IMG/VR virus record: IMGVR_UViG_3300006174_000002
Span: 1-57,675 of that record
Length of the DNA: 57,675 nucleotides
Strand: one strand, 5' to 3'
Source: a virus
Shown here: positions 1-57,675 of the stretch, one piece after another
Position numbering within the stretch: position 1 is the first letter of the stretch
Layout of the letters: every line of letters starts with the position of its first letter
Program-made: the position numbers and the translations under genes
The notes under the pieces: model-generated
Seen by the model: the letters and a program-made list of their open reading frames with translations, nothing else
The model's database searches: none
Told to the model about the DNA's origin: nothing

Positions 1-1
1 C

Positions 2-88
2 ATTCTGGCTGTAGACTCGGTACTGGTCGGCAAAGATGCCATTCACCTTGTCGGACTCGTGGAAACCGCCACGGATGTTGAGACCTGA
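2..88 (+). CDS. 3' end of an unrecognised gene (partial)
   Basis: The frame is open from the window edge to a TGA at 86-88 and gives 28 residues (LAVDSVLVGKDAIHLVGLVE in the middle). The next small frame starts on the last base of this stop, the packing seen throughout the window. Too short to identify. Confidence 0.35.
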   Translation: MLAVDSVLVGKDAIHLVGLVETATDVET

Positions 89-201
89 TGAGCACAATGA
101 GCAAGTCACGGATGGAATTCACCCTTAGACCGATCAACGATACGCAGAAGCTCATCATAGCGCCTCTGTCCTGTTTCGTCCCTGATGAGCCCAGTTGCTG
201 A
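88..201 (+). CDS. Small hypothetical protein, 37 aa
   Basis: An ATG at 88 overlaps the preceding TGA (TGATG), and the frame runs to TGA 199-201 giving 37 residues. It fills the gap between the truncated first gene and the frame starting near 195. No motif is visible. The call rests only on gap filling and the coupled start. Confidence 0.3.
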   Translation: MSTMSKSRMEFTLRPINDTQKLIIAPLSCFVPDEPSC

Positions 202-512
202 CCGGTCAGTTGGTCTTCGACCAGCTGTTTGTCCGAGCCGGTCGATTGTACCGGCAACAGGTCGGCGAGGAGCCCGGTTCGGCGCAACTGCCTTATTTCG
301 ACGAATGGCTGTTTGATTGCATGGACCGTGTACTCGGCTGCGCCGACGGTCTGGCTGTCATAGCGGGCGGCTCGGTAACCGTGGTGGCTCGCAATACCTG
401 TGGGCTGCTGCTCTCGGATGTGCACAAGGTTCCGGGCGTTCATGCTTGGACGATCGGACGGTGTCCTTTGGATTATTATGAAGCATCTGTACATAGTTCG
501 GAACCCGTTTAA
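195..512 (+). CDS. Hypothetical protein, 105 aa, TTG start
   Basis: The frame is open for 105 residues from a TTG that overlaps the previous stop; the first ATG inside it is at 321. The composition looks like a folded soluble protein (YFDEWLFDCMDRVLGCADG) but I recognise no family. The 3' end overlaps the next gene by about 35 nt. The start is uncertain. Confidence 0.4.
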   Translation: MLTGQLVFDQLFVRAGRLYRQQVGEEPGSAQLPYFDEWLFDCMDRVLGCADGLAVIAGGSVTVVARNTCGLLLSDVHKVPGVHAWTIGRCPLDYYEASVHSSEPV

Positions 513-861
513 CGTATTCAACGCGGGCGATCTGGTTCAGGAGGCGGCACCTGCAGTCGGTAAGACTGTGCGTGTCCACCTTGTAAATCGGGCGCTCCCG
601 ACCGTGGAGATGGAGCTGGGCAACCTGCTCCAGAAGTCACGGTTCTTGTTGAATAAACCCAAATATAACTTTTGGGTGCTCCGACGGTATTACAAGCCGG
701 CGGAGTACGTGAGCGATGCAGCAGCCAAGACGTTCGGGGTGGATCCGTTCCATTTTGAGAGTCTCGGCGAAGTGGTGTTTTATCTGAAGTCCATTGAACA
801 TAAAGCCGACGATTACCTCATCGGTCAATATCGCCATATGCCTACCCTCACACCGAAATGA
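478..861 (+). CDS. Hypothetical protein, 127 aa
   Basis: The frame is open further upstream, but ATG 478 is the best start and begins MKHLYIVRNPFNVFNAGDLV. The protein is basic in the middle (LLQKSRFLLNKPKYNFWVLR) and has no recognised domain. It ends in an ATGA overlap with the downstream membrane gene, suggesting translational coupling. Confidence 0.6.
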   Translation: MKHLYIVRNPFNVFNAGDLVQEAAPAVGKTVRVHLVNRALPTVEMELGNLLQKSRFLLNKPKYNFWVLRRYYKPAEYVSDAAAKTFGVDPFHFESLGEVVFYLKSIEHKADDYLIGQYRHMPTLTPK

Positions 862-1112
862 CGTGGATTGATAAACACATAATTAGTATAATAATGTGGT
901 GTGCAACGGCTGGCCTGCTGTTCGGTATTATCGCGTCGGCCACTTACTCAACGCACAAGGCGCGTCCCGTAGTAACCGAAAGCAAATCAGCGGAATTCCA
1001 GCTGCAACTGCTCGTGGATGTGCTGAACATGACCCAGACCAATTGGGACATACGAGTGACCCGGCGCACCAACACCTACCTACTCCCGCCACCCTCGTCA
1101 AAACATGAATAA
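858..1112 (+). CDS. Small single-pass membrane protein, 84 aa
   Basis: It starts in an ATGA overlap with the gene before it. Residues about 8-28 (IISIIMWCATAGLLFGIIAS) form one hydrophobic segment preceded by a lysine, so an inner-membrane anchor is likely. The remaining 55 residues are polar and end PPPSSKHE. No family is recognised. It lies just before the helicase gene. Confidence 0.6.
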   Translation: MTWIDKHIISIIMWCATAGLLFGIIASATYSTHKARPVVTESKSAEFQLQLLVDVLNMTQTNWDIRVTRRTNTYLLPPPSSKHE

Positions 1113-1117
1113 ATACA

Positions 1118-3898
1118 ATGTCATTACAACCTGAAGTCATCCCCGACATAACGCTGCCGGACGTCGTGCCGCGTCAGTTCGTGCCGAAGCCCGAGGCGTT
1201 TATGCGCGGCATGAAAAAGCTCCCAGCAACCCTCAAGATGCTGGGCTACGCATCCCTGCGCCCCGGCCAGGACACGGCAGTGTTTAACCTGTTCCATTGC
1301 CGTGACACGTTTGCCGTGATCCCCACGGCCCACGGTAAGACGGCCATCAGCGTGGTGCCGGCCGTGTGCATGGATTGGAAGTGTCTCATCTTCAGCCCGC
1401 TGGTCGCGCTGATGCAGGATCAGGTCACTAGCCTCCAGCGTCTCGGACTCTCGGCCGGCGCGGTCAGCAGCGGCCAGACACAGGCTGAGAACATGATGAC
1501 GCTCAAGGCTTGGGAAATGGGAGAACTCCAGTTTTTGCTGGTAGCCCCGGAACGGTTGGAGAACTCAGAGTTTCTCCGAGTCATCAAGTTGGTACGGCCA
1601 AATCTGGTTACCGTAGACGAAGCACACTGCCACGAAGGCTATGTGCGTGTAGCTACTTCTGAAGGTAAGATGCGCATTAAGGATCTGCATGATCTGCGTG
1701 TAGCTGGTAAGCCGTTGCCAAAAGTGCTCAGCATGAGCGCAGAGGGTCACTGCGAATTCAAAAATATCACGAATAGTTGGCAGATGCCGTTTAAGGCACT
1801 GACCAGCATTTACACGGACAGTGGTATGTTGCGGTCTACATCGGATCATCTGTGGTGGACACAGACTGGTTGGAAACGGGCGGATAGCATTATACCAGGT
1901 GTCGACACATTGGTTGGTGTGAATCACGGGACTCGAAGCGTGACGACGCCGAACGCGGACCAACTCCAGTTGCTAATTGGTTCGTTCTTTGGTGACGGCG
2001 GGTTCGGTCGCGCGTCGAAACATAAAACGCATTACCGTTGCAAATACACACACGGAATACAGCAAGCGGACTACTGCAGATGGAAAACCCACTTGCTTGG
2101 TGGTTATTGTGAACGTATTGAACAAAACGGTTATGCCCAGACCCCGGCGCTGATAGGCAGAAGTAAGATGTTCAAGCTGCCTTGGGCACTTAACAAATCG
2201 GACCTGGATGCTGCGTTATTGTCTACGTTTGATTCGAAGGCTTTAGCTGTTTGGATTATGGACGACGGTTCCTTGGCTGGATCGGTAAACAACCCACACA
2301 CGTTGGTCTTGCATACCGAAGATTTCCCAGAGCATTCAGTACTACGACTGTCAGATATGCTCAAATCCAAATACGGCGTGTCCGGCCGAGTGCGCCGTGA
2401 GAAGGAGAAGTATTGGACACTGTGTTTCAAACAGGCTGATGCCTTAGTGCTACTCCGGGCCGCGTCGCCTTATTTTCATGTCAGCATGTTCAAAAAACTG
2501 AAGTGGACATTAGGCGGACAGCACGTTTGGTCGGGATTGCTACAGACGGATGTACATAAAGTGTTGAAGGTGCAAGCCTCGGTTAGACCGCATCGACATA
2601 AAAACCCACATCTGTACGACATTGAGGTGGAGGACAATCATAACCTCTTTGTTCACTCGTCGCATGGTGGTAACACTTCTATGCCGCATGGCACGGCTTT
2701 CCTGACACACAACTGCCTTTCGAACTGGTCAGATTCCTTCCGCCCGTCGTACGTCAAGATCGGCAACCTCATCTCGGCCGTCAACCCAGATGCCGTGTTG
2801 GCCATGACCGCGACGTGTACAAAGGAAATCGACAAGGATGTCCGCTCCGTGCTTGGTATCGTCGGTGCCGCCAAGGTGCTGTACCTGCCGTCACGCAAGG
2901 AGTTGGTACTGAAAAGCGAGAACTACAAGTCAGATCGGCAGGTGCTGAAATACGTCGAGGAATCGACCGGTGCCACGATCGTGTACTGCGCGACTCGGAA
3001 GCGTTGTGAGGAGCTGTTCAACAACCTCGGCAACGCCATCACCGGCGGCAGTCTCGTGTACCACGGTGGTATGCCGTCCGACGCGCGCACGTCGAATCAG
3101 AACCTGTTCATGTCAGGTGACGTGCGGGTCATGTTTGCCACCAATGCGTTCGGCATGGGTATCGACAAACGTGACATCCGAATGATCCTGCACAGGGACG
3201 TGCCGGCATCCATTGAGGCCTATTCCCAGGAGACCGGCCGCGCAGCCCGCGACGGTTTACCGTCTCAGTGTGTGGCACTTGTGGATCCGCAGTCGTTCAG
3301 CACGAATCAGTATCTGCTGGAGTGCTCGCACCCCGAACGTCGTGACGTGGAGCGGGTCTATCATACGTTGGTGAAGCACGCTGACAAGGATCGGAAGATC
3401 ATGAAGACCGGAGCGGATCTGGCGTCCATGATTGGGGTCAAGGAGCAGCAGGTCAGTGCCTCGCTGGGCGTGCTGAAGTCGTCTGGCGTAATTGACCGTG
3501 AGGATGACGAAACCAAACCGGTGACAATCCGATTCGTTAAACCGCCGGATGATGCGAAGTTCGTGAAGCTGCTGGACGACGTCAAGAAGTACGGCATGCT
3601 GCTCCCGGACGGCTCGGTGGACTTGAGCATTGACCTGTTGCTGAAGCAGACTGGGCGCAAGTATGCCACGGTACACAGTCACCTGAAGAAGTTGGATAAG
3701 GACGGGTTTATTGTTTACACCTTGCCGTTCCGTGGTAAAACTACGGTAATGAAGGGTGATTTAAGTCTGGTCGACTTTGAACGTCTGGCCCAACGTAAGC
3801 GCGATGCTTACGCGAAGCTGGACGCCATGCAAGACCTGCTGAATACCCCGGATGAACAGAAGCATGAATTCCTCACTAATTACTTCAGCCACGCCTGA
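1118..3898 (+). CDS. recQ: RecQ-type ATP-dependent DNA helicase interrupted by an intein
   Basis: This is a superfamily 2 3'-5' DNA helicase, expected to unwind forks or recombination intermediates. Visible motifs are LGYASLRPGQ (Q/zero motif), PTAHGKT (Walker A, residues 69-75), SPLVALMQDQV (Ia), DEAHC (Walker B, 167-171), AMTAT (III), GMGIDKRDIR (V) and QETGRAARDG (VI). A winged-helix-like stretch (MIGVKEQQVSASLGVLKSSG) follows the helicase core. The translated product is 926 aa; removing a 362-aa intein (codons 171-532) leaves 564 aa, close to bacterial RecQ. The extein rejoins as DEAH-C-LSNWSDSFRPSY, matching the RecQ DEAHCxSxWGHDFRPxY block, so splicing should restore activity. ATG 1118 lies 5 nt after the previous stop. 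Confidence 0.93.
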   Translation: MSLQPEVIPDITLPDVVPRQFVPKPEAFMRGMKKLPATLKMLGYASLRPGQDTAVFNLFHCRDTFAVIPTAHGKTAISVVPAVCMDWKCLIFSPLVALMQDQVTSLQRLGLSAGAVSSGQTQAENMMTLKAWEMGELQFLLVAPERLENSEFLRVIKLVRPNLVTVDEAHCHEGYVRVATSEGKMRIKDLHDLRVAGKPLPKVLSMSAEGHCEFKNITNSWQMPFKALTSIYTDSGMLRSTSDHLWWTQTGWKRADSIIPGVDTLVGVNHGTRSVTTPNADQLQLLIGSFFGDGGFGRASKHKTHYRCKYTHGIQQADYCRWKTHLLGGYCERIEQNGYAQTPALIGRSKMFKLPWALNKSDLDAALLSTFDSKALAVWIMDDGSLAGSVNNPHTLVLHTEDFPEHSVLRLSDMLKSKYGVSGRVRREKEKYWTLCFKQADALVLLRAASPYFHVSMFKKLKWTLGGQHVWSGLLQTDVHKVLKVQASVRPHRHKNPHLYDIEVEDNHNLFVHSSHGGNTSMPHGTAFLTHNCLSNWSDSFRPSYVKIGNLISAVNPDAVLAMTATCTKEIDKDVRSVLGIVGAAKVLYLPSRKELVLKSENYKSDRQVLKYVEESTGATIVYCATRKRCEELFNNLGNAITGGSLVYHGGMPSDARTSNQNLFMSGDVRVMFATNAFGMGIDKRDIRMILHRDVPASIEAYSQETGRAARDGLPSQCVALVDPQSFSTNQYLLECSHPERRDVERVYHTLVKHADKDRKIMKTGADLASMIGVKEQQVSASLGVLKSSGVIDREDDETKPVTIRFVKPPDDAKFVKLLDDVKKYGMLLPDGSVDLSIDLLLKQTGRKYATVHSHLKKLDKDGFIVYTLPFRGKTTVMKGDLSLVDFERLAQRKRDAYAKLDAMQDLLNTPDEQKHEFLTNYFSHA
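1628..2713 (+). mobile_element. Intein with LAGLIDADG homing endonuclease in RecQ
   Basis: The insert begins with Cys171 (CHEGYVRV, block A) and ends FLTHN followed by Cys533, giving the canonical C...HN/C splicing residues. Block B is the SDHLWW stretch. The two endonuclease signatures are LLIGSFFGDGG (block C) and LAVWIMDDGS (block E), with intact acidic residues. Block F is YDIEVEDNHNLFVHSS. At 362 aa it is a full-length intein, not a mini-intein. It sits between DEAH and the next helicase residue, a position under absolute functional constraint, as is usual for inteins. Confidence 0.93.
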
Positions 3899-4076
3899 GC
3901 CAGTGAAGCACCTGACGTATGAGACGATGACAACCGTGTCGCCCACATACGAAGAGATGCGGACGCTCCTACATCGCATCTACATTGCACGCAACATTGC
4001 GTTGCGGGAGGACACGATTCACGAGTGCTTGCGGCAGATCGACAAATGGTTCCCGGCCGAGTCAGGCATGAACTGA
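3864..4076 (+). CDS. Hypothetical protein, 70 aa
   Basis: The frame overlaps the 3' end of the helicase and ends at TGA 4074-4076. Candidate starts are ATG 3852, 3864 and 3927; none has a strong ribosome site and 3864 is a compromise. The C-terminal part (PTYEEMRTLLHRIYIARNIA) looks helical. No family is recognised. Confidence 0.5.
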   Translation: MNSSLITSATPEPVKHLTYETMTTVSPTYEEMRTLLHRIYIARNIALREDTIHECLRQIDKWFPAESGMN

Positions 4077-4501
4077 TGAATCTTGATCCACTAGCGCGGT
4101 TGATTGACAACATGGGGGCGGCGCCGAAGTTCCACACTCGGGACTTCACGCCGCCCGCCGGGATGACGCATTGTGCTTGTGGCAAGAAGTTCATCCCGAT
4201 CGGCTCGGTCAGGATTCACAATACAGGTGTGCTGCAGGGCGTCACGGATTGCCTATGCAGCGATCATGAATGTACGAGCAAGGTGAAGCACTTTGCGTAC
4301 ATTGTGTGTATCAAGTGCAAGTCGGTGGTCTCGCGGATCCAGCCGTTGCGGTGCAAGTCTGGATTCCAAATACGTCCGGGGGAGTTCTATCATACGAACG
4401 CCTGTCCGGACTGTGTCAAAAACTTGGGCACCTCGGTCATATTGGAGAAATACTTCTTCGATAAGGAGCAAGGGGTGCCCGTGCCGGAATTGAAAAAATG
4501 A
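4076..4501 (+). CDS. Cysteine-rich, probable zinc-binding protein, 141 aa
   Basis: ATG 4076 overlaps the previous stop (TGATG). The protein has four Cys clusters: CACGKKF, CLCSDHEC, CIKCKS and CPDC, which suggests two zinc-ribbon modules. The function is unknown; zinc ribbons of this kind are common in small phage DNA- or protein-binding factors. It ends with an ATGA overlap into the next small gene. Confidence 0.6.
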   Translation: MNLDPLARLIDNMGAAPKFHTRDFTPPAGMTHCACGKKFIPIGSVRIHNTGVLQGVTDCLCSDHECTSKVKHFAYIVCIKCKSVVSRIQPLRCKSGFQIRPGEFYHTNACPDCVKNLGTSVILEKYFFDKEQGVPVPELKK

Positions 4502-4674
4502 TTGGAACTTTTCTCATAAGTGGTGCAACTTACATCTTCGGTGTGGTCAATGGCATCTACCTCCGTGAACACAATGTGGTCACGGTGGCGGATGTCCAGC
4601 AGGGCATTGATAAGCTCGTGGCCACGTTTACGAAGCGCAAAACGGAACAAACTCAACAGTCGGAACAACAATAA
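4498..4674 (+). CDS. Small hypothetical protein, 58 aa
   Basis: It starts in an ATGA overlap with the zinc-binding gene and ends 2 nt before the next ATG, so the spacing is fully consistent with a real gene. The N-terminal 20 residues (MIGTFLISGATYIFGVVNGI) are hydrophobic and may be a membrane segment. The tail is polar and Gln-rich. Confidence 0.5.
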   Translation: MIGTFLISGATYIFGVVNGIYLREHNVVTVADVQQGIDKLVATFTKRKTEQTQQSEQQ

Positions 4675-4676
4675 TT

Positions 4677-5237
4677 ATGTCAACTGAAACTCCCCAAGTG
4701 GAAAAGAAAGCGGCGAACCCGATTCGCAACTTCGTCGTCTCCCGTATCGTGCCGGATCACCGGCTGCCGGATGTCACGACAAATGCCGAAGGCCAGGAAG
4801 TCCCCACAACCTGGTACATCACGCATATCAAGGACGGCGTCCAGACGGTCGACCAATGCACCGAAGAGGTGTGGAAGTGGGCGCAACTCTCCAAGCCCTG
4901 GAACGACACCCGCGTGCGCTGGATCATCAACGCGGACATCACCAAGAAGCCGCGTCTCATCGTCGGTGTGATGCGCCACCCGCAACTCTCTCAAGGCCCG
5001 CTCTCGCCGCGGATCAACATTGACCCCAGTCACCTGCAGCTGCAGAAACTCGGCTCAACGTTCGAACCGCTCAACCTGCCGATCGACTTCCAGACCCCGG
5101 TCTTGGAAGAAGCGGTGGAGGCCATGAATAAGGCCGGCAATGCCCGCGTCGGAGAAATCCTCGGCGGCAAGTTCAAGGTGCACCAGGTCATCGACATGGA
5201 CGACACCAAGATCTATGTGCTGATGCTGGTTGAATGA
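4677..5237 (+). CDS. Hypothetical protein, 186 aa
   Basis: A well-formed 186-residue soluble protein (WKWAQLSKPWNDTRVRWIIN in the middle) with no recognised domain. It starts 2 nt after the preceding stop and ends in an ATGA overlap with the next gene, forming a tight pair. It has no signal peptide or membrane segment. A virion or accessory role is possible but unsupported. Confidence 0.7.
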   Translation: MSTETPQVEKKAANPIRNFVVSRIVPDHRLPDVTTNAEGQEVPTTWYITHIKDGVQTVDQCTEEVWKWAQLSKPWNDTRVRWIINADITKKPRLIVGVMRHPQLSQGPLSPRINIDPSHLQLQKLGSTFEPLNLPIDFQTPVLEEAVEAMNKAGNARVGEILGGKFKVHQVIDMDDTKIYVLMLVE

Positions 5238-5548
5238 AGCCCTGTGACTTGCTCAAGAGTTGGGGTTTCGTAAGTCAGGGCGAGGTGCTGTATGAAAATG
5301 CCAGTGTGCTTTATGTGCACTGGGAGCGCCGCATGGTAATCCAGGTATATCGGGACCTGTACGTCGCCGAGTTACGCGGCGCTTATGACGACTTCAAAGT
5401 GTCACGATTCAGTGCGGAAGAACTGCATGATTTAAAATTGGCGTATCTGGAAACAAGCATGCAGGACGCTGTGGATGTGCTGAAACGGGCTGAGGAGGAT
5501 TATAGGACGTTTCATTACAACGCGGTTAAGGACGCCGGCAATACGTAG
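5234..5548 (+). CDS. Hypothetical protein, 104 aa
   Basis: ATGA-coupled to the 186-aa gene upstream. The protein starts MKPCDLLKSWGFVSQGEVLY and has a helical C-terminal half (ETSMQDAVDVLKRAEEDYRT). No family is recognised. Its TAG stop at 5546-5548 sits at the edge of the conserved TTTTGTGCTATAA element, so it probably ends a transcription unit. Confidence 0.6.
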   Translation: MKPCDLLKSWGFVSQGEVLYENASVLYVHWERRMVIQVYRDLYVAELRGAYDDFKVSRFSAEELHDLKLAYLETSMQDAVDVLKRAEEDYRTFHYNAVKDAGNT

Positions 5549-5571
5549 GCTTTTTGTGCTATAAATACTTG
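5549..5571 (+). promoter_or_regulatory. Conserved TTTTGTGCTATAA element, copy 1
   Basis: The 42-nt gap before the gene at 5591 contains TTTTGTGCTATAAATACTTG. An almost identical string (TTTTGTGCTATAAGTATTTG) lies at 23817-23837 in another gap at the start of a gene group. Conservation in two non-coding gaps, with a TATAAA-type core, points to a promoter, either host-type or for a phage polymerase. Confidence 0.55.
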
Positions 5572-5590
5572 ATGGTATCATCATTTAGCT

Positions 5591-6589
5591 ATGGCAAAAA
5601 CTGACCTGCAAGACGTGGTTCACAGGTGGGACGTGCCGGTGGCGGAAGGTCTGGAAGTGATTCTGGATCAACCGTCGTCGGAACGTCCCCCTTTCTTCTA
5701 TCCAACCCGTGAGGATAACACGGGCCTTTGTTACGCGGCACTCAGCGTCCTACGGTGGCGGAACCGGTACAATCTGATTCACGGCCAGATTGTTCGATTC
5801 TCGCAGCCGCTGACTGGTTATCTCAATGCCGAGTTGGAACTCGCATTGTATGTGATGGTGGCCCGAATCCACAAGGTGGATCGGGAACGCGGCCTGTTCC
5901 GATTCGAGGCAGCTCTGTCCGGTACGCCCGAAGGGGCTAGCACGGCACTCCACGGCGAGTCAGCCGCGTTCTATTATCGACCGGACTCTTTGATGGGCTT
6001 TCTGGGTAACAATACCAGCATGCACAACCTGAGTCAGGAAGAGGTCCTACCACTGCTGTGCGGCGACGGGTACACCGAGAATGACCGATTCATTCGGCGC
6101 TCCGATGGTCGCATTCCTATTCAGCCCAGGTTTTACCAACTAGTGTCCAAACAGGACCCAGACGGCGAACCGAAGTTCGATGTGGAAACCGGCAAGTGGT
6201 TGTTCGTGAAGGAACTGCCGCAGGACATCAGCCCGGTGTGGCTACCGGCCGAGCATAAGGCGGCGACGTTCACGGAGAACAGACAGTGGTTGGAGAATCG
6301 GCACGGTGGTAAGTTTGTGCTGGGCCAGTCCATCTACGTCGGCACGGACACGATGCGTCCGCTGCTGGTTGGTGACGACTCGGCGGAACAAATCAAGCAG
6401 ATGCAGGAAAAGCTGCATAACTCACTATACGGGTATGCTTGGCAGCAGACCCAAGGAATACGGCCAGGACTGTTCGGGATTCCGAGACAGGCTGGTCTAC
6501 GCGAAAGCCGACAGGCTCATCTGAAACAGGTGCTTAACGCCTACGGGCGGCACGTGTGGCAGAAGCAACTGTTTGCTGCTCGCGGTTAA
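5591..6589 (+). CDS. Hypothetical protein, 332 aa, possible virion protein
   Basis: A 332-residue protein that begins a transcription unit, with the conserved upstream element at 5549 and an intrinsic terminator directly after its stop. No recognised family, signal peptide or membrane segment. It contains PPFFYPTREDNTGLCYAALS near the N-terminus and RPGLFGIPRQAGL near the C-terminus. Being flanked by its own promoter-like element and terminator suggests separately controlled, perhaps high-level expression. A structural role is only an inference from its position near the portal module. Confidence 0.7.
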   Translation: MAKTDLQDVVHRWDVPVAEGLEVILDQPSSERPPFFYPTREDNTGLCYAALSVLRWRNRYNLIHGQIVRFSQPLTGYLNAELELALYVMVARIHKVDRERGLFRFEAALSGTPEGASTALHGESAAFYYRPDSLMGFLGNNTSMHNLSQEEVLPLLCGDGYTENDRFIRRSDGRIPIQPRFYQLVSKQDPDGEPKFDVETGKWLFVKELPQDISPVWLPAEHKAATFTENRQWLENRHGGKFVLGQSIYVGTDTMRPLLVGDDSAEQIKQMQEKLHNSLYGYAWQQTQGIRPGLFGIPRQAGLRESRQAHLKQVLNAYGRHVWQKQLFAARG

Positions 6590-6597
6590 CAAATCAA

Positions 6598-6620
6598 GGG
6601 GTGCTTCGGCGCCCCTTTTT
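6598..6620 (+). terminator. Intrinsic terminator, UUCG tetraloop
   Basis: GGGGTGC-TTCG-GCGCCCC forms a 7-bp stem with a stable UUCG loop, followed by TTTTT. It lies 9 nt after the stop of the 332-aa gene. Confidence 0.9.
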
Positions 6621-6636
6621 AGGTATCAGATAATTT

Positions 6637-6999
6637 ATGAACGAAGAACTCAGATTCGGTCCAGTCAATCTGGACCAACGTGTTACCACGAAGATTGTGC
6701 CAATCACGATCGTCTCGGCCCACGTGTTGATTTACGACGACAGTGGCCCGCGCTCCATGTTCGGCGGTGTGTGCCCGTTGCTCGCCTCGGCGTTGGCCGA
6801 GTATGCAGATACCGAGGGAAGTGGTGTGACTCGGCGCACCGATGTTTTGGAACCATTGGGGCAGGATATATTCGATGCCTCGTACGCCGCAGTAATGCGG
6901 CTGCGCGGGTTGTTCTCTTTTCTTAGCTATCAGGAAATCGACAAGCTGCACGAGGTTTGGCCCGAGAGTTTCAAGTATGCATTCGTCGTCTCACGATGA
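6637..6999 (+). CDS. Hypothetical protein, 120 aa
   Basis: First gene after the terminator at 6598-6620; ATG 6637 follows an AT-rich leader (GATAATTT) with no Shine-Dalgarno. The protein (MNEELRFGPVNLDQRVTTKI at the start) is soluble and unrecognised. Confidence 0.6.
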   Translation: MNEELRFGPVNLDQRVTTKIVPITIVSAHVLIYDDSGPRSMFGGVCPLLASALAEYADTEGSGVTRRTDVLEPLGQDIFDASYAAVMRLRGLFSFLSYQEIDKLHEVWPESFKYAFVVSR

Positions 7000-7093
7000 T
7001 GCGGCGCTGAAGGAACAGTACCGAGACCTATTCAATTCGTTGTTGACGCATGATTGCGGTTATTCTAATTTGGTGTCGCAAACCAAATTATCT

Positions 7094-7333
7094 ATGAATA
7101 CCAATCAGCCGTCCGACGAATCTCTCTTGCGCGCCAATCTCTTGGGTTTTGTGACCCAGGTCAAAGCCGCGGCCGATGCTTTCGGCAAACCGGTGACCGA
7201 CGCCGAAGTGGGCGAGATGCACAAGCGCGCCTCGGATCACATCCAGTCCACGATGACCAAGCGTGCGAAAATCACCGAAGTCATTCGCGCGCACATTGCT
7301 CAAGTTGCTGCTCCGGCTCCCGCCGCGGCCTAA
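7094..7333 (+). CDS. Small hypothetical protein, 79 aa, Ala/Pro-rich tail
   Basis: The frame is open from ATG 6977, inside the previous gene, but ATG 7094 (MNTNQPSDESLLRANLLGFV) is preferred. The product is helical and ends AQVAAPAPAAA, the kind of flexible tail seen on abundant phage proteins. Just upstream is a 7-bp hairpin (AATTTGG...CCAAATT, 7068-7090) and a weak TTGTTG-N18-TCTAAT promoter-like pair. A strong terminator follows. The choice of start is uncertain. Confidence 0.6.
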   Translation: MNTNQPSDESLLRANLLGFVTQVKAAADAFGKPVTDAEVGEMHKRASDHIQSTMTKRAKITEVIRAHIAQVAAPAPAAA

Positions 7334-7346
7334 TTTCCGTTTAACA

Positions 7347-7388
7347 CAGCCAGACGCGAAGCCACAAGCCTCGCGTCTGGCTGCTTTT
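7347..7388 (+). terminator. Intrinsic terminator, 13-bp stem
   Basis: CAGCCAGACGCGA (7347-7359) pairs perfectly with TCGCGTCTGGCTG (7371-7383), followed by CTTTT. It separates the small Ala/Pro-tailed gene from the HTH gene, whose ATG is only a few nt beyond the T tract. Confidence 0.9.
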
Positions 7389-7390
7389 GC

Positions 7391-8032
7391 ATGGACAGAA
7401 AATACTCGAAACCATTCTCCCAAATCCTGCGTAGTTACATGATCGAACACGATCTGACCGCAGACCAAGTCTCCAAGAAAATAGGTCATTGCAAAGAATC
7501 CGTAATGCGTTGGCTGCGCCAGCAGACCTGCCCGGGCGAAAAGCAAATCCGCAAAATCTTCGACCGCCTTGGCCTCGACCCAGAACAATTCTTTGCCGGT
7601 TCCGCACTCGACAGCTACGTCGAGACCAGTGTCCTCTCCTTTGCCGTACTCCAGGACCGCTTCAAGCAGGCGCAGGTCAGCGGTGACTCCATCCTGGCAT
7701 TCAGTATCGCAGCGCACGCCGCCGTACGCATTCACACCATTTTCAGCAGCAAGGGCCTGGACACAACGCTGACACTGGACCCGGCCATCTCGCAGGTCAA
7801 ATTGGTGATCAACCTGGACATCCCGATGCGCACCTATATGGTGCTCGATGTGGTGAGTGACGATAATCAGTTGAAATTACGTCTGACGTACCATACGTTG
7901 ATTAACGAGAAGCCGTCACCCTCGGTGGATCAGCTACGTATGCTCAACCAAACGGTGGTGGAAGGCTTGGCTGACCGATTCTTTAAGTGTCTGCAGGAAA
8001 CTTGCAAAAACAACGAACTACAGAATGTCTAG
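7391..8032 (+). CDS. XRE-family helix-turn-helix DNA-binding protein
   Basis: Residues about 8-65 form a Cro/C1-type helix-turn-helix: FSQILRSYMIEHDLTADQVS, then KKIGHCKESVMRWLRQQTCP, then EKQIRKIFDRLGLDPEQFF. The remaining 150 residues (VKLVINLDIPMRTYMVLDVV and so on) are unrecognised and could be a sensor or oligomerisation domain. It is the first gene after a strong terminator and starts with almost no leader. It is a candidate regulator of phage genes; the duplicated operator-like dyads at 22.5 and 42.6 kb are possible targets, which is speculation. It overlaps the next gene by 8 nt. Confidence 0.75.
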   Translation: MDRKYSKPFSQILRSYMIEHDLTADQVSKKIGHCKESVMRWLRQQTCPGEKQIRKIFDRLGLDPEQFFAGSALDSYVETSVLSFAVLQDRFKQAQVSGDSILAFSIAAHAAVRIHTIFSSKGLDTTLTLDPAISQVKLVINLDIPMRTYMVLDVVSDDNQLKLRLTYHTLINEKPSPSVDQLRMLNQTVVEGLADRFFKCLQETCKNNELQNV

Positions 8033-8510
8033 CGAACTCGATAAACTCGTACCTCCCGGCGGCGGCCCGCTGGCCTGGGAACAACAGGAAGCCAAGCGCA
8101 AGGCGTACCTGACCGGTGCGCCTACAACGCCGCCCCCTGTCAGCCCAGCCATCCGCCCGACCGAAGCGCCCGTCTCGGAATCCAGACCTATGCAACCCGC
8201 TCCGCCCCCGCGTCGTACCTACGCCGCTGAATTAACATATACCCCGCCGCCGGCCGTCCGCGCCGGTGAACCCGCCGCGGTCGGCTTCACGCTGAAGTTC
8301 ATTGTTCGGTCGTACCACGACAATGCTCCGTACATTACCATTGAGCATGGACCGAATTTCTCCATCGTGCTGACGGAGCTGGTGGATAATCTGAAGCTCA
8401 AAATTGGCGACAAGACATGGGACGTCATGTGGACTGGACAGGCTTTCAGCTTGCCTGAGAACGACGTGTATGGTATCTCATTCTTGCAATGCGCGAAGAC
8501 GACCAGCTAG
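8025..8510 (+). CDS. Proline-rich hypothetical protein, 161 aa
   Basis: The first 90 residues are Pro/Ala-rich and probably disordered (TPPPVSPAIRPTEAPVSESR). The last 70 form a compact beta-rich region (LKFIVRSYHDNAPYITIEHG). It lies just upstream of the portal-like gene. A linker or virion accessory protein is possible but unproven. It overlaps the next small gene by 22 nt. Confidence 0.65.
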   Translation: MSSELDKLVPPGGGPLAWEQQEAKRKAYLTGAPTTPPPVSPAIRPTEAPVSESRPMQPAPPPRRTYAAELTYTPPPAVRAGEPAAVGFTLKFIVRSYHDNAPYITIEHGPNFSIVLTELVDNLKLKIGDKTWDVMWTGQAFSLPENDVYGISFLQCAKTTS

Positions 8511-8674
8511 GGTTTATCAAGACCGGCAGAATTGAGCTAGGCAAGACGCCGAGTTCGGTCAGCGGTCAACCCTCGGTAGCGGTGGTCGACTCGGAGCCGG
8601 TCGCCTTGGGCGAAACGGCGACTGATCCGGGTCTCAAGAAACTCGGTAGCCTCCTTTCTAACTGTGGCCTTTGA
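8489..8674 (+). CDS. Small hypothetical protein, 61 aa
   Basis: Starts at ATG 8489 inside the preceding gene and ends TGA 8672-8674, overlapping the GTG start of the portal-like gene. No motif. It is kept because it fills the gap exactly. Confidence 0.5.
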   Translation: MREDDQLGFIKTGRIELGKTPSSVSGQPSVAVVDSEPVALGETATDPGLKKLGSLLSNCGL

Positions 8675-10454
8675 TGACATCAGTGTTTCGTCGCTGGGAA
8701 TGAACAGTCGTCGCTTTGACGACCCCTTCTTGTTGCCCAGCAGCAACTCCATGCCTGAAACGCTCGAAACGGCGTTGGACATGTGTCTGTTCCTCTACTA
8801 CATGAACCCGCAGTACATTCAGGCCACGGCCCGAGTCGTACGGCATTTCATCACCGACTTCGACTATCCCGGCGAAGACGGCAGCAAAGAGGAACAGGAT
8901 GACCTGGACGAATTCCTGAAACACTCGTTGCAGATGCCTGGCTTCATGAACGAGATGGGCGATGAGTGGGGATGCTATGGAAACGGCATGGCGCGTATCC
9001 ATTTCCCGTTCGACCGGTTTCTCATTGACGATCGCTCCGGGACGCGTACGTCATACGCGCTCGAGTTCTTCGGTCGGCAGGCGAAATACGACTTTCGGTC
9101 AATGACGTACACCGTGCCGGATCCGTTGCACGCCGGCGGACACGTCCGATTACCGTTCCGTGACCAGCGTTCGCGCGACTCGGCCCGCATCAAGATGATC
9201 CGTCTGAATCCTCGGTTCGTCACGATTCAGCATAACGTTCTTTCCGGGTCCAGCAACTACATCTACCGTTTCGATCCGGAGTTTATCAGTGATGTGAAGA
9301 AAGGCCGGCTTTACGTGGTCAATGAGACGCCGCTCCCGATGTTGCAGGCCATCAAGAACAGCAAGGACTTCCTGTTTGACCGAGACGCTATTTTTCATCT
9401 GAAAGCCCCCACCGTCAGCGGCATCTCAAACGCCGGCTGGGGCATGCCTGGCACCATTGCCAACTACCGTAATCTGCACCAACTACAGGTGTACCGTAAG
9501 ATCGACGAAGCCGTCGGTCTGGATTACATGCTGCCGTTCCGTCTGTTCAGCCCGAACCCGCAGAATGGGTCCGGCAACAGTGGTATGGACTCGTTGATCA
9601 ATTCCCGGTGGTCCGGGGAGATTCGCAAGATCATTAAGAATCGCCGAGTCGATAAGTTTGCCATGCATTCGCTGCCCTTCCCGGTCAACTACCAAGAGTT
9701 CGGCGCGGAAGGTAAGACACTCACTCCTAAGGACATGATGGAGTACCAGACGACCGCCATGTTGGATGGTATGGGTTATCCGCAGGAACTGTTCAAAGGC
9801 AGTCTGACGTGGATGCAGGTGCCGACGGCGATGAGGTTGTTTGAGAACTCGTTCATGTTCTTGCATTTGGGATTTAACAGCATGGCAGGTTGGGCGACTC
9901 GGAAAATCCGGGCGTACCTTAACCAGCCGCAGATGGACGTGCGGTTACAGAAGCCGTCGATGGCGGACAGCCTCGAACGGAAACAGCTTATCTTTCAGTT
10001 GGGTGCGATGGGCGAAATCAGTCGTGAAACTGCGTACAGCAGTCTCGGCATTGATGACCCGGTGGCCGAGATGCGGAAGCGTCTGACGGAGGATCTTGCG
10101 ATCCAGAAGAATCAGATGAAGATGCAGACGGACTTCCAGAAGGAAGTCGAGACCGGTTCCCTCATGGCCCCGGAGACTCCGGACGGTTCCGCCGCGGGCT
10201 CCGCGCCGGGCATGTCCTCCGCCGGCAATATCACGCCGAGCGATGCCGCCGGCCAGGCCGATCAGCTGGCTCAGTACTGGCTCAGCATTCCGTCGACGGG
10301 CGAACGTACGCAGGCTATGAATGCGGTGCGCGGACAAAACGAATCTTTGTATTACGTGGCCAAGGGCAAGATGGAGAGAATGAAGTCACAGGGAGCTTCC
10401 CAAGGTCGGGCATCTGTGGCACAATCTGCTCAACAACAAGCCGCCCAGCAATGA
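8664..10454 (+). CDS. Portal-like vertex protein
   Basis: A 596-residue protein with the layout of phage portals. The N-terminal part has the helical pattern of portal wing domains (MNPQYIQATARVVRHFITDF, then GCYGNGMARIHFPFDRF). A central stretch DAIFHLKAPTVSGISNAGWG precedes the stem region. It ends in a long charged helix with GEISRETAYSSLGIDDPVAEMRKRL, a pattern typical of portal C-termini, and a Gln/Ala-rich tail. Portals form the dodecameric DNA channel at one capsid vertex. The start is GTG 8664 (next in-frame ATG 8701). ATGA coupling follows. No terminase or major capsid gene is visible in the window. Confidence 0.72.
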   Translation: MAFDDISVSSLGMNSRRFDDPFLLPSSNSMPETLETALDMCLFLYYMNPQYIQATARVVRHFITDFDYPGEDGSKEEQDDLDEFLKHSLQMPGFMNEMGDEWGCYGNGMARIHFPFDRFLIDDRSGTRTSYALEFFGRQAKYDFRSMTYTVPDPLHAGGHVRLPFRDQRSRDSARIKMIRLNPRFVTIQHNVLSGSSNYIYRFDPEFISDVKKGRLYVVNETPLPMLQAIKNSKDFLFDRDAIFHLKAPTVSGISNAGWGMPGTIANYRNLHQLQVYRKIDEAVGLDYMLPFRLFSPNPQNGSGNSGMDSLINSRWSGEIRKIIKNRRVDKFAMHSLPFPVNYQEFGAEGKTLTPKDMMEYQTTAMLDGMGYPQELFKGSLTWMQVPTAMRLFENSFMFLHLGFNSMAGWATRKIRAYLNQPQMDVRLQKPSMADSLERKQLIFQLGAMGEISRETAYSSLGIDDPVAEMRKRLTEDLAIQKNQMKMQTDFQKEVETGSLMAPETPDGSAAGSAPGMSSAGNITPSDAAGQADQLAQYWLSIPSTGERTQAMNAVRGQNESLYYVAKGKMERMKSQGASQGRASVAQSAQQQAAQQ

Positions 10455-10663
10455 TCACGAAAGCAGCCATCATCCAACTGGTGGACGAATTGCGCCAATT
10501 GCGCGAACGTCCCGTGCCGAACGCCCCCAAAGGGTTGCCGGCCGCCGCGGTCAACGCGGACAACACCAGCGAAGGTAAGTACTGGGACGAATGGCTCACA
10601 GACCCGGGCATTTTGCATGGCGTGACGGGTACAGGCAATGGACCTATAATTGGACGCGGATAA
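10451..10663 (+). CDS. Small hypothetical protein, 70 aa
   Basis: ATGA-coupled to the portal-like gene, with a helical N-terminus (TKAAIIQLVDELRQLRERPV) followed by a Pro/Gly-rich tail. Probably part of the virion module by position. No family recognised. Confidence 0.6.
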   Translation: MITKAAIIQLVDELRQLRERPVPNAPKGLPAAAVNADNTSEGKYWDEWLTDPGILHGVTGTGNGPIIGRG

Positions 10664-10664
10664 T

Positions 10665-11450
10665 ATGCAGACTCCGGATTTTACATCAGCGGTGCGCAGC
10701 CAACTCAATAGCACGAATGCTAACGAGTTGGCCGCACGCATGAATCCGTCGATCTCGCCCCTCACTTTCAACCCGACGCCCGGCTCACAACGCTGGACGC
10801 TGGGCTATACCGCCGGCTCCACGTTGCCCAATGCGGCACTCAACGCCGGCCTACTGCGTCCTTTACGTCCTCTGATGGATAACCTCGGCAACAACCACAT
10901 GCGCGCCGGCCTTATGGGTGCCGGCCTCGGCGCGGCGGCCGGAGCCGTCACATCCACCGTGGCGGGCGGTGACCCCACCCGCGGCGCGGCCGTAGGCGCC
11001 GGTCTCGGCGGTGTTGGATCCCTCCTGCTCAGCATGTACGCCCGGCGCAAGATGCTCAATGCTCCGTACTTTCAGGAGCCCCTGCCCGAAGTGCCGCATC
11101 AGAAGTCTGCTTTCTATGGGGTGATGTCGCAGGACGGCTCGGATATTGAAGACCGCGTGATGGCTGACAACAGCCTGAACTACATGGACAAGACCACTCT
11201 GCTGCGCTTTGTGAACGGGCTGAATCCCGAACGCAAGTCCAGCCTGTCTCGGTTCATCGGCCCGATGGCAGGTGCTGGTGTGGGGATAGCAGTCGCGCGC
11301 TTCCTCTTGAAGCTCGGCATTGGCGGTACGGCGCTGCTTGCCATCGTCGGCGCGACGCTCGGCCACAACCTGACGTCTGGCCAGTCCAATGCGTTTGGGC
11401 AGCGTGTGAGCCCGATGACCGACATGTTTGGCCAGCCCCGATACGTTTAA
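10665..11450 (+). CDS. Gly/Ala-rich membrane-associated protein, 261 aa
   Basis: The start is ATG 10665 (MQTPDFTSAVRSQ), one base after the previous stop; an in-frame TTG at 10650 is less likely. Residues around 85-130 contain glycine-zipper-like hydrophobic segments (MGAGLGAAAGAVTSTVAGG, GAAVGAGLGGVGSLLLSMYA), and a second hydrophobic hairpin (GPMAGAGVGIAVARFLLKLG, GIGGTALLAIVGATLGHNL) lies near the C-terminus. Such proteins in phage head modules are often internal or membrane-penetrating virion proteins. That role is inferred from composition and position only. Confidence 0.65.
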   Translation: MQTPDFTSAVRSQLNSTNANELAARMNPSISPLTFNPTPGSQRWTLGYTAGSTLPNAALNAGLLRPLRPLMDNLGNNHMRAGLMGAGLGAAAGAVTSTVAGGDPTRGAAVGAGLGGVGSLLLSMYARRKMLNAPYFQEPLPEVPHQKSAFYGVMSQDGSDIEDRVMADNSLNYMDKTTLLRFVNGLNPERKSSLSRFIGPMAGAGVGIAVARFLLKLGIGGTALLAIVGATLGHNLTSGQSNAFGQRVSPMTDMFGQPRYV

Positions 11451-11454
11451 TTTT

Positions 11455-12000
11455 ATGAAACCGGAAACTGAAGCTTTTCAACGGGGCGTTAATATCGCGT
11501 TGATGTCACACGGTCGGTCGCCTGGCGAGTTGACCAAGATCGCCGCGGTCGCGCACCGTATGGCCAGTCCCGACGCCGTGCCGGCCAAGCGCTTGGTCGT
11601 CAAAAGCGCCCATGACGTGATGTGCTTCTGCGGCGATGAATTCTCCGCTCCGGCCCAGCACCTCAAGATGATCCACGAACTTCCCGGCTGGTCAGCCCAC
11701 GCTGAGGACGTGTACGGCACGGTGGTCAAATCCTGCGCTGTCGCCGAGTGTCTGGAAAAGCATGCCTTTGCGGACGCAGCCGAAGGTATCGGCAGTCTGG
11801 CTAAAGGCGTCGGTTACACAGGTGTGCTTGGTGGCGCGGGGCTCGGCGCGCTCTACTGGATGCTGTCACGCCACGCGTCACAGGGCACGGCTGATGTTGA
11901 ATCGAAGAAGCACCAGTTGGCGTACTACAATCAATTGAATCACGAACTGCAGGAATCCATGCGGAATAAGTATCCGTATAACGCGGAGGCTAGAGCTTGA
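11455..12000 (+). CDS. Membrane-associated protein with a CxC..H..H finger, 181 aa
   Basis: ATG 11455 follows an AATTTT leader. Residues about 63-82 (VMCFCGDEFSAPAQHLKMIH) resemble a zinc finger with C-x-C and H-x4-H ligands. A Gly-rich hydrophobic segment follows (GIGSLAKGVGYTGVLGGAGL, GALYWML), then a polar C-terminus. It belongs to the same Gly-rich membrane series as its neighbours on both sides. Function unknown; an internal virion protein is plausible. Confidence 0.6.
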   Translation: MKPETEAFQRGVNIALMSHGRSPGELTKIAAVAHRMASPDAVPAKRLVVKSAHDVMCFCGDEFSAPAQHLKMIHELPGWSAHAEDVYGTVVKSCAVAECLEKHAFADAAEGIGSLAKGVGYTGVLGGAGLGALYWMLSRHASQGTADVESKKHQLAYYNQLNHELQESMRNKYPYNAEARA

Positions 12001-12389
12001 AGGTAGAGACCCGATCCGCTATGCCGATGGGGTACGGCGTTCCGACGATCAAGCCGAACAAGTCGGCGACCACACCAGGGGGTAAGGAACAGGTCATCTC
12101 GGTGGACGGTCTGGAAGAGTGGTTGGACACACCCACCATCCCGGATCAACTTGATACCCCGGAGTTCTGGAAATCCGATGGCATTGAGGCGAAGCTGTTC
12201 GATGTGAGTAACGCGGAAGACCTGAAGATGTACAACGACCTGCTGTCCAAGGTGGACATGCCGAACTCCAATGTGTTCTTTCGGGAGCACAAGGTGGAGG
12301 CGTTCCAAGCGCAGGGCACCTGGAAAGTGTTTGTATTGATTCAGAAGGTCAAGTTTCGTAAGCTGATCGTTAAGAAAGACACCAAATAA
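11997..12389 (+). CDS. Hypothetical protein, 130 aa, TTG start
   Basis: The start is a TTG overlapping the previous TGA (TTGA), with a clear GGAGG ribosome site 7 nt upstream, one of the few good Shine-Dalgarno sequences in the window. The C-terminal half (VFFREHKVEAFQAQGTWKVF) looks like a compact alpha/beta fold. No family recognised. Confidence 0.65.
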   Translation: MKVETRSAMPMGYGVPTIKPNKSATTPGGKEQVISVDGLEEWLDTPTIPDQLDTPEFWKSDGIEAKLFDVSNAEDLKMYNDLLSKVDMPNSNVFFREHKVEAFQAQGTWKVFVLIQKVKFRKLIVKKDTK

Positions 12390-12393
12390 TTTT

Positions 12394-13671
12394 ATGGCCA
12401 CCAAGTTCGCAGGTACTGATTGGAATACCGTGTTACGGATGCTCGGCGGCGGCGCAATGCTCGGCGCTGGCACCGGCGCTGCGGTCACCTTCGCCAACCA
12501 CCTCCGCGAACTCCAGGAAGGCGCCAAACCGCCCGGCGGTGGCGACGACACCCTTTACCTCGATCTGCCCGGCAAACGTCCCCAGCCCAAGCAGGCCTCA
12601 TCCAACGGTAACAACGCCACGACCTTCGCCTACTCAGGTCTCGCCGGCATGGCCGGCACGGCCCTAGCCTACAACGCCGTCCGTAGCATCTACAATCGGC
12701 AGCGCAAGAAAGAACTCGATAACGAGTTGGCGCAAGCTCACCACGTGTATCTGCAGGGCAATGCTGATGCGAAGTCGGCCAGCCAGTACTCCATCCCCAC
12801 CAAGATGGTCGGCACGGGATACCTCGCTTTTCTGATGACTGCCCTCGGCTCCGCCGTTGTTGCCAACAAGATGTTGCAGAAACGCTTTCCGCCCATCCAG
12901 AGCCCCACCGTCGGCCAGCCGAAGAAGATCGTCGTCCGTACCGTGGATCCCGAGACCCGTCAGCCCTACCCTAAAGACGAGGTAAGTCCCGACGCTATGG
13001 AAGGCGTTGTGCGGTCGCAGATGGCCGATACGAAGATGGCGTCGCACAACGATGTCGTCACGGTTGTCAGTGCCTTGGCATCCGGGCGCGTCTCGGAAGT
13101 CAAAGAACTCATCAAGTCTGCCGGCGTCGACGGAATGCTCGCCGCCGTCAAAGGTGCCAACTGGCGCAACACCAACCCGGTGGAACGGAATCTGGCTATC
13201 ACTCTGCTTTGTACCGACGGTCTCTTGAAGGAAGCCTTGGCCCCGATGGTCGCCGCGGAGTTCTTCAAATCCGCGACTTGGACCTTCTCCATCCTGCCGA
13301 CTCTCAATGACCACCAGCGTGAGCATTTGACCGGGTTGGTCGAATCGTCCACTCAGGCTGTCCGCGAGGCTGCCTTGGCCCCGCTGATGTCGAAGCTGGC
13401 CGCCTCGGACGAGAGCATCAAGAAGGCTGAAGAGCTTTCAATCTCGCCGCTGAAAACTTTGTTCGTTGCCGGCGCGCTGACGTCCATCCTGGACAAGCCG
13501 AAGACACAGAATGGGGATGTGGAGGAGCAGGCACGGCGCGACACGGCCGAGGGTCAGGATTCTCCGTCGCAGCACCATGGCGGCATTGCTCTTGAAACGG
13601 ATGACGACAACGCCACCGAGTTTGTGAAGAAGCACATGGCTGAAATTGACAAAGCGCGTGCCGGGCAGTAG
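12394..13671 (+). CDS. Membrane-associated Gly/Ala-rich protein, 425 aa
   Basis: The N-terminus has a glycine-zipper hydrophobic helix (VLRMLGGGAMLGAGTGAAVT), a second segment near residue 75-95 (FAYSGLAGMAGTALAYNAV) and a third near 140-160 (GTGYLAFLMTALGSAVVANK). The rest is helical and soluble (VERNLAITLLCTDGLLKEAL, and so on) with an acidic tail. It is the largest of the contiguous Gly-rich membrane series after the portal-like gene. A role as internal virion or ejection protein is plausible, not shown. Confidence 0.65.
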   Translation: MATKFAGTDWNTVLRMLGGGAMLGAGTGAAVTFANHLRELQEGAKPPGGGDDTLYLDLPGKRPQPKQASSNGNNATTFAYSGLAGMAGTALAYNAVRSIYNRQRKKELDNELAQAHHVYLQGNADAKSASQYSIPTKMVGTGYLAFLMTALGSAVVANKMLQKRFPPIQSPTVGQPKKIVVRTVDPETRQPYPKDEVSPDAMEGVVRSQMADTKMASHNDVVTVVSALASGRVSEVKELIKSAGVDGMLAAVKGANWRNTNPVERNLAITLLCTDGLLKEALAPMVAAEFFKSATWTFSILPTLNDHQREHLTGLVESSTQAVREAALAPLMSKLAASDESIKKAEELSISPLKTLFVAGALTSILDKPKTQNGDVEEQARRDTAEGQDSPSQHHGGIALETDDDNATEFVKKHMAEIDKARAGQ

Positions 13672-13674
13672 GTT
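13646..13674 (+). promoter_or_regulatory. sigma70-like promoter, near-leaderless, for the DUF1064 gene
   Basis: TTGACA (13646-13651), a 17-bp spacer, then TAGGTT (13669-13674). The ATG at 13680 comes 5 nt after the -10, so transcription should start at or next to the start codon. The TAG of the -10 is also the stop of the preceding gene. Confidence 0.65.
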
Positions 13675-13679
13675 CAGGG

Positions 13680-14201
13680 ATGGGCGCCATTCCAGCACAC
13701 TACATCCTACAACCAGACGGATCGTACTCCGCTCCGCCGAAACGCAAGGCTACGTGGCCACCACCGGCCCAGCAAGTACCCCTCAAGTCGCCCCTCAAGC
13801 GTCACGGCAAGTATAACGTCTCTGCCCCCGCGGAGCGTACCGTGGACGGCATCACCTTTGACTCGAAGCTCGAAGCGAAAGCCTACACTCTTCTGAAGCA
13901 GTACGGCCAGGTGTTCCAGCACCACCAAGTGTTCGAGTTGCAGCCGGCGTTCAAGCTGGGCGACACGGATCACCGAGCCATCAACTACGAGAGCGACTTC
14001 GTCCTTACTCACCCGGACGGTCGGCGTTTTGTCGTGGATATTAAGGGTCTCGAAACTGACATATTTAAAATCAAGCGCAAGATGCTGGCATACCGCCATC
14101 ACATTGTTGTGCACTGCATCAAGTCCCTGAAGGATTTGACCAAATTCCTGTACGACAACGGTCTTGTCGGTCCAGGGCTACACACTGACCATAATGGATA
14201 A
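13680..14201 (+). CDS. DUF1064-family nuclease-like protein
   Basis: After a basic, Pro-rich N-terminus (residues 1-50), the core has the DUF1064 pattern: VDGITFDSKLEAKAYTLLKQ, the glutamine-rich FELQPAFKL strand, then YESDFVLTHPDGRRFVVDIK and GLETDIFKIKRKMLA. The E...D...DxK arrangement is that of PD-(D/E)XK nucleases. Phage members are thought to act on DNA junctions or ends, but their substrate is not settled. At 173 aa it is somewhat longer than usual because of the extra N-terminus. It has its own near-leaderless promoter. Confidence 0.8.
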   Translation: MGAIPAHYILQPDGSYSAPPKRKATWPPPAQQVPLKSPLKRHGKYNVSAPAERTVDGITFDSKLEAKAYTLLKQYGQVFQHHQVFELQPAFKLGDTDHRAINYESDFVLTHPDGRRFVVDIKGLETDIFKIKRKMLAYRHHIVVHCIKSLKDLTKFLYDNGLVGPGLHTDHNG

Positions 14202-14373
14202 AGATGACGCAGTTAAATTTCTGAAGCAGTTGAGTGACTCTCAACTACACGATGCACTAAGTGAGGTCTTCGATAAATGGCGTCCGCGCGACTATGCCGG
14301 CGCATGTGACGACTACGGTTTCCCGACAAATGGCGCCGAGTTGGCCGTGATCAAACAAATACTCTGTGGCTGA
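14194..14373 (+). CDS. Small hypothetical protein, 59 aa
   Basis: ATG 14194 overlaps the end of the nuclease gene by 8 nt. The product is acidic (MDKDDAVKFLKQLSDSQLHD) and unrecognised. It overlaps the GTG start of the next small gene. Confidence 0.5.
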   Translation: MDKDDAVKFLKQLSDSQLHDALSEVFDKWRPRDYAGACDDYGFPTNGAELAVIKQILCG

Positions 14374-14569
14374 AAAGAACCCTCTGCCCGATAATTGCTA
14401 TTGGCGTCTAGGGCATCGCACCTTCCCATGGAGTCCTAAACCATTGTGGGATGTGTGGCGTATTACCTCCGCCGGACTTAGCCAGCGTATAGGCAGGGCA
14501 CCAACGCTCCGAGACGCTAAACAGCAAGCCCGTGACTTCCTGAATGCTGAAAGCCGACGCCCGCACTAA
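14366..14569 (+). CDS. Small hypothetical protein, 67 aa, GTG start
   Basis: The GTG start overlaps the previous TGA. The product (CYWRLGHRTFPWSPKPLWDV) is Trp- and Arg-rich with no family match. It overlaps the next gene by 26 nt. Confidence 0.5.
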   Translation: MAEKNPLPDNCYWRLGHRTFPWSPKPLWDVWRITSAGLSQRIGRAPTLRDAKQQARDFLNAESRRPH

Positions 14570-14873
14570 AGACATCCTCGACCGCCTCCGCCCTCCCGTA
14601 GCCACCATCACTAAGCCGTACGCCGGCCGGGCCAGCACCATGCCCATACAGCAACTGGTTGCCAACCCGCTGCGGAACGCCGTAAACGCCACCCTCGGTC
14701 TGCAGCTCGACGAAGCTGAGTTCCGTCGCTGGGTGAAGTTTGAAAGTGCACCACGCGGCGTCGACATTAAGATCAACCATGTAATGTTAGCCGAGGCCCG
14801 GAGCGCAGCACCTGAGTGGGTGTTCGCGTTGCTCTGGTGCTTCTATCCCAACTATGCCCCACATTTCGAATGA
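14544..14873 (+). CDS. Hypothetical protein, 109 aa
   Basis: A soluble alpha-helical protein (LVANPLRNAVNATLGLQLDE in the middle, ending FYPNYAPHFE) with no recognised domain. Its start lies inside the preceding gene and its end overlaps the next by an ATGA. Confidence 0.6.
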   Translation: MLKADARTKDILDRLRPPVATITKPYAGRASTMPIQQLVANPLRNAVNATLGLQLDEAEFRRWVKFESAPRGVDIKINHVMLAEARSAAPEWVFALLWCFYPNYAPHFE

Positions 14874-15040
14874 CTGAATACGACGAAGACAACTCCGCAG
14901 ATGAACCCCTCAAAGTGAATGACGACGTCGTCACTTACTGCCCGCTCTGTGAGGCGGTGGAAGACTGTACCGTGTTAAAAGTGAACGGCTCGGTCATTAC
15001 CCTCGGCTGTGCCAACAACCATAAATTTACTAATCAATAA
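14870..15040 (+). CDS. Small zinc-ribbon-like protein, 56 aa
   Basis: ATG 14870 is ATGA-coupled. The sequence has CPLC and further Cys (EDCTVL, GCANNHKF), suggesting one zinc ribbon after an acidic N-terminus (MTEYDEDNSADEPLK). Function unknown. Confidence 0.5.
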   Translation: MTEYDEDNSADEPLKVNDDVVTYCPLCEAVEDCTVLKVNGSVITLGCANNHKFTNQ

Positions 15041-15042
15041 CC

Positions 15043-15855
15043 ATGACACCTGAACAAACCGCTATCCAATTCAACAAAGTCCTCGATACCATCAGTTTCC
15101 ACGTCCAGAACGAATCCCTCCGTAAACAGCTGATCGACTTCCTTTCCCAGCCCCACATCAAGTCCCGGCTGCTCACTGCGCCGGCGGCCTCTGGGCATCA
15201 TCAAGCCGAGCCGGGCGGTCTGCTCGACCACACCTTGGATGTACTGCACCTCGGCATCAACATGCTTGAGTTCCTCATCAAGGAGCTCTCGTTGAGCGAT
15301 CCGAAACAGCGGTTCGAAGACCTGGTGGTCTCCATCGTCCTGCACGACATCAGCAAGGTGGGGGATCCGCTGGGCCGTAACTGCTATGTGCCCAATATGA
15401 TCAAGGCCGGCAAGAAGGACGGCACGCTGGTGCAGTCGGAGAAGAAACCGTACGTGAAGGACAAGAGTGCGTTCCAGCTAGGTCGTGCAATTAACGGCTT
15501 TTGGAACACGTTCAAGTCTGGAGCCTTTGCACCGACGACGGTCAGCTACGCGGCGTTCGACACGGCGCCCAACATGCTCGCCGCGGTCGGCGACTTCATG
15601 GACCGCAATATAGACGCGGTACGCGAGGGCGAGCTTTCCCTGCTTCTGGTGAATTCCATCAGCCCGGGGCTTTACCACTTGCTGAACGACACGGTCAAGT
15701 TTGCCGTCAGGTACCATGATGGAGCGTACTGTGGTAATCGGTACGCGCTGGCCGGCAAGGAGACCCCGGTGCAGTTTGTGCTCCATACGGCGGACATGAT
15801 CTCCAGCCGGAAGAACCGGTGGCTCAAACCGGCCGAGGTGGACGAATCGGAGTAA
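15043..15855 (+). CDS. HD-domain phosphohydrolase
   Basis: The HD metal-binding pattern is present in order: His63 in GGLLDHTLDVLHLG, the HD pair at 101-102 in SIVLHDISKVGD, and a C-terminal Asp in VLHTADMISS. A second conserved-looking segment, VRYHDGAYCGNRYALAGKE, precedes the last motif. HD proteins of this size in phages are nucleotide phosphohydrolases or YhaM-like 3'-5' exonucleases; the substrate cannot be told from sequence. It is the last gene before the AT-rich repeat gap. Confidence 0.8.
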   Translation: MTPEQTAIQFNKVLDTISFHVQNESLRKQLIDFLSQPHIKSRLLTAPAASGHHQAEPGGLLDHTLDVLHLGINMLEFLIKELSLSDPKQRFEDLVVSIVLHDISKVGDPLGRNCYVPNMIKAGKKDGTLVQSEKKPYVKDKSAFQLGRAINGFWNTFKSGAFAPTTVSYAAFDTAPNMLAAVGDFMDRNIDAVREGELSLLLVNSISPGLYHLLNDTVKFAVRYHDGAYCGNRYALAGKETPVQFVLHTADMISSRKNRWLKPAEVDESE

Positions 15856-15866
15856 AAACTAGCCCG

Positions 15867-15905
15867 CGCCGGCATGTAAACGGTCAAACGGTTTACATGC
15901 CGGCG
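15867..15905. repeat. 15-bp perfect inverted repeat (hairpin)
   Basis: CGCCGGCATGTAAAC (15867-15881) and GTTTACATGCCGGCG (15891-15905) are exact complements around a 9-nt loop. There is no T tract after it, so it is not a classic intrinsic terminator. It marks the boundary between the HD gene and the AT-rich gap. Confidence 0.85.
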
Positions 15906-16137
15906 GCCGGCGCCGAGACCCAAATAAGGTCAAATGTAGCAAAAACTGTAGTCGGCTCGTGAGACGTTTTTTCGACAACGAAATAATTAACGTTAAATAG
16001 TGTACACAAATTGGACATGACTACAGTTCTGACTACAAGTTTAGTGTACATTTTCTGTAACCTGTAGTATGTGTCGATTTCGCAAGTCGTTGATAATGGT
16101 CCTGTATCCCGTGGCACATTTATACCACACTTTCGTA
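15906..16137. other. AT-rich intergenic region with iteron-like repeats
   Basis: This gap has no credible gene and is clearly AT-richer than its surroundings. It holds a 10-bp inverted repeat AACTGTAGTC (15944-15953) / GACTACAGTT (16019-16028), a third related copy GACTACAAGTT (16031-16041) and a fourth, CTGTAGT, near 16063. TAGTGTACA occurs twice (near 15998 and 16042), and TTAACGTTAA (15987-15996) is a perfect palindrome. This pattern suits a replication origin, an operator cluster or a partition site; sequence alone cannot decide. Confidence 0.55.
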
Positions 16138-16166
16138 TTGACCAGCAAAGGCCTAGCAAATAGGCT
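16138..16166 (+). promoter_or_regulatory. sigma70-like promoter, short leader
   Basis: TTGACC (16138-16143), a 17-bp spacer, then TAGGCT (16161-16166). The ATG at 16176 lies 9 nt after the -10, giving a predicted leader of only about 3 nt. The -10 TAGGCT is identical to those before 37303 and 53862. Confidence 0.6.
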
Positions 16167-16175
16167 GTGGAACAA

Positions 16176-16628
16176 ATGAGCTTCAGATCGAATATTAAAG
16201 GCGGCTCGCCATTCTGTCGCTGCGGTCTGCCGCGCCGCAAGGGTGGCTACGACTGCCTCAAGTGTCACCGAGACACCCTCTGTATCAGTCGGAAGATCCA
16301 AAAGCTCACCCCGGCCCAGAAAGAACGGTACGTGCCCAAGAAGGTGCCGGTGCCCCGCCAGCCGCGCGCCGGCCGCCAGCCGCGTCCCAGCGTGCACGTT
16401 GACATTGAGGCTGCGCTGGCCCCTGTCTGGCCAGCCATCGACACGGTGCTGAAGTACGCGGAGGCGTTCCCCATAGGGGTGGCACTACAGGCTAGGACCG
16501 AGGACACGATCAACGCGCTGCTACGTCCCCGGGGTCTCGGTTACCGGTTTCGGTGGACGGCAGATGGACAGGTCAAACACACGGTCTTTAACACACGGAA
16601 TCCCAATAACAAAAAACTGATAAAATGA
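16176..16628 (+). CDS. Zinc-finger-like hypothetical protein, 150 aa
   Basis: ATG 16176 is chosen because of the promoter spacing; an in-frame GTG lies at 16167. The N-terminus carries CRCGLPRRKGGYDCLKCHRD, a four-Cys zinc-binding unit, followed by a basic Pro-rich linker and a C-terminal domain (YRFRWTADGQVKHTVFNTRN). It opens the transcription unit after the AT-rich gap. A DNA- or RNA-binding role is plausible. Confidence 0.6.
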   Translation: MSFRSNIKGGSPFCRCGLPRRKGGYDCLKCHRDTLCISRKIQKLTPAQKERYVPKKVPVPRQPRAGRQPRPSVHVDIEAALAPVWPAIDTVLKYAEAFPIGVALQARTEDTINALLRPRGLGYRFRWTADGQVKHTVFNTRNPNNKKLIK

Positions 16629-16984
16629 TAGCTCGTATCGCTCCCAATTACATCATCCTCACCGCGCAGGAAGCCTGCAATCTGGCACCCCACAAATGGG
16701 CCATGCCGCCGAAAGACGCGATTGCGCTCCTGAAGCCAGGCCACATGGTCAAGCTCGTGGTGGACGCTCCGGAGGTCCATAAGGCCGAGGCCATTTGGGT
16801 GGCCATCCTGACTCGTAAGCGTGCCAAGTTCGTCGGTACCGTCTGGACTGACCCGCCGCCGCGCCGCACCCACTACCACGGCATCATCCCCGGCGACATC
16901 ATCAATTTCGAGGTCAAGCACGTCCTGGATATTGCATTCGAGGTGAAGACCGAGAAGCAACCGAAGGGTGTGCGCATTATATGA
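16625..16984 (+). CDS. DUF2314-like hypothetical protein, 119 aa
   Basis: ATGA-coupled at both ends. The core EAIWVAILTRKRAKFVGTVW followed by GIIPGDIINFEVKHVLDIAF resembles the DUF2314 pattern (a WV-I-T strand, a small gap, then GD-V-F). Function of the family is unknown. The match is by eye and moderate. Confidence 0.6.
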   Translation: MIARIAPNYIILTAQEACNLAPHKWAMPPKDAIALLKPGHMVKLVVDAPEVHKAEAIWVAILTRKRAKFVGTVWTDPPPRRTHYHGIIPGDIINFEVKHVLDIAFEVKTEKQPKGVRII

Positions 16985-17538
16985 TTTGGATTGATCTCGA
17001 TGGCGTACTTGTCAATTTCCAAAAGGGCGCCTGCAAGGCCCTCGGCATCCCATACCCAGAGCGGGACATTTATACACATGGTTGGCTGGCTTCGAAGTTG
17101 CCTGACATTCCGCTGCACAAGCAGTTTGAAATCATGCACCAGAACCCGACGTTCTGGGAGGACCTGGAACCGTCTCGGACATGCGCCGCGATGGTCTCGC
17201 ACTTGGATCACCATCACCCCGGTTGGGGCCTGCTGACCTCTGCCTGGCGTCGTAACGCTGCCAGCTACTCCGGCAAGTACAACTGGGTACGCCGACACCT
17301 CGGCGAGGATTACCTGGAGAAGCTGGTGGTAGCCAGTGGTAACAAGTGGCGACTGGCCCATCCGAACGCACACTTGACCGATGACGAGCTCCCACGGGTG
17401 TTACAGCCTTGGCTGGACGCCGGCGGCAAGGGATTTCACTGGGTGTGCTACACGGAGGATCAGGTGAGTAATTATGCGATCCAGTTTGCCCGGTGGCAGC
17501 AGGATTTGGAACAGTTTGCACAATCACATGGAAAATAA
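16981..17538 (+). CDS. HAD-superfamily 5'(3')-deoxyribonucleotidase-like phosphatase
   Basis: Begins with HAD motif I in the first residues (MIWIDLDGVLVNFQKGA, Asp5/Asp7). Motif II is the Ser/Thr of LLTSAWRRN, and later Lys and Asp residues (VVASGNKWRLAHPNAHLTDD) could supply motifs III and IV. The length (185 aa) matches the deoxyribonucleotidase group, which dephosphorylates dNMPs and tunes nucleotide pools in phage-infected cells. It is coupled to the DUF2314-like gene, and MazG lies further downstream. Confidence 0.75.
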   Translation: MIWIDLDGVLVNFQKGACKALGIPYPERDIYTHGWLASKLPDIPLHKQFEIMHQNPTFWEDLEPSRTCAAMVSHLDHHHPGWGLLTSAWRRNAASYSGKYNWVRRHLGEDYLEKLVVASGNKWRLAHPNAHLTDDELPRVLQPWLDAGGKGFHWVCYTEDQVSNYAIQFARWQQDLEQFAQSHGK

Positions 17539-17809
17539 TCACAATTGGGGAGCTCGAACCATCAATACCGGATCACCATTTGAGCAGGGTATGGTCATTG
17601 ACGAGGACTCACCCGCGAACATCGCTGTGGTGTACGATTCGAAACACACGAAGTTGCTGGCAGCTGCCCCGGAGTTATTACGTACATTGGAGAGCGCTAT
17701 AGCCTGTATTGAATCATCTTACGACGAGGTAACTGAAGCCACGCGAGATGCTATGCGTCATGATGTGTGCAGTTATCTAGGCGTCGTCAATGACGCAAAA
17801 GGTCTATGA
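17528..17809 (+). CDS. Small hypothetical phage protein, 93 aa
   Basis: ATG 17528 (MENNHNWGARTINTG) overlaps the previous stop. The middle segment KLLAAAPELLRTLESAIACI is a helix common in small phage proteins of unknown function. The end is ATGA-coupled to the next gene. Confidence 0.6.
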   Translation: MENNHNWGARTINTGSPFEQGMVIDEDSPANIAVVYDSKHTKLLAAAPELLRTLESAIACIESSYDEVTEATRDAMRHDVCSYLGVVNDAKGL

Positions 17810-17991
17810 AATACAAAGGTTTTACCATCAAGAAGATTGATTACCAGGACTGCGACAATTATCAGGTAATCACACCCAGAGGTGACGTTTGGGCTGACTT
17901 GGCGTCGAACACTGCCATTGCGAAAAAGTGGATTGACTGTCATATACATGAACAACTCAGAAATGCACCCATTACAAAAGCTGTTAACTGA
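17806..17991 (+). CDS. Small hypothetical protein, 61 aa
   Basis: ATGA-coupled. The start MKYKGFTIKKIDYQDCDNYQ followed by VITPRGDVWADLASNTAIAK has the look of a small beta-beta-alpha fold seen in many phage accessory proteins. Its 3' end overlaps the next gene. Confidence 0.6.
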   Translation: MKYKGFTIKKIDYQDCDNYQVITPRGDVWADLASNTAIAKKWIDCHIHEQLRNAPITKAVN

Positions 17992-18232
17992 AGCTGGCTG
18001 CGGAGGCTGCTACGATAATCATGAGCAGACGGAGCCGTCCACATATTGCGATGGTTTCATCAAGGCGGAAACGTTGAAGAACGCCAAGTTGGAATACGAT
18101 GCGCTTGACGCGGTGGCAAAGGCTGCTGCTGCGTTATACGATCCGCGACTTGCTCTGGGTGAGTACTATACGCACAAAACACTGCTTCAGGCTCGGCTGG
18201 CAGAGCTTGCTGCAATTCGAAGTAACGCATGA
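17948..18232 (+). CDS. Hypothetical protein, 94 aa
   Basis: ATG 17948 (MNNSEMHPLQKLLTEAGCGG) is preferred over earlier in-frame starts; it overlaps the previous gene by 44 nt. The C-terminal half is helical. Its TGA overlaps the ATG of the tnpB gene (ATGA). Confidence 0.55.
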   Translation: MNNSEMHPLQKLLTEAGCGGCYDNHEQTEPSTYCDGFIKAETLKNAKLEYDALDAVAKAAAALYDPRLALGEYYTHKTLLQARLAELAAIRSNA

Positions 18233-19350
18233 ACAATTCCAGCGCCGCAATCCCTCACGTTAACGGTGTGTTAGGTGCACCTGTAGAAACTGTGGCTTGC
18301 TGTTTTAAAACTTTGATTTCCGATGAGTTTGCTCATGGTCTTTCAAAGATGGAAATACAATGCCGATCCGCTGTTGAACGTATGCTGCTTGCCCGCAACG
18401 AAACCTCATCTAAATTCTACAAGGAAGTTCCCTGCGTCGTGGCCAAGAGCTTGGTCGCAAAATATCAACGTAACCCGAAATGCAAGTCAGTCAAACGTAT
18501 TGTGATTCCAGTTTGTGGTGACAAAGGGAAGCAGATCAAGCTGGTACCGGGTGGCGTGCGTATTCCAGCATTATTCAAGAAAGCAGTAATTCCAGTGTTC
18601 TGGCCTCGTCCGATAGCGGGTCATGTGCGCAGCGTTGAGATCTTTCAGCGTAGAGGTAGGTGGTTTGCTAACTTCTGTGTCAATGTCGCTACCGCCCCGG
18701 CCGTGAAAGCTACTGGCGTTATCGGCGTCGACCGAAACAGTGTCGGTAACGTAGCAGTCATGGCTGACCCGATGACGGGGCACGTTAGGCACATGGGTTT
18801 CAATCCGGCACGTACAAAGGCATGCTGGCGGAACCGAAAGAAGAATTTGCAGAAACAGGGTAAGCGTCGTCTCCTGTCGAAGCTGAATAAAAACCATGCA
18901 CGACGCTCAACATACCAAAATCACGTTGTCAGCAAGACAGTCGTGGAATACGCCAAAACACATTCTCGTGCTATTGCGTTGGAAAAGTTGTCCGGGGTTA
19001 ATGCCAAAGGCTCAAAGATTCGTTCCTACTCGGAACGTAATCAGTGGGCGTTTGCACAACTCGCCGGCTTCATCCAATACAAGGCACGGCTTGCAGGTGT
19101 AACCGTAGTGGAAGTCGATCCGGCTTATACAAGCCAGACCTGCTCTCGCTGCGGCCATATCCATAAACCGAACGGAAAGTTGTTCAGTTGCCCGGCTTGC
19201 AGACACGAAGACCATCGAGATTCAAACGCGGCGTTCAACATTGGACGTCGAGGACTTGATTGCATCGGTGGATTAGCGACTCACACAGCGCGGAGTCGTT
19301 CGGGTCTAATTGATAGCCCCGCATCTGGGACATTGGAGACTAAAATATGA
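18229..19350 (+). CDS. tnpB: TnpB (IS200/IS605 OrfB-type) RNA-guided nuclease
   Basis: A 373-aa TnpB with an intact RuvC-like triad: Asp168 in GVIGVDRN, Glu252 in ALEKLSG and Asp331 in EDHRDSNAAFNIG. The zinc ribbon between the last two is complete (CSRCGH at 305-308, CPAC at 321-324). TnpB proteins use a right-end-derived omega-RNA to cleave DNA next to a short target motif and so keep their element in place. There is no tnpA, so the element would depend on a transposase elsewhere or be immobile. The gene is ATGA-coupled to neighbours on both sides, unusual for an insertion sequence. The N-terminus does not show the common RYRLYP start, so it is from a divergent group or altered. Confidence 0.9.
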   Translation: MNNSSAAIPHVNGVLGAPVETVACCFKTLISDEFAHGLSKMEIQCRSAVERMLLARNETSSKFYKEVPCVVAKSLVAKYQRNPKCKSVKRIVIPVCGDKGKQIKLVPGGVRIPALFKKAVIPVFWPRPIAGHVRSVEIFQRRGRWFANFCVNVATAPAVKATGVIGVDRNSVGNVAVMADPMTGHVRHMGFNPARTKACWRNRKKNLQKQGKRRLLSKLNKNHARRSTYQNHVVSKTVVEYAKTHSRAIALEKLSGVNAKGSKIRSYSERNQWAFAQLAGFIQYKARLAGVTVVEVDPAYTSQTCSRCGHIHKPNGKLFSCPACRHEDHRDSNAAFNIGRRGLDCIGGLATHTARSRSGLIDSPASGTLETKI

Positions 19351-19886
19351 CAAACCCAATCAAACAGAATCCCGCCGTTCACGGTGGGAGTATCAAACCC
19401 AGACTTGAATCCTACGCCTCCGGTTCTGGGGCACTCTCGTTCAGCTACACGGAAGGTGAGGGTAACGACCGTAAGTCGGTGGGACATCCCACCACGATCG
19501 CGGAAGTGGCGCTCAGCCGTTGCTGGCTGACCATGCAGGAGAACATCAAGAACTTCGACTACGTGCTCCAGGACTTCGGCTCGGAGCAGTATCCGCAAAT
19601 TCTGGCGTTCGGCCCAGTTAGGCGTCTCGGTCCGGATCGCCTACGCACATACGCTTATGGCAAGGTCAGCGATGTTCGGTACGAGAAAATTGATGACTGT
19701 GACCGCTGGCGGTATTTCTTCCGACCCGAGCATGCCCCTGAAACGGAACATGAATTGGTCAACTGGTCCATGAGAGGGGTTTTGAACTTCTTCCTCGATC
19801 ACGAACAGAAATGCACCGAGGCGCTCGAGTTGCGCGACCTCCGGGAACGCACGGCTGGCAAACCACACCTAGTACCATTACCATGA
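19347..19886 (+). CDS. Hypothetical protein, 179 aa, N-terminus encoded by the TnpB right end
   Basis: ATGA-coupled to tnpB. The first 17 codons (MTNPIKQNPAVHGGSIK) are the omega-RNA/right-end hairpin of the TnpB element read in frame, so the insertion supplied this gene's start. The rest (SFSYTEGEGNDRKSVGHPTT, and so on) is a soluble protein of unknown family. Before insertion it may have had another start. Confidence 0.6.
   Translation: MTNPIKQNPAVHGGSIKPRLESYASGSGALSFSYTEGEGNDRKSVGHPTTIAEVALSRCWLTMQENIKNFDYVLQDFGSEQYPQILAFGPVRRLGPDRLRTYAYGKVSDVRYEKIDDCDRWRYFFRPEHAPETEHELVNWSMRGVLNFFLDHEQKCTEALELRDLRERTAGKPHLVPLP
19367..19396 (+). ncRNA. omega-RNA 3' end / right end of the TnpB element
   Basis: GAATCCC-GCCGTTCACGG-TGGGAGTATCAA has the form typical of IS605-type right ends: GAATCCC, a G/C hairpin (CCCGCCG/CGGTGGG around TTCA), then GTATCAA. 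In known TnpB systems the omega-RNA overlaps the tnpB 3' end and its guide is the sequence just after this motif, here from 19397. The 5' boundary of the RNA cannot be set from sequence. Confidence 0.65.
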
Positions 19887-20073
19887 CACCGTCCAAACAA
19901 AAATTGAATGCGACAATTGCGGTAAGGTTTACAACGCCGGCTTCTTCGACGACAAACCTTGGACTGACATCCCTGACCTATGGCTGCGCACTGAGCCGGG
20001 CAACATTATACCGTCAGGCGAATGTTCAGAATGCGGAGCACTCTGCTACCCGCAGCAATCACTTAAAAACTAA
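19883..20073 (+). pseudogene. Zinc-ribbon protein gene with a -1 frameshift at an A5 run
   Basis: From ATG 19883 the frame reads MTPSKQK and then diverges. Moving back one base at the A5 run (19899-19903) gives IECDNCGKVYNAGFF, then IIPSGECSECGALCYPQQSL and TAA at 20071-20073. The CxxC...CxxC pattern with PSGECSECGALCY is a zinc-ribbon protein type I have seen in phages. No start codon exists in the shifted frame. Either one A is missing (assembly or real mutation), or the ribosome slips on A5. Confidence 0.6.
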
Positions 20074-20077
20074 ACAA

Positions 20078-20623
20078 ATGAAAATCGAACTCAAAAATAT
20101 CAAATATGCGGCGTTTGCCTCGGACGACTCCAACTGCTTCGAAGGCACAATCCACATCGACGGTAAAGCCTCAATCCGCGTCTCCGACGACGGCAACGGT
20201 GGCTGCATGCGCTTCGACAACCTCGTCCCCGGTGCCTACGCCAAATTGCAAGAGTACTGCAAGACCCTGCCGCAGTATGAATTCTACGGCGATATGAATG
20301 ATGAAACGCCCGAGACGTTCATCGGTGGCTTGCTGGAAACCCATCTGCTGACAAAGCAGGTTAAATCCAAGCTGAGCCGTAACCTGATTTACACGTACAC
20401 CGACAAGGTCGGCATCTATCAGGTCAAGGGCAAGTACACGCCGGACTTTGCTGCCAAGCTGCGCAAGCGCTATCCGACGATGGACAAGATGCTTAATGAG
20501 TTGCCGCTGGCGGACGCCGTGGCAATCTTCAAAGCAGACAACGACCGGTTGACCAAGGAGCAGGAAGCCAAGTACCGTGCGAAGGAGGCCGCTGCCGCTC
20601 CGGCCGAACCCGTCGCAGCATGA
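20078..20623 (+). CDS. Hypothetical protein, 181 aa
   Basis: ATG 20078 (MKIELKNIKYAAFASDDSNC) is the true start; the frame is open further upstream but only over the zinc-ribbon gene. The protein has an N-terminal beta-rich half and a helical C-terminal half ending in an Ala-rich tail (KEAAAAPAEPVAA). The function is not recognised. ATGA coupling follows. Confidence 0.7.
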   Translation: MKIELKNIKYAAFASDDSNCFEGTIHIDGKASIRVSDDGNGGCMRFDNLVPGAYAKLQEYCKTLPQYEFYGDMNDETPETFIGGLLETHLLTKQVKSKLSRNLIYTYTDKVGIYQVKGKYTPDFAAKLRKRYPTMDKMLNELPLADAVAIFKADNDRLTKEQEAKYRAKEAAAAPAEPVAA

Positions 20624-21165
20624 GGACCTACGCCGGCTTGGATTACACAGGCCCAGGATCTCAGGTCAACCGAGACCCAGAGACAGGCATTCGCTACGGT
20701 ATCATTCACACCAATCGAGTCTGCCCGCATGCCCTGGAGGATATCTACTCGGCCGGCACGGACATCGACTACGAGAACTATCAGCAAGCCATCAAGGATG
20801 CCTTGGCTGGGGCGCTCAAGGAATTCGGATTGGAAAAGTATGCTGAGGATGCCTACGACGGCATGTCCGATGCGATCGGTGACAACTATCCCGGCAACAA
20901 CGGTGACTGCACACGTTACGAATACAAGGAGGACGGTTACGAGTTGATGATCGACGGGTCGGGTGACCTGTGGGTCATGAAGTCGCCGTTCTTTACGTAT
21001 GCACAGTTTTGTAGTCCGTGTGCACCGGGTGCATGCTATTTGACCAACGCGTTGGAAGGCCAACCGGCTGGCAACAAGTGTTATTGTCTCGGCACGGATT
21101 GGTTCGACGAGGAAGAGAAATGCCCGTATCCGATTTACAGCATGGAGACGGGAGAACAAATCTGA
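20620..21165 (+). CDS. Conserved-type phage protein with a Cys-rich C-terminus, 181 aa
   Basis: ATGA-coupled. The C-terminal region GDLWVMKSPFFTYAQFCSPC, then APGACYL and KCYCLGTDWFDEEEKCPYPI, matches a pattern I associate with an uncharacterised phage family in which GDL-V-KSP-Y precedes a Cys cluster. The Cys residues may bind a metal. Function unknown. Confidence 0.65.
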   Translation: MRTYAGLDYTGPGSQVNRDPETGIRYGIIHTNRVCPHALEDIYSAGTDIDYENYQQAIKDALAGALKEFGLEKYAEDAYDGMSDAIGDNYPGNNGDCTRYEYKEDGYELMIDGSGDLWVMKSPFFTYAQFCSPCAPGACYLTNALEGQPAGNKCYCLGTDWFDEEEKCPYPIYSMETGEQI

Positions 21166-21812
21166 TGAAACTCAAAATCAACATCGAAAACTGTCGGAAG
21201 AGCGTCATGCTGGAATGGAGGATGCCCGACTCGGCTTACCTGTCCAGCATCTACATCATGCCCGAGGAGCTCACGCCGAGTGGCTACCCGCACGTCGTAC
21301 GCGACTGCGGGCGCCTCGTGGCATTCTGGGGCGATAAACTGACAGTGACCGAGTCGCCCGGGAATTACCATACCGGTGACTCCGGCTGCTTCAAGGCCGA
21401 CACGGATGTCATTGTGGTCAATACGCACCGACTGCTGGAAGTGCTGCGGAAGGTGCACGCCAGTGCCGAGCTCCGCAAGGATCGGACGAAGGCATTGAAT
21501 ATCGAGATCGACACGGAACGGTTACACCGCCACATCGAAGCACCCAAGCTGACGATCTGTCAGATGGTCAAGCATGTGAACATGGCTGGCGCCGAGTCGT
21601 TCGGGAAGACCCTCAAATACTTCAAGGAAAGGCTGCACGGCGGTCGCCGCTCCTTTGAGGACTTGCTACTGGAATTGTCTCGGCTGATTCAGCAGGCCAA
21701 AATCTACTGTCATCGGGATGAGTTCTATTTCGACGGCCGCAGCATGCCCGGCGGACTGGGCTTCAATGGCGGGATCATCCTGCATGAGAACACATTCGGT
21801 ATTCACACATGA
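21165..21812 (+). CDS. Hypothetical protein, 215 aa
   Basis: ATG 21165 (MKLKINIENCRKSVMLEWRM) overlaps the previous TGA; the longer upstream frame is a shadow. A soluble mixed protein with no recognised domain; the middle holds a charged helical stretch (KVHASAELRKDRTKALNIEI). ATGA coupling follows. Confidence 0.65.
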   Translation: MKLKINIENCRKSVMLEWRMPDSAYLSSIYIMPEELTPSGYPHVVRDCGRLVAFWGDKLTVTESPGNYHTGDSGCFKADTDVIVVNTHRLLEVLRKVHASAELRKDRTKALNIEIDTERLHRHIEAPKLTICQMVKHVNMAGAESFGKTLKYFKERLHGGRRSFEDLLLELSRLIQQAKIYCHRDEFYFDGRSMPGGLGFNGGIILHENTFGIHT

Positions 21813-22006
21813 AATCAATTAACGTACACGGCGGTTTGCTGCTGCAGTTTGACTACATAACCGGGGTGCCGGTGAACAAGCAGGTTGAGGATATGGTTGA
21901 CATCATCAATGCGACTCTGGCCCGAGACCAGAACTTCAACGGCGCGCAACTCATCACGATCCATGAGGAGATGGACGTGGAAGTCACGAACGACTCGGAA
22001 GACTGA
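21809..22006 (+). CDS. Small hypothetical protein, 65 aa
   Basis: ATGA-coupled, acidic C-terminus (EEMDVEVTNDSED). No motif recognised. Fits exactly between its neighbours. Confidence 0.6.
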   Translation: MKSINVHGGLLLQFDYITGVPVNKQVEDMVDIINATLARDQNFNGAQLITIHEEMDVEVTNDSED

Positions 22007-22008
22007 TT

Positions 22009-22299
22009 ATGCCGTACAAAACCGAATGGGTAGCGCCGGAGGTGTTCCTAGAATACGCCGGCGTTACCGTTTATCACACCTACAAGCACGACGACATTGA
22101 GCAGGGGCCTCGCGGCGACCGGTTCGTCACGAATGAGGGGGACGGGGAAGACAGCCAGACGGAATCATTATTCTTCGTCGACGAACTGGACAATTACGTG
22201 GACCCTCCGCCAGGCGATGAATGGCCCCATGTGAAGCATTACGAGCAAATGGTGCGGGAGGCGATTGACCTCGGCGAGATTCCAATGAAACGTCGATGA
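22009..22299 (+). CDS. Small acidic hypothetical protein, 96 aa
   Basis: Starts 2 nt after the preceding stop. The sequence is acidic and Pro-rich in the middle (ELDNYVDPPPGDEWPHVKHY). No family recognised. ATGA coupling to the next gene. Confidence 0.6.
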   Translation: MPYKTEWVAPEVFLEYAGVTVYHTYKHDDIEQGPRGDRFVTNEGDGEDSQTESLFFVDELDNYVDPPPGDEWPHVKHYEQMVREAIDLGEIPMKRR

Positions 22300-22478
22300 A
22301 CTTATCCCAACAGGACCTATGGCTGATTGCCGAGGCACTCCAAGCCCGCATTGAAACGGGTGAGTTCAGTTTGGCGCGCAGTCGCAAAGGCAAGATCATC
22401 ATCTGCAGTCCCAGCCATTTGAAGGCGTTAAATGACTTGTTGGATCGGGTGGTTGCCAATCCTGAGGCTTACGATTAA
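22296..22478 (+). CDS. Small hypothetical protein, 60 aa
   Basis: ATGA-coupled and mostly helical (MNLSQQDLWLIAEALQARIE). Last gene before the gap carrying the TTTGACA element, so probably the end of an operon. Confidence 0.6.
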   Translation: MNLSQQDLWLIAEALQARIETGEFSLARSRKGKIIICSPSHLKALNDLLDRVVANPEAYD

Positions 22479-22480
22479 AC

Positions 22481-22510
22481 GCGTTTGACAGACGTACAGA
22501 CCTGTGCGAT
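22481..22510 (+). promoter_or_regulatory. TTTGACA element with GTACA-N4-TGTGC dyad, copy 1
   Basis: GCGTTTGACA followed by CGTACAGACCTGTGCGAT. The same arrangement is at 42621-42650 upstream of another gene that starts a unit. TTGACA is a perfect -35; the region where a -10 should lie is weak here. GTACA-N4-TGTGC between them is an imperfect palindrome and could be a repressor or activator site. Confidence 0.55.
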
Positions 22511-22542
22511 TGGTTTGTTGCTCACCTCGGTGTGCAACTAAA

Positions 22543-23019
22543 ATGAATAACAACCAAACGCAAGATCAAGTCAGTGATTCGAATCCGACCCTGGACCAGC
22601 GGTTCGGCCAAGTGTACATGAACGCGCTCAACTACCTGGAAGCCCGGGCGCAAGCCAAACTCCCCGGCGGGAACGGTGACCCATCCGCCAACGAAGTGGC
22701 CGTCGACGTCATCCAGGACCTGCTGACGCTGCTCAACGGCATATCCCTGTACGGCGCGGCGCTGTACCAGTTGATTCAGTTCGAAGCCAAACCAGAACAC
22801 GTGGAGCGCCTCAATATCCTGAAGGCCGGCGTGCTCAACCAGTTCGTCTCGGAGACGCGCTTTTGCGCTACCGTGGAAAACATGGCGCGCGACCAGAAAC
22901 TCAAAGAAGCCGGGATTGACCCGGCGGACAAGGCAGCAGTGGAGAAGTTCTATTTGGATCAAGCCCAGAACATCTTCTTCTCTGCGCCGACAGTGACCAA
23001 CGAAACTAAACAAGAATGA
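22543..23019 (+). CDS. Hypothetical protein, 158 aa
   Basis: ATG 22543 (MNNNQTQDQVSDSNPTLDQR) lies about 50 nt after the TTTGACA element. The protein is helical (NALNYLEARAQAKLPGG, then KPEHVERLNILKAGVLNQFV) with no recognised family. It is coupled by ATGA to the MazG gene and may act with it. Confidence 0.65.
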   Translation: MNNNQTQDQVSDSNPTLDQRFGQVYMNALNYLEARAQAKLPGGNGDPSANEVAVDVIQDLLTLLNGISLYGAALYQLIQFEAKPEHVERLNILKAGVLNQFVSETRFCATVENMARDQKLKEAGIDPADKAAVEKFYLDQAQNIFFSAPTVTNETKQE

Positions 23020-23801
23020 TCAAAGCGAAAATATTTTTACCTGACGGTCGATGCTATAACCTAATTAAGTTGGAGGATCTGACGCCATACACGGAGTTGT
23101 CCTCTGTAACGTGGCTGACACAACCCGACACGGCCCTCCGTGACGCTGTGTTACGTCGCCTTACGGCAGAGCCCAAAGCGGAGGTTTGCAATTACTCGGT
23201 TTACACCCGTGACCCGGTCAACTCCGGGAACTACGTCAGCCAAGCCAAACTGACCGAGGCGCCCAAGGACTCGGAGACCCTCACAACGCAGGAGAATGCA
23301 GCCTTATGGGGTTGTGTCAAACTGCTCAGAATAGCCGGTGGCATAGCCAGCCATCTGAAACGCGGCATCTATTACAACATGCCGGACGAACGGGCGAAAG
23401 CCGTGGCTATGTACTTCGAGTTGGGCCAGTCCATACCGTCCGAATTGATAGGGGCACTCGGTACGGTAACGACCCTGCCGGGCTATAGTCGCCGCGTACT
23501 GCACGGTTTGCTGGGTCAGATTGATGAAGTGGCTGAGCTGTCCACGCCATTGATGAATATCGTCAGCGACCCCACTTCGGTTGACAAAGCCAACATTGCT
23601 GAGGAACTGGGGGACCAGAACTGGTACTCTGCCATTATCATGGACGCCTTGGGCATTGAGTTCGACTCGGTGCTCCAGACCAACATCAATAAGCTCAAGA
23701 AACGGTACCCGCAGGGGTACCAGGACGCGGCAGCCCAGAAACGGGACTTGCCAGCGGAGCGGCAGGTGCTGGAAGCCGGGGTGGCCCCCCAGACGGGCTA
23801 G
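23016..23801 (+). CDS. mazG: MazG-like nucleotide pyrophosphohydrolase
   Basis: The C-terminal half carries the all-helical MazG motifs: the first acidic helix (GLLGQIDEVAELSTPLMNIV), then AEELGDQNWYSAIIMDALGI (the EExxD-type second motif), and the closing NINKLKKRYPQGYQ with the DL-AER tail, a signature of phage MazG proteins. MazG hydrolyses NTPs or (p)ppGpp-like nucleotides and helps keep the infected cell active. The first 90 residues are an unrecognised extension. A conserved promoter-like element follows its stop. Confidence 0.85.
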   Translation: MIKAKIFLPDGRCYNLIKLEDLTPYTELSSVTWLTQPDTALRDAVLRRLTAEPKAEVCNYSVYTRDPVNSGNYVSQAKLTEAPKDSETLTTQENAALWGCVKLLRIAGGIASHLKRGIYYNMPDERAKAVAMYFELGQSIPSELIGALGTVTTLPGYSRRVLHGLLGQIDEVAELSTPLMNIVSDPTSVDKANIAEELGDQNWYSAIIMDALGIEFDSVLQTNINKLKKRYPQGYQDAAAQKRDLPAERQVLEAGVAPQTG

Positions 23802-23815
23802 GTGCAATAGGGGTC

Positions 23816-23837
23816 GGTTTTGTGCTATAAGTATTTG
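23816..23837 (+). promoter_or_regulatory. Conserved TTTTGTGCTATAA element, copy 2
   Basis: GGTTTTGTGCTATAAGTATTTG, the partner of the element at 5549-5571. It begins a 127-nt gap before the coiled-coil gene at 23929. The upstream GCAATA is also shared at a similar distance. Confidence 0.55.
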
Positions 23838-23858
23838 CTAACAGCTAGTATTCCATTG

Positions 23859-23888
23859 GTCCCGGTCGTCGTAATTGACGATCGGGAC
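23859..23888 (+). promoter_or_regulatory. Leader hairpin, 12-bp stem
   Basis: GTCCCGGTCGTC (23859-23870) pairs with GACGATCGGGAC (23877-23888) with one G-U, around a GTAATT loop. It lies between the conserved promoter-like element and the gene at 23929 and has no T tract, so it is more likely a leader structure than a terminator. Confidence 0.6.
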
Positions 23889-23928
23889 TTATGGTTTAAA
23901 CATCAACCGTTGAACCAACTGACTCCTT

Positions 23929-24684
23929 ATGCAAACACTCAATACCGATCAGACGTCACACACCTCAACCAATACATCCACCCACGGTGCCGACGACCTT
24001 GTGGTCTTGGCCCGCCAGTCCAGCGCAGCCTACATACAGTCGGCGCGTCACGGACTCAAAAGCAGTTCCATGCGCCAAGCGCAAGGCCACATGCAGGTCG
24101 CATACCTGCGCAAACTCGATGACGTTCCGGCGGCGGCCAAACCGCTGTATGACCTGGACCTGTCATTCCATACGCTGCTCGCGTCCGAACGCCAGCAGGA
24201 TCGGGTTGACGCCACCAAGGGCGTCATTGTCAGCGCGTTGTGTGTGCTGGGCAAGTTGATGAAACGTGACCCGTTGTCCATGCTTCCCGGCATTGACGAC
24301 ATGGTCAAGAAACATGACGAACAGCAGCGCACGATTGAGGCGCTGAATGCCAAGCTGTCTGACATGGAAGATCAGCTGAACGAGTCGCGCGCTCGTAACA
24401 ATGAGCTGCAGGCCCAGGTGGGTCAGCCCGCTGTCTTGGCTGATACCGTTGTGGTTGACGTGATCCTGGAGAAGCTCCGTCCGATCCACGAAGCCACTCG
24501 GCTTCTGGGCGATGACGTGGAGCTGTGCGATACGGGCAAGCTGGAAGAAAATCATCGTGACCAGATTATTGGCACGTTACGGTTTGTGAACGAGCACTTG
24601 TTGGTGCTGATTGATCCGAGCGAAGCTTCGGAAGCTGATGATCGAACTGTGCTGGCGCCAACTGCCAGTGCCGTTTCTGTCTGA
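23929..24684 (+). CDS. Coiled-coil hypothetical protein, 251 aa
   Basis: The first 20 residues are Thr/Ser/Asn-rich. Residues about 125-165 (EQQRTIEALNAKLSDMEDQL, NESRARNNELQAQVG) form a strong coiled coil. The rest is helical. It has its own conserved promoter-like element and leader hairpin and is followed by a terminator, so it is probably a single-gene unit made at a high level. Function unknown. Confidence 0.7.
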   Translation: MQTLNTDQTSHTSTNTSTHGADDLVVLARQSSAAYIQSARHGLKSSSMRQAQGHMQVAYLRKLDDVPAAAKPLYDLDLSFHTLLASERQQDRVDATKGVIVSALCVLGKLMKRDPLSMLPGIDDMVKKHDEQQRTIEALNAKLSDMEDQLNESRARNNELQAQVGQPAVLADTVVVDVILEKLRPIHEATRLLGDDVELCDTGKLEENHRDQIIGTLRFVNEHLLVLIDPSEASEADDRTVLAPTASAVSV

Positions 24685-24725
24685 GTTGGAGTTCCACAGA
24701 AATTTTTAGCTATTGGTTTCAGTTT

Positions 24726-24764
24726 ACACCCGAGACGTGCTTCAATGCCGTCTCGGGTGTCTTT
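24726..24764 (+). terminator. Intrinsic terminator, 12-bp stem
   Basis: ACACCCGAGACG (24726-24737) pairs with CGTCTCGGGTGT (24749-24760), followed by CTTTG. The T tract is short, but the stem is perfect and lies after the coiled-coil gene. Confidence 0.75.
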
Positions 24765-24768
24765 GTAC

Positions 24769-24951
24769 ATGGCGCAAGAAGAAGCAAAAGTTCCGTTAGT
24801 CGTAGTGGGTGGGTGTCTACTGGTTGCGCCAGTGGTAGCACCATTGTTATTGTTGGGCGGTCTGGGGTATTTTCTACACTTGTGGTTTTGCCCGTCCGTC
24901 CCTAAAGTTGATCCCTATGAATCAGAATCTGGACAAGAACGCCGTCGCTAA
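24769..24951 (+). CDS. Small membrane protein, 60 aa
   Basis: Starts just after the terminator (MAQEEAKVPLVVVGGCLLVA). Residues about 8-37 form a long hydrophobic stretch, either one long helix or two short ones separated by PVVAP. The C-terminus is charged. A holin-like or membrane anchor role is possible but there is no lysis cassette beside it. Confidence 0.55.
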   Translation: MAQEEAKVPLVVVGGCLLVAPVVAPLLLLGGLGYFLHLWFCPSVPKVDPYESESGQERRR

Positions 24952-25552
24952 GATCGTACTGCAGAGTTACGGTCACCCCGAATGTTCCTTCTGGGACTTC
25001 GATCAGGCACAGGTGAACAGCGACGCCGGCGACGGTTTGGGCTCGTTTATCCTCAGTGAAACGTCGGAGGCACATTACTGCCCCACCACGCTCGGCACAT
25101 TGAGCGAGGTAATACGGTTGATGGAGACGGTGGTGCGCGACACTCGCAGCACCTTGGTGAATTTGAACGCATACGCGGTGCATGCACTGGCCGCGTCGTA
25201 CGTTGAACATTTCGTGGCGCTTGAACGTCCGGCCGCCGAGTTCTTTGAGAACGTCAGCGCCTGGCGTAAAAATCAGCGCGGGTCAATCGACGCAGCGTTC
25301 GGGCACACGGTTCTGCCCACGTTGAAGGAAGTTTGGGACTCGGTTGAGAACGAGGCGAAGGATGTGAATCCGGACGACCGTCCCAAATTGGTCTTGAAAG
25401 CGCTTCGGGCGCGGCTTATGATAAACACGGATTACCTGCCTGAAGGGGTAACCCAAGAACCATTATACGATTGTGCCGAGTTTCTCACAAAGCCAACAGC
25501 GACTGATGGGGCAAGTCCATGCCCTGCAAACGGGCAAGCTGTCGCCGCGTAA
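24917..25552 (+). CDS. Hypothetical protein, 211 aa
   Basis: ATG 24917 (MNQNLDKNAVAKIVLQSYGH) overlaps the preceding gene by 35 nt. A soluble helical protein (NLNAYAVHALAASYVEHFVA) with an Ala/Pro-rich end. No family recognised. The 3' end overlaps the next gene by 80 nt. Confidence 0.6.
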   Translation: MNQNLDKNAVAKIVLQSYGHPECSFWDFDQAQVNSDAGDGLGSFILSETSEAHYCPTTLGTLSEVIRLMETVVRDTRSTLVNLNAYAVHALAASYVEHFVALERPAAEFFENVSAWRKNQRGSIDAAFGHTVLPTLKEVWDSVENEAKDVNPDDRPKLVLKALRARLMINTDYLPEGVTQEPLYDCAEFLTKPTATDGASPCPANGQAVAA

Positions 25553-26225
25553 GGTATCGCCGCAAATACGGCGAATTGCTAAATCTATGAATCCCACCGA
25601 CGTCCTCCACTTTGCGGAAACCAAACACCATGGTCTGCCCGAGAAGGTCGCCGGCTCCCAACACCGCTTTCTGGCCATGGTTCGCCATGTCCAGAACGGC
25701 GGTCAGGGATTGGACTCAGCCAGCCCGGCGGTCGCCTCGGCCGCCAAGAAGTACGAGCCCAAGGATCGCAATGCCATGCCGTTGGAAAACGGTATGACGT
25801 CGTCCGCGGCGCTCACCAAGATGTCCAGCCAGGCTCTCCTGCTGACCTCGTACGCTCTCTGCAAAGAAGCGGACGTCCACAGCATCCTGGCCCGTACGCA
25901 CAAGGCCATGCACGCCGCCGGTGCCAAGAACCGCGACATGCTGCGACAAGAGTTGGAACGTACCAAGGCGTTGAATATCAAGTTGCAGGGTGAGGTGGAT
26001 GGTTCCCGCTCCAAGATCATGTCCGCGCAGCAGGCGCAGCAGAAGGCCGAGATGGATTCCACTCTGGCCAACAAATCGATTGAACAGCTCCAGATGGTGC
26101 AACAGTCCCAGCGCACCCCGCCGCCCCCGGAGCAGCCGGCGTACGGTGCCATGCTGTTCGGCCAACCCCCGGGCGGTCCCGCTGCTGCCCCGGCGGGCGG
26201 ACAGCAACAACAACCAGTGCAGTGA
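25473..26225 (+). CDS. DUF3008-like protein with coiled coil and Pro/Gln tail
   Basis: From a GTG start, the protein begins MPSFSQSQQRLMGQVHALQT, the SxxQQRLMG pattern of DUF3008-type small phage proteins. A second related unit appears at HRFLAMVRHVQNGGQ, so the domain may be duplicated. Residues about 145-210 are coiled coil (LRQELERTKALNIKLQGEVD), followed by a Pro/Gly/Gln tail. The function of DUF3008 is unknown; an abundant or virion role is plausible. The 80-nt overlap with the gene before makes the start less certain. Confidence 0.6.
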   Translation: MPSFSQSQQRLMGQVHALQTGKLSPRKVSPQIRRIAKSMNPTDVLHFAETKHHGLPEKVAGSQHRFLAMVRHVQNGGQGLDSASPAVASAAKKYEPKDRNAMPLENGMTSSAALTKMSSQALLLTSYALCKEADVHSILARTHKAMHAAGAKNRDMLRQELERTKALNIKLQGEVDGSRSKIMSAQQAQQKAEMDSTLANKSIEQLQMVQQSQRTPPPPEQPAYGAMLFGQPPGGPAAAPAGGQQQQPVQ

Positions 26226-26231
26226 TTTACG

Positions 26232-26816
26232 ATGTTTTTAGCGTTTGATACGGAGACCAGCGGTCTCATTGATTTTCAGAAACCTTTCGCCGATCCCTGC
26301 CAGCCCTTCATAGTATCCGTCTCGGCCATCCTATTCGATGATGACGGCACGGAGCTACACACCGTTTACGCCATCATTGACCCCGAGGGTCGTGAGATCC
26401 CGGCAGAGAGCACGAAGGTGCACAAGATCACGACTGCGTTAGCCAAGAAGTGTGGGTTGCCGTTCGACACGGTCTATCTGATGATTCGACACCTGGCGGA
26501 TCAGGCCGACCGCATCTATGCTTTCAATGAGGGTTTTGACCGGTCCATGTTCGAGATTGAGTGTTACAAGCGGTACGGCACGAACAGCGTGTTTGAAGAC
26601 CAGCGTGCTAAGATACGGTGCGCGATGTTGCATATGGCCGGGCTGATGAAGATTCCGGGCCAGTATGGGGATTATCGGTGGCCGAAGCTGACTGCTGCTT
26701 ACGAATGGTATTTCGGTGTGTCGATGGCTGAAGGTGCGCACAACGCTTTGGTGGACACACGCAATATGGGTTACATCATGGGTGACATGCACAAGAACGG
26801 TACGCAACCAAAATGA
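26232..26816 (+). CDS. DnaQ-like DEDDh 3'-5' exonuclease
   Basis: Exo I is FLAFDTETSG (Asp6, Glu8), Exo II is IYAFNEGFDRSMFE, and Exo III is GAHNALVDTRNMGY with the catalytic His and Asp (DEDDh type). The length of 194 aa is right for a stand-alone exonuclease. Likely roles are proofreading or trimming of DNA or RNA ends. It is ATGA-coupled to the gene before the first polymerase fragment. Confidence 0.88.
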   Translation: MFLAFDTETSGLIDFQKPFADPCQPFIVSVSAILFDDDGTELHTVYAIIDPEGREIPAESTKVHKITTALAKKCGLPFDTVYLMIRHLADQADRIYAFNEGFDRSMFEIECYKRYGTNSVFEDQRAKIRCAMLHMAGLMKIPGQYGDYRWPKLTAAYEWYFGVSMAEGAHNALVDTRNMGYIMGDMHKNGTQPK

Positions 26817-27181
26817 GAACCATCAAAGCTTTCTGGCGATTCGGTTTCGTAGCGCAGGGCGATGCTGCTCGAGTTTGGCCCGTGCCGCACATATTAGTGC
26901 CTGGCTGGACGCCGTACCATGCCGCACTGAAGCAGGCGCGGCGGTTGATGAAACGGTCGGTTAAGCGTCGCGGTTATCAGCGCTACACGATTGTCAACAT
27001 TCAGTATATGCCTGTACCGTGGGGCGTCTCGGACAGTGTACTTGGTCTCGATTTTGACCTGCGCAAGTACCTTATCGAAATCAGCATGAAGGATGTCGCA
27101 GCCGAGTGTCAGCCGCCACCGCCGGGCATGGTGTTCATTGACTTCACACATCGCGTTGCAAACTCGGCCGAGTCGGGCTAG
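26813..27181 (+). CDS. Hypothetical protein, 122 aa
   Basis: ATGA-coupled to the exonuclease gene. The protein is basic in its first half (KQARRLMKRSVKRRGYQRYT), which may indicate nucleic-acid binding. The stop TAG is part of the -10 element that drives the next gene. No family recognised. Confidence 0.6.
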   Translation: MRTIKAFWRFGFVAQGDAARVWPVPHILVPGWTPYHAALKQARRLMKRSVKRRGYQRYTIVNIQYMPVPWGVSDSVLGLDFDLRKYLIEISMKDVAAECQPPPPGMVFIDFTHRVANSAESG

Positions 27182-27184
27182 AAT
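27156..27184 (+). promoter_or_regulatory. sigma70-like leaderless promoter of the RNAP beta N-terminal gene
   Basis: TTGCAA (27156-27161), a 17-bp spacer, then TAGAAT (27179-27184), then 6 nt and ATG 27191. With standard spacing, transcription begins on the A of the start codon, giving a leaderless mRNA. Confidence 0.7.
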
Positions 27185-27190
27185 CCCGGC

Positions 27191-29314
27191 ATGACTGATG
27201 CAAACGAACCGCTCCCGCCACCGGGCGTTGAGCTGACTGACTGGAACGATTTCCCCAAGAAACGCCAGCAAATCTTCGACGGTGTCAAACAAGCCGTCCA
27301 AGAGTCCTTCCCCCAAAGCCAAGGCGGCGTCCGTCTCGAACTCCATAACCTCGGCTACGAGAACGCCAAACCGTTCTCGCTGGCAGAGCAGAAGAAGGCA
27401 CTGATGAGCGATCAGTACCTGCATCACAAGCTGCGCGGTACGCTGAGGCTGATTGACGAGAAGACCGGGGCTGTGCTGGACGAGCAGCATCAGACACTGT
27501 TAAAAACACCTTATTTAACCGAAAGGGGTACGTTTATTTACAACGGCAGCGAACTGTCCACCATATCTCAAGCGAGGCTACAACCTGGCATTTATTCCCG
27601 GCGCAAGGCAAATGGTGAGCTTGAAGCACATTGTTTTCATCATAAAGTAAAAGTTTTAACGTCTGAAGGCTGGTTGCCCATTGGGCAGATAGTCAATCAA
27701 AAGCTCAACGTGGATGTTTACAGTTACGACTTTGTTAACAAATGCTTTGTTCTTAAACCTGTAGTCGGCTGGTTTAAGAACACGATCAAATCTAGGCTGG
27801 GTCGCGCTGATGTCAATTCCGTGGCTCGTTCTCCTGTTAGCTCTGGTAGCTTCAATCCCAGCGCACTCTGGGTTACACCAGAGCATAAAATGTTGACTCT
27901 TGAAGGCAACAAAATTGAAATTCGTTCAGCCCAGTATCTGACTGTTGTAGAAGAAGAGCCTTCGGCAAATCAATGCCAAGTGCTGTACGGTTCGCTGTTG
28001 GGTGATGGCCATATAAGCACTCACAATCTATATGAAGAAGCTCACAGTCTTGATCAAGTGGACTATCTTCAATGGAAACATGACATGTTGGGCGGTTTTG
28101 TCTCGGCTCCGTTAGGGCATAAGCCTGCTAAAGGCAACCGACAGGAGGTTGTGACATTGAGGACTAAGGCTTGTATATTTATGCAAAAGTTACGGTTAAG
28201 CTTTTACCCTAATGGCGTCAAGATAGTACCTCGCGATCTGATTGAGAATTTGACCGCGTTGGGTTTGGCTTGTTGGTATGGCGATGATGGATACGCCATC
28301 AGATCAAAATACAAAGGAAATGTCTCATCGCATCTTTCAGTCCTTTTGTCTACCAACTGCTTCACTCAGGCAGACGTAAACTGGATTATATCTTGGTTTG
28401 AGCGTAAGTGGGGACTTAAGGCATCAAAGCTAAAAAACTCTAAGGACATCGACCGCGATATGGGTTGGGTCGTACGGCTAGGTGGCGCTGATGCTGAACG
28501 ATTTTTAGATATTGTTGCGCCGTACTTGCATCCCTCATTGAAATCGAAGTTGGCACAGCGTGTTCCTATGGGGCGTTGCATACATGGCGACAAAGAAATA
28601 ACTCGTGTGCGCTATGCATGTAATGCCTGTATGGTAACGCGATACGCGAATGGAAAAGCAAAAGCTCGGGAGCGGCAAAATACGCGTAGTCGATTGGGAC
28701 ATACGGCACTCGCGAAAATGATCAAAACCGGCATTATTGTTGAGGACAATAACCTTGGGGCTGCGTGGGATCGTCGAGTTGCTGCACTTGGTACTGCATT
28801 AACAAAGCTACCTGTCGCATCTGGGACTAAGTTGGTTTTGGCATCTATCCCTTGTGTTTACGATACTAATACCGGTACTAAACTATCTAAAACCAATACT
28901 GCATATGATATTGAAGTGGAAGGTACACACAATTACATTGCCAATGGTGTTTTAGTTAGTAATTGCAACGCTAAGCGGGGATCGGGTCAGTCTTTCCGTG
29001 TGAGTCTGGAGCCCGAGTCGGGCCTCTTCAAACTGAACATCGGTCAGTCCAGTCTTCGGCTGTATTCCCTACTGCATGACATCGGTGTGCCGGACGAGCA
29101 GCTGGAGAAAACGTGGGGTAAGGATTTGTTGGCGTCGAACAAGGCGGCGTACGACTCGCGGGTGTTTGACAAGGCGTACAATCGGTTTGTGCGCCGTGCT
29201 GACCCGGCGGCTAGTCGGGAGCAGAAGGCGGAGGCAATCAAGGCGGCGCTGGCTCAGACGTACGTGGATCACGATACGACTCGGAAGACGCTGCCCAATT
29301 TATTTAAAGAATGA
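27191..29314 (+). CDS. rpoB-N: RNA polymerase beta subunit, N-terminal fragment, with intein
   Basis: The 707-aa product carries a 444-aa intein; the extein is 263 aa. The extein TPYLTERGTFIYNGSELSTI and SQARLQPGIYS match the bacterial beta TDNGTFVINGTERVIVSQ...SPGV block. After splicing the protein continues NAKRGSGQSFRVSLEPE, like NARIIPYRGSWLDFEFD. It therefore covers about E. coli beta residues 80-230, then stops. The rest of beta is in the genes at 31714 and 53862. It should assemble with those parts into a phage polymerase. It is the first gene behind a leaderless promoter. The splice sites are H147/C148 and N591/C592. Confidence 0.87.
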   Translation: MTDANEPLPPPGVELTDWNDFPKKRQQIFDGVKQAVQESFPQSQGGVRLELHNLGYENAKPFSLAEQKKALMSDQYLHHKLRGTLRLIDEKTGAVLDEQHQTLLKTPYLTERGTFIYNGSELSTISQARLQPGIYSRRKANGELEAHCFHHKVKVLTSEGWLPIGQIVNQKLNVDVYSYDFVNKCFVLKPVVGWFKNTIKSRLGRADVNSVARSPVSSGSFNPSALWVTPEHKMLTLEGNKIEIRSAQYLTVVEEEPSANQCQVLYGSLLGDGHISTHNLYEEAHSLDQVDYLQWKHDMLGGFVSAPLGHKPAKGNRQEVVTLRTKACIFMQKLRLSFYPNGVKIVPRDLIENLTALGLACWYGDDGYAIRSKYKGNVSSHLSVLLSTNCFTQADVNWIISWFERKWGLKASKLKNSKDIDRDMGWVVRLGGADAERFLDIVAPYLHPSLKSKLAQRVPMGRCIHGDKEITRVRYACNACMVTRYANGKAKARERQNTRSRLGHTALAKMIKTGIIVEDNNLGAAWDRRVAALGTALTKLPVASGTKLVLASIPCVYDTNTGTKLSKTNTAYDIEVEGTHNYIANGVLVSNCNAKRGSGQSFRVSLEPESGLFKLNIGQSSLRLYSLLHDIGVPDEQLEKTWGKDLLASNKAAYDSRVFDKAYNRFVRRADPAASREQKAEAIKAALAQTYVDHDTTRKTLPNLFKE
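27632..28963 (+). mobile_element. Intein with LAGLIDADG endonuclease in the RNAP beta N-terminal fragment
   Basis: Begins with Cys148 (CFHHKVKVLTSEGWLPIGQI), block B is VTPEHKM, and endonuclease blocks are VLYGSLLGDGHIS and LACWYGDDGYAI. Block F is YDIEVEGTHNYIANG. It ends VLVSN then Cys, so the penultimate residue is Ser rather than the usual His. At 444 aa it is longer than typical; between the endonuclease and block F it has CIHG...CNAC (a possible zinc finger) and a basic stretch. The coding style is AT-richer than the extein, suggesting recent arrival. Confidence 0.9.
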
Positions 29315-29318
29315 AGCG

Positions 29319-29465
29319 ATGGCTTTTGCGGTTGTTGGTGAACGGTTTGGAACGCTGGTGTTTTCTGACGCATTGGATGCCGCTAGGCCGGCACCGGTGC
29401 TTCATGGCTACTTGGTCCGAGTCGATCGACTCGCGCTACAATCTCGGCGAATGGACTACGAATGA
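29319..29465 (+). CDS. Small hypothetical protein, 48 aa
   Basis: ATG 29319 (MAFAVVGERFGTLVFSDALD) ends in an ATGA overlap with the next gene. An alternative 52-residue frame starts at ATG 29311 (MKRWLLRLLVNG), overlapping the polymerase stop, and ends 29469. Only one is likely real; the more ordinary composition of this one is preferred. Confidence 0.4.
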   Translation: MAFAVVGERFGTLVFSDALDAARPAPVLHGYLVRVDRLALQSRRMDYE

Positions 29466-29719
29466 GTAAATCCCGTTTCGGACGTTGCCAGGTTTGTGGT
29501 GACATGAACGATCTCAAGCATTTATCCCTTTACGTAATCGGCTCGGAAGGGCTGGACATCTGTCCATCGTGTGAAGTCGTGCTGGTAAATATGGTGCGCG
29601 GGCTAATTGAGGTCGGCAAGCGATGCCGCTTGGGCGGCTATAAGGCTGCCAAAGAAGTGGCTGAAGCGAAGCGTATCCAGGACCTTCGTGAAGCTGCAGC
29701 AATTGAACAACAACAATGA
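29462..29719 (+). CDS. Zinc-ribbon hypothetical protein, 85 aa
   Basis: ATGA-coupled. CQVCGDM and CPSC spaced about 24 residues apart form a probable zinc ribbon; the C-terminal half is a charged helix (KAAKEVAEAKRIQDLREAAA). A small nucleic-acid or protein binding factor is plausible. Confidence 0.6.
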   Translation: MSKSRFGRCQVCGDMNDLKHLSLYVIGSEGLDICPSCEVVLVNMVRGLIEVGKRCRLGGYKAAKEVAEAKRIQDLREAAAIEQQQ

Positions 29720-29973
29720 CTGATCTTACTGTTAAGAATCTCACGGACCTACAAATCTCGATTTCCAGACAGTCCAAGAAGTGGGCTGTATTCGACGGTA
29801 ACTTCGACTGTGTGAAGGACTTCGTTCCGTACACGGACGAACTCACGGCGCTGTCCGAAGCCAAAGCTTGGTGCGCCGAGCGGTCACCACAGGTCCCAGA
29901 AATCGTTTACCCACAGATTACCAAGATGACCGTGTCGTACAGTCAGCAACGCGGTCGGACGAAGCGCAAATGA
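29716..29973 (+). CDS. Small hypothetical protein, 85 aa
   Basis: ATGA-coupled on both sides. A soluble protein (KKWAVFDGNFDCVKDFVPYT) with a basic C-terminal tail. No family recognised. Confidence 0.6.
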   Translation: MTDLTVKNLTDLQISISRQSKKWAVFDGNFDCVKDFVPYTDELTALSEAKAWCAERSPQVPEIVYPQITKMTVSYSQQRGRTKRK

Positions 29974-30257
29974 AACACCGGGATCATCGCTGCCGAATTT
30001 GCGGCGATTGGCTGAATGAGGATCGAGGGTGCGATCGTTGCGCGCAGGGTGTGCTGAAACAGTTCATCCCGCCGGAATGTTACGAGGAGTTGTTAGGGGT
30101 TGGACGCGGGGCAAAGATTATGGGTATCGGCGCAGACAAGCTTACCCGGGAAGACCTGTATGTGGCGCTTGCCATGGTGGGACGATCTATGGATGTGGCC
30201 ACTCTGCGCCGGGATAAGTGCTCTGAGTTTCAAAAGCAAGTGGCCGAGTTGCATTAA
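29970..30257 (+). CDS. Zinc-finger-like hypothetical protein, 95 aa
   Basis: ATGA-coupled start MKHRDHRCRICGDWLNEDRG followed by CDRC gives a CxxC...CxxC zinc-binding module at the N-terminus. The helical remainder ends AELH. It is the last gene before the structured intergenic RNA region. Confidence 0.6.
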   Translation: MKHRDHRCRICGDWLNEDRGCDRCAQGVLKQFIPPECYEELLGVGRGAKIMGIGADKLTREDLYVALAMVGRSMDVATLRRDKCSEFQKQVAELH

Positions 30258-30283
30258 AATATGAAGACAAATCGACTGATAGG

Positions 30284-30685
30284 TACGTGACCTGTGAATC
30301 ACGTAGACCCAGGCGTCCTGCAGGCGACCTGGGTCTTAACCGCAATTCATTGGTTTCCACCAGTGGCTTGCGTTTAAGAAAGGTCCCATGAAGCGAGAAT
30401 AGTACACATACACTAAACCGGGCTGGGCGGACCTGAAACACGGAGCTCAGTGCTGGAATGAACGAATCCTCACCGATCAAAGCGCGAGACAAAGCGCAAA
30501 GCCTAGATGCTGACAATCCCTTAACCGGAAATGAATAAAGCATTCAGGTGCACAAGCACAACGGACGAATGAGTAAATCGTCCGAATAAATATGCTCCGC
30601 CAGGCCAACGGCGCAGTTTGGTCTAGTTTCAAGGGCTTCTAAGAAACAAGCTCTACGCTCCGTGAGGCATTGCTTCACGGAGCTT
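30284..30685 (+). ncRNA. Probable structured non-coding RNA, about 400 nt
   Basis: The 467-nt gap at 30258-30724 has no credible gene, in a genome that leaves almost no gaps. It opens with three abutting hairpins: TACGTGA/TCACGTA (30284-30305), AGACCCAGG/CCTGGGTCT (30305-30336) and a 10-bp stem with one mismatch, TTAACCGCAA/TTGCGTTTAA, with an inner CATTGG/CCAGTG (30336-30377). Later helices include AGGTCC/GGACCT (30380, 30429), GCGC/GCGC, GTGC/GCAC, CGGACGA/TCGTCCG and CGCC/GGCG. It closes with GCTCCGTGA/TCACGGAGC (30657-30683). I see no tRNA, tmRNA or RNase P signature. Boundaries are approximate. It could be a regulatory RNA, a packaging RNA or a leader for the next gene. Confidence 0.6.
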
Positions 30686-30724
30686 CACTTTCCCCGACGG
30701 TTAACCACAAAACACAAAGGAACT

Positions 30725-31165
30725 ATGAACAGAAAATTCGAACAAGCACTCATGTCTGCGATGGAAGAATTGGAGCACACAACTGACCCGGCACATTCTG
30801 ACTGGTCTCCAGTCAATGCGCGTGTGGTGGCTGTCCTGTCAGCGCTGCGTGGTTACCTGACCGAACACGGCACAACCAACGAGCAGGACGACCTGCTACG
30901 CTCCATCGGTCTGCACGAGGACACGGTGAATGAAGTTCAGTTCACGCTCCCCAAGATGCAGGGATTGTTACTTATGAACCTCTTGGACAATCCTGTGTTA
31001 TCGAAGTCGCTCCGCCATGGTTTCGGCATCAAGACGCCGATTGAGGCGTTGAACCATCCGGATGCACGTCTCGGCGGGCCGGTGCCGGCTCGTGCCCACA
31101 GCATGGATGATGGCACAGGCGAACTGGAAGAACCGGCGTGTGCCGAGTGTGGCTGTCGTCACTGA
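30725..31165 (+). CDS. Hypothetical protein, 146 aa, Cys-rich end
   Basis: Has a real Shine-Dalgarno (AAAGGA) within a leader string GTTAACCACAAA...CAAAGG that is also found upstream of 32600. The protein is helical and ends EEPACAECGCRH, a possible metal site. It follows the structured RNA region directly, so its expression could be linked to it. Confidence 0.65.
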   Translation: MNRKFEQALMSAMEELEHTTDPAHSDWSPVNARVVAVLSALRGYLTEHGTTNEQDDLLRSIGLHEDTVNEVQFTLPKMQGLLLMNLLDNPVLSKSLRHGFGIKTPIEALNHPDARLGGPVPARAHSMDDGTGELEEPACAECGCRH

Positions 31166-31169
31166 CAGC

Positions 31170-31198
31170 TTGAATTCCCGGGGGAGCTCTGGCAGAAT
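31170..31198 (+). promoter_or_regulatory. sigma70-like leaderless promoter upstream of 31205
   Basis: TTGAAT (31170-31175), a 17-bp spacer, CAGAAT (31193-31198), then 6 nt and ATG 31205. Same geometry as the promoters at 27156, 37268 and 53827. Confidence 0.65.
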
Positions 31199-31204
31199 GC
31201 GGTC

Positions 31205-31717
31205 ATGTTCACGAAAGAAGAAATCGCGAAAGCGACTCGGATCGCCGAGTACATGACCAAAGCTGCCGAGCTTCCCCTCGGAAAACTCGAAGGAAACCCC
31301 AATCTCTGGTCCGACCCAATGCCCCGCTTTAACGCCCCCAACCCCGCCTTCGCCGGCGCTAAAGCCCCGGAAGGTTTCATGGGTAGCTTGGGTACCATGG
31401 CTAAGGGTATGTACCGTGGCGCTGGCGGATTGGCCGCCGCGACGTTCACCGGGCAAAAGGGCTACCAGGGTGCCGCGGAAGGTTTGGCGTACAACACGGC
31501 GCGTCTCGGCCGCGACATGTTCACGCAAGGCCCTCGCCAAGCGTTTCGGAATGCCGGTAACAATTTCTCTCACGATCTGGCAGCGCCGTACCAACGCGCC
31601 TGGCAGAATTACAAAGATGACGGTGGCGCGCAGCAGGCCGTGGCTCCCGCAGCTTGGGCCGGTCGCCAGTGGAAAGACCTCACCACCGGACCTACCTTGT
31701 GGGGTACCGGCCGATGA
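31205..31717 (+). CDS. Gly/Ala-rich hypothetical protein, 170 aa
   Basis: Starts MFTKEEIAKATRIAEYMTKA, then a Pro/Asn stretch (DPMPRFNAPNPAFAGAKAP) and a Gly-rich weakly hydrophobic segment (GTMAKGMYRGAGGLAAATFT). The C-terminus is Trp/Gly-containing. Composition resembles the virion-associated series at 10.7-13.7 kb. It is ATGA-coupled to the RNAP beta middle fragment and shares its leaderless promoter. Confidence 0.65.
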   Translation: MFTKEEIAKATRIAEYMTKAAELPLGKLEGNPNLWSDPMPRFNAPNPAFAGAKAPEGFMGSLGTMAKGMYRGAGGLAAATFTGQKGYQGAAEGLAYNTARLGRDMFTQGPRQAFRNAGNNFSHDLAAPYQRAWQNYKDDGGAQQAVAPAAWAGRQWKDLTTGPTLWGTGR

Positions 31718-32424
31718 TCACCGCCGCGGACATTCTCAACCAAGCCCGTAAGACCCTCAAGAAGGCGTCTGCCGCCCCCGCAGCGGTGCCGGCTCCCGCT
31801 CCACTCCCTTCCGGCCCTCCGCCTGGCCCCGACGACGTAGCGCTCAGCCCTGACGCACTGGTGTCCATCACAGAGAAGCTGCTTGCCATTAACCGTGGCC
31901 ATGCCGAGCCGGACGAGCGTGATAGCCTTGAACACCGTCGGGTTTACACCCCGGACAAGCTCTTTGCGGAACGCGTACGACTGGACGCCAATAAGCTACG
32001 CCGGGTCATGATGCGTCGAGTCGCCAAGTCACGTAATTTGAAGCCGGTCGGGATTGCCCATTTCGATCCGTACATGGAAGGGTTGCTGATTGGCAATCCG
32101 TTGTCCTCGCCGTTGGAGGAAATCAATCCGTTGCACCTGGTGGAGCAGAATCGTCGGATTACGCAGATGGGTCCGGGCGGGATTCAGTCGGAGGATTCGC
32201 TCACGGATGAGAGCTCGAACGTCCATCCGAGTATTTTTGGATTTCTCTCCCCGATCGAAAGTCCAGAATCGAGCAGAGCCGGCGTAGACACCCGTCTCGC
32301 GTGGGGTGCAAAGATTGGCAGTGACGGTAAGATTTATCAGAAGATGCGGCATCGCAAGTCTGGAACCATCCAGTATGTGAATCCGAATCAAGTGGCAAAC
32401 GCAGTCGTTGGTATCCCCGAATAA
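31714..32424 (+). CDS. rpoB-M: RNA polymerase beta subunit, middle fragment (rifampicin-region homologue)
   Basis: After a Pro/Ala-rich N-terminal 40 residues, DSLEHRRVYTPDKLFAERVR matches the bacterial DHLGNRRVRSVGELxxNQ block. PLSSPLEEINPLHLVEQNRR then ITQMGPGGI align with the rifampicin pocket ([29 protein letters not shown]). SSNVHPSIFGFLSPIESPES aligns with DVHPTHYGRVCPIETPEG. Thus it spans about E. coli beta residues 445-580 only. At the rifampicin contacts the aligned residues differ: Q for H526, T for S531, E for D516. The fragment should pair with the gene products at 27191 and 53862. Confidence 0.88.
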   Translation: MITAADILNQARKTLKKASAAPAAVPAPAPLPSGPPPGPDDVALSPDALVSITEKLLAINRGHAEPDERDSLEHRRVYTPDKLFAERVRLDANKLRRVMMRRVAKSRNLKPVGIAHFDPYMEGLLIGNPLSSPLEEINPLHLVEQNRRITQMGPGGIQSEDSLTDESSNVHPSIFGFLSPIESPESSRAGVDTRLAWGAKIGSDGKIYQKMRHRKSGTIQYVNPNQVANAVVGIPE

Positions 32425-32495
32425 TGTACCCAGTTCCCCCGGAAATCGCTTTCCTTGCAGTTCTCGGTCTTGTTGGATGTTGGTACCTGTTGTAA
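32424..32495 (+). CDS. Possible 23-aa membrane peptide
   Basis: ATG 32424 overlaps the previous TAA (TAATG). The frame encodes a Pro-led hydrophobic peptide, PPEIAFLAVLGLVGCWYLL after MYPV, long enough for one membrane span. The coupled start and pure transmembrane character support it; its length makes it weak. Confidence 0.35.
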   Translation: MYPVPPEIAFLAVLGLVGCWYLL

Positions 32496-32599
32496 CGCAT
32501 TTGGTTCAAATAATTTACCCGTAGTCGGGTTCTCCCTTTCCTCGGCCGTGTGGTCGAAGGAACTCCCAAAGTAGTTAACCACAAACCAAAGGTCTCAGC

Positions 32600-33046
32600 A
32601 TGAAAAAGTTCCTCACATCAGTTGGCGATTTCTTCGCCTACGTCCCGGTGTCCGTCTATAACTGGGTAGTCATCGAACCGAGCGGATCGCAAGTCAAAAC
32701 CCACCTCGGCCGCCAGGAGGTTCAAACCCAAGAAACGCCCGGCGGTCTCGTCATCGCGCTCAAGACCAAAGGCCTTGAGGTCGAAACGCTGGACGCCGCG
32801 AAATGCGTCACGGTTCCCCTGTCCCAGGACGAAGACGTCCGCGGCTTCTTCGTGGCCGGCGTCCAGGCTGGTGTCAACCTCATGTCCATCGAAGCCAACG
32901 CGCTGACCCAGCAGCAGTTCCGTGCCGATCAGCGTGCCCTGCGCACCATCCGCAAAGCCAAGGAGGCGGCGGAGCGCGCCGAGCAGAAAGCGCAAGCTGA
33001 AGCCGCCGGCAATGTGCCGGTTGGCGCGGTTCCGCAAGCAGCCTAA
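32600..33046 (+). CDS. Hypothetical protein, 148 aa, helical Ala-rich tail
   Basis: Has a leader GTTAACCACAAACCAAAGG, shared with the gene at 30725, with AAAGG as ribosome site. The N-terminal half is beta-rich (VYNWVVIEPSGSQVKTHLGR), the C-terminal half a charged helix (RTIRKAKEAAERAEQKAQAE) ending AVPQAA. The 104-nt gap before it holds only short hairpins. A strong leader and Ala tail suggest an abundant protein; function unknown. Confidence 0.65.
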   Translation: MKKFLTSVGDFFAYVPVSVYNWVVIEPSGSQVKTHLGRQEVQTQETPGGLVIALKTKGLEVETLDAAKCVTVPLSQDEDVRGFFVAGVQAGVNLMSIEANALTQQQFRADQRALRTIRKAKEAAERAEQKAQAEAAGNVPVGAVPQAA

Positions 33047-33056
33047 GCAGAACATA

Positions 33057-33086
33057 CCCCCTGCGTTCTTCCGAGAGCGCAGGGGG
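33057..33086 (+). promoter_or_regulatory. Hairpin that covers the ribosome site of the GroES-like gene
   Basis: CCCCCTGCG (33057-33065) pairs with CGCAGGGGG (33078-33086). The AGGGGG on the 3' arm is 7 nt before ATG 33094 and is the only Shine-Dalgarno candidate, so the hairpin would hide it. There is no T tract. It could be a translational switch, for example temperature- or protein-responsive. Confidence 0.5.
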
Positions 33087-33093
33087 ACAATTT

Positions 33094-33402
33094 ATGCAAC
33101 AAAATCAATCAGTCGACGGTATGCGTCCCCTCGGTAATCGGATTCTGGTGGAAGACGTGGATGACCGCGTGGCCGTCTCGGGCGGCATCGTCATTCCCGA
33201 AGCGTCGCGCGAGACTTCCAACACTTCAATTGTGCTGGCGTTGGGTAAGTGCAATCGCAGCGAGAGCGGTGTCGAAACGCCGTTCCGGGTGAAGGTTGGT
33301 GATAAGGTGATGCTCTGTCGGTTCGGTGGCACACCAGTGGTTCGGAATGGCAAGCAATATCGGTTGGTCACGGAAGAAAACATTGTGGCAATTCTCAATT
33401 AA
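33094..33402 (+). CDS. groES: GroES-like co-chaperonin
   Basis: The full Cpn10 pattern is present: MRPLGNRILVEDVDDRVAVS, GGIVIPEAS, a mobile-loop region, then FRVKVGDKVMLCRFGG and EENIVAIL at the end. At 102 aa it is a normal GroES length. Phage GroES proteins (like T4 gp31) cap host GroEL to fold the major capsid or other virion proteins. It has a hairpin over its ribosome site. No phage GroEL is visible here. Confidence 0.9.
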   Translation: MQQNQSVDGMRPLGNRILVEDVDDRVAVSGGIVIPEASRETSNTSIVLALGKCNRSESGVETPFRVKVGDKVMLCRFGGTPVVRNGKQYRLVTEENIVAILN

Positions 33403-33404
33403 TT

Positions 33405-33578
33405 ATGCGACTCCCTCACACTTGCAAAACGGTCAAATACAAGGAAACCGGTACGGCTACTCTCACGCGCGAACGCACCCGTGTGTTCGGTATGAAAGAC
33501 GGTTCGTGCGTCATGGACACTACGTTCAAGACGGTGCGTGAAGCCAAACACTTCATGGGTTCGACTCGGACGCTATGA
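33405..33578 (+). CDS. Small basic hypothetical protein, 57 aa
   Basis: ATG 33405 follows the GroES stop by 2 nt and the end is an ATGA overlap with the next gene. Basic, Thr/Arg-rich (TATLTRERTRVFGMKDGSCV). No family recognised. Confidence 0.55.
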   Translation: MRLPHTCKTVKYKETGTATLTRERTRVFGMKDGSCVMDTTFKTVREAKHFMGSTRTL

Positions 33579-34129
33579 GTCGGAACCGATTTACGGCTAG
33601 TGCCTTGCGCAAACTCAGCAAGCACAAGCAGGAGCTCATTGTGCAGTTGATGTGCACGTCGTACGGCATGCCTAGCTTTAAGGACATCAAAGATGTGCCG
33701 GAGTTCGTCAAGTCAGTAACGACTGAGGGCATTGTCGATTGTCTGGACCTCTGGATTGACAACTACTTCGGTTGCGTGCCCGGCGGTTACGAAGAGGTGT
33801 TGATGGAAATCATCATCCGTAAATTTCGTCGTCCAGTTGAGGTCGCGATTAACGATTCAATTCGGAGGTTGAACATCGCCTTTTTGAACGGTCTGTCATA
33901 TACGCCAGAGCCGTACGTGTTGGTGGAACCGTCATACGAGCACGAGGTGCAGATGGTCATTGTTGATTCCAAAATCGGGATCCAGTACTACTCGGACATG
34001 TGCAAACCGTGGAACTTCAAGTTTGTGACGCTAGCCGAATTGGCCGAGCATATTGAGTGCATCTCGGATACGTTACTTCGTCGGTATGAGCTTTTCGACG
34101 TCGCGGCACAGCACGCAATCAAGCTCTAA
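33575..34129 (+). CDS. Hypothetical protein, 184 aa
   Basis: ATGA-coupled. A helical soluble protein (MSRNRFTASALRKLSKHKQE) with no recognised motif; it ends just before a terminator, closing the GroES unit. Confidence 0.65.
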   Translation: MSRNRFTASALRKLSKHKQELIVQLMCTSYGMPSFKDIKDVPEFVKSVTTEGIVDCLDLWIDNYFGCVPGGYEEVLMEIIIRKFRRPVEVAINDSIRRLNIAFLNGLSYTPEPYVLVEPSYEHEVQMVIVDSKIGIQYYSDMCKPWNFKFVTLAELAEHIECISDTLLRRYELFDVAAQHAIKL

Positions 34130-34134
34130 TTCTA

Positions 34135-34163
34135 ACCGTGTCGCTCCGGCGGCACGGTCCCTT
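34135..34163 (+). terminator. Intrinsic terminator
   Basis: ACCGTGTCG (34135-34143) pairs with CGGCACGGT (34150-34158) with one G-U, then CCCTTTC. A second hairpin, GCAGCAA/TTGCTGC, lies just after (about 34167-34189). Confidence 0.65.
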
Positions 34164-34260
34164 TCGCAGCAATCTCCAGTGTTGCTGCAACCCATAGCCT
34201 GCCAACTTCTGTCAGGTTAGGGTCAAACTCCCAGCTGGAAGGGTCAGTCTTCTCTTGTTT

Positions 34261-35250
34261 ATGAATACCTCAGGCACAAACCAGGTTCAAACAAACATCA
34301 CCCAATCCGCACCGGTTACGCCGCTCCCGCGGTGGCCGCACGACTTCCAGCTCTACTGGACGTTCAACTGCGGATTCTTCAGCGGTGAATTCCTAGTTAA
34401 AATTGAGGATTATGGCTTCAACATCCTCGAAGTCGCAGCCTACATCCGTCCCAGCGAACAAGGCTCCGTCCGTAACACCCTTCAAGGTAGCCGCATCGTT
34501 CGTCGGCAGCCCCAACACGAGCTCGCGCACTATCGCATCATGCAGTTCTCCTACAATGCCATCAACGGCGTGTTCTTCCGCCTCTGCGATGTCTTCGGTA
34601 GCGCGCAGACCGTCTGGCGACCGTTTGACGAGGTGGCCAACAAACTCAGCTCACTCATCCCGGAAGCCCGCACGGCGGTGCGTAACCTCGTGATGCTACC
34701 CACGGTGCAGATCACGGAACGCACGCCCGAACAGATCGCCGACACCAAGGCCGCGTGGCTCGCCGCCGCGGCCGAGGAAGAACGCATGCGCAAGCAGATC
34801 CAGGCCGAGAAGTCCGTGGTATGCGCTAAACAGCATAAACCGGAAGTATTGCCTATACCGCATAAACCGGCCTACGTCTATCCGGGGCGCGTGTTCGGTA
34901 AGAACTCCCCCTCCGTGGAGGCCAAGCCTTACATCAAGCGGCCGGCCAAACCGGCGGTGAAGATGCTCAAGGTGAATCTGCGTCAGGTGCCGTCGCGCCT
35001 GCCGGAAGATTCGGACGGCTCGGATTCCACCTGGCGTTGTATCGCCAGCGTCTCGGACATCTGGTATGGCCTCAGCCACCAGAAGGCAGCACAAGCTGCG
35101 GCACGGTCACGCCAGCAGCAGAAACATCGCAAGCCCGTTTACCATAACAGTCGGGCGATCGGTTACACCGCTCCGACTGAAGCGGTTCACATGATCTTGA
35201 CTCCGGTCAAGAAAGTCCACGCACCTTACGCCGCGCCGGTCGCCGCGTAA
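34261..35250 (+). CDS. Hypothetical protein, 329 aa, Pro/Lys-rich C-terminal half
   Basis: ATG 34261 follows a 131-nt leader region with two hairpins and no clear promoter. The N-terminal half is a compact domain (RWPHDFQLYWTFNCGFFSGE), then a helix (AWLAAAAEEERMRKQIQAEK) and a long Pro/Lys/Ala-rich C-terminus (KPAVKMLKVNLRQVPSRLPE). Terminators on both sides make it its own unit. Function unknown; virion or DNA-compacting roles would fit the basic tail. Confidence 0.65.
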   Translation: MNTSGTNQVQTNITQSAPVTPLPRWPHDFQLYWTFNCGFFSGEFLVKIEDYGFNILEVAAYIRPSEQGSVRNTLQGSRIVRRQPQHELAHYRIMQFSYNAINGVFFRLCDVFGSAQTVWRPFDEVANKLSSLIPEARTAVRNLVMLPTVQITERTPEQIADTKAAWLAAAAEEERMRKQIQAEKSVVCAKQHKPEVLPIPHKPAYVYPGRVFGKNSPSVEAKPYIKRPAKPAVKMLKVNLRQVPSRLPEDSDGSDSTWRCIASVSDIWYGLSHQKAAQAAARSRQQQKHRKPVYHNSRAIGYTAPTEAVHMILTPVKKVHAPYAAPVAA

Positions 35251-35282
35251 CCTTTGTCTCTGGTTCGTCACAATTCTTTTGT

Positions 35283-35323
35283 GGCCCCCGTGCCCAGCGT
35301 TCGCGCTGGTCGCGGGGGCCTTT
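35283..35323 (+). terminator. Intrinsic terminator with long GC stem
   Basis: GGCCCCCG (35283-35290) pairs with CGGGGGCC (35313-35320), and an inner CCAGCG/CGCTGG stem around TTCG extends it. TTT follows. Confidence 0.85.
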
Positions 35324-35346
35324 CCACTTTCTGTTCTCTATCAACT

Positions 35347-35592
35347 ATGCGTATTTTTGAATCTTGGTGTTATTTACCGTTGGTACTCGTTATGGCCGTC
35401 ACTCCGAACTGGACGGGTATGTACGGTATGCACTTCGTGCTGTTCACTGACGTAATTACGCCGGCAATGTATATTACATGGCTGCTACTTGAGGCCTATT
35501 TAACTATTCAGATCGATGAGTTCAAACGACAGGATGCGCTAACGCAGCAACGGTACTCGAATGCCATAGGTAAATTACGCGAGTATAAATGA
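35347..35592 (+). CDS. Small two-span membrane protein, 81 aa
   Basis: ATG 35347 is the first in-frame start after the terminator. Two hydrophobic segments, FESWCYLPLVLVMAVTPNW and DVITPAMYITWLLLEAYLT, suggest a hairpin in the inner membrane, followed by a charged helical tail (DEFKRQDALTQQRYSNAIGK). Holin-like topology is possible; no endolysin is nearby. Confidence 0.6.
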   Translation: MRIFESWCYLPLVLVMAVTPNWTGMYGMHFVLFTDVITPAMYITWLLLEAYLTIQIDEFKRQDALTQQRYSNAIGKLREYK

Positions 35593-35593
35593 C

Positions 35594-35893
35594 ATGAAAC
35601 AGCCCTCCCTGAAGCTACAACGCCGTACGTCACGACGCATTGATCGTACGCCGGTCGACCTATCACGAGCTGACTTCGGACCCGAAGATGGGTTCAATTT
35701 CCGCTTGCCAATTCAGCAGCGCCCAGTCGGCGGATTCGCCTGGCGCTACGGTCGTCCAGGAAACCGGCTGACCGTGGGTAAAATGCTGAACGGTTCGGAC
35801 TTGCGGAGCACCGCCTCGGCTGTTACTCATGTTCAGCAAAGCAACATTGTATATGAAGACTGCCGACGCGCTGATCGAGGAAACGGAGATTGA
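35594..35893 (+). CDS. Basic hypothetical protein, 99 aa
   Basis: Arg-rich (SLKLQRRTSRRIDRTPVDLS) and probably partly disordered. No family recognised. Its 3' end overlaps the next gene. Confidence 0.5.
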   Translation: MKQPSLKLQRRTSRRIDRTPVDLSRADFGPEDGFNFRLPIQQRPVGGFAWRYGRPGNRLTVGKMLNGSDLRSTASAVTHVQQSNIVYEDCRRADRGNGD

Positions 35894-36059
35894 ACACAAG
35901 GGCAAATCCGTCGACGGAGTGACCCTAACCTGCGGTGACTGCGACGCCGTCGTCGAGACCACCGGTTACGACACCCCAGAGAACCGAGCCGTGCTACAAA
36001 CACGGCTTTGTCATGCCTGCCCAGAGAAGCGGTGTACACGGTTCAAAATCTGTGAATGA
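35853..36059 (+). CDS. Small Cys-rich hypothetical protein, 68 aa
   Basis: ATG 35853 (MKTADALIEETEIEHKGKSV) or the earlier ATG 35829. The C-terminal part has CGDCDAV and CHACPEKRCTRFKIC, a likely zinc or metal site. Its end is ATGA-coupled to the EamA-like gene. Confidence 0.55.
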   Translation: MKTADALIEETEIEHKGKSVDGVTLTCGDCDAVVETTGYDTPENRAVLQTRLCHACPEKRCTRFKICE

Positions 36060-36493
36060 TGTGGTTCTTCTATGCATTCCTGGCCTCTGTCCTCTGGGGC
36101 ATCGCCTACGTGTTCGGTGGTCGGCTGCTCCAAAGCATCCACGTTCAAACCCTGCTCCTCCTTGAGCTCGGCATCGGCACCCTCACCTTCCTCATCTGGT
36201 CCCTTCACAAACACACCCTCGGAACGGACATCACTACCGTACTGAAGGACGGTACGCTCAGTAAACAGCTCGTCCTCAGCATCGTCTCCTTCAACGTGGC
36301 TAACCTGTTGATAATCCTGTCTGTACGGGAGAAAAACGCAGTGTTGGCCAGCGTCCTCGAAGTGTCATACCCGTTGTTCGTCGTGCTGTTCTCGTGGCTA
36401 TTCTTTCGGGAGAGCCATATGAACTTACGCACGGCCGCCGGCGGGCTGATGATCTTGGCTGGTGTGTTCATCGTTTATTGGAACAATCGTTAG
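36056..36493 (+). CDS. EamA/DMT-like small membrane transporter
   Basis: A 145-aa protein with four to five predicted membrane helices: FYAFLASVLWGIAYVFGG, the IHVQTLLLLELGIGTLTFLI segment, LVLSIVSFNVANLLIILSV, VLASVLEVSYPLFVVLFSWL, and the final AAGGLMILAGVFIVYW. The layout, with FFRESHMNLRTAAGGLMILA before the last helix, is the signature of one EamA repeat of drug/metabolite transporters; single-repeat members act as dimers. It is probably host-derived and is rare in phages. The substrate is unknown. Confidence 0.75.
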   Translation: MMWFFYAFLASVLWGIAYVFGGRLLQSIHVQTLLLLELGIGTLTFLIWSLHKHTLGTDITTVLKDGTLSKQLVLSIVSFNVANLLIILSVREKNAVLASVLEVSYPLFVVLFSWLFFRESHMNLRTAAGGLMILAGVFIVYWNNR

Positions 36494-36532
36494 TGGTTGC
36501 GCTGGTTGTCTCGGTTGGTAAACTCAAAATGC

Positions 36533-37057
36533 ATGCTCAAATTTATTCTATTACTGTGCGTTCTGATCTTGCCGGCCTCCGTGTCGGGCATGGATCGGCA
36601 GCACAGCCTCTCCCTCGTTGAGTCCGGTGATAACGACCGGTGTATCGGTACGCACCGTGAAATTTCACGCTATCAATTATTACAAACAGAATGGCACCGT
36701 TTCGCTCAGCCGGGTGAAAGCTGGCTAAAGGCCAGTGACGCTTGGCAGGTCACACAGCGCCGCTCCCAGTTCTATCGGGATCTGTTCGTTGCCCGGTACC
36801 ATCGGGAACCGACGGACTTCGAGTTCTACGTACTACATAATGCCCCTGCTTATCTGGTGTACCGGCCGATTGGTACGCGGATTAGTGAGACCGTGATGCA
36901 CAGAGCGTCTCGGTTCGTAAACCTCCTACACAGCGATGACAACCATGTCCAAACTGATGTCGTTAAACTCAATCCCGTACGCGTGGGATTACAGCATTCC
37001 GTGTGGTTCCCTACCGTCTTCTCCCCGCCCTACGGACCCGCCACGGGTGGAAGATGA
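36533..37057 (+). CDS. Secreted hypothetical protein, 174 aa, signal peptide
   Basis: ATG 36533 gives MLKFILLLCVLILPASVSG, a clear signal peptide with a cleavage site after VSG. The mature part contains SQFYRDLFVARYHREPTDFE and FYVLHNAPAYLVYRPI, resembling a sequence seen in small secreted bacterial proteins of unknown function. It should act in the periplasm or outside. The neighbouring EamA-like gene also makes an envelope protein. The last 122 nt overlap the next gene. Confidence 0.6.
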   Translation: MLKFILLLCVLILPASVSGMDRQHSLSLVESGDNDRCIGTHREISRYQLLQTEWHRFAQPGESWLKASDAWQVTQRRSQFYRDLFVARYHREPTDFEFYVLHNAPAYLVYRPIGTRISETVMHRASRFVNLLHSDDNHVQTDVVKLNPVRVGLQHSVWFPTVFSPPYGPATGGR

Positions 37058-37283
37058 GTTCCCGGTGTTGGCGAAACATCTGGAGCTGATAGCTAAAAAA
37101 GAGCATCCGTTGATCAAGGCGCTGGACACGACTGACAAGGTCACCACGTACATCTTCCATAAACGTGCTCCGGATGGACGGAATTATGGTAAACGGGTGC
37201 CGCGCTGGGGCAGCACCACGGAGCGGAATGCGCCCTGCCCTTGTGGCTCGGAACGTAAATTCAAGGTTTGCTGCGGTCGGTGA
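36936..37283 (+). CDS. SEC-C motif protein, 115 aa
   Basis: The C-terminus NAPCPCGSERKFKVCCGR is a textbook SEC-C zinc-binding motif, as found at the end of SecA and in many small proteins that bind SecB or nucleic acids. The N-terminal half is unrecognised. Starts are ATG 36936, 36945 or 36957; all lie inside the secreted-protein gene. Confidence 0.7.
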   Translation: MTTMSKLMSLNSIPYAWDYSIPCGSLPSSPRPTDPPRVEDEFPVLAKHLELIAKKEHPLIKALDTTDKVTTYIFHKRAPDGRNYGKRVPRWGSTTERNAPCPCGSERKFKVCCGR

Positions 37284-37296
37284 TTTGCGATAGGCT
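37268..37296 (+). promoter_or_regulatory. sigma70-like leaderless promoter of the GNAT gene
   Basis: TTGCTG (37268-37273), a 17-bp spacer, TAGGCT (37291-37296), then 6 nt and ATG 37303. It overlaps the end of the SEC-C gene. Confidence 0.65.
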
Positions 37297-37302
37297 GCTG
37301 GC

Positions 37303-37737
37303 ATGTTCAAAGTCAGCCACGTGTACAACCAGCAGAGCCTGAAAGAGGCACGGGACATTATGGAACGTATCCGGGCCGAAGAACCAAAGTATTGGCCCCA
37401 CGGGCTCAGCGCGGATCACTTCGACGGCGGCTGCTACCTCATTCGGGAAAAGCAATCGTCCGTGCCGGTCGGCTTCACCGGTTTCCAGACCCGCATCGAG
37501 AAGGAAGCTGGCGTCCCAAAACGCGTCGGGTATTACAGTATCGGCATCCTCCCGGAGTACCGCAAATCCGGGTTTGCCAAGCAGGCGGTTAGTCGGCTCC
37601 TTGAAATGAAGGCTGCCACGGTCCATCGGATGAAAGCCATGATCGTCGAAGGGAACGCCCCGTCAATGGCCCTGGCCGAGTCGCTACACGTGCCAGCAGT
37701 CATCAAGCGCGCCTCGGTGTACTTACGGATTGTCTGA
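37303..37737 (+). CDS. GNAT-family N-acetyltransferase
   Basis: The acetyl-CoA binding motif A is visible as YYSIGILPEYRKSGFAKQAV, preceded by the FTGFQTRIEKEA strand and followed by a helix (RLLEMKAATVHRMKAMIVEG) and NAPSMALAESL, a typical motif B position. The length is normal for a single GNAT domain. The substrate is unknown; in phages these enzymes may modify host proteins, tRNA charging products or antibiotics. It has its own leaderless promoter and a terminator, so it is a single-gene unit. Confidence 0.82.
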   Translation: MFKVSHVYNQQSLKEARDIMERIRAEEPKYWPHGLSADHFDGGCYLIREKQSSVPVGFTGFQTRIEKEAGVPKRVGYYSIGILPEYRKSGFAKQAVSRLLEMKAATVHRMKAMIVEGNAPSMALAESLHVPAVIKRASVYLRIV

Positions 37738-37760
37738 TTCAAACCTCAACTTCACTTATA

Positions 37761-37784
37761 GCCGCCCCACTCGGGCGGCTTTTT
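37761..37784 (+). terminator. Intrinsic terminator followed by CATTTATGG start context
   Basis: GCCGCCC (37761-37767) pairs with GGGCGGC (37773-37779), then TTTTT, then CATTTATGG with the ATG of the next gene at 37790. The same arrangement is at 51534 and 56893. Confidence 0.85.
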
Positions 37785-37789
37785 CATTT

Positions 37790-38221
37790 ATGGCAATAAT
37801 CAAAGAACCACAATCACTGGCCTGTCAGCCCGACTCGGAAGAAGGTTTGGTATTCTTCACGCACTTCGACTGCTGGAACACCACCAGTAACCCGGACGAA
37901 AGCAATAACGACAACTGGTGGGCTTGGGACGACGGCGCGGCGGTCAATCAGGTGTGGTTGCTGATGCGCGACGCGTGGGCACTGACCGACGATGAGGAGT
38001 ACATGATGTTTGCCCCGCAGTATCTGGCAATGGGGCAAGTGCCGTGGTTTGCGGAGTTGGAAAAGATGTTCATTGCATCGGGATATCATGTGTACAACTC
38101 GGATACTTTTTTCGAGGTGTACGACCCGAAAGTGGCGGATGTGGATGATGAGGCGCAAGAGACGCATGAAGTTGATTGCGATTGTCATAATTGCAGAGTG
38201 ATGGAAAAGGCCGACAAATGA
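37790..38221 (+). CDS. Acidic hypothetical protein, 143 aa
   Basis: Begins directly after a terminator and has no Shine-Dalgarno. Acidic and Trp/Asn/Asp-rich (NPDESNNDNWWAWDDGAAVN), with EVDCDCHNC near the end. No family recognised. ATGA coupling follows. How it is transcribed is unclear: it must depend on read-through or antitermination. Confidence 0.6.
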   Translation: MAIIKEPQSLACQPDSEEGLVFFTHFDCWNTTSNPDESNNDNWWAWDDGAAVNQVWLLMRDAWALTDDEEYMMFAPQYLAMGQVPWFAELEKMFIASGYHVYNSDTFFEVYDPKVADVDDEAQETHEVDCDCHNCRVMEKADK

Positions 38222-38535
38222 TCTCAAAATCTGAATTAATGCGGTGGCTGAAGACCCTGACAGATACACCATTTGTAGCCATCGACGAAGGTGGGCTGCA
38301 GTTGCATGGTGTTGGACAGAACGAGGAGCCTACTGGGGCATACCTAGAAATTGGTGGTTTCCCGGATGAGTCTGTTGAGTGCACCACCTGCACGGCGCGG
38401 GTGCATCGCGACGACCCGTACTTTGCCACGCCGTGCGGCACCTACTGCTCGGATTGCATGCGCGCTGAACACGCCAAGACCTGTGACATCTGTGCCCATG
38501 AGTTTAACCTGCGTAAGACTGAAGCATGTACGTGA
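38218..38535 (+). CDS. Zinc-binding hypothetical protein, 105 aa
   Basis: ATGA-coupled. CTTCTARVHRDDPYFATPCG, then YCSDCM and CDICAHEF give at least six Cys in a LIM- or double-zinc-ribbon-like arrangement in the C-terminal half. Likely a protein- or nucleic-acid-binding factor. Confidence 0.6.
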   Translation: MISKSELMRWLKTLTDTPFVAIDEGGLQLHGVGQNEEPTGAYLEIGGFPDESVECTTCTARVHRDDPYFATPCGTYCSDCMRAEHAKTCDICAHEFNLRKTEACT

Positions 38536-38720
38536 TCCAAAATACGGACACTGATGCACTGCTAGGTGTCGATCCTGGGCATCGAGGTTACACCTACACA
38601 CACGACGTGCGTAAGGCGAAGATATTCTCTACGTCGGAGCAGGCACGTAATTACGGTATCTGCACTAACGAACGGGTCGTCTCGGTACAGGAATTACTAC
38701 ATACTGAATATGCAAGCTGA
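38526..38720 (+). CDS. Small hypothetical protein, 64 aa
   Basis: Overlaps the previous gene by 10 nt and the next by 11. MYVIQNTDTDALLGVDPGHR then a short helix (DVRKAKIFSTSEQARNYGIC) is a pattern seen in many small phage proteins. No function known. Confidence 0.55.
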   Translation: MYVIQNTDTDALLGVDPGHRGYTYTHDVRKAKIFSTSEQARNYGICTNERVVSVQELLHTEYAS

Positions 38721-39375
38721 ATTCGTTCCCTTCACGGAAGATTTCGATTACGACAAAGAGTTTTATGATGTCCAGTTCCCATCCGGGGAGCTCGTCATGC
38801 ACTGCTGGCCCAACGCCGGCAAGATGAACGGCACCGGCGACATCCAGGGTAGCTGGGGTCCGAACGACAACATCAAGGTTCGGCTGTCTGACATTGAGGT
38901 CGATGGCCACCCGCGACAGAAGGTGGTGGTACTCGGCACCGGGCACCAGGATCAGCAGTTTCGTGAGTCCATAATCAAAGCGGTACACGAAGCAGGCAAG
39001 CCACAGCCGCTTATCGTGGTCGACACGGACAAGCGGGAGATCAGGCGGAGCGACACGGTGTTGGTCGTGGATGACGAGCCTGACTTGTCGGTCATAGAAC
39101 GTACTGCTCGCTACGGAGACAGATACCACAGTGGCGGTAAGTCTAATATGGTGGCGTCCATGCTTGCGGCAGCCAGTGTTTTAGGTGGTGGTTGGCCCTT
39201 GCCATTCGGACGCCGGGCTCCCGATTATCATACCCCTCGACATCTGTTAACGCCTGAATTAGAAAGTGCCAATGCGAAAATCGCTAAGGCTTCGGAAAAT
39301 GCTGGATCAATTCGTTATGCCAAATCTCAAGAAAAGGCCGCGCGTAAAGCGGCTCGAAAAAGCCAAGCCCGTTAA
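38710..39375 (+). CDS. Hypothetical protein, 221 aa, charged C-terminus
   Basis: ATG 38710 (MQAEFVPFTEDFDYDKEFYD). The central part RQKVVVLGTGHQDQQFRESI, then KAVHEAGKPQPLIVVDTDKR has an alpha/beta look, but no nucleotide-binding motif is complete. A hydrophobic patch (MVASMLAAASVLGGGWPLPF) and a Lys/Ala-rich tail follow. Function unknown. Confidence 0.6.
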   Translation: MQAEFVPFTEDFDYDKEFYDVQFPSGELVMHCWPNAGKMNGTGDIQGSWGPNDNIKVRLSDIEVDGHPRQKVVVLGTGHQDQQFRESIIKAVHEAGKPQPLIVVDTDKREIRRSDTVLVVDDEPDLSVIERTARYGDRYHSGGKSNMVASMLAAASVLGGGWPLPFGRRAPDYHTPRHLLTPELESANAKIAKASENAGSIRYAKSQEKAARKAARKSQAR

Positions 39376-39640
39376 GGGTTGGAGTTACTCGCCGTATCGT
39401 GCCATGTTGCGTTTTAATGGCAAGAACTTCGCCATTGTTACGCCTGACGGTCGGAATGCCCTGTCTGAAGGTGATGCTGAAATACTCGTCGATAATCTGA
39501 ACAGCGGTAGCCGTTTGAAAGCTGCTGTTGAATGGGCACTCGGTATGCGTGGTAGTTTTAAGCCCAGGGAAGAAGGTCAACCTCCATACTGGTGGCGCAC
39601 TGAGTTGCGTTGTCGTTGTCTGAACCATGTCGAAGACTAA
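39272..39640 (+). CDS. Basic hypothetical protein, 122 aa
   Basis: ATG 39272, inside the previous gene by about 100 nt. The N-terminus is very basic (MRKSLRLRKMLDQFVMPNLK); the rest (YRAMLRFNGKNFAIVTPDGR) is a small fold of unknown type. A later start would reduce the overlap. Confidence 0.5.
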   Translation: MRKSLRLRKMLDQFVMPNLKKRPRVKRLEKAKPVKGWSYSPYRAMLRFNGKNFAIVTPDGRNALSEGDAEILVDNLNSGSRLKAAVEWALGMRGSFKPREEGQPPYWWRTELRCRCLNHVED

Positions 39641-40019
39641 ATACACCGCGATATTGGATGAGCACGAGGACTCCTGCAATCTTGACTGCGGTTGCAGGAT
39701 GTACCGCCCGTTTCTGGACAGCGGCGAGCCGGCTGTAGTGGCCATCAAGTTCTGCCCGGCGCATGACGCGGTTGGCAAAGCCAAACCGAAGTTTGATCTG
39801 GAAGACCTCGCGTTACGCTTGGCCCTGGACACATATCTTGCCACGTGGTCGGGCAAGAATCCTGACACGTTGTGGAATAAATTGCAGGAGGGCAAATTAC
39901 CAAAAGGCGTGGTGATCTGGGCGCCGTTTGAAAACAAGTGTGTCTCGGAACTGGCCGAAGACATTGATTCTCTGGCCTATCACGTTCGTACGCTGCTTGA
40001 AAAAGTAACAGTATCATGA
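39627..40019 (+). CDS. Hypothetical protein, 130 aa, Cys/His N-terminus
   Basis: Residues about 13-46 contain HEDSCNLDCGCRMYRP and KFCPAHDAVG, a pattern of Cys and His that may bind zinc. The helical C-terminal half has no known motif. Overlaps its neighbours slightly, with ATGA at the end. Confidence 0.55.
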   Translation: MSKTKYTAILDEHEDSCNLDCGCRMYRPFLDSGEPAVVAIKFCPAHDAVGKAKPKFDLEDLALRLALDTYLATWSGKNPDTLWNKLQEGKLPKGVVIWAPFENKCVSELAEDIDSLAYHVRTLLEKVTVS

Positions 40020-40258
40020 TAAAACAAAAGTTTATCGTGGAGATGAAGTTCTTGTCAGGTTGGGCCGATGCGGAGTGGATGGAGACTGACGACGACGGTG
40101 TGGAGCGACCTCTGTTGTTCAACACCAAGGCGGAAGCACATGATGAGATTACTGACCATGTTCAGGAAACTAAGCGTGCGGCCAAATCAGGTTTCATGGC
40201 TGACAGCTACAAGGTGTCTGACTTCCGAGTCGTGCCTTACGTACCGAAAACCAAATGA
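40016..40258 (+). CDS. Small hypothetical protein, 80 aa
   Basis: ATGA-coupled. Begins MIKQKFIVEMKFLSGWADAE, with a beta-rich start and a helix (KAEAHDEITDHVQETKRAAK), similar in style to other small phage proteins. Function unknown. Confidence 0.6.
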   Translation: MIKQKFIVEMKFLSGWADAEWMETDDDGVERPLLFNTKAEAHDEITDHVQETKRAAKSGFMADSYKVSDFRVVPYVPKTK

Positions 40259-40644
40259 GATTACTTACACGAAAATCCGAGGGTGTGGTGTTGGAAGGCG
40301 GCGATCCGCTGCAGACGACGGAGAAACATTACGCTTCCACGACGCTGTCCGAACTGGACTTAGCACGACTGCGTCACGCTGAGTTCTACTCCGTCATGGA
40401 TCGCCGGCCGGATGCGGATGGCAAAGGTGGGCGTGAATATCAAGGAGGGGAAGTCTGGAAGTTGGATCTTGGCGCAGAGCTAAATCATCTGTTGTATCTG
40501 GCAGACGAATTGGCCCGAACGGCTACGTCTATCTACAACGATGACTTGTTGAATGGTGATATGGCTAAGGTGCTGCGGTCAGTTGTGGATCGCGTGGTTG
40601 AGTTTGAAGAACTGGACTGGGACCAAACAACATATGCAATTTAG
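40255..40644 (+). CDS. Hypothetical protein, 129 aa
   Basis: ATGA-coupled. The C-terminal half is helical (LGAELNHLLYLADELARTAT). No domain recognised. Confidence 0.6.
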   Translation: MRLLTRKSEGVVLEGGDPLQTTEKHYASTTLSELDLARLRHAEFYSVMDRRPDADGKGGREYQGGEVWKLDLGAELNHLLYLADELARTATSIYNDDLLNGDMAKVLRSVVDRVVEFEELDWDQTTYAI

Positions 40645-40972
40645 CCAATTAACCGATACGCAGCAGAACGAGGTGCTGGAGATGGCATACTTTGTTGTGC
40701 AGTGTCCAGAGTTGCTCAAGAAGTTCGGTGAGTACGCAGATATTAGTGACGAGCACCTGAACGACTTGGCCGTGGCGGTACGGCGTCAGGTGAATGGACT
40801 AAACGCCGAGGTCGTTCCGGAAACGGCCACAGAGCTTTTGGCTGGAGGATTCAGATTCAAGGTGCTGGTCGACGGCGTGTTTTCGTCGCGGTTCAAGACA
40901 AAGCGTCGCGCCCAGGACTATGCTAAATTCCTAATGGGTGACCGCACACGCGTGGTCAAAGCGGGAGACTAA
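40634..40972 (+). CDS. Hypothetical protein, 112 aa
   Basis: ATG 40634 (MQFSQLTDTQQNEVLEMAYF) overlaps the preceding gene by 11 nt. Helical N-terminal half, then a short region (FRFKVLVDGVFSSRFKTKRR) with a basic end. No family recognised. Confidence 0.6.
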   Translation: MQFSQLTDTQQNEVLEMAYFVVQCPELLKKFGEYADISDEHLNDLAVAVRRQVNGLNAEVVPETATELLAGGFRFKVLVDGVFSSRFKTKRRAQDYAKFLMGDRTRVVKAGD

Positions 40973-40975
40973 ATT

Positions 40976-41350
40976 ATGAGCATGCAAACTTACGCAGCAT
41001 CAGACTGGCTGGTGTCACTCACGCAACTGAAAGCAGCCTTGCACAAACGGGTTAATGACCAGGGTGCGATAACCCTCTTATCCAGACTTGAAGATCCAGA
41101 CCTGGATATTACCGAGAGTCTCGACGACATTGAAACTTGGGTGAATGACTGGCTGGTGTCAAAGGGCATGCCTTTAACTGACAGGCCGTTTATCTCGACT
41201 GACACGGAAGCCCCGGAGTTAGAGGAAGGCGAGTTGTACTTCAGTTTCGGCTTTGCTGATTTGTTTACAAAGACCGAGACGGCCGAGCACAAGGCACTGC
41301 TGGCAGCGTCGATCGTTCCGGAGTTCAATCGCTGGACCATCTGGGGCTAA
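40976..41350 (+). CDS. Hypothetical protein, 124 aa
   Basis: Starts 3 nt after the previous stop. Acidic (DPDLDITESLDDIETWVNDW); no motif. Ends in a TAATG overlap with the next gene. Confidence 0.6.
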   Translation: MSMQTYAASDWLVSLTQLKAALHKRVNDQGAITLLSRLEDPDLDITESLDDIETWVNDWLVSKGMPLTDRPFISTDTEAPELEEGELYFSFGFADLFTKTETAEHKALLAASIVPEFNRWTIWG

Positions 41351-41586
41351 TGCACATTCGCTATCCCACGTTCATGCCAGGCATGTTCGTACGGATGAAC
41401 CCGCGCCTGAATCCCACACGCAGGGACCGCAACGGCAAGGACGGGTTCGTCCATAAGGATCTGGGCCAGGATGTGGTCCTATCGTTCGGCGCGGATCGGT
41501 TCATGAATCATCAAGGCATTCCGGCGTCATTGCCGGAATGCTGGGCCAAATCAGACACACAATTGGAATCACTCGGTTTTGTTTAA
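41350..41586 (+). CDS. Small hypothetical protein, 78 aa
   Basis: TAATG-coupled start. The basic middle (MNPRLNPTRRDRNGKDGFVH) and small size give no functional clue. Confidence 0.55.
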   Translation: MHIRYPTFMPGMFVRMNPRLNPTRRDRNGKDGFVHKDLGQDVVLSFGADRFMNHQGIPASLPECWAKSDTQLESLGFV

Positions 41587-41589
41587 ACT

Positions 41590-41976
41590 ATGACTGCATC
41601 CTCCTGTCAATTCGCTGAGCTCAAAAATCCGTTCCTCCTCCAGCCCCGGCACAAGTGGTTCTCGGCCGAGTCGCCCGAAGCCGAAGATTGGTTCGGGCCC
41701 CACGACTCCATCGGTGAGGCCGCCGACGAGTGTGCGGAAAGCATCGTCGGTAGTCTGGATCCACGTGCCTCGTTCGTCGGGGTGTTCGTGACACAAGGGC
41801 GTAAGGTGACGAAGCTGGAGCGTAAGGAATGGGGTGCTGAACATGAGTATCAGGTGGTACCGGAACTGGCGTTCCGGGTTAGTGTGAAGCGAGCCTTGAT
41901 TGCGCCGCTCTATTCCTGCACGGTGTCAACTGCGGCGCTCGACGCCCAAATTCCAAAACTCAATGCGGTGCCCTGA
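41590..41976 (+). CDS. Hypothetical protein, 128 aa
   Basis: Starts 3 nt after the previous stop. A soluble protein (HKWFSAESPEAEDWFGPHDS) with no recognised domain. Overlaps the zinc-binding gene by 14 nt. Confidence 0.6.
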   Translation: MTASSCQFAELKNPFLLQPRHKWFSAESPEAEDWFGPHDSIGEAADECAESIVGSLDPRASFVGVFVTQGRKVTKLERKEWGAEHEYQVVPELAFRVSVKRALIAPLYSCTVSTAALDAQIPKLNAVP

Positions 41977-42187
41977 GTGTTCAACCACAGACGTACGACT
42001 TGAGTCTTTCAAAGGTTATCCAGGCTACATCTGTCGAAACGGTCATTGGAGCTACATTGCGTCCATGAAGAAAGACGAGATAATCCCACCACGCCAGATG
42101 TGGGGCTGCGGCCATTGTTCCCGGACGTTCACGTCATTTATTGCCGCAGACACCTGCTGTAACCCGAAACCTATGAATCCCCCATGA
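41963..42187 (+). CDS. Double zinc-ribbon small protein, 74 aa
   Basis: ATG 41963 begins MRCPECSTTDVRLESFKGYP, followed by YICRNGHW, then WGCGHCSRTF and DTCCNP. This gives two short zinc-binding units, the first like those of transcription factor S-type ribbons. A nucleic-acid-binding role is plausible. ATGA coupling follows. Confidence 0.6.
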   Translation: MRCPECSTTDVRLESFKGYPGYICRNGHWSYIASMKKDEIIPPRQMWGCGHCSRTFTSFIAADTCCNPKPMNPP

Positions 42188-42360
42188 AAACTGAAAAACA
42201 CGATTGCGGACGTCACGCCTGCAATCTGCACAACCCCTACAACCCGGACACAGGGCCTGCTAGCATCTTCTGGCTGGTCATGGCTTTCCTGTTGATCATC
42301 GGTATGGTAGTGCTGCTGATCGGCTCGGCGCTGTGGCTGGCCCTGGAACGCGGAGCCTGA
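42184..42360 (+). CDS. Single-span membrane protein, 58 aa
   Basis: ATGA-coupled. The N-terminal 27 residues are polar with Cys and His (DCGRHACNLHNPYNPDTG), then IFWLVMAFLLIIGMVVLLIG forms a strong membrane helix near the C-terminus. Confidence 0.6.
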   Translation: MKTEKHDCGRHACNLHNPYNPDTGPASIFWLVMAFLLIIGMVVLLIGSALWLALERGA

Positions 42361-42361
42361 C

Positions 42362-42613
42362 ATGCGCTACATATTTGTAAGGCTGGAGATTCGAGTCGTG
42401 GAGCGCGAATTCTTTAGTGATTGTCTACACCCCGTCAGTAGCCCTGTGTCCAAGGAGGAGTTTGCTGACGAGTGTGCCCGAACCTTCTACGGTGGCTCCC
42501 ATGACCCGGCGGACGGCGGGTACTACTTCGACGGCGGGGAGGTGCACGTCTCGGTGCATCGTGTCGACGAAGTGACCGAGGCGGACGCCGCGGTACTGTC
42601 TCGGTACATCTGA
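42362..42613 (+). CDS. Small hypothetical protein, 83 aa
   Basis: One nt after the preceding stop. Soluble, acidic (EVHVSVHRVDEVTEADAAVL). Last gene before the second TTTGACA element. Confidence 0.6.
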   Translation: MRYIFVRLEIRVVEREFFSDCLHPVSSPVSKEEFADECARTFYGGSHDPADGGYYFDGGEVHVSVHRVDEVTEADAAVLSRYI

Positions 42614-42620
42614 ACGGAAA

Positions 42621-42650
42621 GCGTTTGACATCGTACAAACATGTGCGATG
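42621..42650 (+). promoter_or_regulatory. TTTGACA element with GTACA-N4-TGTGC dyad, copy 2
   Basis: GCGTTTGACATCGTACAAAC continuing ATGTGCGATG, the partner of 22481-22510. TTGACA (42625-42630) with an 18-bp spacer reaches TGTTAT (42649-42654), a fair -10. The dyad GTACA-N4-TGTGC lies between the hexamers, the position of many operators. Confidence 0.55.
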
Positions 42651-42657
42651 TTATGCC

Positions 42658-43017
42658 ATGAATGAATTCCTGATACTTCGCGCTGTGCAAGACGGATTTC
42701 ATTCGCTAACTCAACAACTAAACATTCAGCATCAAAAAGTTATGACCGCCCTCGATCACCTCAATTCATCCATTGCCAACCTCAACGCCGAACTGGCCGT
42801 TGTGGAGACCGCTGTGCCGGCCCTCCGTACACAGATCACCGCCCTCCAGGCCCAACTCGCCGCGGCGTCAACCCCGACCGGTGTTGACCCGACAGCCATC
42901 GACGCCATCGCCACCGCGCTGGACGCCCAAGTCACCACCCTCGAAACGCTGGTGCCGCCGTCGGCCCCTGTCGTCGCGCCGGCCGCCACGGTGACCGCCA
43001 CCACTCCTGCGGCCTAA
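42658..43017 (+). CDS. Coiled-coil protein with Pro/Ala tail, 119 aa
   Basis: ATG 42658 (MNEFLILRAVQDGFHSLTQQ). Residues 15-70 form a coiled coil (LDHLNSSIANLNAELAVVET), followed by a Pro/Ala/Thr/Val tail (PPSAPVVAPAATVTATTPAA). This architecture occurs in abundant small phage virion proteins. It has its own regulated promoter-like element and terminator. Confidence 0.65.
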   Translation: MNEFLILRAVQDGFHSLTQQLNIQHQKVMTALDHLNSSIANLNAELAVVETAVPALRTQITALQAQLAAASTPTGVDPTAIDAIATALDAQVTTLETLVPPSAPVVAPAATVTATTPAA

Positions 43018-43029
43018 GCCGGCTTACGG

Positions 43030-43091
43030 GTAGCAATCAACCTCCGAGTAGCAATCAACCTCCGAGACGCGCAATCGTCTCGGAGGTTTTT
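43030..43091 (+). terminator. Tandem 18-bp repeat running into an intrinsic terminator
   Basis: GTAGCAATCAACCTCCGA occurs twice in tandem (43030-43047 and 43048-43065). The second copy forms the left arm of a perfect 11-bp stem, CCTCCGAGACG / CGTCTCGGAGG (43059-43069 / 43076-43086), with TTTTT following. Confidence 0.85.
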
Positions 43092-43093
43092 GC

Positions 43094-43122
43094 TTGTTCC
43101 GCGGCAGGTGTGAATCTATGCT
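43094..43122 (+). promoter_or_regulatory. sigma70-like promoter, short leader, of the 554-aa gene
   Basis: TTGTTC (43094-43099), a 17-bp spacer, TATGCT (43117-43122), then 9 nt and ATG 43132. It begins right after the terminator, so it opens a new unit. Confidence 0.65.
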
Positions 43123-43131
43123 TCCTGAGTC

Positions 43132-44796
43132 ATGACATCCCGTATCTCGCATGCTCTGGACATACCTTTCAGCCGACTCGCTGCATTTGGCGCCGGCGGA
43201 TTAGGTCTCAGCTTGTTAGAAAACAAGTATGTGGGTAATAATTTGCCGCCGGAACTGAAGACCGTCAATAGCGGTATTGGCCTCGGCACTGGTATCATGT
43301 TGGCCTCTCGGGACCCAGCCATGCAGACTGCAGCCTTGGGATCCATTCCGTTGAAAGAAACAGCCCTCTTCGCAGTTGGAGGTATGGACCGCTTTCGCCG
43401 ACAACAGCAAGCGTTGACCGATACGAACCTGCAGACGGCCAAGACCAATCTCGCGACCGCGACGACCGAGGGGCACCAAGCCGCTGGCAAGCGCCTCACC
43501 GAGTTGGCCTTCCTCATCCCGGCAATGGCCGCCGGCGGTGCGCTCGGCTACGGTGCGTACGACCAGTGGAAGAAGCGCCATCACAAACCGTCCAAATTTC
43601 AGACACTCGGTACCAGCGGCGTCCGCTCGCCCAGTCAGCGTGTCCGTATCGATTTACCCCCATCTGCCCTACCGGCTTCGTTCTACAAGGCCCTGGGTGG
43701 CGCCGAGGTGAGTCCGAAGGGCTTCGCGCAGCTGCAGTCCAAGAACGCGTCGACCTACCTCGCCGTGAAGAAAGCGACCGCCGGCTGGTCATCCAATTTC
43801 CAATCTGCCCACCCGTCGTTGCGCCTGTTGAACGGCGAGCAGCAACAGGATCAGCATCCGATGCTTAACCTGGCCAAGGATATGGTCTGGCAGTCATCCG
43901 GCATCCCGGCGCTACACAATGCTTGGCGAGACGCCGGTAGTGCGGCTAGCAGCCTCCAGGATGACAATTACGATCAAGCGAAGCGGTACGGCGTGGCTGG
44001 TGTCGGTAACGCAGCCTTGGGCGCTTTGGCGCTCCGCTTCGGCGGTGCCAACGTACTAGCCAAACTTTTCGGTCGGGCACGTCTGAGCGGTGTCATTCGG
44101 AACTCCATGGCGGGCACGAGCAAGCAGCTATCGGAGATGCCTACGTTTGCGCGTATTTTGAACAAGTGGGGTTTGGGTCATGAGATGGGACCGATGCACT
44201 TGAGTCCGCAGGCACCGAACGCGGTGGGCTTGGCTCGCGCTGAGGATGGCTACATTTCTGGAGCTAATCGGTTTGCACATCGTTCCGCGATTGCTGCAGC
44301 AAATCCGGAATCGATCAATTCCAAGACTTTCAACCGTGACCCGCTGCGTCGGGCACTGGACATGTCCGGGCGCTACGACCCGCAGAAGTACGACTATGCG
44401 CGGCCGACGTCCACGAATCCCCTTTTCCGCAAATTTCTGTCTGCCGGTAATCCGGCGGACGGTCCGCGCACTCTGCCTGGTCATTTGCTGGCCTTGCCGC
44501 AGTACGGTGCGAATCGGCTGTTCAACGCCGGCTACGCTGCCAAGCAGTTCGTCAAACGCCATCCTGTGGCGGTCGGCTGGACTGCGCTCCCTGCTGTTGG
44601 CGGTATTGGCACGGTGGCAGACGACATGCAGCATGACCAGGACGCGTCCAAGCCGCGTCCGTGGGTGCCAGACCTGTCATCCCCGCCGCCTGCGTCCACG
44701 AACTATATGCCGGCGTCATCCATTGCGGGCAATCTTCTCGGAGCGTTCGGTAGCGGCAGTCCAATGTCGCCGTTACAGAATCAATTCGTTCACTGA
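43132..44796 (+). CDS. Large membrane-associated Gly/Ala-rich protein, 554 aa
   Basis: Several weakly hydrophobic Gly/Ala-rich segments are present: LAAFGAGGLGLSLLENK, FLIPAMAAGGALGYGAYD, VAGVGNAALGALALRFG and VAVGWTALPAVGGIGTVA. Between them the sequence is rich in Gln, Asn, Pro and aromatic residues (ending GNLLGAFGSGSPMSPLQNQF). It resembles the series after the portal-like gene and may be another virion or membrane-penetration protein. It opens the surface/glycan island behind its own short-leader promoter. Function unknown. Confidence 0.6.
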   Translation: MTSRISHALDIPFSRLAAFGAGGLGLSLLENKYVGNNLPPELKTVNSGIGLGTGIMLASRDPAMQTAALGSIPLKETALFAVGGMDRFRRQQQALTDTNLQTAKTNLATATTEGHQAAGKRLTELAFLIPAMAAGGALGYGAYDQWKKRHHKPSKFQTLGTSGVRSPSQRVRIDLPPSALPASFYKALGGAEVSPKGFAQLQSKNASTYLAVKKATAGWSSNFQSAHPSLRLLNGEQQQDQHPMLNLAKDMVWQSSGIPALHNAWRDAGSAASSLQDDNYDQAKRYGVAGVGNAALGALALRFGGANVLAKLFGRARLSGVIRNSMAGTSKQLSEMPTFARILNKWGLGHEMGPMHLSPQAPNAVGLARAEDGYISGANRFAHRSAIAAANPESINSKTFNRDPLRRALDMSGRYDPQKYDYARPTSTNPLFRKFLSAGNPADGPRTLPGHLLALPQYGANRLFNAGYAAKQFVKRHPVAVGWTALPAVGGIGTVADDMQHDQDASKPRPWVPDLSSPPPASTNYMPASSIAGNLLGAFGSGSPMSPLQNQFVH

Positions 44797-44798
44797 CT

Positions 44799-47700
44799 AT
44801 GAAGACCCTAATTCTCTGGTGCTGGCTTTTGCTGCTGGCACTTTGCACCTTCGCGGACACCACCAACATGACGCCTGACGGTTATATCGTGGTGTACAAC
44901 CCAGTGACGAAGCAGTACCAACTGCAGTCGAACAACATTGGGCCGTTCCATAATCCCGGAGTAGGTACGACAGTGACTTATACGCGCACGAATTACGCTC
45001 CGGTTAGCATCAGCACGAACTGGTCTTACTCTGCTATCGACGTTGATGGCGTCGTTGCTTTGCCTGTGACTACCAACTTTTTGTCATTGAACGCATGTAG
45101 CGTCAGTGTAGTCAGCGCAACGATTTTTGATGTCGATTTGGGTACGAACGGCGATCGTGGAAGCATCAGTGTTGATACTACCGGGACAAACGTCCTATGG
45201 CAGCCGACTACTGACTTGTCGACGAACTACGCCCAGGTGGTTGTCACGGATTGTGTCGGTTATCGCACGACCAATACGGTCTCTTTGTTTGCCGTTGTTC
45301 CGCATCCGCCAATTGCGGATGCACCGACATCTGTACACCTGACGTCCGGTGCGTTCTGGTCAACGTATATCGTGCCTATTTATTTCGACCCAGCAGATAG
45401 GTCTTTGCAACTCAACACTGTAAGTACCAACGGTGATGTTTCTACCATACCGTCGCCTTCGTTTGGCGGTTATACTTTGGAAGTCGACAGTACGCCGGGG
45501 TTTGTTGGTACCAACAATGTGCAACTCCTGTGGAGCAGTGTGGCAAACATGGTATCTACTGGTCTGGTCACGGTCATTACCACGAACTGGCCGCCCTCCG
45601 TTATTGCAACAAATGTTAGCATACTGGAGAACACAAGTTTTACGGTACGTCCACTGATACTCGCCACGGTCAACAATGGTGGTGGCTACCTCACCATCAC
45701 AAATGCCAGCGTCGCATCCGGTACATTGACATTCACAACCAACCTGTTGACGTTCCTGCCGCCTACAAACACACTCGGTACGTTCAACCTGCACTACACG
45801 GTGTCGGACAATGTGGCGGGTACCAACGCCGGCGGGCTGGTGGTCGTGACGGTAACCAACGCTCCAGTGCTGGCTCCGAACTTCGCGCTTACCGTGGCGG
45901 ACATGTCTACCAATACGGTTAACGTTCTGACGAACGGTGGCGGTGCCAATTTAATATCCGTATCGGGCTTCCCGGGTGTCTCGGTAGTTGGCACAAATAT
46001 GCTGCTAGTCTGTACGAACAACTACGGCTTGTTTACCATCGCATACGTGGTCAGTGATACGGCCGGCAACACGGCCAACGGTAACATATCGGTTTTCGCC
46101 ACGAACTTACCACCGGTGGCCGGGGCAGTGACAAACCTGGTCGGCATTAACATGGTCTCGGTGTTCCCGCTGTTGAGCAATGCCACCGATCCGGAAGGCC
46201 ACGCGTTGACTATTGTCACTAACGCGACATTGACTGTACTGAATGCGCTGTCGGCTTATGCAGGCTTCAGCGTCATAGGAACTAATTTGCAAGTCGTAGT
46301 ATCAAGTCATGTCGGCACGAATGCTGCCAACTACACCGTGGCGGACAGTTTCGGCGCCACCAATAGGGCGACGTATTGGTTGTGCATTACGGACATGCCG
46401 CCGCTGGCGCACAACGACAGCTATCTATCATTGGAAAATTCTACGAATCTGTTCTCGCCGTTGGCCAACGATGTGCTGATGAACCCCAACGGTACGCTCA
46501 CGCTGGCCTCAATTGCCGCCACTAACTGTACGGCGACCATCGCTGGTAATAACGTTACGTTCTTGCCTACCACCAACTTCATCGGAACGGCCACCATCGG
46601 CTATGCGGTGAACGATGGTTACGGCGGCACGGCCGCGGCGCTTGTCTCGGTGCTGGTAACCAACAGCCCACCGACTGCGACGGTTTCAACGAATGGCATG
46701 ACTGAGAATTCGTCTACGCTGCTGAATGCGACGACTAACATCACCATCAATACACCAGGCGGCACCAACAAGTTAACGACGGCGTCTAGCTCACACGGGG
46801 CAGCGTACGTTGCGGGTACCAACATCAATTTCACGCCGGCCAACAACTACGTCGGCACTACTACCGTGACTTACGCTTACTGTGATGGTATTGGCAGCGT
46901 TACCAACAACTCCTACGTCTGGGTGTTGGTCACTAACAATCCTCCCACGGTTGTGTCAGCAAACTACAGTATGGCGGCCAACACCACCGGCTATTTCGGT
47001 GTGCTGACCAATGCCACGGTGCACACGACCGGCGGAACGTTATCGCTTGTATCAGCAGTGCCCAACACCGGCTCCGCCGTGGTCAGTGGTACCAACATTG
47101 TATTCACTCCCACGTCAGGATTTACCGGAACGGTCGGGATACAGTACACGGTCTCCGACAACATTGGCGGGATTAACACGTCCGGCTTCATTTCGGTCTC
47201 GGTTACCAACGTTGTGGATAACACGCTACGCTTTTTAAGCATAACGCCCGGTTTCGTAGGTGTGCCGGCCTTTGCTCCGTCTTTTGTGGTGACTGGGACA
47301 GGCTTCTCCACGTTGACTGCGGCAATTGCTGCACATGAATTCTGGCTGATTGCAGACAACGGTCAGGGCTATTCTTACCAAGGCTATGCCATCTACGGGT
47401 TGCAAGATGCGAATTCCTTCCTTCAAGGATTCTATGAGAGTTCAGCTTTTGAGCCGCCTGGCACATTCGAGATCTATGCTACCTTGGACGGCGGTGCCAC
47501 GCGCATTGACACTGGGTTGTCAGTGACGTCAGCGTACGCATCTGATCTAGTAAGTGTATTGACAAGCAACATTGGTCCCGATGGCGGTCACGCCTCGGCT
47601 AGTGGCGGCACTGCCTTTTATGCCTTTGACACCTCGGCGCAGCAATGGACTTTTGCACCGACATATATCCCTTATACTGGTTGGGTCCAATACATATTTC

Positions 47701-47960
47701 CACAGCCACACTCTTTTATCTCGGTCAATACGACGCTGGTATTAACCAGCGTAGGCACTGGTACTGTGACAATTTCTGGATCAAATGATGATACTACGTT
47801 TGTTCAACTGGCCCCACCCCAAACAGCCAGCGGTGGCAATACCGACATGACGTTCACTGTCACCAATACGGCTTACTATAATCAAATTCATCTTTCGATT
47901 ACACAGACTGGCAGTACAAGCCGCACCGGCTTGTCCACAACTACAGTAACTGGTTATTAA
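44799..47960 (+). CDS. Secreted adhesin-like protein with Ig/cadherin-like repeats, 1053 aa
   Basis: The N-terminus MKTLILWCWLLLLALCTFAD is a clear signal peptide. Residues about 170-810 consist of roughly 85-95-aa Ig/cadherin-like repeats, each with a PP start, a DxxG/AxVxVT end and inner strands like NFIGTATIGYAVNDGYGG. The repeats are Thr/Asn-rich. Near residue 815 an IPT/TIG-like domain starts (FLSITPGFVGVPAFAPSFVV), and the C-terminal 130 residues look like an F5/8 type C (discoidin) sugar-binding fold (YTGWVQYIF then TVTISGSNDDTTFVQL). The product is expected to be exported through Sec and to sit outside the host, which is unusual for a phage. It lies next to two glycosyltransferases. 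Confidence 0.75.
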   Translation: MKTLILWCWLLLLALCTFADTTNMTPDGYIVVYNPVTKQYQLQSNNIGPFHNPGVGTTVTYTRTNYAPVSISTNWSYSAIDVDGVVALPVTTNFLSLNACSVSVVSATIFDVDLGTNGDRGSISVDTTGTNVLWQPTTDLSTNYAQVVVTDCVGYRTTNTVSLFAVVPHPPIADAPTSVHLTSGAFWSTYIVPIYFDPADRSLQLNTVSTNGDVSTIPSPSFGGYTLEVDSTPGFVGTNNVQLLWSSVANMVSTGLVTVITTNWPPSVIATNVSILENTSFTVRPLILATVNNGGGYLTITNASVASGTLTFTTNLLTFLPPTNTLGTFNLHYTVSDNVAGTNAGGLVVVTVTNAPVLAPNFALTVADMSTNTVNVLTNGGGANLISVSGFPGVSVVGTNMLLVCTNNYGLFTIAYVVSDTAGNTANGNISVFATNLPPVAGAVTNLVGINMVSVFPLLSNATDPEGHALTIVTNATLTVLNALSAYAGFSVIGTNLQVVVSSHVGTNAANYTVADSFGATNRATYWLCITDMPPLAHNDSYLSLENSTNLFSPLANDVLMNPNGTLTLASIAATNCTATIAGNNVTFLPTTNFIGTATIGYAVNDGYGGTAAALVSVLVTNSPPTATVSTNGMTENSSTLLNATTNITINTPGGTNKLTTASSSHGAAYVAGTNINFTPANNYVGTTTVTYAYCDGIGSVTNNSYVWVLVTNNPPTVVSANYSMAANTTGYFGVLTNATVHTTGGTLSLVSAVPNTGSAVVSGTNIVFTPTSGFTGTVGIQYTVSDNIGGINTSGFISVSVTNVVDNTLRFLSITPGFVGVPAFAPSFVVTGTGFSTLTAAIAAHEFWLIADNGQGYSYQGYAIYGLQDANSFLQGFYESSAFEPPGTFEIYATLDGGATRIDTGLSVTSAYASDLVSVLTSNIGPDGGHASASGGTAFYAFDTSAQQWTFAPTYIPYTGWVQYIFPQPHSFISVNTTLVLTSVGTGTVTISGSNDDTTFVQLAPPQTASGGNTDMTFTVTNTAYYNQIHLSITQTGSTSRTGLSTTTVTGY

Positions 47961-49300
47961 TGCAAAAAATCAAATTGACGGTCGGAATCACTTCTTGGCA
48001 CAACAGACGGACGGTAGTCGACAACATCAATAGCATCTTCAAGTCCCGAGACTTGGACTTCGAAGTTCTGGTTTACGACCAGGCAACTCAACACGGCTTC
48101 CCCGACCCGCTCGCCGAACTGTCCGTCCTGGCTCCCCGCGTCGTTGTCAAATGGTCACAGACCAACACCGGACAGTCCGTGTCACGCAATTGGATCATGG
48201 ATAACGCCAAGGGCGAATTCCTCCTGTTCCTCGACGCCGACATCACTCTCATTCCCGGCTCGGTAGACGCTATGCTTGCATACATGGAACGGTGTCCCGG
48301 GCTGCTGGGTATTCACTACGACGTCCGGTCGGACACTCCCAATCAGGAAACGTCGACACCCTCAGAGTGCGGCATTACCGACGCGGACATGGAAGAGCAG
48401 CGCTTGCTGATGTTCCATTACGCCATGTACCGCACGGACATGATCCGGAAGTTCCGGCTACCCGTGTTCCCGCCGTTCGATGGGCCGGGCTGGGGTGTGG
48501 AGGAGGATGTGGCGCACTTGCACGATCCGTTGGCAACGACTCGGATGATTAAATATCGGAAGTTCTGGCACCACCAAGAGGGGAGGTCGCACAACTTCCT
48601 GAAGGCTCAGATGGTACGGTCTCGGGCGTTGCGCTGGATCAAGTGGTGTATTTTGAAGCAGCAGGATCAGGCTTTGACTCAGTCGCAGTTGGATTCGGCC
48701 TGCGCTCAGGGTTACATCTTGAACGGTCTCAAGTTGGTGGAGAACAAGCAGAAGAACTTCATCAGCATTGCAACTCGGGAGATGTTCTACGAGTTCTTCC
48801 CGATGGCAACAAATGACCATTTGGCCAACACGGTGCTACTGTTCGAATATGAGAAGGCCACGGCGCGGGAAGTTTATGGCTCAGACGCTTACGTACGCTT
48901 CGAAACTTTGCCGACGTCAGCAAGTCCGCTCTGGCTGTTGGCCTGCATGCCGAGTCACGAGAATACAATGGACCGGTTCGAATGGGTCACCAATGCCAAA
49001 GCTGACCAGTTCACCACATTTCCAAGCATCTTCGAATATCGCAAGTGGTTGTCCGGGCTGAAGGCCGTCTCGGTGCAGACCAGGTCAATCTGGATGCATC
49101 TGATCAACGCCCTCATCGGCATGCCTACCATGTTGGAGCAGGGTCTACTAGCAGGTGAGGAAACGGAACTGCTCCAGGAACTCGGCCTGAAGCCGAAGAT
49201 GAACTACAACGACTGTCAGGCATTTCGGCAACTGCATCAGCAGGCTTGCCTCAACCGCGTGATTGTCCCAATGGTCAACACGCTCCTCAAATACACATAA
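47960..49300 (+). CDS. Family 2-like glycosyltransferase (GT-A)
   Basis: The N-terminal domain is a GT-A fold: KLTVGITSWHNRRTVVDNIN, VLVYDQATQHG, then SQTNTGQSVSRNWIMDNAKG and FLLFLDADITLIPGSV with the DxD-type metal site (DAD, residues 92-94). WGVEEDVAHLHDP supplies the later acidic motif. The C-terminal 200 residues are an unrecognised helical domain. Probably adds a sugar to a surface polymer or to the adjacent secreted protein. TAATG-coupled to both neighbours. Confidence 0.82.
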   Translation: MQKIKLTVGITSWHNRRTVVDNINSIFKSRDLDFEVLVYDQATQHGFPDPLAELSVLAPRVVVKWSQTNTGQSVSRNWIMDNAKGEFLLFLDADITLIPGSVDAMLAYMERCPGLLGIHYDVRSDTPNQETSTPSECGITDADMEEQRLLMFHYAMYRTDMIRKFRLPVFPPFDGPGWGVEEDVAHLHDPLATTRMIKYRKFWHHQEGRSHNFLKAQMVRSRALRWIKWCILKQQDQALTQSQLDSACAQGYILNGLKLVENKQKNFISIATREMFYEFFPMATNDHLANTVLLFEYEKATAREVYGSDAYVRFETLPTSASPLWLLACMPSHENTMDRFEWVTNAKADQFTTFPSIFEYRKWLSGLKAVSVQTRSIWMHLINALIGMPTMLEQGLLAGEETELLQELGLKPKMNYNDCQAFRQLHQQACLNRVIVPMVNTLLKYT

Positions 49301-50241
49301 TGGATAAAAACTCGGAACGCATCCTGGTGTCACTCTGCGACGCTGGACTAGCGAATCGGATGAACGCGATTGCAGGGGCCGTCATCATCTCTGATCAGAC
49401 TGGGCGTAAGTTGCACGTGTACTGGCCTTTGAATCGGTTCGTGGGCGCCACGGCGACCAGTTTGTTCGACTGGCCCCACAGCATTGTGCTGTTTAGTGAC
49501 TACAACGTCTCGGATACGATGCGAGCCATGCTGGCCACGCGCAACCGCGTCAAGTTCTACAACTGCGGTGTGGACGAGACGGCCACGAACGATTGGCGCA
49601 TGGTGTTGCCGCATGACGATGAGGAGATCGTTTGTATCAAAAGCTGGTACACGCCGGCCGTGTTCCCGCAAGACAGCGAACAGACGGAACGGGCACGGGT
49701 TGCTTTACGCATGCGGGGACTGTTCAAACCATCGGCGCCCCTCAATTCGTTGATTGAGGCCCGATGGAAGAACCTGTCCGAACGTGCCGCGGCTAGGCCC
49801 GTGGTGGGCGTCCATATCCGCTACGGCGACCGCAAGCCAGGTTCGTTCACCGAGTGGGATCCAAAGACCGTGGATGCCTATTCCCGCTCCACACTGGAGG
49901 ACTTCTACAAGATGATGGATCTGACCCTGTCCATCCGGCCAGACACCATGTTTTATCTGGCATCCTACAACCCGGATATTACAACTCAGGTGTTGGCCAA
50001 GTACGGTACGGATCGGATATTCACCGTGACGCCCGGACCGGGTCGGAACACGCCGACCGGCATGATGAGCGACGCGTCGGAATTGCTCACGCTTGGATCG
50101 TTCAGCAAGTTCGTGATCGGCACGGATTGGAGCCAGTTCAGCACGGTTGCGGCCGAGTACGGCAAGTGTCCGTTCATCGAGGCCAGCAACCACCACGAAG
50201 CCCTCAAAACCAGAATCAAATGGTGGATGTCAAAACCCTAA
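49300..50241 (+). CDS. Fucosyltransferase-like GT-B glycosyltransferase
   Basis: A 313-aa protein with the pattern of the NodZ/FUT8/O-fucosyltransferase superfamily: GLANRMNAIAGAVIISDQTG (like GxGNRL), VVGVHIRYGDRKPG (like V-HxRxGD), and SELLTLGSFSKFVIGTDWSQ then FSTVAAEYG (the DxxxLSxxxxxxGSxxSxFS-like acceptor region). Enzymes of this superfamily use GDP-fucose or related donors. With the GT2 gene it may build a glycan on the phage-encoded surface protein. TAATG-coupled start. Confidence 0.78.
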   Translation: MDKNSERILVSLCDAGLANRMNAIAGAVIISDQTGRKLHVYWPLNRFVGATATSLFDWPHSIVLFSDYNVSDTMRAMLATRNRVKFYNCGVDETATNDWRMVLPHDDEEIVCIKSWYTPAVFPQDSEQTERARVALRMRGLFKPSAPLNSLIEARWKNLSERAAARPVVGVHIRYGDRKPGSFTEWDPKTVDAYSRSTLEDFYKMMDLTLSIRPDTMFYLASYNPDITTQVLAKYGTDRIFTVTPGPGRNTPTGMMSDASELLTLGSFSKFVIGTDWSQFSTVAAEYGKCPFIEASNHHEALKTRIKWWMSKP

Positions 50242-50420
50242 CCCCCGTGCAGCTCCGTCGACGGGTCAAGCAGCTTGAGCGCTGCCTGACAGACGTAGAC
50301 CGATGGCTTGGTGACCGTTACAACGATCACCGGAGTTGCGGCACGGACAAGCCGTGGCACGAGGAGTTTGTTCTGTTGGGTCAGATCATGCGGCGGGTCA
50401 GCCGAACGCTTCGGCATTAG
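50220..50420 (+). CDS. Small hypothetical protein, 66 aa
   Basis: ATG 50220 (MVDVKTLTPVQLRRRVKQLE) overlaps the glycosyltransferase end by 22 nt. Basic, helical; a coiled-coil start. No family recognised. A 90-nt gap follows with no gene or clear signal. Confidence 0.55.
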   Translation: MVDVKTLTPVQLRRRVKQLERCLTDVDRWLGDRYNDHRSCGTDKPWHEEFVLLGQIMRRVSRTLRH

Positions 50421-50510
50421 GGAGTTGCGTCGGCTAGGGGTTTCGGGTAGGGTTTGGGTGTCGCCCCTATGTGCCTGGGCGTGGCATGTTTGAAACTCTG
50501 ACACAACATT

Positions 50511-51122
50511 ATGGATCTGCAAGATTGGCTGTTTTACTGTACGCAAAGTCCTATCGCAGCCAAGCTGTGCGGGTGGGGGTTGCTCTGCTATGGGGCTTGG
50601 TCATACTTCGTGCGGCCTGGCGTCAAACGGCTAATCAGCATGGTGCAGTCCAGCCAACACATGAGCGAAGTGCTGCCGGTGTTGGTCAACATGGCAGACC
50701 AGTTCAAACCAAATGGTGGCAACAGCTTACGAGACGTCGTCGACCGTATCAGCCAGAATCAGATCATCAACACGCTCCGGCACCGTACCATCTGTGCGCA
50801 TCTGGATCTCGCCACGTTTGAGGCTGATGCCAAAGGCAAGTACACTTTCGTGTCTCGGCCTTGGTGTAACTTCACAAATATGGTGCCGAGTCAGGCTTTA
50901 GGTGACGGTTGGATTGCCAGCGTGCATCCTGACGATCGCGACAAGGTCGTGGCCGAATGGCAGCACGCCATTGAGGACAACCGTGAGTTCTATGCCGTGT
51001 ACCGCGTCCTCACATTCGGTCAGGGCGGTATTGTAAGACTGGCAAGCCGGGCATTCCCAGCTGTGGGTTCGACGGCAGACAAATTGGTCGGTTTTGTCGG
51101 TGTAACCACGATTGCTGTATGA
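50511..51122 (+). CDS. Membrane-anchored PAS-domain protein, 203 aa
   Basis: A hydrophobic segment at residues 15-35 (IAAKLCGWGLLCYGAWSYFV) anchors it. The C-terminal 110 residues are a PAS fold of the PAS_3 type: GKYTFVSRPWCNFTNMVPSQ, GWIASVHPDDRDKVVAEWQH, YAVYRVLTFGQGGIVRLASR, then LVGFVGVTTIAV. There is no kinase or other output domain, so it may sense a ligand or dimerise with a host sensor. It is ATGA-coupled to another membrane coiled-coil protein. Confidence 0.72.
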   Translation: MDLQDWLFYCTQSPIAAKLCGWGLLCYGAWSYFVRPGVKRLISMVQSSQHMSEVLPVLVNMADQFKPNGGNSLRDVVDRISQNQIINTLRHRTICAHLDLATFEADAKGKYTFVSRPWCNFTNMVPSQALGDGWIASVHPDDRDKVVAEWQHAIEDNREFYAVYRVLTFGQGGIVRLASRAFPAVGSTADKLVGFVGVTTIAV

Positions 51123-51511
51123 TCACTGAACTTGTCACCGAGGTCGTTCCTGAATTAGCCAAGAAACACGGACGGTGGGCGGCTTGGGCCGGCACCGTCG
51201 GCTCGGTTCTCGTCCTCGGCATCAACGCCTACAACGAACGTGAGGCGCAAGCCGTGCAGACCAAGAACAGTGAGACCCGTACCGCGCTGCTCCAGGCCCA
51301 ATCGGAACAGATCCAGGCCCTGAATAATGCGATGAACGATCTGAAGGAACAAGTAGGTGAGCTTCGCGGCAGCATGGGTATCTTCACGACGCGGAGCACA
51401 ATGCCTTCGGTGTCTGCTAGGTGGTCACATCCGACGGTCGCGCCGGTCAACGCTATACAGACAAATGCAGTGAAAGTTGCAGCCCTACTTGAGGAGTTGC
51501 AGAAAAAGTAA
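51119..51511 (+). CDS. Membrane-anchored coiled-coil protein, 130 aa
   Basis: ATGA-coupled. A membrane segment (WAAWAGTVGSVLVLGINAY) is followed by a long coiled coil (LLQAQSEQIQALNNAMNDLK). The layout resembles inner-membrane spanins or tethering proteins, but there is no partner or endolysin, so it may instead pair with the PAS protein. Confidence 0.6.
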   Translation: MITELVTEVVPELAKKHGRWAAWAGTVGSVLVLGINAYNEREAQAVQTKNSETRTALLQAQSEQIQALNNAMNDLKEQVGELRGSMGIFTTRSTMPSVSARWSHPTVAPVNAIQTNAVKVAALLEELQKK

Positions 51512-51533
51512 ATCTCAGTTTCATTTCAACATA

Positions 51534-51556
51534 CCCACCCTTGTGGCGGGTTTTTT
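51534..51556 (+). terminator. Intrinsic terminator followed by CATTTATGG start context
   Basis: CCCACC (51534-51539) / GGCGGG (51545-51550), one mismatch, then TTTTTT and CATTTATGG with ATG 51562. Same arrangement as 37761 and 56893. Confidence 0.75.
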
Positions 51557-51561
51557 CATTT

Positions 51562-51753
51562 ATGGCTGAACCCATTATCTTAACGAACTGTGGTAATTAC
51601 GAAGAAGACCCGCACATCTGCGATGACGTTGGTGAAACTAAAGGTCAGTGTGCTAACTGTGGGGCCAAATGGTACGAACACAACCTTGGATTGCTGTTCG
51701 GCTCGGACCTGGAATATGCCCGTCAAATACAGGCATTACGCGGAACAAAATGA
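51562..51753 (+). CDS. Small zinc-ribbon-like protein, 63 aa
   Basis: Starts right after the terminator with no Shine-Dalgarno. CGNYEEDPHIC and QCANCGAKW form a likely zinc site; the rest is short. Function unknown. ATGA-coupled to the next gene. Confidence 0.55.
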   Translation: MAEPIILTNCGNYEEDPHICDDVGETKGQCANCGAKWYEHNLGLLFGSDLEYARQIQALRGTK

Positions 51754-52013
51754 TTACAAAAACCTTTGATGTGACACGTTCGGTAGTCGTCACGGTCGAC
51801 GAGTCCAAATTCACCCCGGAGTTCCTGCACAACTTCAGCGAGCACTTCCACTCGGTCAATGGCGTCGCAGGACATTTGGAATACCTAGCCGAGTGCATCG
51901 CCGGCGGCTTCATCCGGCGTCGGGATGATTTTCTCGAAGGCTATGGTCACCTCGATCAGTTCGGACTGAAGTTCGAAATTGAATATACCAGCGTCGATGA
52001 ACGCGAAGATTGA
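51750..52013 (+). CDS. Small hypothetical phage protein, 87 aa
   Basis: ATGA-coupled. Begins MITKTFDVTRSVVVTVDESK, with FTPEFLHNFSEHFHSVNGVA and HLEYLAECIAGGF, a pattern I have seen in small conserved phage proteins of unknown role. The end overlaps the next frame. Confidence 0.6.
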   Translation: MITKTFDVTRSVVVTVDESKFTPEFLHNFSEHFHSVNGVAGHLEYLAECIAGGFIRRRDDFLEGYGHLDQFGLKFEIEYTSVDERED

Positions 52014-52317
52014 GGCTCTAGGCCTCAGTTGGCCATTCACCCGTCGTCTCGTCCCAGCCGACGTACAGCTCGCCATCCATCACGTCCATGCGCCCTGGGC
52101 TGACCTCGTCTGGTTAGATCCTAAACGCAATCTGTGGGTGTACATATCCACGCTCCCCATCAACGAAGTTCAACCATGCTCTTACAATACCTCGGACTCG
52201 CCTGTCTGGCCTTTGCCCAAAACGTCGCATTCTCCATCGTCTCTCGCTCACGGAACCGCAGCCACATCGGCTACCACATCGTTGCGGCCATCTTCTCCAA
52301 CGCAATCTGGTTCCTGA
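51997..52317 (+). CDS. Hypothetical protein, 106 aa, C-terminal half doubtful
   Basis: ATG 51997 (MNAKIEALGLSWPFTRRLVP) overlaps the previous gene. The first 60 residues look real (WADLVWLDPKRNLWVYISTL), but from about 52176 the frame runs inside the next membrane gene and becomes Ser/Pro/Thr-rich, typical of a shadow frame. Either a long overlap or a lost stop through a small indel. Confidence 0.4.
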   Translation: MNAKIEALGLSWPFTRRLVPADVQLAIHHVHAPWADLVWLDPKRNLWVYISTLPINEVQPCSYNTSDSPVWPLPKTSHSPSSLAHGTAATSATTSLRPSSPTQSGS

Positions 52318-52469
52318 CGTTCCGTTTCTTGGTGAATCAGAATATGAGTTGGCAGTTGTTCGTGCCCTACACGGCCGGTACCGTGCTGGGCAGTGTGTTC
52401 GGTGTGAAGGTTTCAATGTGGATCGAGAAGAAATTAGGTGCCGAAAGTGATAACCATTTGAAGAAATAA
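52176..52469 (+). CDS. Small multi-span membrane protein, 97 aa
   Basis: Three hydrophobic segments: LLQYLGLACLAFAQNVAFSI, HIVAAIFSNAIWFLTFRFLV and YTAGTVLGSVFGVKVSMWI. The ending GSVFGVKVSMWIEKKLG is similar to that of UPF0316-type membrane proteins, but the protein is much shorter. No function assigned. Confidence 0.6.
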   Translation: MLLQYLGLACLAFAQNVAFSIVSRSRNRSHIGYHIVAAIFSNAIWFLTFRFLVNQNMSWQLFVPYTAGTVLGSVFGVKVSMWIEKKLGAESDNHLKK

Positions 52470-52473
52470 AACT

Positions 52474-52827
52474 ATGCTTAACTATAGCGTCGGTGACAAG
52501 GTGGTTTGTTGTAACGCAGACTTTCCCGAAGGAATCTTGAAATTTTACGAGCAGCTTCCCGTGAAGGACACCACGTACGTGGTGAGAGATATCCGTCTCG
52601 GTGCCGGCTTCGATATGAAGGGCGACATCTCGGTGCTGCTCATCGGTGTTGTGAATCCCAAGGCCGAATCGAAAGCGGCGCTCGAACGCGGCTTCCGAGC
52701 GGATCGGTTTCGCCTCTTGGAGGAGTTGCGCGACGAAAGCCGCCAGCGTCAGGAAGATAAACAGAAGGACTCGAAACCCATTGAGGTCGAGACGGAAGTC
52801 GAAACACCGGAATTCCAACCAGCATGA
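52474..52827 (+). CDS. Hypothetical protein, 117 aa, SH3-like N-terminus
   Basis: Starts MLNYSVGDKVVCCNADFPEG and continues KDTTYVVRDIRLG, a strand pattern like small SH3-type or KOW-like domains in phage proteins. The C-terminus is charged and acidic (EELRDESRQRQEDKQKDSKP). ATGA coupling follows. Confidence 0.6.
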   Translation: MLNYSVGDKVVCCNADFPEGILKFYEQLPVKDTTYVVRDIRLGAGFDMKGDISVLLIGVVNPKAESKAALERGFRADRFRLLEELRDESRQRQEDKQKDSKPIEVETEVETPEFQPA

Positions 52828-53045
52828 ACCTACAAGAAGCAATTACCAAAGCCAATGTGATGTTAGACGAGGGGGTCAGCCGTAGCCACGTGTGTTCGTT
52901 TATCAATGAGTTGGCCAGTGCCAAGCTCATTACGAATGCCGAGGCCGACTACTATGCTGACATCCTGGCCGCAGACCGAGGCAATAACGTCCCGGTGCTG
53001 CGTTCCTTATCCCGCGTACTGACTCGGCGGATGCCAACAGCATGA
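52824..53045 (+). CDS. Small helical hypothetical protein, 73 aa
   Basis: ATGA-coupled at both ends. Entirely helical (LQEAITKANVMLDEGVSRSH). No family recognised. Confidence 0.6.
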   Translation: MNLQEAITKANVMLDEGVSRSHVCSFINELASAKLITNAEADYYADILAADRGNNVPVLRSLSRVLTRRMPTA

Positions 53046-53305
53046 AAGTCGATCAAGCCACAGTTATGAATAATTGGAAAGCCGTTAAAGACGAGTTGCC
53101 GCCTCCGAGACACTTGGTGCTAGTTCTTACCATGCACGAGAAAATCAAGCTCGGCTATTGGGTTCCACGTGAGGATCTGCAGCCAGGTCGCATGTGGTCC
53201 ATTAATGGGCACTGTGGCGGCATCGGTACATCCTGGGAAGTTAAGCCACCAACGCACTGGCACTCGTTGGACGAAATTGCACACGAATCGTATCTAAATG
53301 TTTGA
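53042..53305 (+). CDS. DUF551-like small phage protein, 87 aa
   Basis: The layout NNWKAVKDELPPPRHLVLVL, LGYWVPREDLQ and VKPPTHWHSLDEI is that of DUF551 proteins (W-x-V-x-E-x-P-P near the start, THW near the end), small phage and prophage proteins of unknown function. ATGA-coupled start; overlaps the next gene by 8 nt. Confidence 0.7.
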   Translation: MKVDQATVMNNWKAVKDELPPPRHLVLVLTMHEKIKLGYWVPREDLQPGRMWSINGHCGGIGTSWEVKPPTHWHSLDEIAHESYLNV

Positions 53306-53579
53306 CCTCAAAATAATCGTAGATCGCACTCCTGGTATTGATCTGATCGTATCGGACAATCGGCACGATCAGGGCGGTCTGGACACTAAGCAGGAGATGG
53401 CTTTCAAGCACTTGATTCCTTGTGGCGAGTTGGACTATGTATGGCGGGAAATACTCTATGAGTTGGCGTCGCTGCACAACTGGAGCGTCACGGAGACCGG
53501 CTCGGACATCACCTTGCGCAAGGACCTTGCTTGGCTGAAGGCCGTGCCCGACCTGAACAAAACATTAAAACGAGCATGA
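53298..53579 (+). CDS. Hypothetical protein, 93 aa
   Basis: A soluble alpha/beta small protein (FDLKIIVDRTPGIDLIVSDN) with no recognised motif. ATGA coupling follows. Confidence 0.6.
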   Translation: MFDLKIIVDRTPGIDLIVSDNRHDQGGLDTKQEMAFKHLIPCGELDYVWREILYELASLHNWSVTETGSDITLRKDLAWLKAVPDLNKTLKRA

Positions 53580-53830
53580 AGCTCTATGACCGACTCGGTT
53601 ACGATGTTTATTGGAAATTGATGGAAGACGCGGCAGAGCAAGCGATCGTCGCGGATCTGATCGGAGACATGCGGTTCAATGGCACGGATGCCAAAGTCAC
53701 GGCAGCCGGCTATCGCTCCGCCGCGTTCATGTCCGTCGCGGGGCAGAAGTTCCGCGAAGTCAGCCACAACATGACACTGGCCGTCGTGGCACTGGAGCAC
53801 CTCGGTTACACCATCACGCCGACAGCTTGA
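53576..53830 (+). CDS. Small hypothetical protein, 84 aa
   Basis: ATGA-coupled. Helical (YWKLMEDAAEQAIVADLIGD). Its TGA lies in the -35 of the next gene's promoter. Confidence 0.6.
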   Translation: MKLYDRLGYDVYWKLMEDAAEQAIVADLIGDMRFNGTDAKVTAAGYRSAAFMSVAGQKFREVSHNMTLAVVALEHLGYTITPTA

Positions 53831-53855
53831 TTCCCCGCGGGCATGGTGGTAGGCT
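53827..53855 (+). promoter_or_regulatory. sigma70-like leaderless promoter of the RNAP beta C-terminal gene
   Basis: TTGATT (53827-53832), a 17-bp spacer, TAGGCT (53850-53855), then 6 nt and ATG 53862. Identical geometry to 27156 and 31170. GGTGGTAGGCTTCCACC also forms a short hairpin over the -10 region. Confidence 0.65.
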
Positions 53856-53861
53856 TCCACC

Positions 53862-56800
53862 ATGCCCGCTCCATTACGGCCCGCAATCAAAGACAATCAG
53901 CTGCAGGAAGTGCCCGACTCGGAAGTCGAGTACGAACACCTCTCCCCCAACCAGCACCTCGGCACCCACGCCAACCTGGTTCCACTCCAGTCCGCTGTCT
54001 CCTCTGGCCGTGTGTTCTACGGTGCCCGGTTCGCCAATCAGGCACTGCCCCTGAAGACCCCTGAAGCCCCGCTGGTGCAATTGTTGAGCGATACCGACCC
54101 GGAAGGCCGGTCGTTCGATGAAATCCTTGGCAACGAGGCCGGGAACGTCAGGGCGACCCACGAGGGTAGAGTTCATTCCGTGACGCCCGACGAGATCGTG
54201 GTCAAGACCAAGGACGGCGAAATGGTCAAGCATGACACGTACGAAAATTTTCCATTCAATCGTAAAACGACCTTAACACACATCCCGCTCGTCAAAGCCG
54301 GCGACCCCGTGACGCCCGGACAGCTCCTGGCCCATTCCAACTACACCGACAAGAACGGCACCCTGGCCATGGGCACCAACGCCCGAGTCGGTATCGTCCC
54401 GTACAAAGGCCACTCCATGGACGACGCCATCGTCATCTCCACCAGCATGGCCAAACGCTTCACCGCCAACAATCTCTACGGTCACGACCTCTCATACAAA
54501 CGGGGGGTCAAGGGCGGCAAGGCGCATTACACTGGGCTGTTCACCCACAAATTCGTGAATGAGCAGCTGGACAAGCTGGACGACGACGGGGTGGTGAAGG
54601 TGGGACAGGTATTGAAGCAGGGCGATCCGTTAATCTTGGCGACTCGGCCCCGGGTGGTTAGCTCGACGACGGCGCAATTGGGTCAGCTCTCCAAGCACAT
54701 GAAGAACGCACGGAATGATGCCTCTGTGCTCTGGGATCACGAAACACCTGGTACGGTGCTGGACGTGCATCGGACGCGCTCTGGGGTCAAGGTGAACGTC
54801 AGCAGCGATGCCCCCGCGGAAGTGGGCGACAAGATCGTAGGTCGATCCGGGGCCAAGGCCACTGTGTCGACCATCGTCCCGGACGAGCACATGCCGCGTA
54901 CCGTGGATGGTAAGCCGTTGGAGATTTTACTCAATCCTCAGAGTTTGGTGTCCCGTATGAATCCGTCGCTGGCCTATGAGATTATGCTCGGCAAGGTGGC
55001 TCGGAAGACAGGCAAGACCTATAAGCTACCCTCGGTGCTGCCGAAGGGTCAGGCTTGGTATGACTTTGTGAAGGGCGAGTTGGACAAGGCGGGCGTCTCG
55101 GACAAAGAGGAAGTGTTCGATCCGTTGCTGAATCGGAAGCTGGAAAACCCAATCACGGTTGGTGATATGCATTGGCTCAAGCTCCATCACTCCTCGGAGA
55201 GCAAAGTGAGCTCGCGCGGTACTGGGAGTTACAACGCGGATCAGCAACCAAGCCATGGTGGTGGTGACATGGCTCAATCGAAGCGCATGTCTGGGTTGGA
55301 CAGCAATGCCCTGATGTCCTCCGGCGCGTACAACCTGCTCAGAGAGGGTGCGACGCTAAGGGGTACTAAGTGTTTCGACGTGCAGACGGAAGTACTGACG
55401 CGACGCGGCTGGTTGTTTTGGAAGGATGTTACGGGGTCAGATGAACTATACACGCAGGATGGTTCAGGTCGTGGTTTTTTCGAAGTGCCACAACTCCTGC
55501 ATAGGTACCAGTACACAGGTGACATGTATGGTTTTGAGGGTCGCTTCTTAGATTGGCTAGTCACGCCTGACCATAAACTTTGGATGCAGCACATCAAAGC
55601 TACCAAGGGTCCGAAGATGCGGTTCAAAACAGCAAAAGAACTACATGGTAGAACTTTCTATATCCCGCAATTCGGCTCAGTGTATCCCGGCACATTGTCT
55701 GATGATTATCGTGTGCCGATTGTCAGTCAACCTGGTTGGCGTTCAAAGGGGTTTTCAATACCAATTCACGATTATTGCGAGTTGCTTGGCTGGTGGCTAA
55801 GCGAGGGTTGTTCTATGATAGATACGGATGCAGGAAAACGTGGTTATACTCAAATATCACAATCAGAATCTGCTAATCCGAAAAAACTTGAAACTATTAT
55901 ATCGTTGGTTGAACGAATTGGTCTAAAATATAATCATTTGCGATGTGGTGGTTACTCCAGGGGTATTCGTATTCGCAATAAACCACTGGCAGCACATCTG
56001 CGTCAATATGGGACTGGCGCTGCAAATAAGCGTATTCTACCCATTATTTTTGAAGCCCCTCTTGCTGCGCGTTTGAAGTTAATTGATGCTTATATTTTAG
56101 GTGATGGTCACACGCATGTGCATAACAACACGACTAGCCGAAGGGCCAGTAGCGTATCGCGCGGGTTATTGGACGATATGCAACGGTTGGCTGTTTTATC
56201 AGGTAATGGCGGCATCATTTCGCTGATCGACAGATCGCGGGTCACAACCTCTGCATTGAGAGACGGTAGACCGCTTAACTGCCTACCTATATGGTACATC
56301 GGTTTTGCAGATAATCGGCGTAACGCCACGGTGGATGGGTGGCATCCTTCACCGAATATGAGGCATGCATATATCGAACACTATGACGGTACGGTCTACT
56401 GCGCGACCATGTCTACCGGATTGCTATACGTACGACGCAACGGCAAACCTATGTGGTCTGGAAATTGTGACAATTATTGGCGAGAGCTGCGCCAGGGGCA
56501 TGAACCCAAGGAACCCGGAACGCCTTTCATCTGGGAGAAGTTCAAAGCGTTGCTGCAGGGTGCTGGGTATCACGCTCGCCGGCTGGGCAACGGCAAGGAG
56601 CGGTTGCAGTTCCTTACGGAAAAGGACCTTGAGAAGCATAAGCCGATTCGGGTGCGTACGGGTGATCTGGTGGACATGAACGATCTGAGCCCGGTTAAGG
56701 GCGGTTTGTTCGACCCAGCGCTTACGGGTGCTGGGGCATGGGGTTTCGTACAATTACCTCATTCCATTCCAAATCCAGCGGCCCAGGACGTTGTCTGCAA

Positions 56801-56876
56801 GCTTCTCGGTTTGACAGAACGGCAATATCGCGCGGTGCTCGCTGGCGAAGAAGACATGCCGGATAACTCGAAGTAA
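53862..56876 (+). CDS. rpoB-C: RNA polymerase beta C-terminal part joined to beta' start, with intein
   Basis: The 1004-aa product has a 365-aa intein (codons 504-868); the extein is 639 aa. It matches beta from about E. coli residue 650: SPNQHLGTHANLVPLQSA, then HSMDDAIVIS (metal-site acids 187-188), VGDKIVGRSGAKATVSTI (active-site Lys324 and Lys332, like K1065 and K1073), and SLVSRMNPS (R365, like R1106). Then HWLKLHHSSESKVSSRGTGS and the intein inside NLLREGATLRGTK-CDNYW. After beta, the tail LSPVKGGLFDPALTGAGAWG and FVQLPHSIPNP matches the beta' N-terminus (DGLFC...GHIELASP) without the usual zinc finger. The rest of beta' must lie beyond the window. Catalytic residues are kept, so a functional polymerase is likely. 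Confidence 0.88.
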   Translation: MPAPLRPAIKDNQLQEVPDSEVEYEHLSPNQHLGTHANLVPLQSAVSSGRVFYGARFANQALPLKTPEAPLVQLLSDTDPEGRSFDEILGNEAGNVRATHEGRVHSVTPDEIVVKTKDGEMVKHDTYENFPFNRKTTLTHIPLVKAGDPVTPGQLLAHSNYTDKNGTLAMGTNARVGIVPYKGHSMDDAIVISTSMAKRFTANNLYGHDLSYKRGVKGGKAHYTGLFTHKFVNEQLDKLDDDGVVKVGQVLKQGDPLILATRPRVVSSTTAQLGQLSKHMKNARNDASVLWDHETPGTVLDVHRTRSGVKVNVSSDAPAEVGDKIVGRSGAKATVSTIVPDEHMPRTVDGKPLEILLNPQSLVSRMNPSLAYEIMLGKVARKTGKTYKLPSVLPKGQAWYDFVKGELDKAGVSDKEEVFDPLLNRKLENPITVGDMHWLKLHHSSESKVSSRGTGSYNADQQPSHGGGDMAQSKRMSGLDSNALMSSGAYNLLREGATLRGTKCFDVQTEVLTRRGWLFWKDVTGSDELYTQDGSGRGFFEVPQLLHRYQYTGDMYGFEGRFLDWLVTPDHKLWMQHIKATKGPKMRFKTAKELHGRTFYIPQFGSVYPGTLSDDYRVPIVSQPGWRSKGFSIPIHDYCELLGWWLSEGCSMIDTDAGKRGYTQISQSESANPKKLETIISLVERIGLKYNHLRCGGYSRGIRIRNKPLAAHLRQYGTGAANKRILPIIFEAPLAARLKLIDAYILGDGHTHVHNNTTSRRASSVSRGLLDDMQRLAVLSGNGGIISLIDRSRVTTSALRDGRPLNCLPIWYIGFADNRRNATVDGWHPSPNMRHAYIEHYDGTVYCATMSTGLLYVRRNGKPMWSGNCDNYWRELRQGHEPKEPGTPFIWEKFKALLQGAGYHARRLGNGKERLQFLTEKDLEKHKPIRVRTGDLVDMNDLSPVKGGLFDPALTGAGAWGFVQLPHSIPNPAAQDVVCKLLGLTERQYRAVLAGEEDMPDNSK
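55371..56465 (+). mobile_element. Intein with LAGLIDADG endonuclease in the RNAP beta C-terminal fragment
   Basis: Begins with Cys504 (CFDVQTEVLTRRGWLFWKDV), block B is WLVTPDHKLWM, the endonuclease blocks are LLGWWLSEGC and LIDAYILGDGHTH, and the end is VYCATMSTGLLYVRRNGKPM then WSGN before Cys869. The penultimate Gly, in the NGKPxWxGN ending, is typical of a class of phage inteins. Codon use is clearly AT-richer than the extein on both sides, a sign of recent acquisition. Confidence 0.92.
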
Positions 56877-56892
56877 ACAACCAACAATTTAA

Positions 56893-56918
56893 GCCCGCCC
56901 TCACCGGCGGGCTTTTTT
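56893..56918 (+). terminator. Intrinsic terminator followed by CATTTATGG start context
   Basis: GCCCGCC (56893-56899) pairs with GGCGGGC (56906-56912), then TTTTTT and CATTTATGG with ATG 56924. Third member of the family with 37761 and 51534. Confidence 0.9.
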
Positions 56919-56923
56919 CATTT

Positions 56924-57253
56924 ATGGTAAAAGAAACCGAATTCGAAGACTTCGTCGTGATGAACGACAATTTCAAGGTGGTGTGGGAACACATTGGAGA
57001 AGGCTGGAGCGGCGAGTTCGACCCGGCTGTCAGTGATGATGAACCGTTGCTCCGTTTCTCCTGCTTGCGCGGAACGAATGACGGCTGGGAGGAAGTGGAG
57101 AATGGCAGCTACTGTACGCGGTGTCCTATCAGTACGCCGAGACACGTGTTGCTACAGTTTGCTAAGCAGATACTGGAAGCGTTGAAACAACCGTCGCCGA
57201 AGCGCCGGTTGCAGGAATTGTCGTGGCTATGCCCGGCTGACTATGTTAACTGA
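56924..57253 (+). CDS. Hypothetical protein, 109 aa
   Basis: Starts directly after the terminator. Acidic N-terminus (MVKETEFEDFVVMNDNFKVV), Cys residues in SYCTRCPIST. No family recognised. Overlaps the next gene by 11 nt. Confidence 0.6.
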   Translation: MVKETEFEDFVVMNDNFKVVWEHIGEGWSGEFDPAVSDDEPLLRFSCLRGTNDGWEEVENGSYCTRCPISTPRHVLLQFAKQILEALKQPSPKRRLQELSWLCPADYVN

Positions 57254-57473
57254 AATCTTCTGGCTAAATCACAAAGGCCAGTTCCGGCGGCACGCAATCA
57301 TTCGGTGCACCTACTTCTACGCCTTAGACTGGTGGCGTCGCAGCATTATGGAATGTCAGGGTACTGCAGATATGAGCCTGGATGAGCGTCGGTGTTCGAA
57401 GTTGCAGCTGTTAAGAATTCGCAATCACATTGCCGAGCCGCACTTTGCGTGTCTCGGTTACGGTCCAATTTAA
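57243..57473 (+). CDS. Small hypothetical protein, 76 aa
   Basis: ATG 57243 inside the end of the previous gene. Basic and aromatic-rich (FRRHAIIRCTYFYALDWWRR). No family recognised. Confidence 0.55.
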   Translation: MLTEIFWLNHKGQFRRHAIIRCTYFYALDWWRRSIMECQGTADMSLDERRCSKLQLLRIRNHIAEPHFACLGYGPI

Positions 57474-57480
57474 TTAATCT

Positions 57481-57675
57481 ATGAGTGATCGTTGTTACAT
57501 GACGGCGTACTGCCGTCCGCAAGATATCAAGGTGTTCGAGGACATTGGGTTTACACTACAGAATGATCCAGCCGCCCCATTGTCCATCCTGGTCGACGAG
57601 GAAGCTGATTACGCACACTGCAATGACATTCCGAAGAACGTGAAGTGGTACGGCGCCAGCTTCGCCGGGTACGAG
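57481..57675 (+). CDS. Hypothetical protein, 5' part (runs off the window)
   Basis: ATG 57481 begins MSDRCYMTAYCRPQDIKVFE and the frame stays open to the window edge (65 codons). A TTGCGT-N18-TTTAAT pair (57445-57474) ends 6 nt before the ATG and may be another leaderless promoter. No family can be assigned from the part seen. Confidence 0.5.
   Translation, partial: MSDRCYMTAYCRPQDIKVFEDIGFTLQNDPAAPLSILVDEEADYAHCNDIPKNVKWYGASFAGYE

Follow-up and report, generated by a model that had tools for sequence, protein, structure and literature searches.

A candidate structured RNA of about 400 nucleotides in a gene-free gap between split RNA polymerase genes of a phage

Main finding

On the plus strand of a 57,675-base IMG/VR virus record, which was analysed in full and is here called the window, the stretch at positions 30284-30685 does not code for protein, and its predicted fold is exceptional. 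That it represents a structured RNA, whether a molecule standing alone or an element acting in cis, we regard as likely (about two in three). Our preferred reading, at a rough probability of 0.4, is a lineage-specific, stand-alone or processed phage RNA of ~400 nt that is made from the plus strand and binds a protein or an RNA partner. An earlier note on this DNA had proposed a structured RNA of this size, and the proposal holds insofar as the region is non-coding, is strongly and strand-asymmetrically structured, and could be assigned to no Rfam, tRNA or tmRNA family. Its transcription, its separateness from mRNAs and its binding of a partner are inferred.

Genomic setting

Gene content places the window among phages that have their own RNA polymerase beta subunit, with Salmonella phage Arash and Vibrio phage D181 as distant kin by their genes. 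Across the clade (L180-L210, as well as L173:14501-16755 in a rabbit-gut contig), beta is divided into separate N, M, and C genes, which in the window occupy 27191-32424 and 53862-56876. Here, beta N (27191-29314, with an intein) and beta M (31714-32424) flank the candidate RNA, which thus lies between polymerase fragments as the earlier note had it, and beta C (53862-56876) also contains an intein. When IMG/VR was searched with a beta C alignment, 80 loci were returned, and of the 49 records searched, nearly all had the M part inside one long frame of 1100 aa or more. A GTDB scan gave one rabbit-gut contig with a split beta, and an M alignment from this contig brought up 31 loci in IMG/VR that belong to the split-beta clade, with identities in M of up to 61%. 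An intron that would unite beta N with beta M was considered and set aside, as N and M are separate genes in the clade records and in the rabbit-gut contig, and the ATG of beta M overlaps the stop codon of the preceding gene (31714-31717).

The interval between N and M measures from 0 to ~2.5 kb in relatives and holds changing small genes (in L180, for instance, one ORF is Nudix-like), and a similar structured gap is absent from it in every clade member examined. Because its length and small-gene content change in this way, the interval is a place of variable cargo in the clade, and the candidate RNA is therefore probably lineage-specific cargo. By the same token, since the interval varies among relatives and no such RNA was found in theirs, the location between polymerase fragments looks incidental.

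Elsewhere in the window there are intein-like insertions in a helicase gene (1118-3898) as well as in beta N and beta C, a LAGLIDADG domain being matched in the first two, and there is a TnpB-like gene at 18229-19350, which together make many mobile elements for a single record. A perfect 13-bp hairpin at 53837-53869 has the beta C start codon (53862) within its 3' arm and possibly masks beta C translation. Another gap, at 15856-16166, contains inverted repeats and repeated ACTGTAGTC/GACTACAGT words and is perhaps a replication or control site.

The gene-free gap

The gap extends from a stop codon at 30257 to an ATG at 30725, which is preceded by AAAGGAACT, and it lies between two plus-strand genes. 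In the ORF maps and codon scores, no gene-free stretch of the record is longer than 30258-30724, in agreement with the earlier note, and 30265-30661 is the only plus-strand stretch longer than 204 nt that lacks an ORF of at least 45 aa. Minus-strand ORFs do overlap the gap (e.g., 118 aa at 30187-30543). The codon score, however, is below zero in each of the six frames (-0.04 to -0.11 per codon), as it is for these minus-strand ORFs, whereas neighbouring genes, small ones included, score from +0.05 to +0.23 per codon, and so we consider the gap non-coding. A short ORF at 30458-30538 (MNESSPIK...TGNE) was rejected as a tmRNA tag, as the tRNA-like domain is absent. Searches for relatives of the small genes flanking the gap found none, and this includes the 146-aa product of the downstream plus-strand gene (30725-31165).

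Between the fold and this downstream gene is a plus-strand 12-mer, GTTAACCACAAA (30700-30711), of which there are exactly two copies in the window, the first being 25 nt before the ATG at 30725 and the second (32574-32585) 26 nt before an ATG at 32600. Judged by this placement, it is possibly a phage promoter or a leader of the downstream gene, in which case the structured RNA would lie upstream of the start of the downstream gene's transcript. As the downstream gene thus seems to have a leader or promoter motif of its own, its 5' UTR need not include the structured part. A scan for sigma-70 promoters found none, and since this phage has its own polymerase, its promoters may differ from the sigma-70 type.

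Predicted fold

The 5' part of the region is predicted to form three plus-strand hairpins with 0 nt between their arms, just as the earlier note had described. These are P1 (30284-30305; 7 bp with an 8-nt loop, recovered by inverted-repeat search, mean pair probability 0.87), P2 (30306-30335; 8 + 4 bp with a 5-nt loop, 0.96 and 0.91), and P3 (30336-30377; 4 + 5 + 8 bp with a 4-nt loop, 0.62, 0.83, and 0.94). They are followed on the same strand by a branched central domain (30389-30631) with A-rich unpaired joints, which is closed by stacked long-range helices at 30389-30394/30626-30631 (pair probability 0.86), 30417-30425/30614-30622 (0.82), 30432-30435/30601-30604 (0.97), and 30441-30446/30594-30599 (1.00). 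Within this domain, the plus strand is predicted to form a hairpin GCGC-GAGACAAA-GCGC (30482-30497; probability 1.00), a two-part stem GCCT-A-GATGCT / AGCATT-C-AGGT (30501-30549; 0.73-0.91), and a hairpin of 7 bp with a 9-nt loop (30562-30584; 0.97). The further predicted helices number more than the five that had been put forward as a minimum. Moreover, the core fold is also predicted across 20 to 45 °C and is mostly retained at 55 °C.

A strong final hairpin, also claimed before, is indeed predicted on the plus strand at 30657-30683, though its stem has 12 bp and not 9 bp; it has a 3-nt loop and the tail TTCACTTTCC. Because this U run is weaker than those of the record's clear terminators at 6596, 37760, 43057, and 56891, we take the hairpin more readily for a structural or processing end than for an ordinary terminator.

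Folding statistics and base composition

For 30284-30685, the plus strand has a predicted folding energy of -149.1 kcal/mol, which corresponds to z = -5.9 relative to 200 dinucleotide shuffles (the best of them at -131.9), and the minus strand has a z of -4.4. Taken alone, the first 100 nt have a z of -6.0 and the core (30389-30631) one of -3.2, with all 287 windows of the record averaging -0.8 (sd 1.4). The z-score by itself is not decisive, since 400-nt windows elsewhere in the record reach -5.4 and the value depends on the boundaries, being only -2.6 and -3.0 for windows placed over the region on a fixed 200-nt grid.

By chance, runs of three or more abutting hairpins, each of at least 7 bp, are rare: they appeared in 5 of 1500 shuffles, and among 854 sliding windows there were 7 with such a run, perhaps including windows that overlap the region itself. 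Unpaired plus-strand positions are A-rich and G-poor, A making up 51% of unpaired versus 16% of paired bases; the difference of 0.34 exceeds that in every one of ~60 control windows (mean 0.20, sd 0.05, maximum 0.29). Such A-rich unpaired bases are the pattern expected of functional structured RNAs. Taken together, the abutting hairpins, the unpaired-A excess, and the temperature-robust, high-probability helices are three further signs that point to a real RNA.

Comparison with known RNAs

Rfam was searched over the whole record with no family reaching its gathering threshold, and at E ≤ 10 the gap alone gave only a chance snoRNA fragment on the minus strand; the Infernal/Rfam check that had been proposed thus ended without a family. 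At neither threshold was there a match to the GOLLD, ROOL, or RNase P models, and no match was found to the group I intron model RF00028 (P3-P8 core, G-binding P7) even at E ≤ 10, to known riboswitch or leader families at E ≤ 10, to the small self-cleaving ribozyme models of Rfam, or to HEARO. ARAGORN found no tRNA or tmRNA anywhere in the 57.7-kb record, which together with the Rfam result upholds the statement that the region has no tRNA, tmRNA, or RNase P signature. As positive controls, the same Rfam search recovered the rabbit-gut relative's group I intron and, in other relatives, a twister-P5 ribozyme and a tRNA, and it is therefore able to recognise such RNAs in these phages.

Several structured elements were seen in the relatives themselves. 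The group I intron of the rabbit-gut relative (L173:5801-6058, 69.4 bits) lies between two short ORFs, and at L175:714-1014 this relative has two near-identical hairpins (GGGCAGCCATGC...GCATGGCTGCCC) on either side of another, in a gap with z = -8. Relative G010 has a structured leader that recurs ahead of several small genes (L116:8369-11097), with a twister-P5 match at L116:9504-9568 (38.1 bits, just above the cut-off). Relative G001 (L105-L115) has 38 predicted tRNA genes, versus none in the window.

In kind, the candidate comes closest to GOLLD and ROOL, large ornate RNAs of phages and prophages (PMC12286853), though by the tests made it is a member of neither. Like them, it would be a large, branched, non-coding RNA in a phage genome without known partner or function (PMC12286853), its branching here being that of a predicted fold. 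In contrast, the candidate has no Rfam match at E ≤ 10 and no known homologues, and it is about half as long as stated for GOLLD, where many members run to more than 800 nt (PMC12286853). Moreover, GOLLD is often near phage tRNA genes, whereas here there is no tRNA island. Group I introns are similar in size and present in this phage group, but the candidate lacks an RF00028 match and is not inside a recognisable split gene. The leaders and twister-P5 match of G010 are likewise structured intergenic RNA candidates in a related phage, yet those leaders differ in sequence and are repeated before several genes, whereas the candidate is a single copy in its record. As for the OmegaRNAs of IscB/TnpB (HEARO and relatives), the window does hold a TnpB-like gene, but this is 11 kb away, and the candidate has neither an adjoining nuclease gene nor a HEARO match.

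Homologue searches

Homologues were sought in the 31 split-beta clade records, the rabbit-gut relative, and ~50 more distant records. No homologue of the structured region was found by blastn against phages and plasmids, or by nhmmer and blastn against all retrieved loci, and a DNA search of 49 + 30 whole records gave no copy (a self-match served as positive control). Covariance models built from the one sequence, R1 (243-nt core) and R2 (99 nt, three hairpins), likewise found no copy, both being run over the loci and R1 also over whole records. Four exact seeds had few matches in IMG/VR, all with unrelated flanks. Absence here is not proof of uniqueness, because a single-sequence covariance model is not very sensitive and the collections leave out records very near the window.

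Four apparent counterparts were set aside. An R2 match at L180:7249 (14.4 bits) is due to chance and falls inside a 203-aa ORF, structure in the syntenic stretch L180:4881-5356 is unremarkable (z = -2.0), L173:3143-3581 is coding (165-aa ORF), and the strongly folding gaps in G010 are terminators and repeated leaders of other sequence.

Weighing the alternatives

The stand-alone RNA is favoured by the plus- over minus-strand z, the non-coding frames, the A excess, the abutting hairpins, and helix probabilities of 0.8-1.0; against it are that neither a homologue nor, in the sigma-70 scan, a promoter was found, that the 3' hairpin is no strong terminator, and that some windows elsewhere in the record fold almost as well. 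The main rival, which we hold less probable, is that the fold is an intercistronic element in a polycistronic mRNA, where it would control processing, stability, or translation of neighbours (the genes from 30725 onward, or the 3' end of the mRNA ending at 30257) with no separate RNA being made. A position between two plus-strand genes would suit this, as would the repeated structured leaders of G010, one with its twister-P5 match, and the long helices, such helices being good RNase III substrates. However, the fold is large for a simple leader, with its 400 nt and its long-range internal architecture, the apparent separate leader motif at 30700-30711 intervenes between fold and gene, and no known riboswitch or leader family matched.

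We judge it improbable that the region is a DNA-level element, such as a replication or packaging site, or a neutral hairpin-rich spacer, in either case with no RNA function. Inverted repeats are symmetric in DNA, and the minus strand does fold well too, but the plus-strand advantage and the A-rich, G-poor unpaired positions point to RNA, and long-range nested architecture is not typical of replication or packaging sites. Quite improbable, finally, is a mobile element that has worn out or diverged, such as a degenerate intron or the end of a transposon, and of which inverted repeats remain. The N-M interval as a cargo hotspot, the inteins and TnpB-like gene of the record, and the intron of the rabbit-gut relative all lend it something; nevertheless, no intron model of group I or II in Rfam was matched at E ≤ 10, although the same tool scored the relative's intron at 69 bits, the overlapping start of beta M indicates a beta split into genes rather than interrupted by an intron, and no nuclease gene adjoins.

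If the stand-alone reading is right, the RNA would be transcribed within the rightward gene cluster or from a promoter of its own, and would fold into the three abutting 5' hairpins, the A-rich branched core with its long-range helices, and the 3' hairpin, which may mark or protect the RNA end. The folded RNA would then work by binding a partner, either a protein or another RNA.

Meaning for these phages

Few large structured RNAs are known from phages, and for most of them the function is obscure. It is rather doubtful, although conceivable, that the candidate represents a new class of large, intricate phage RNA, carried as cargo between split polymerase genes and with close relatives outside the searched collections. 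At present, it is one sequence without evolutionary support, and its value is that of a candidate. If real, it would come from a little-studied clade of phages that have a split multi-subunit RNA polymerase of their own, and would suggest that a variable spot of those genomes carries RNA cargo.
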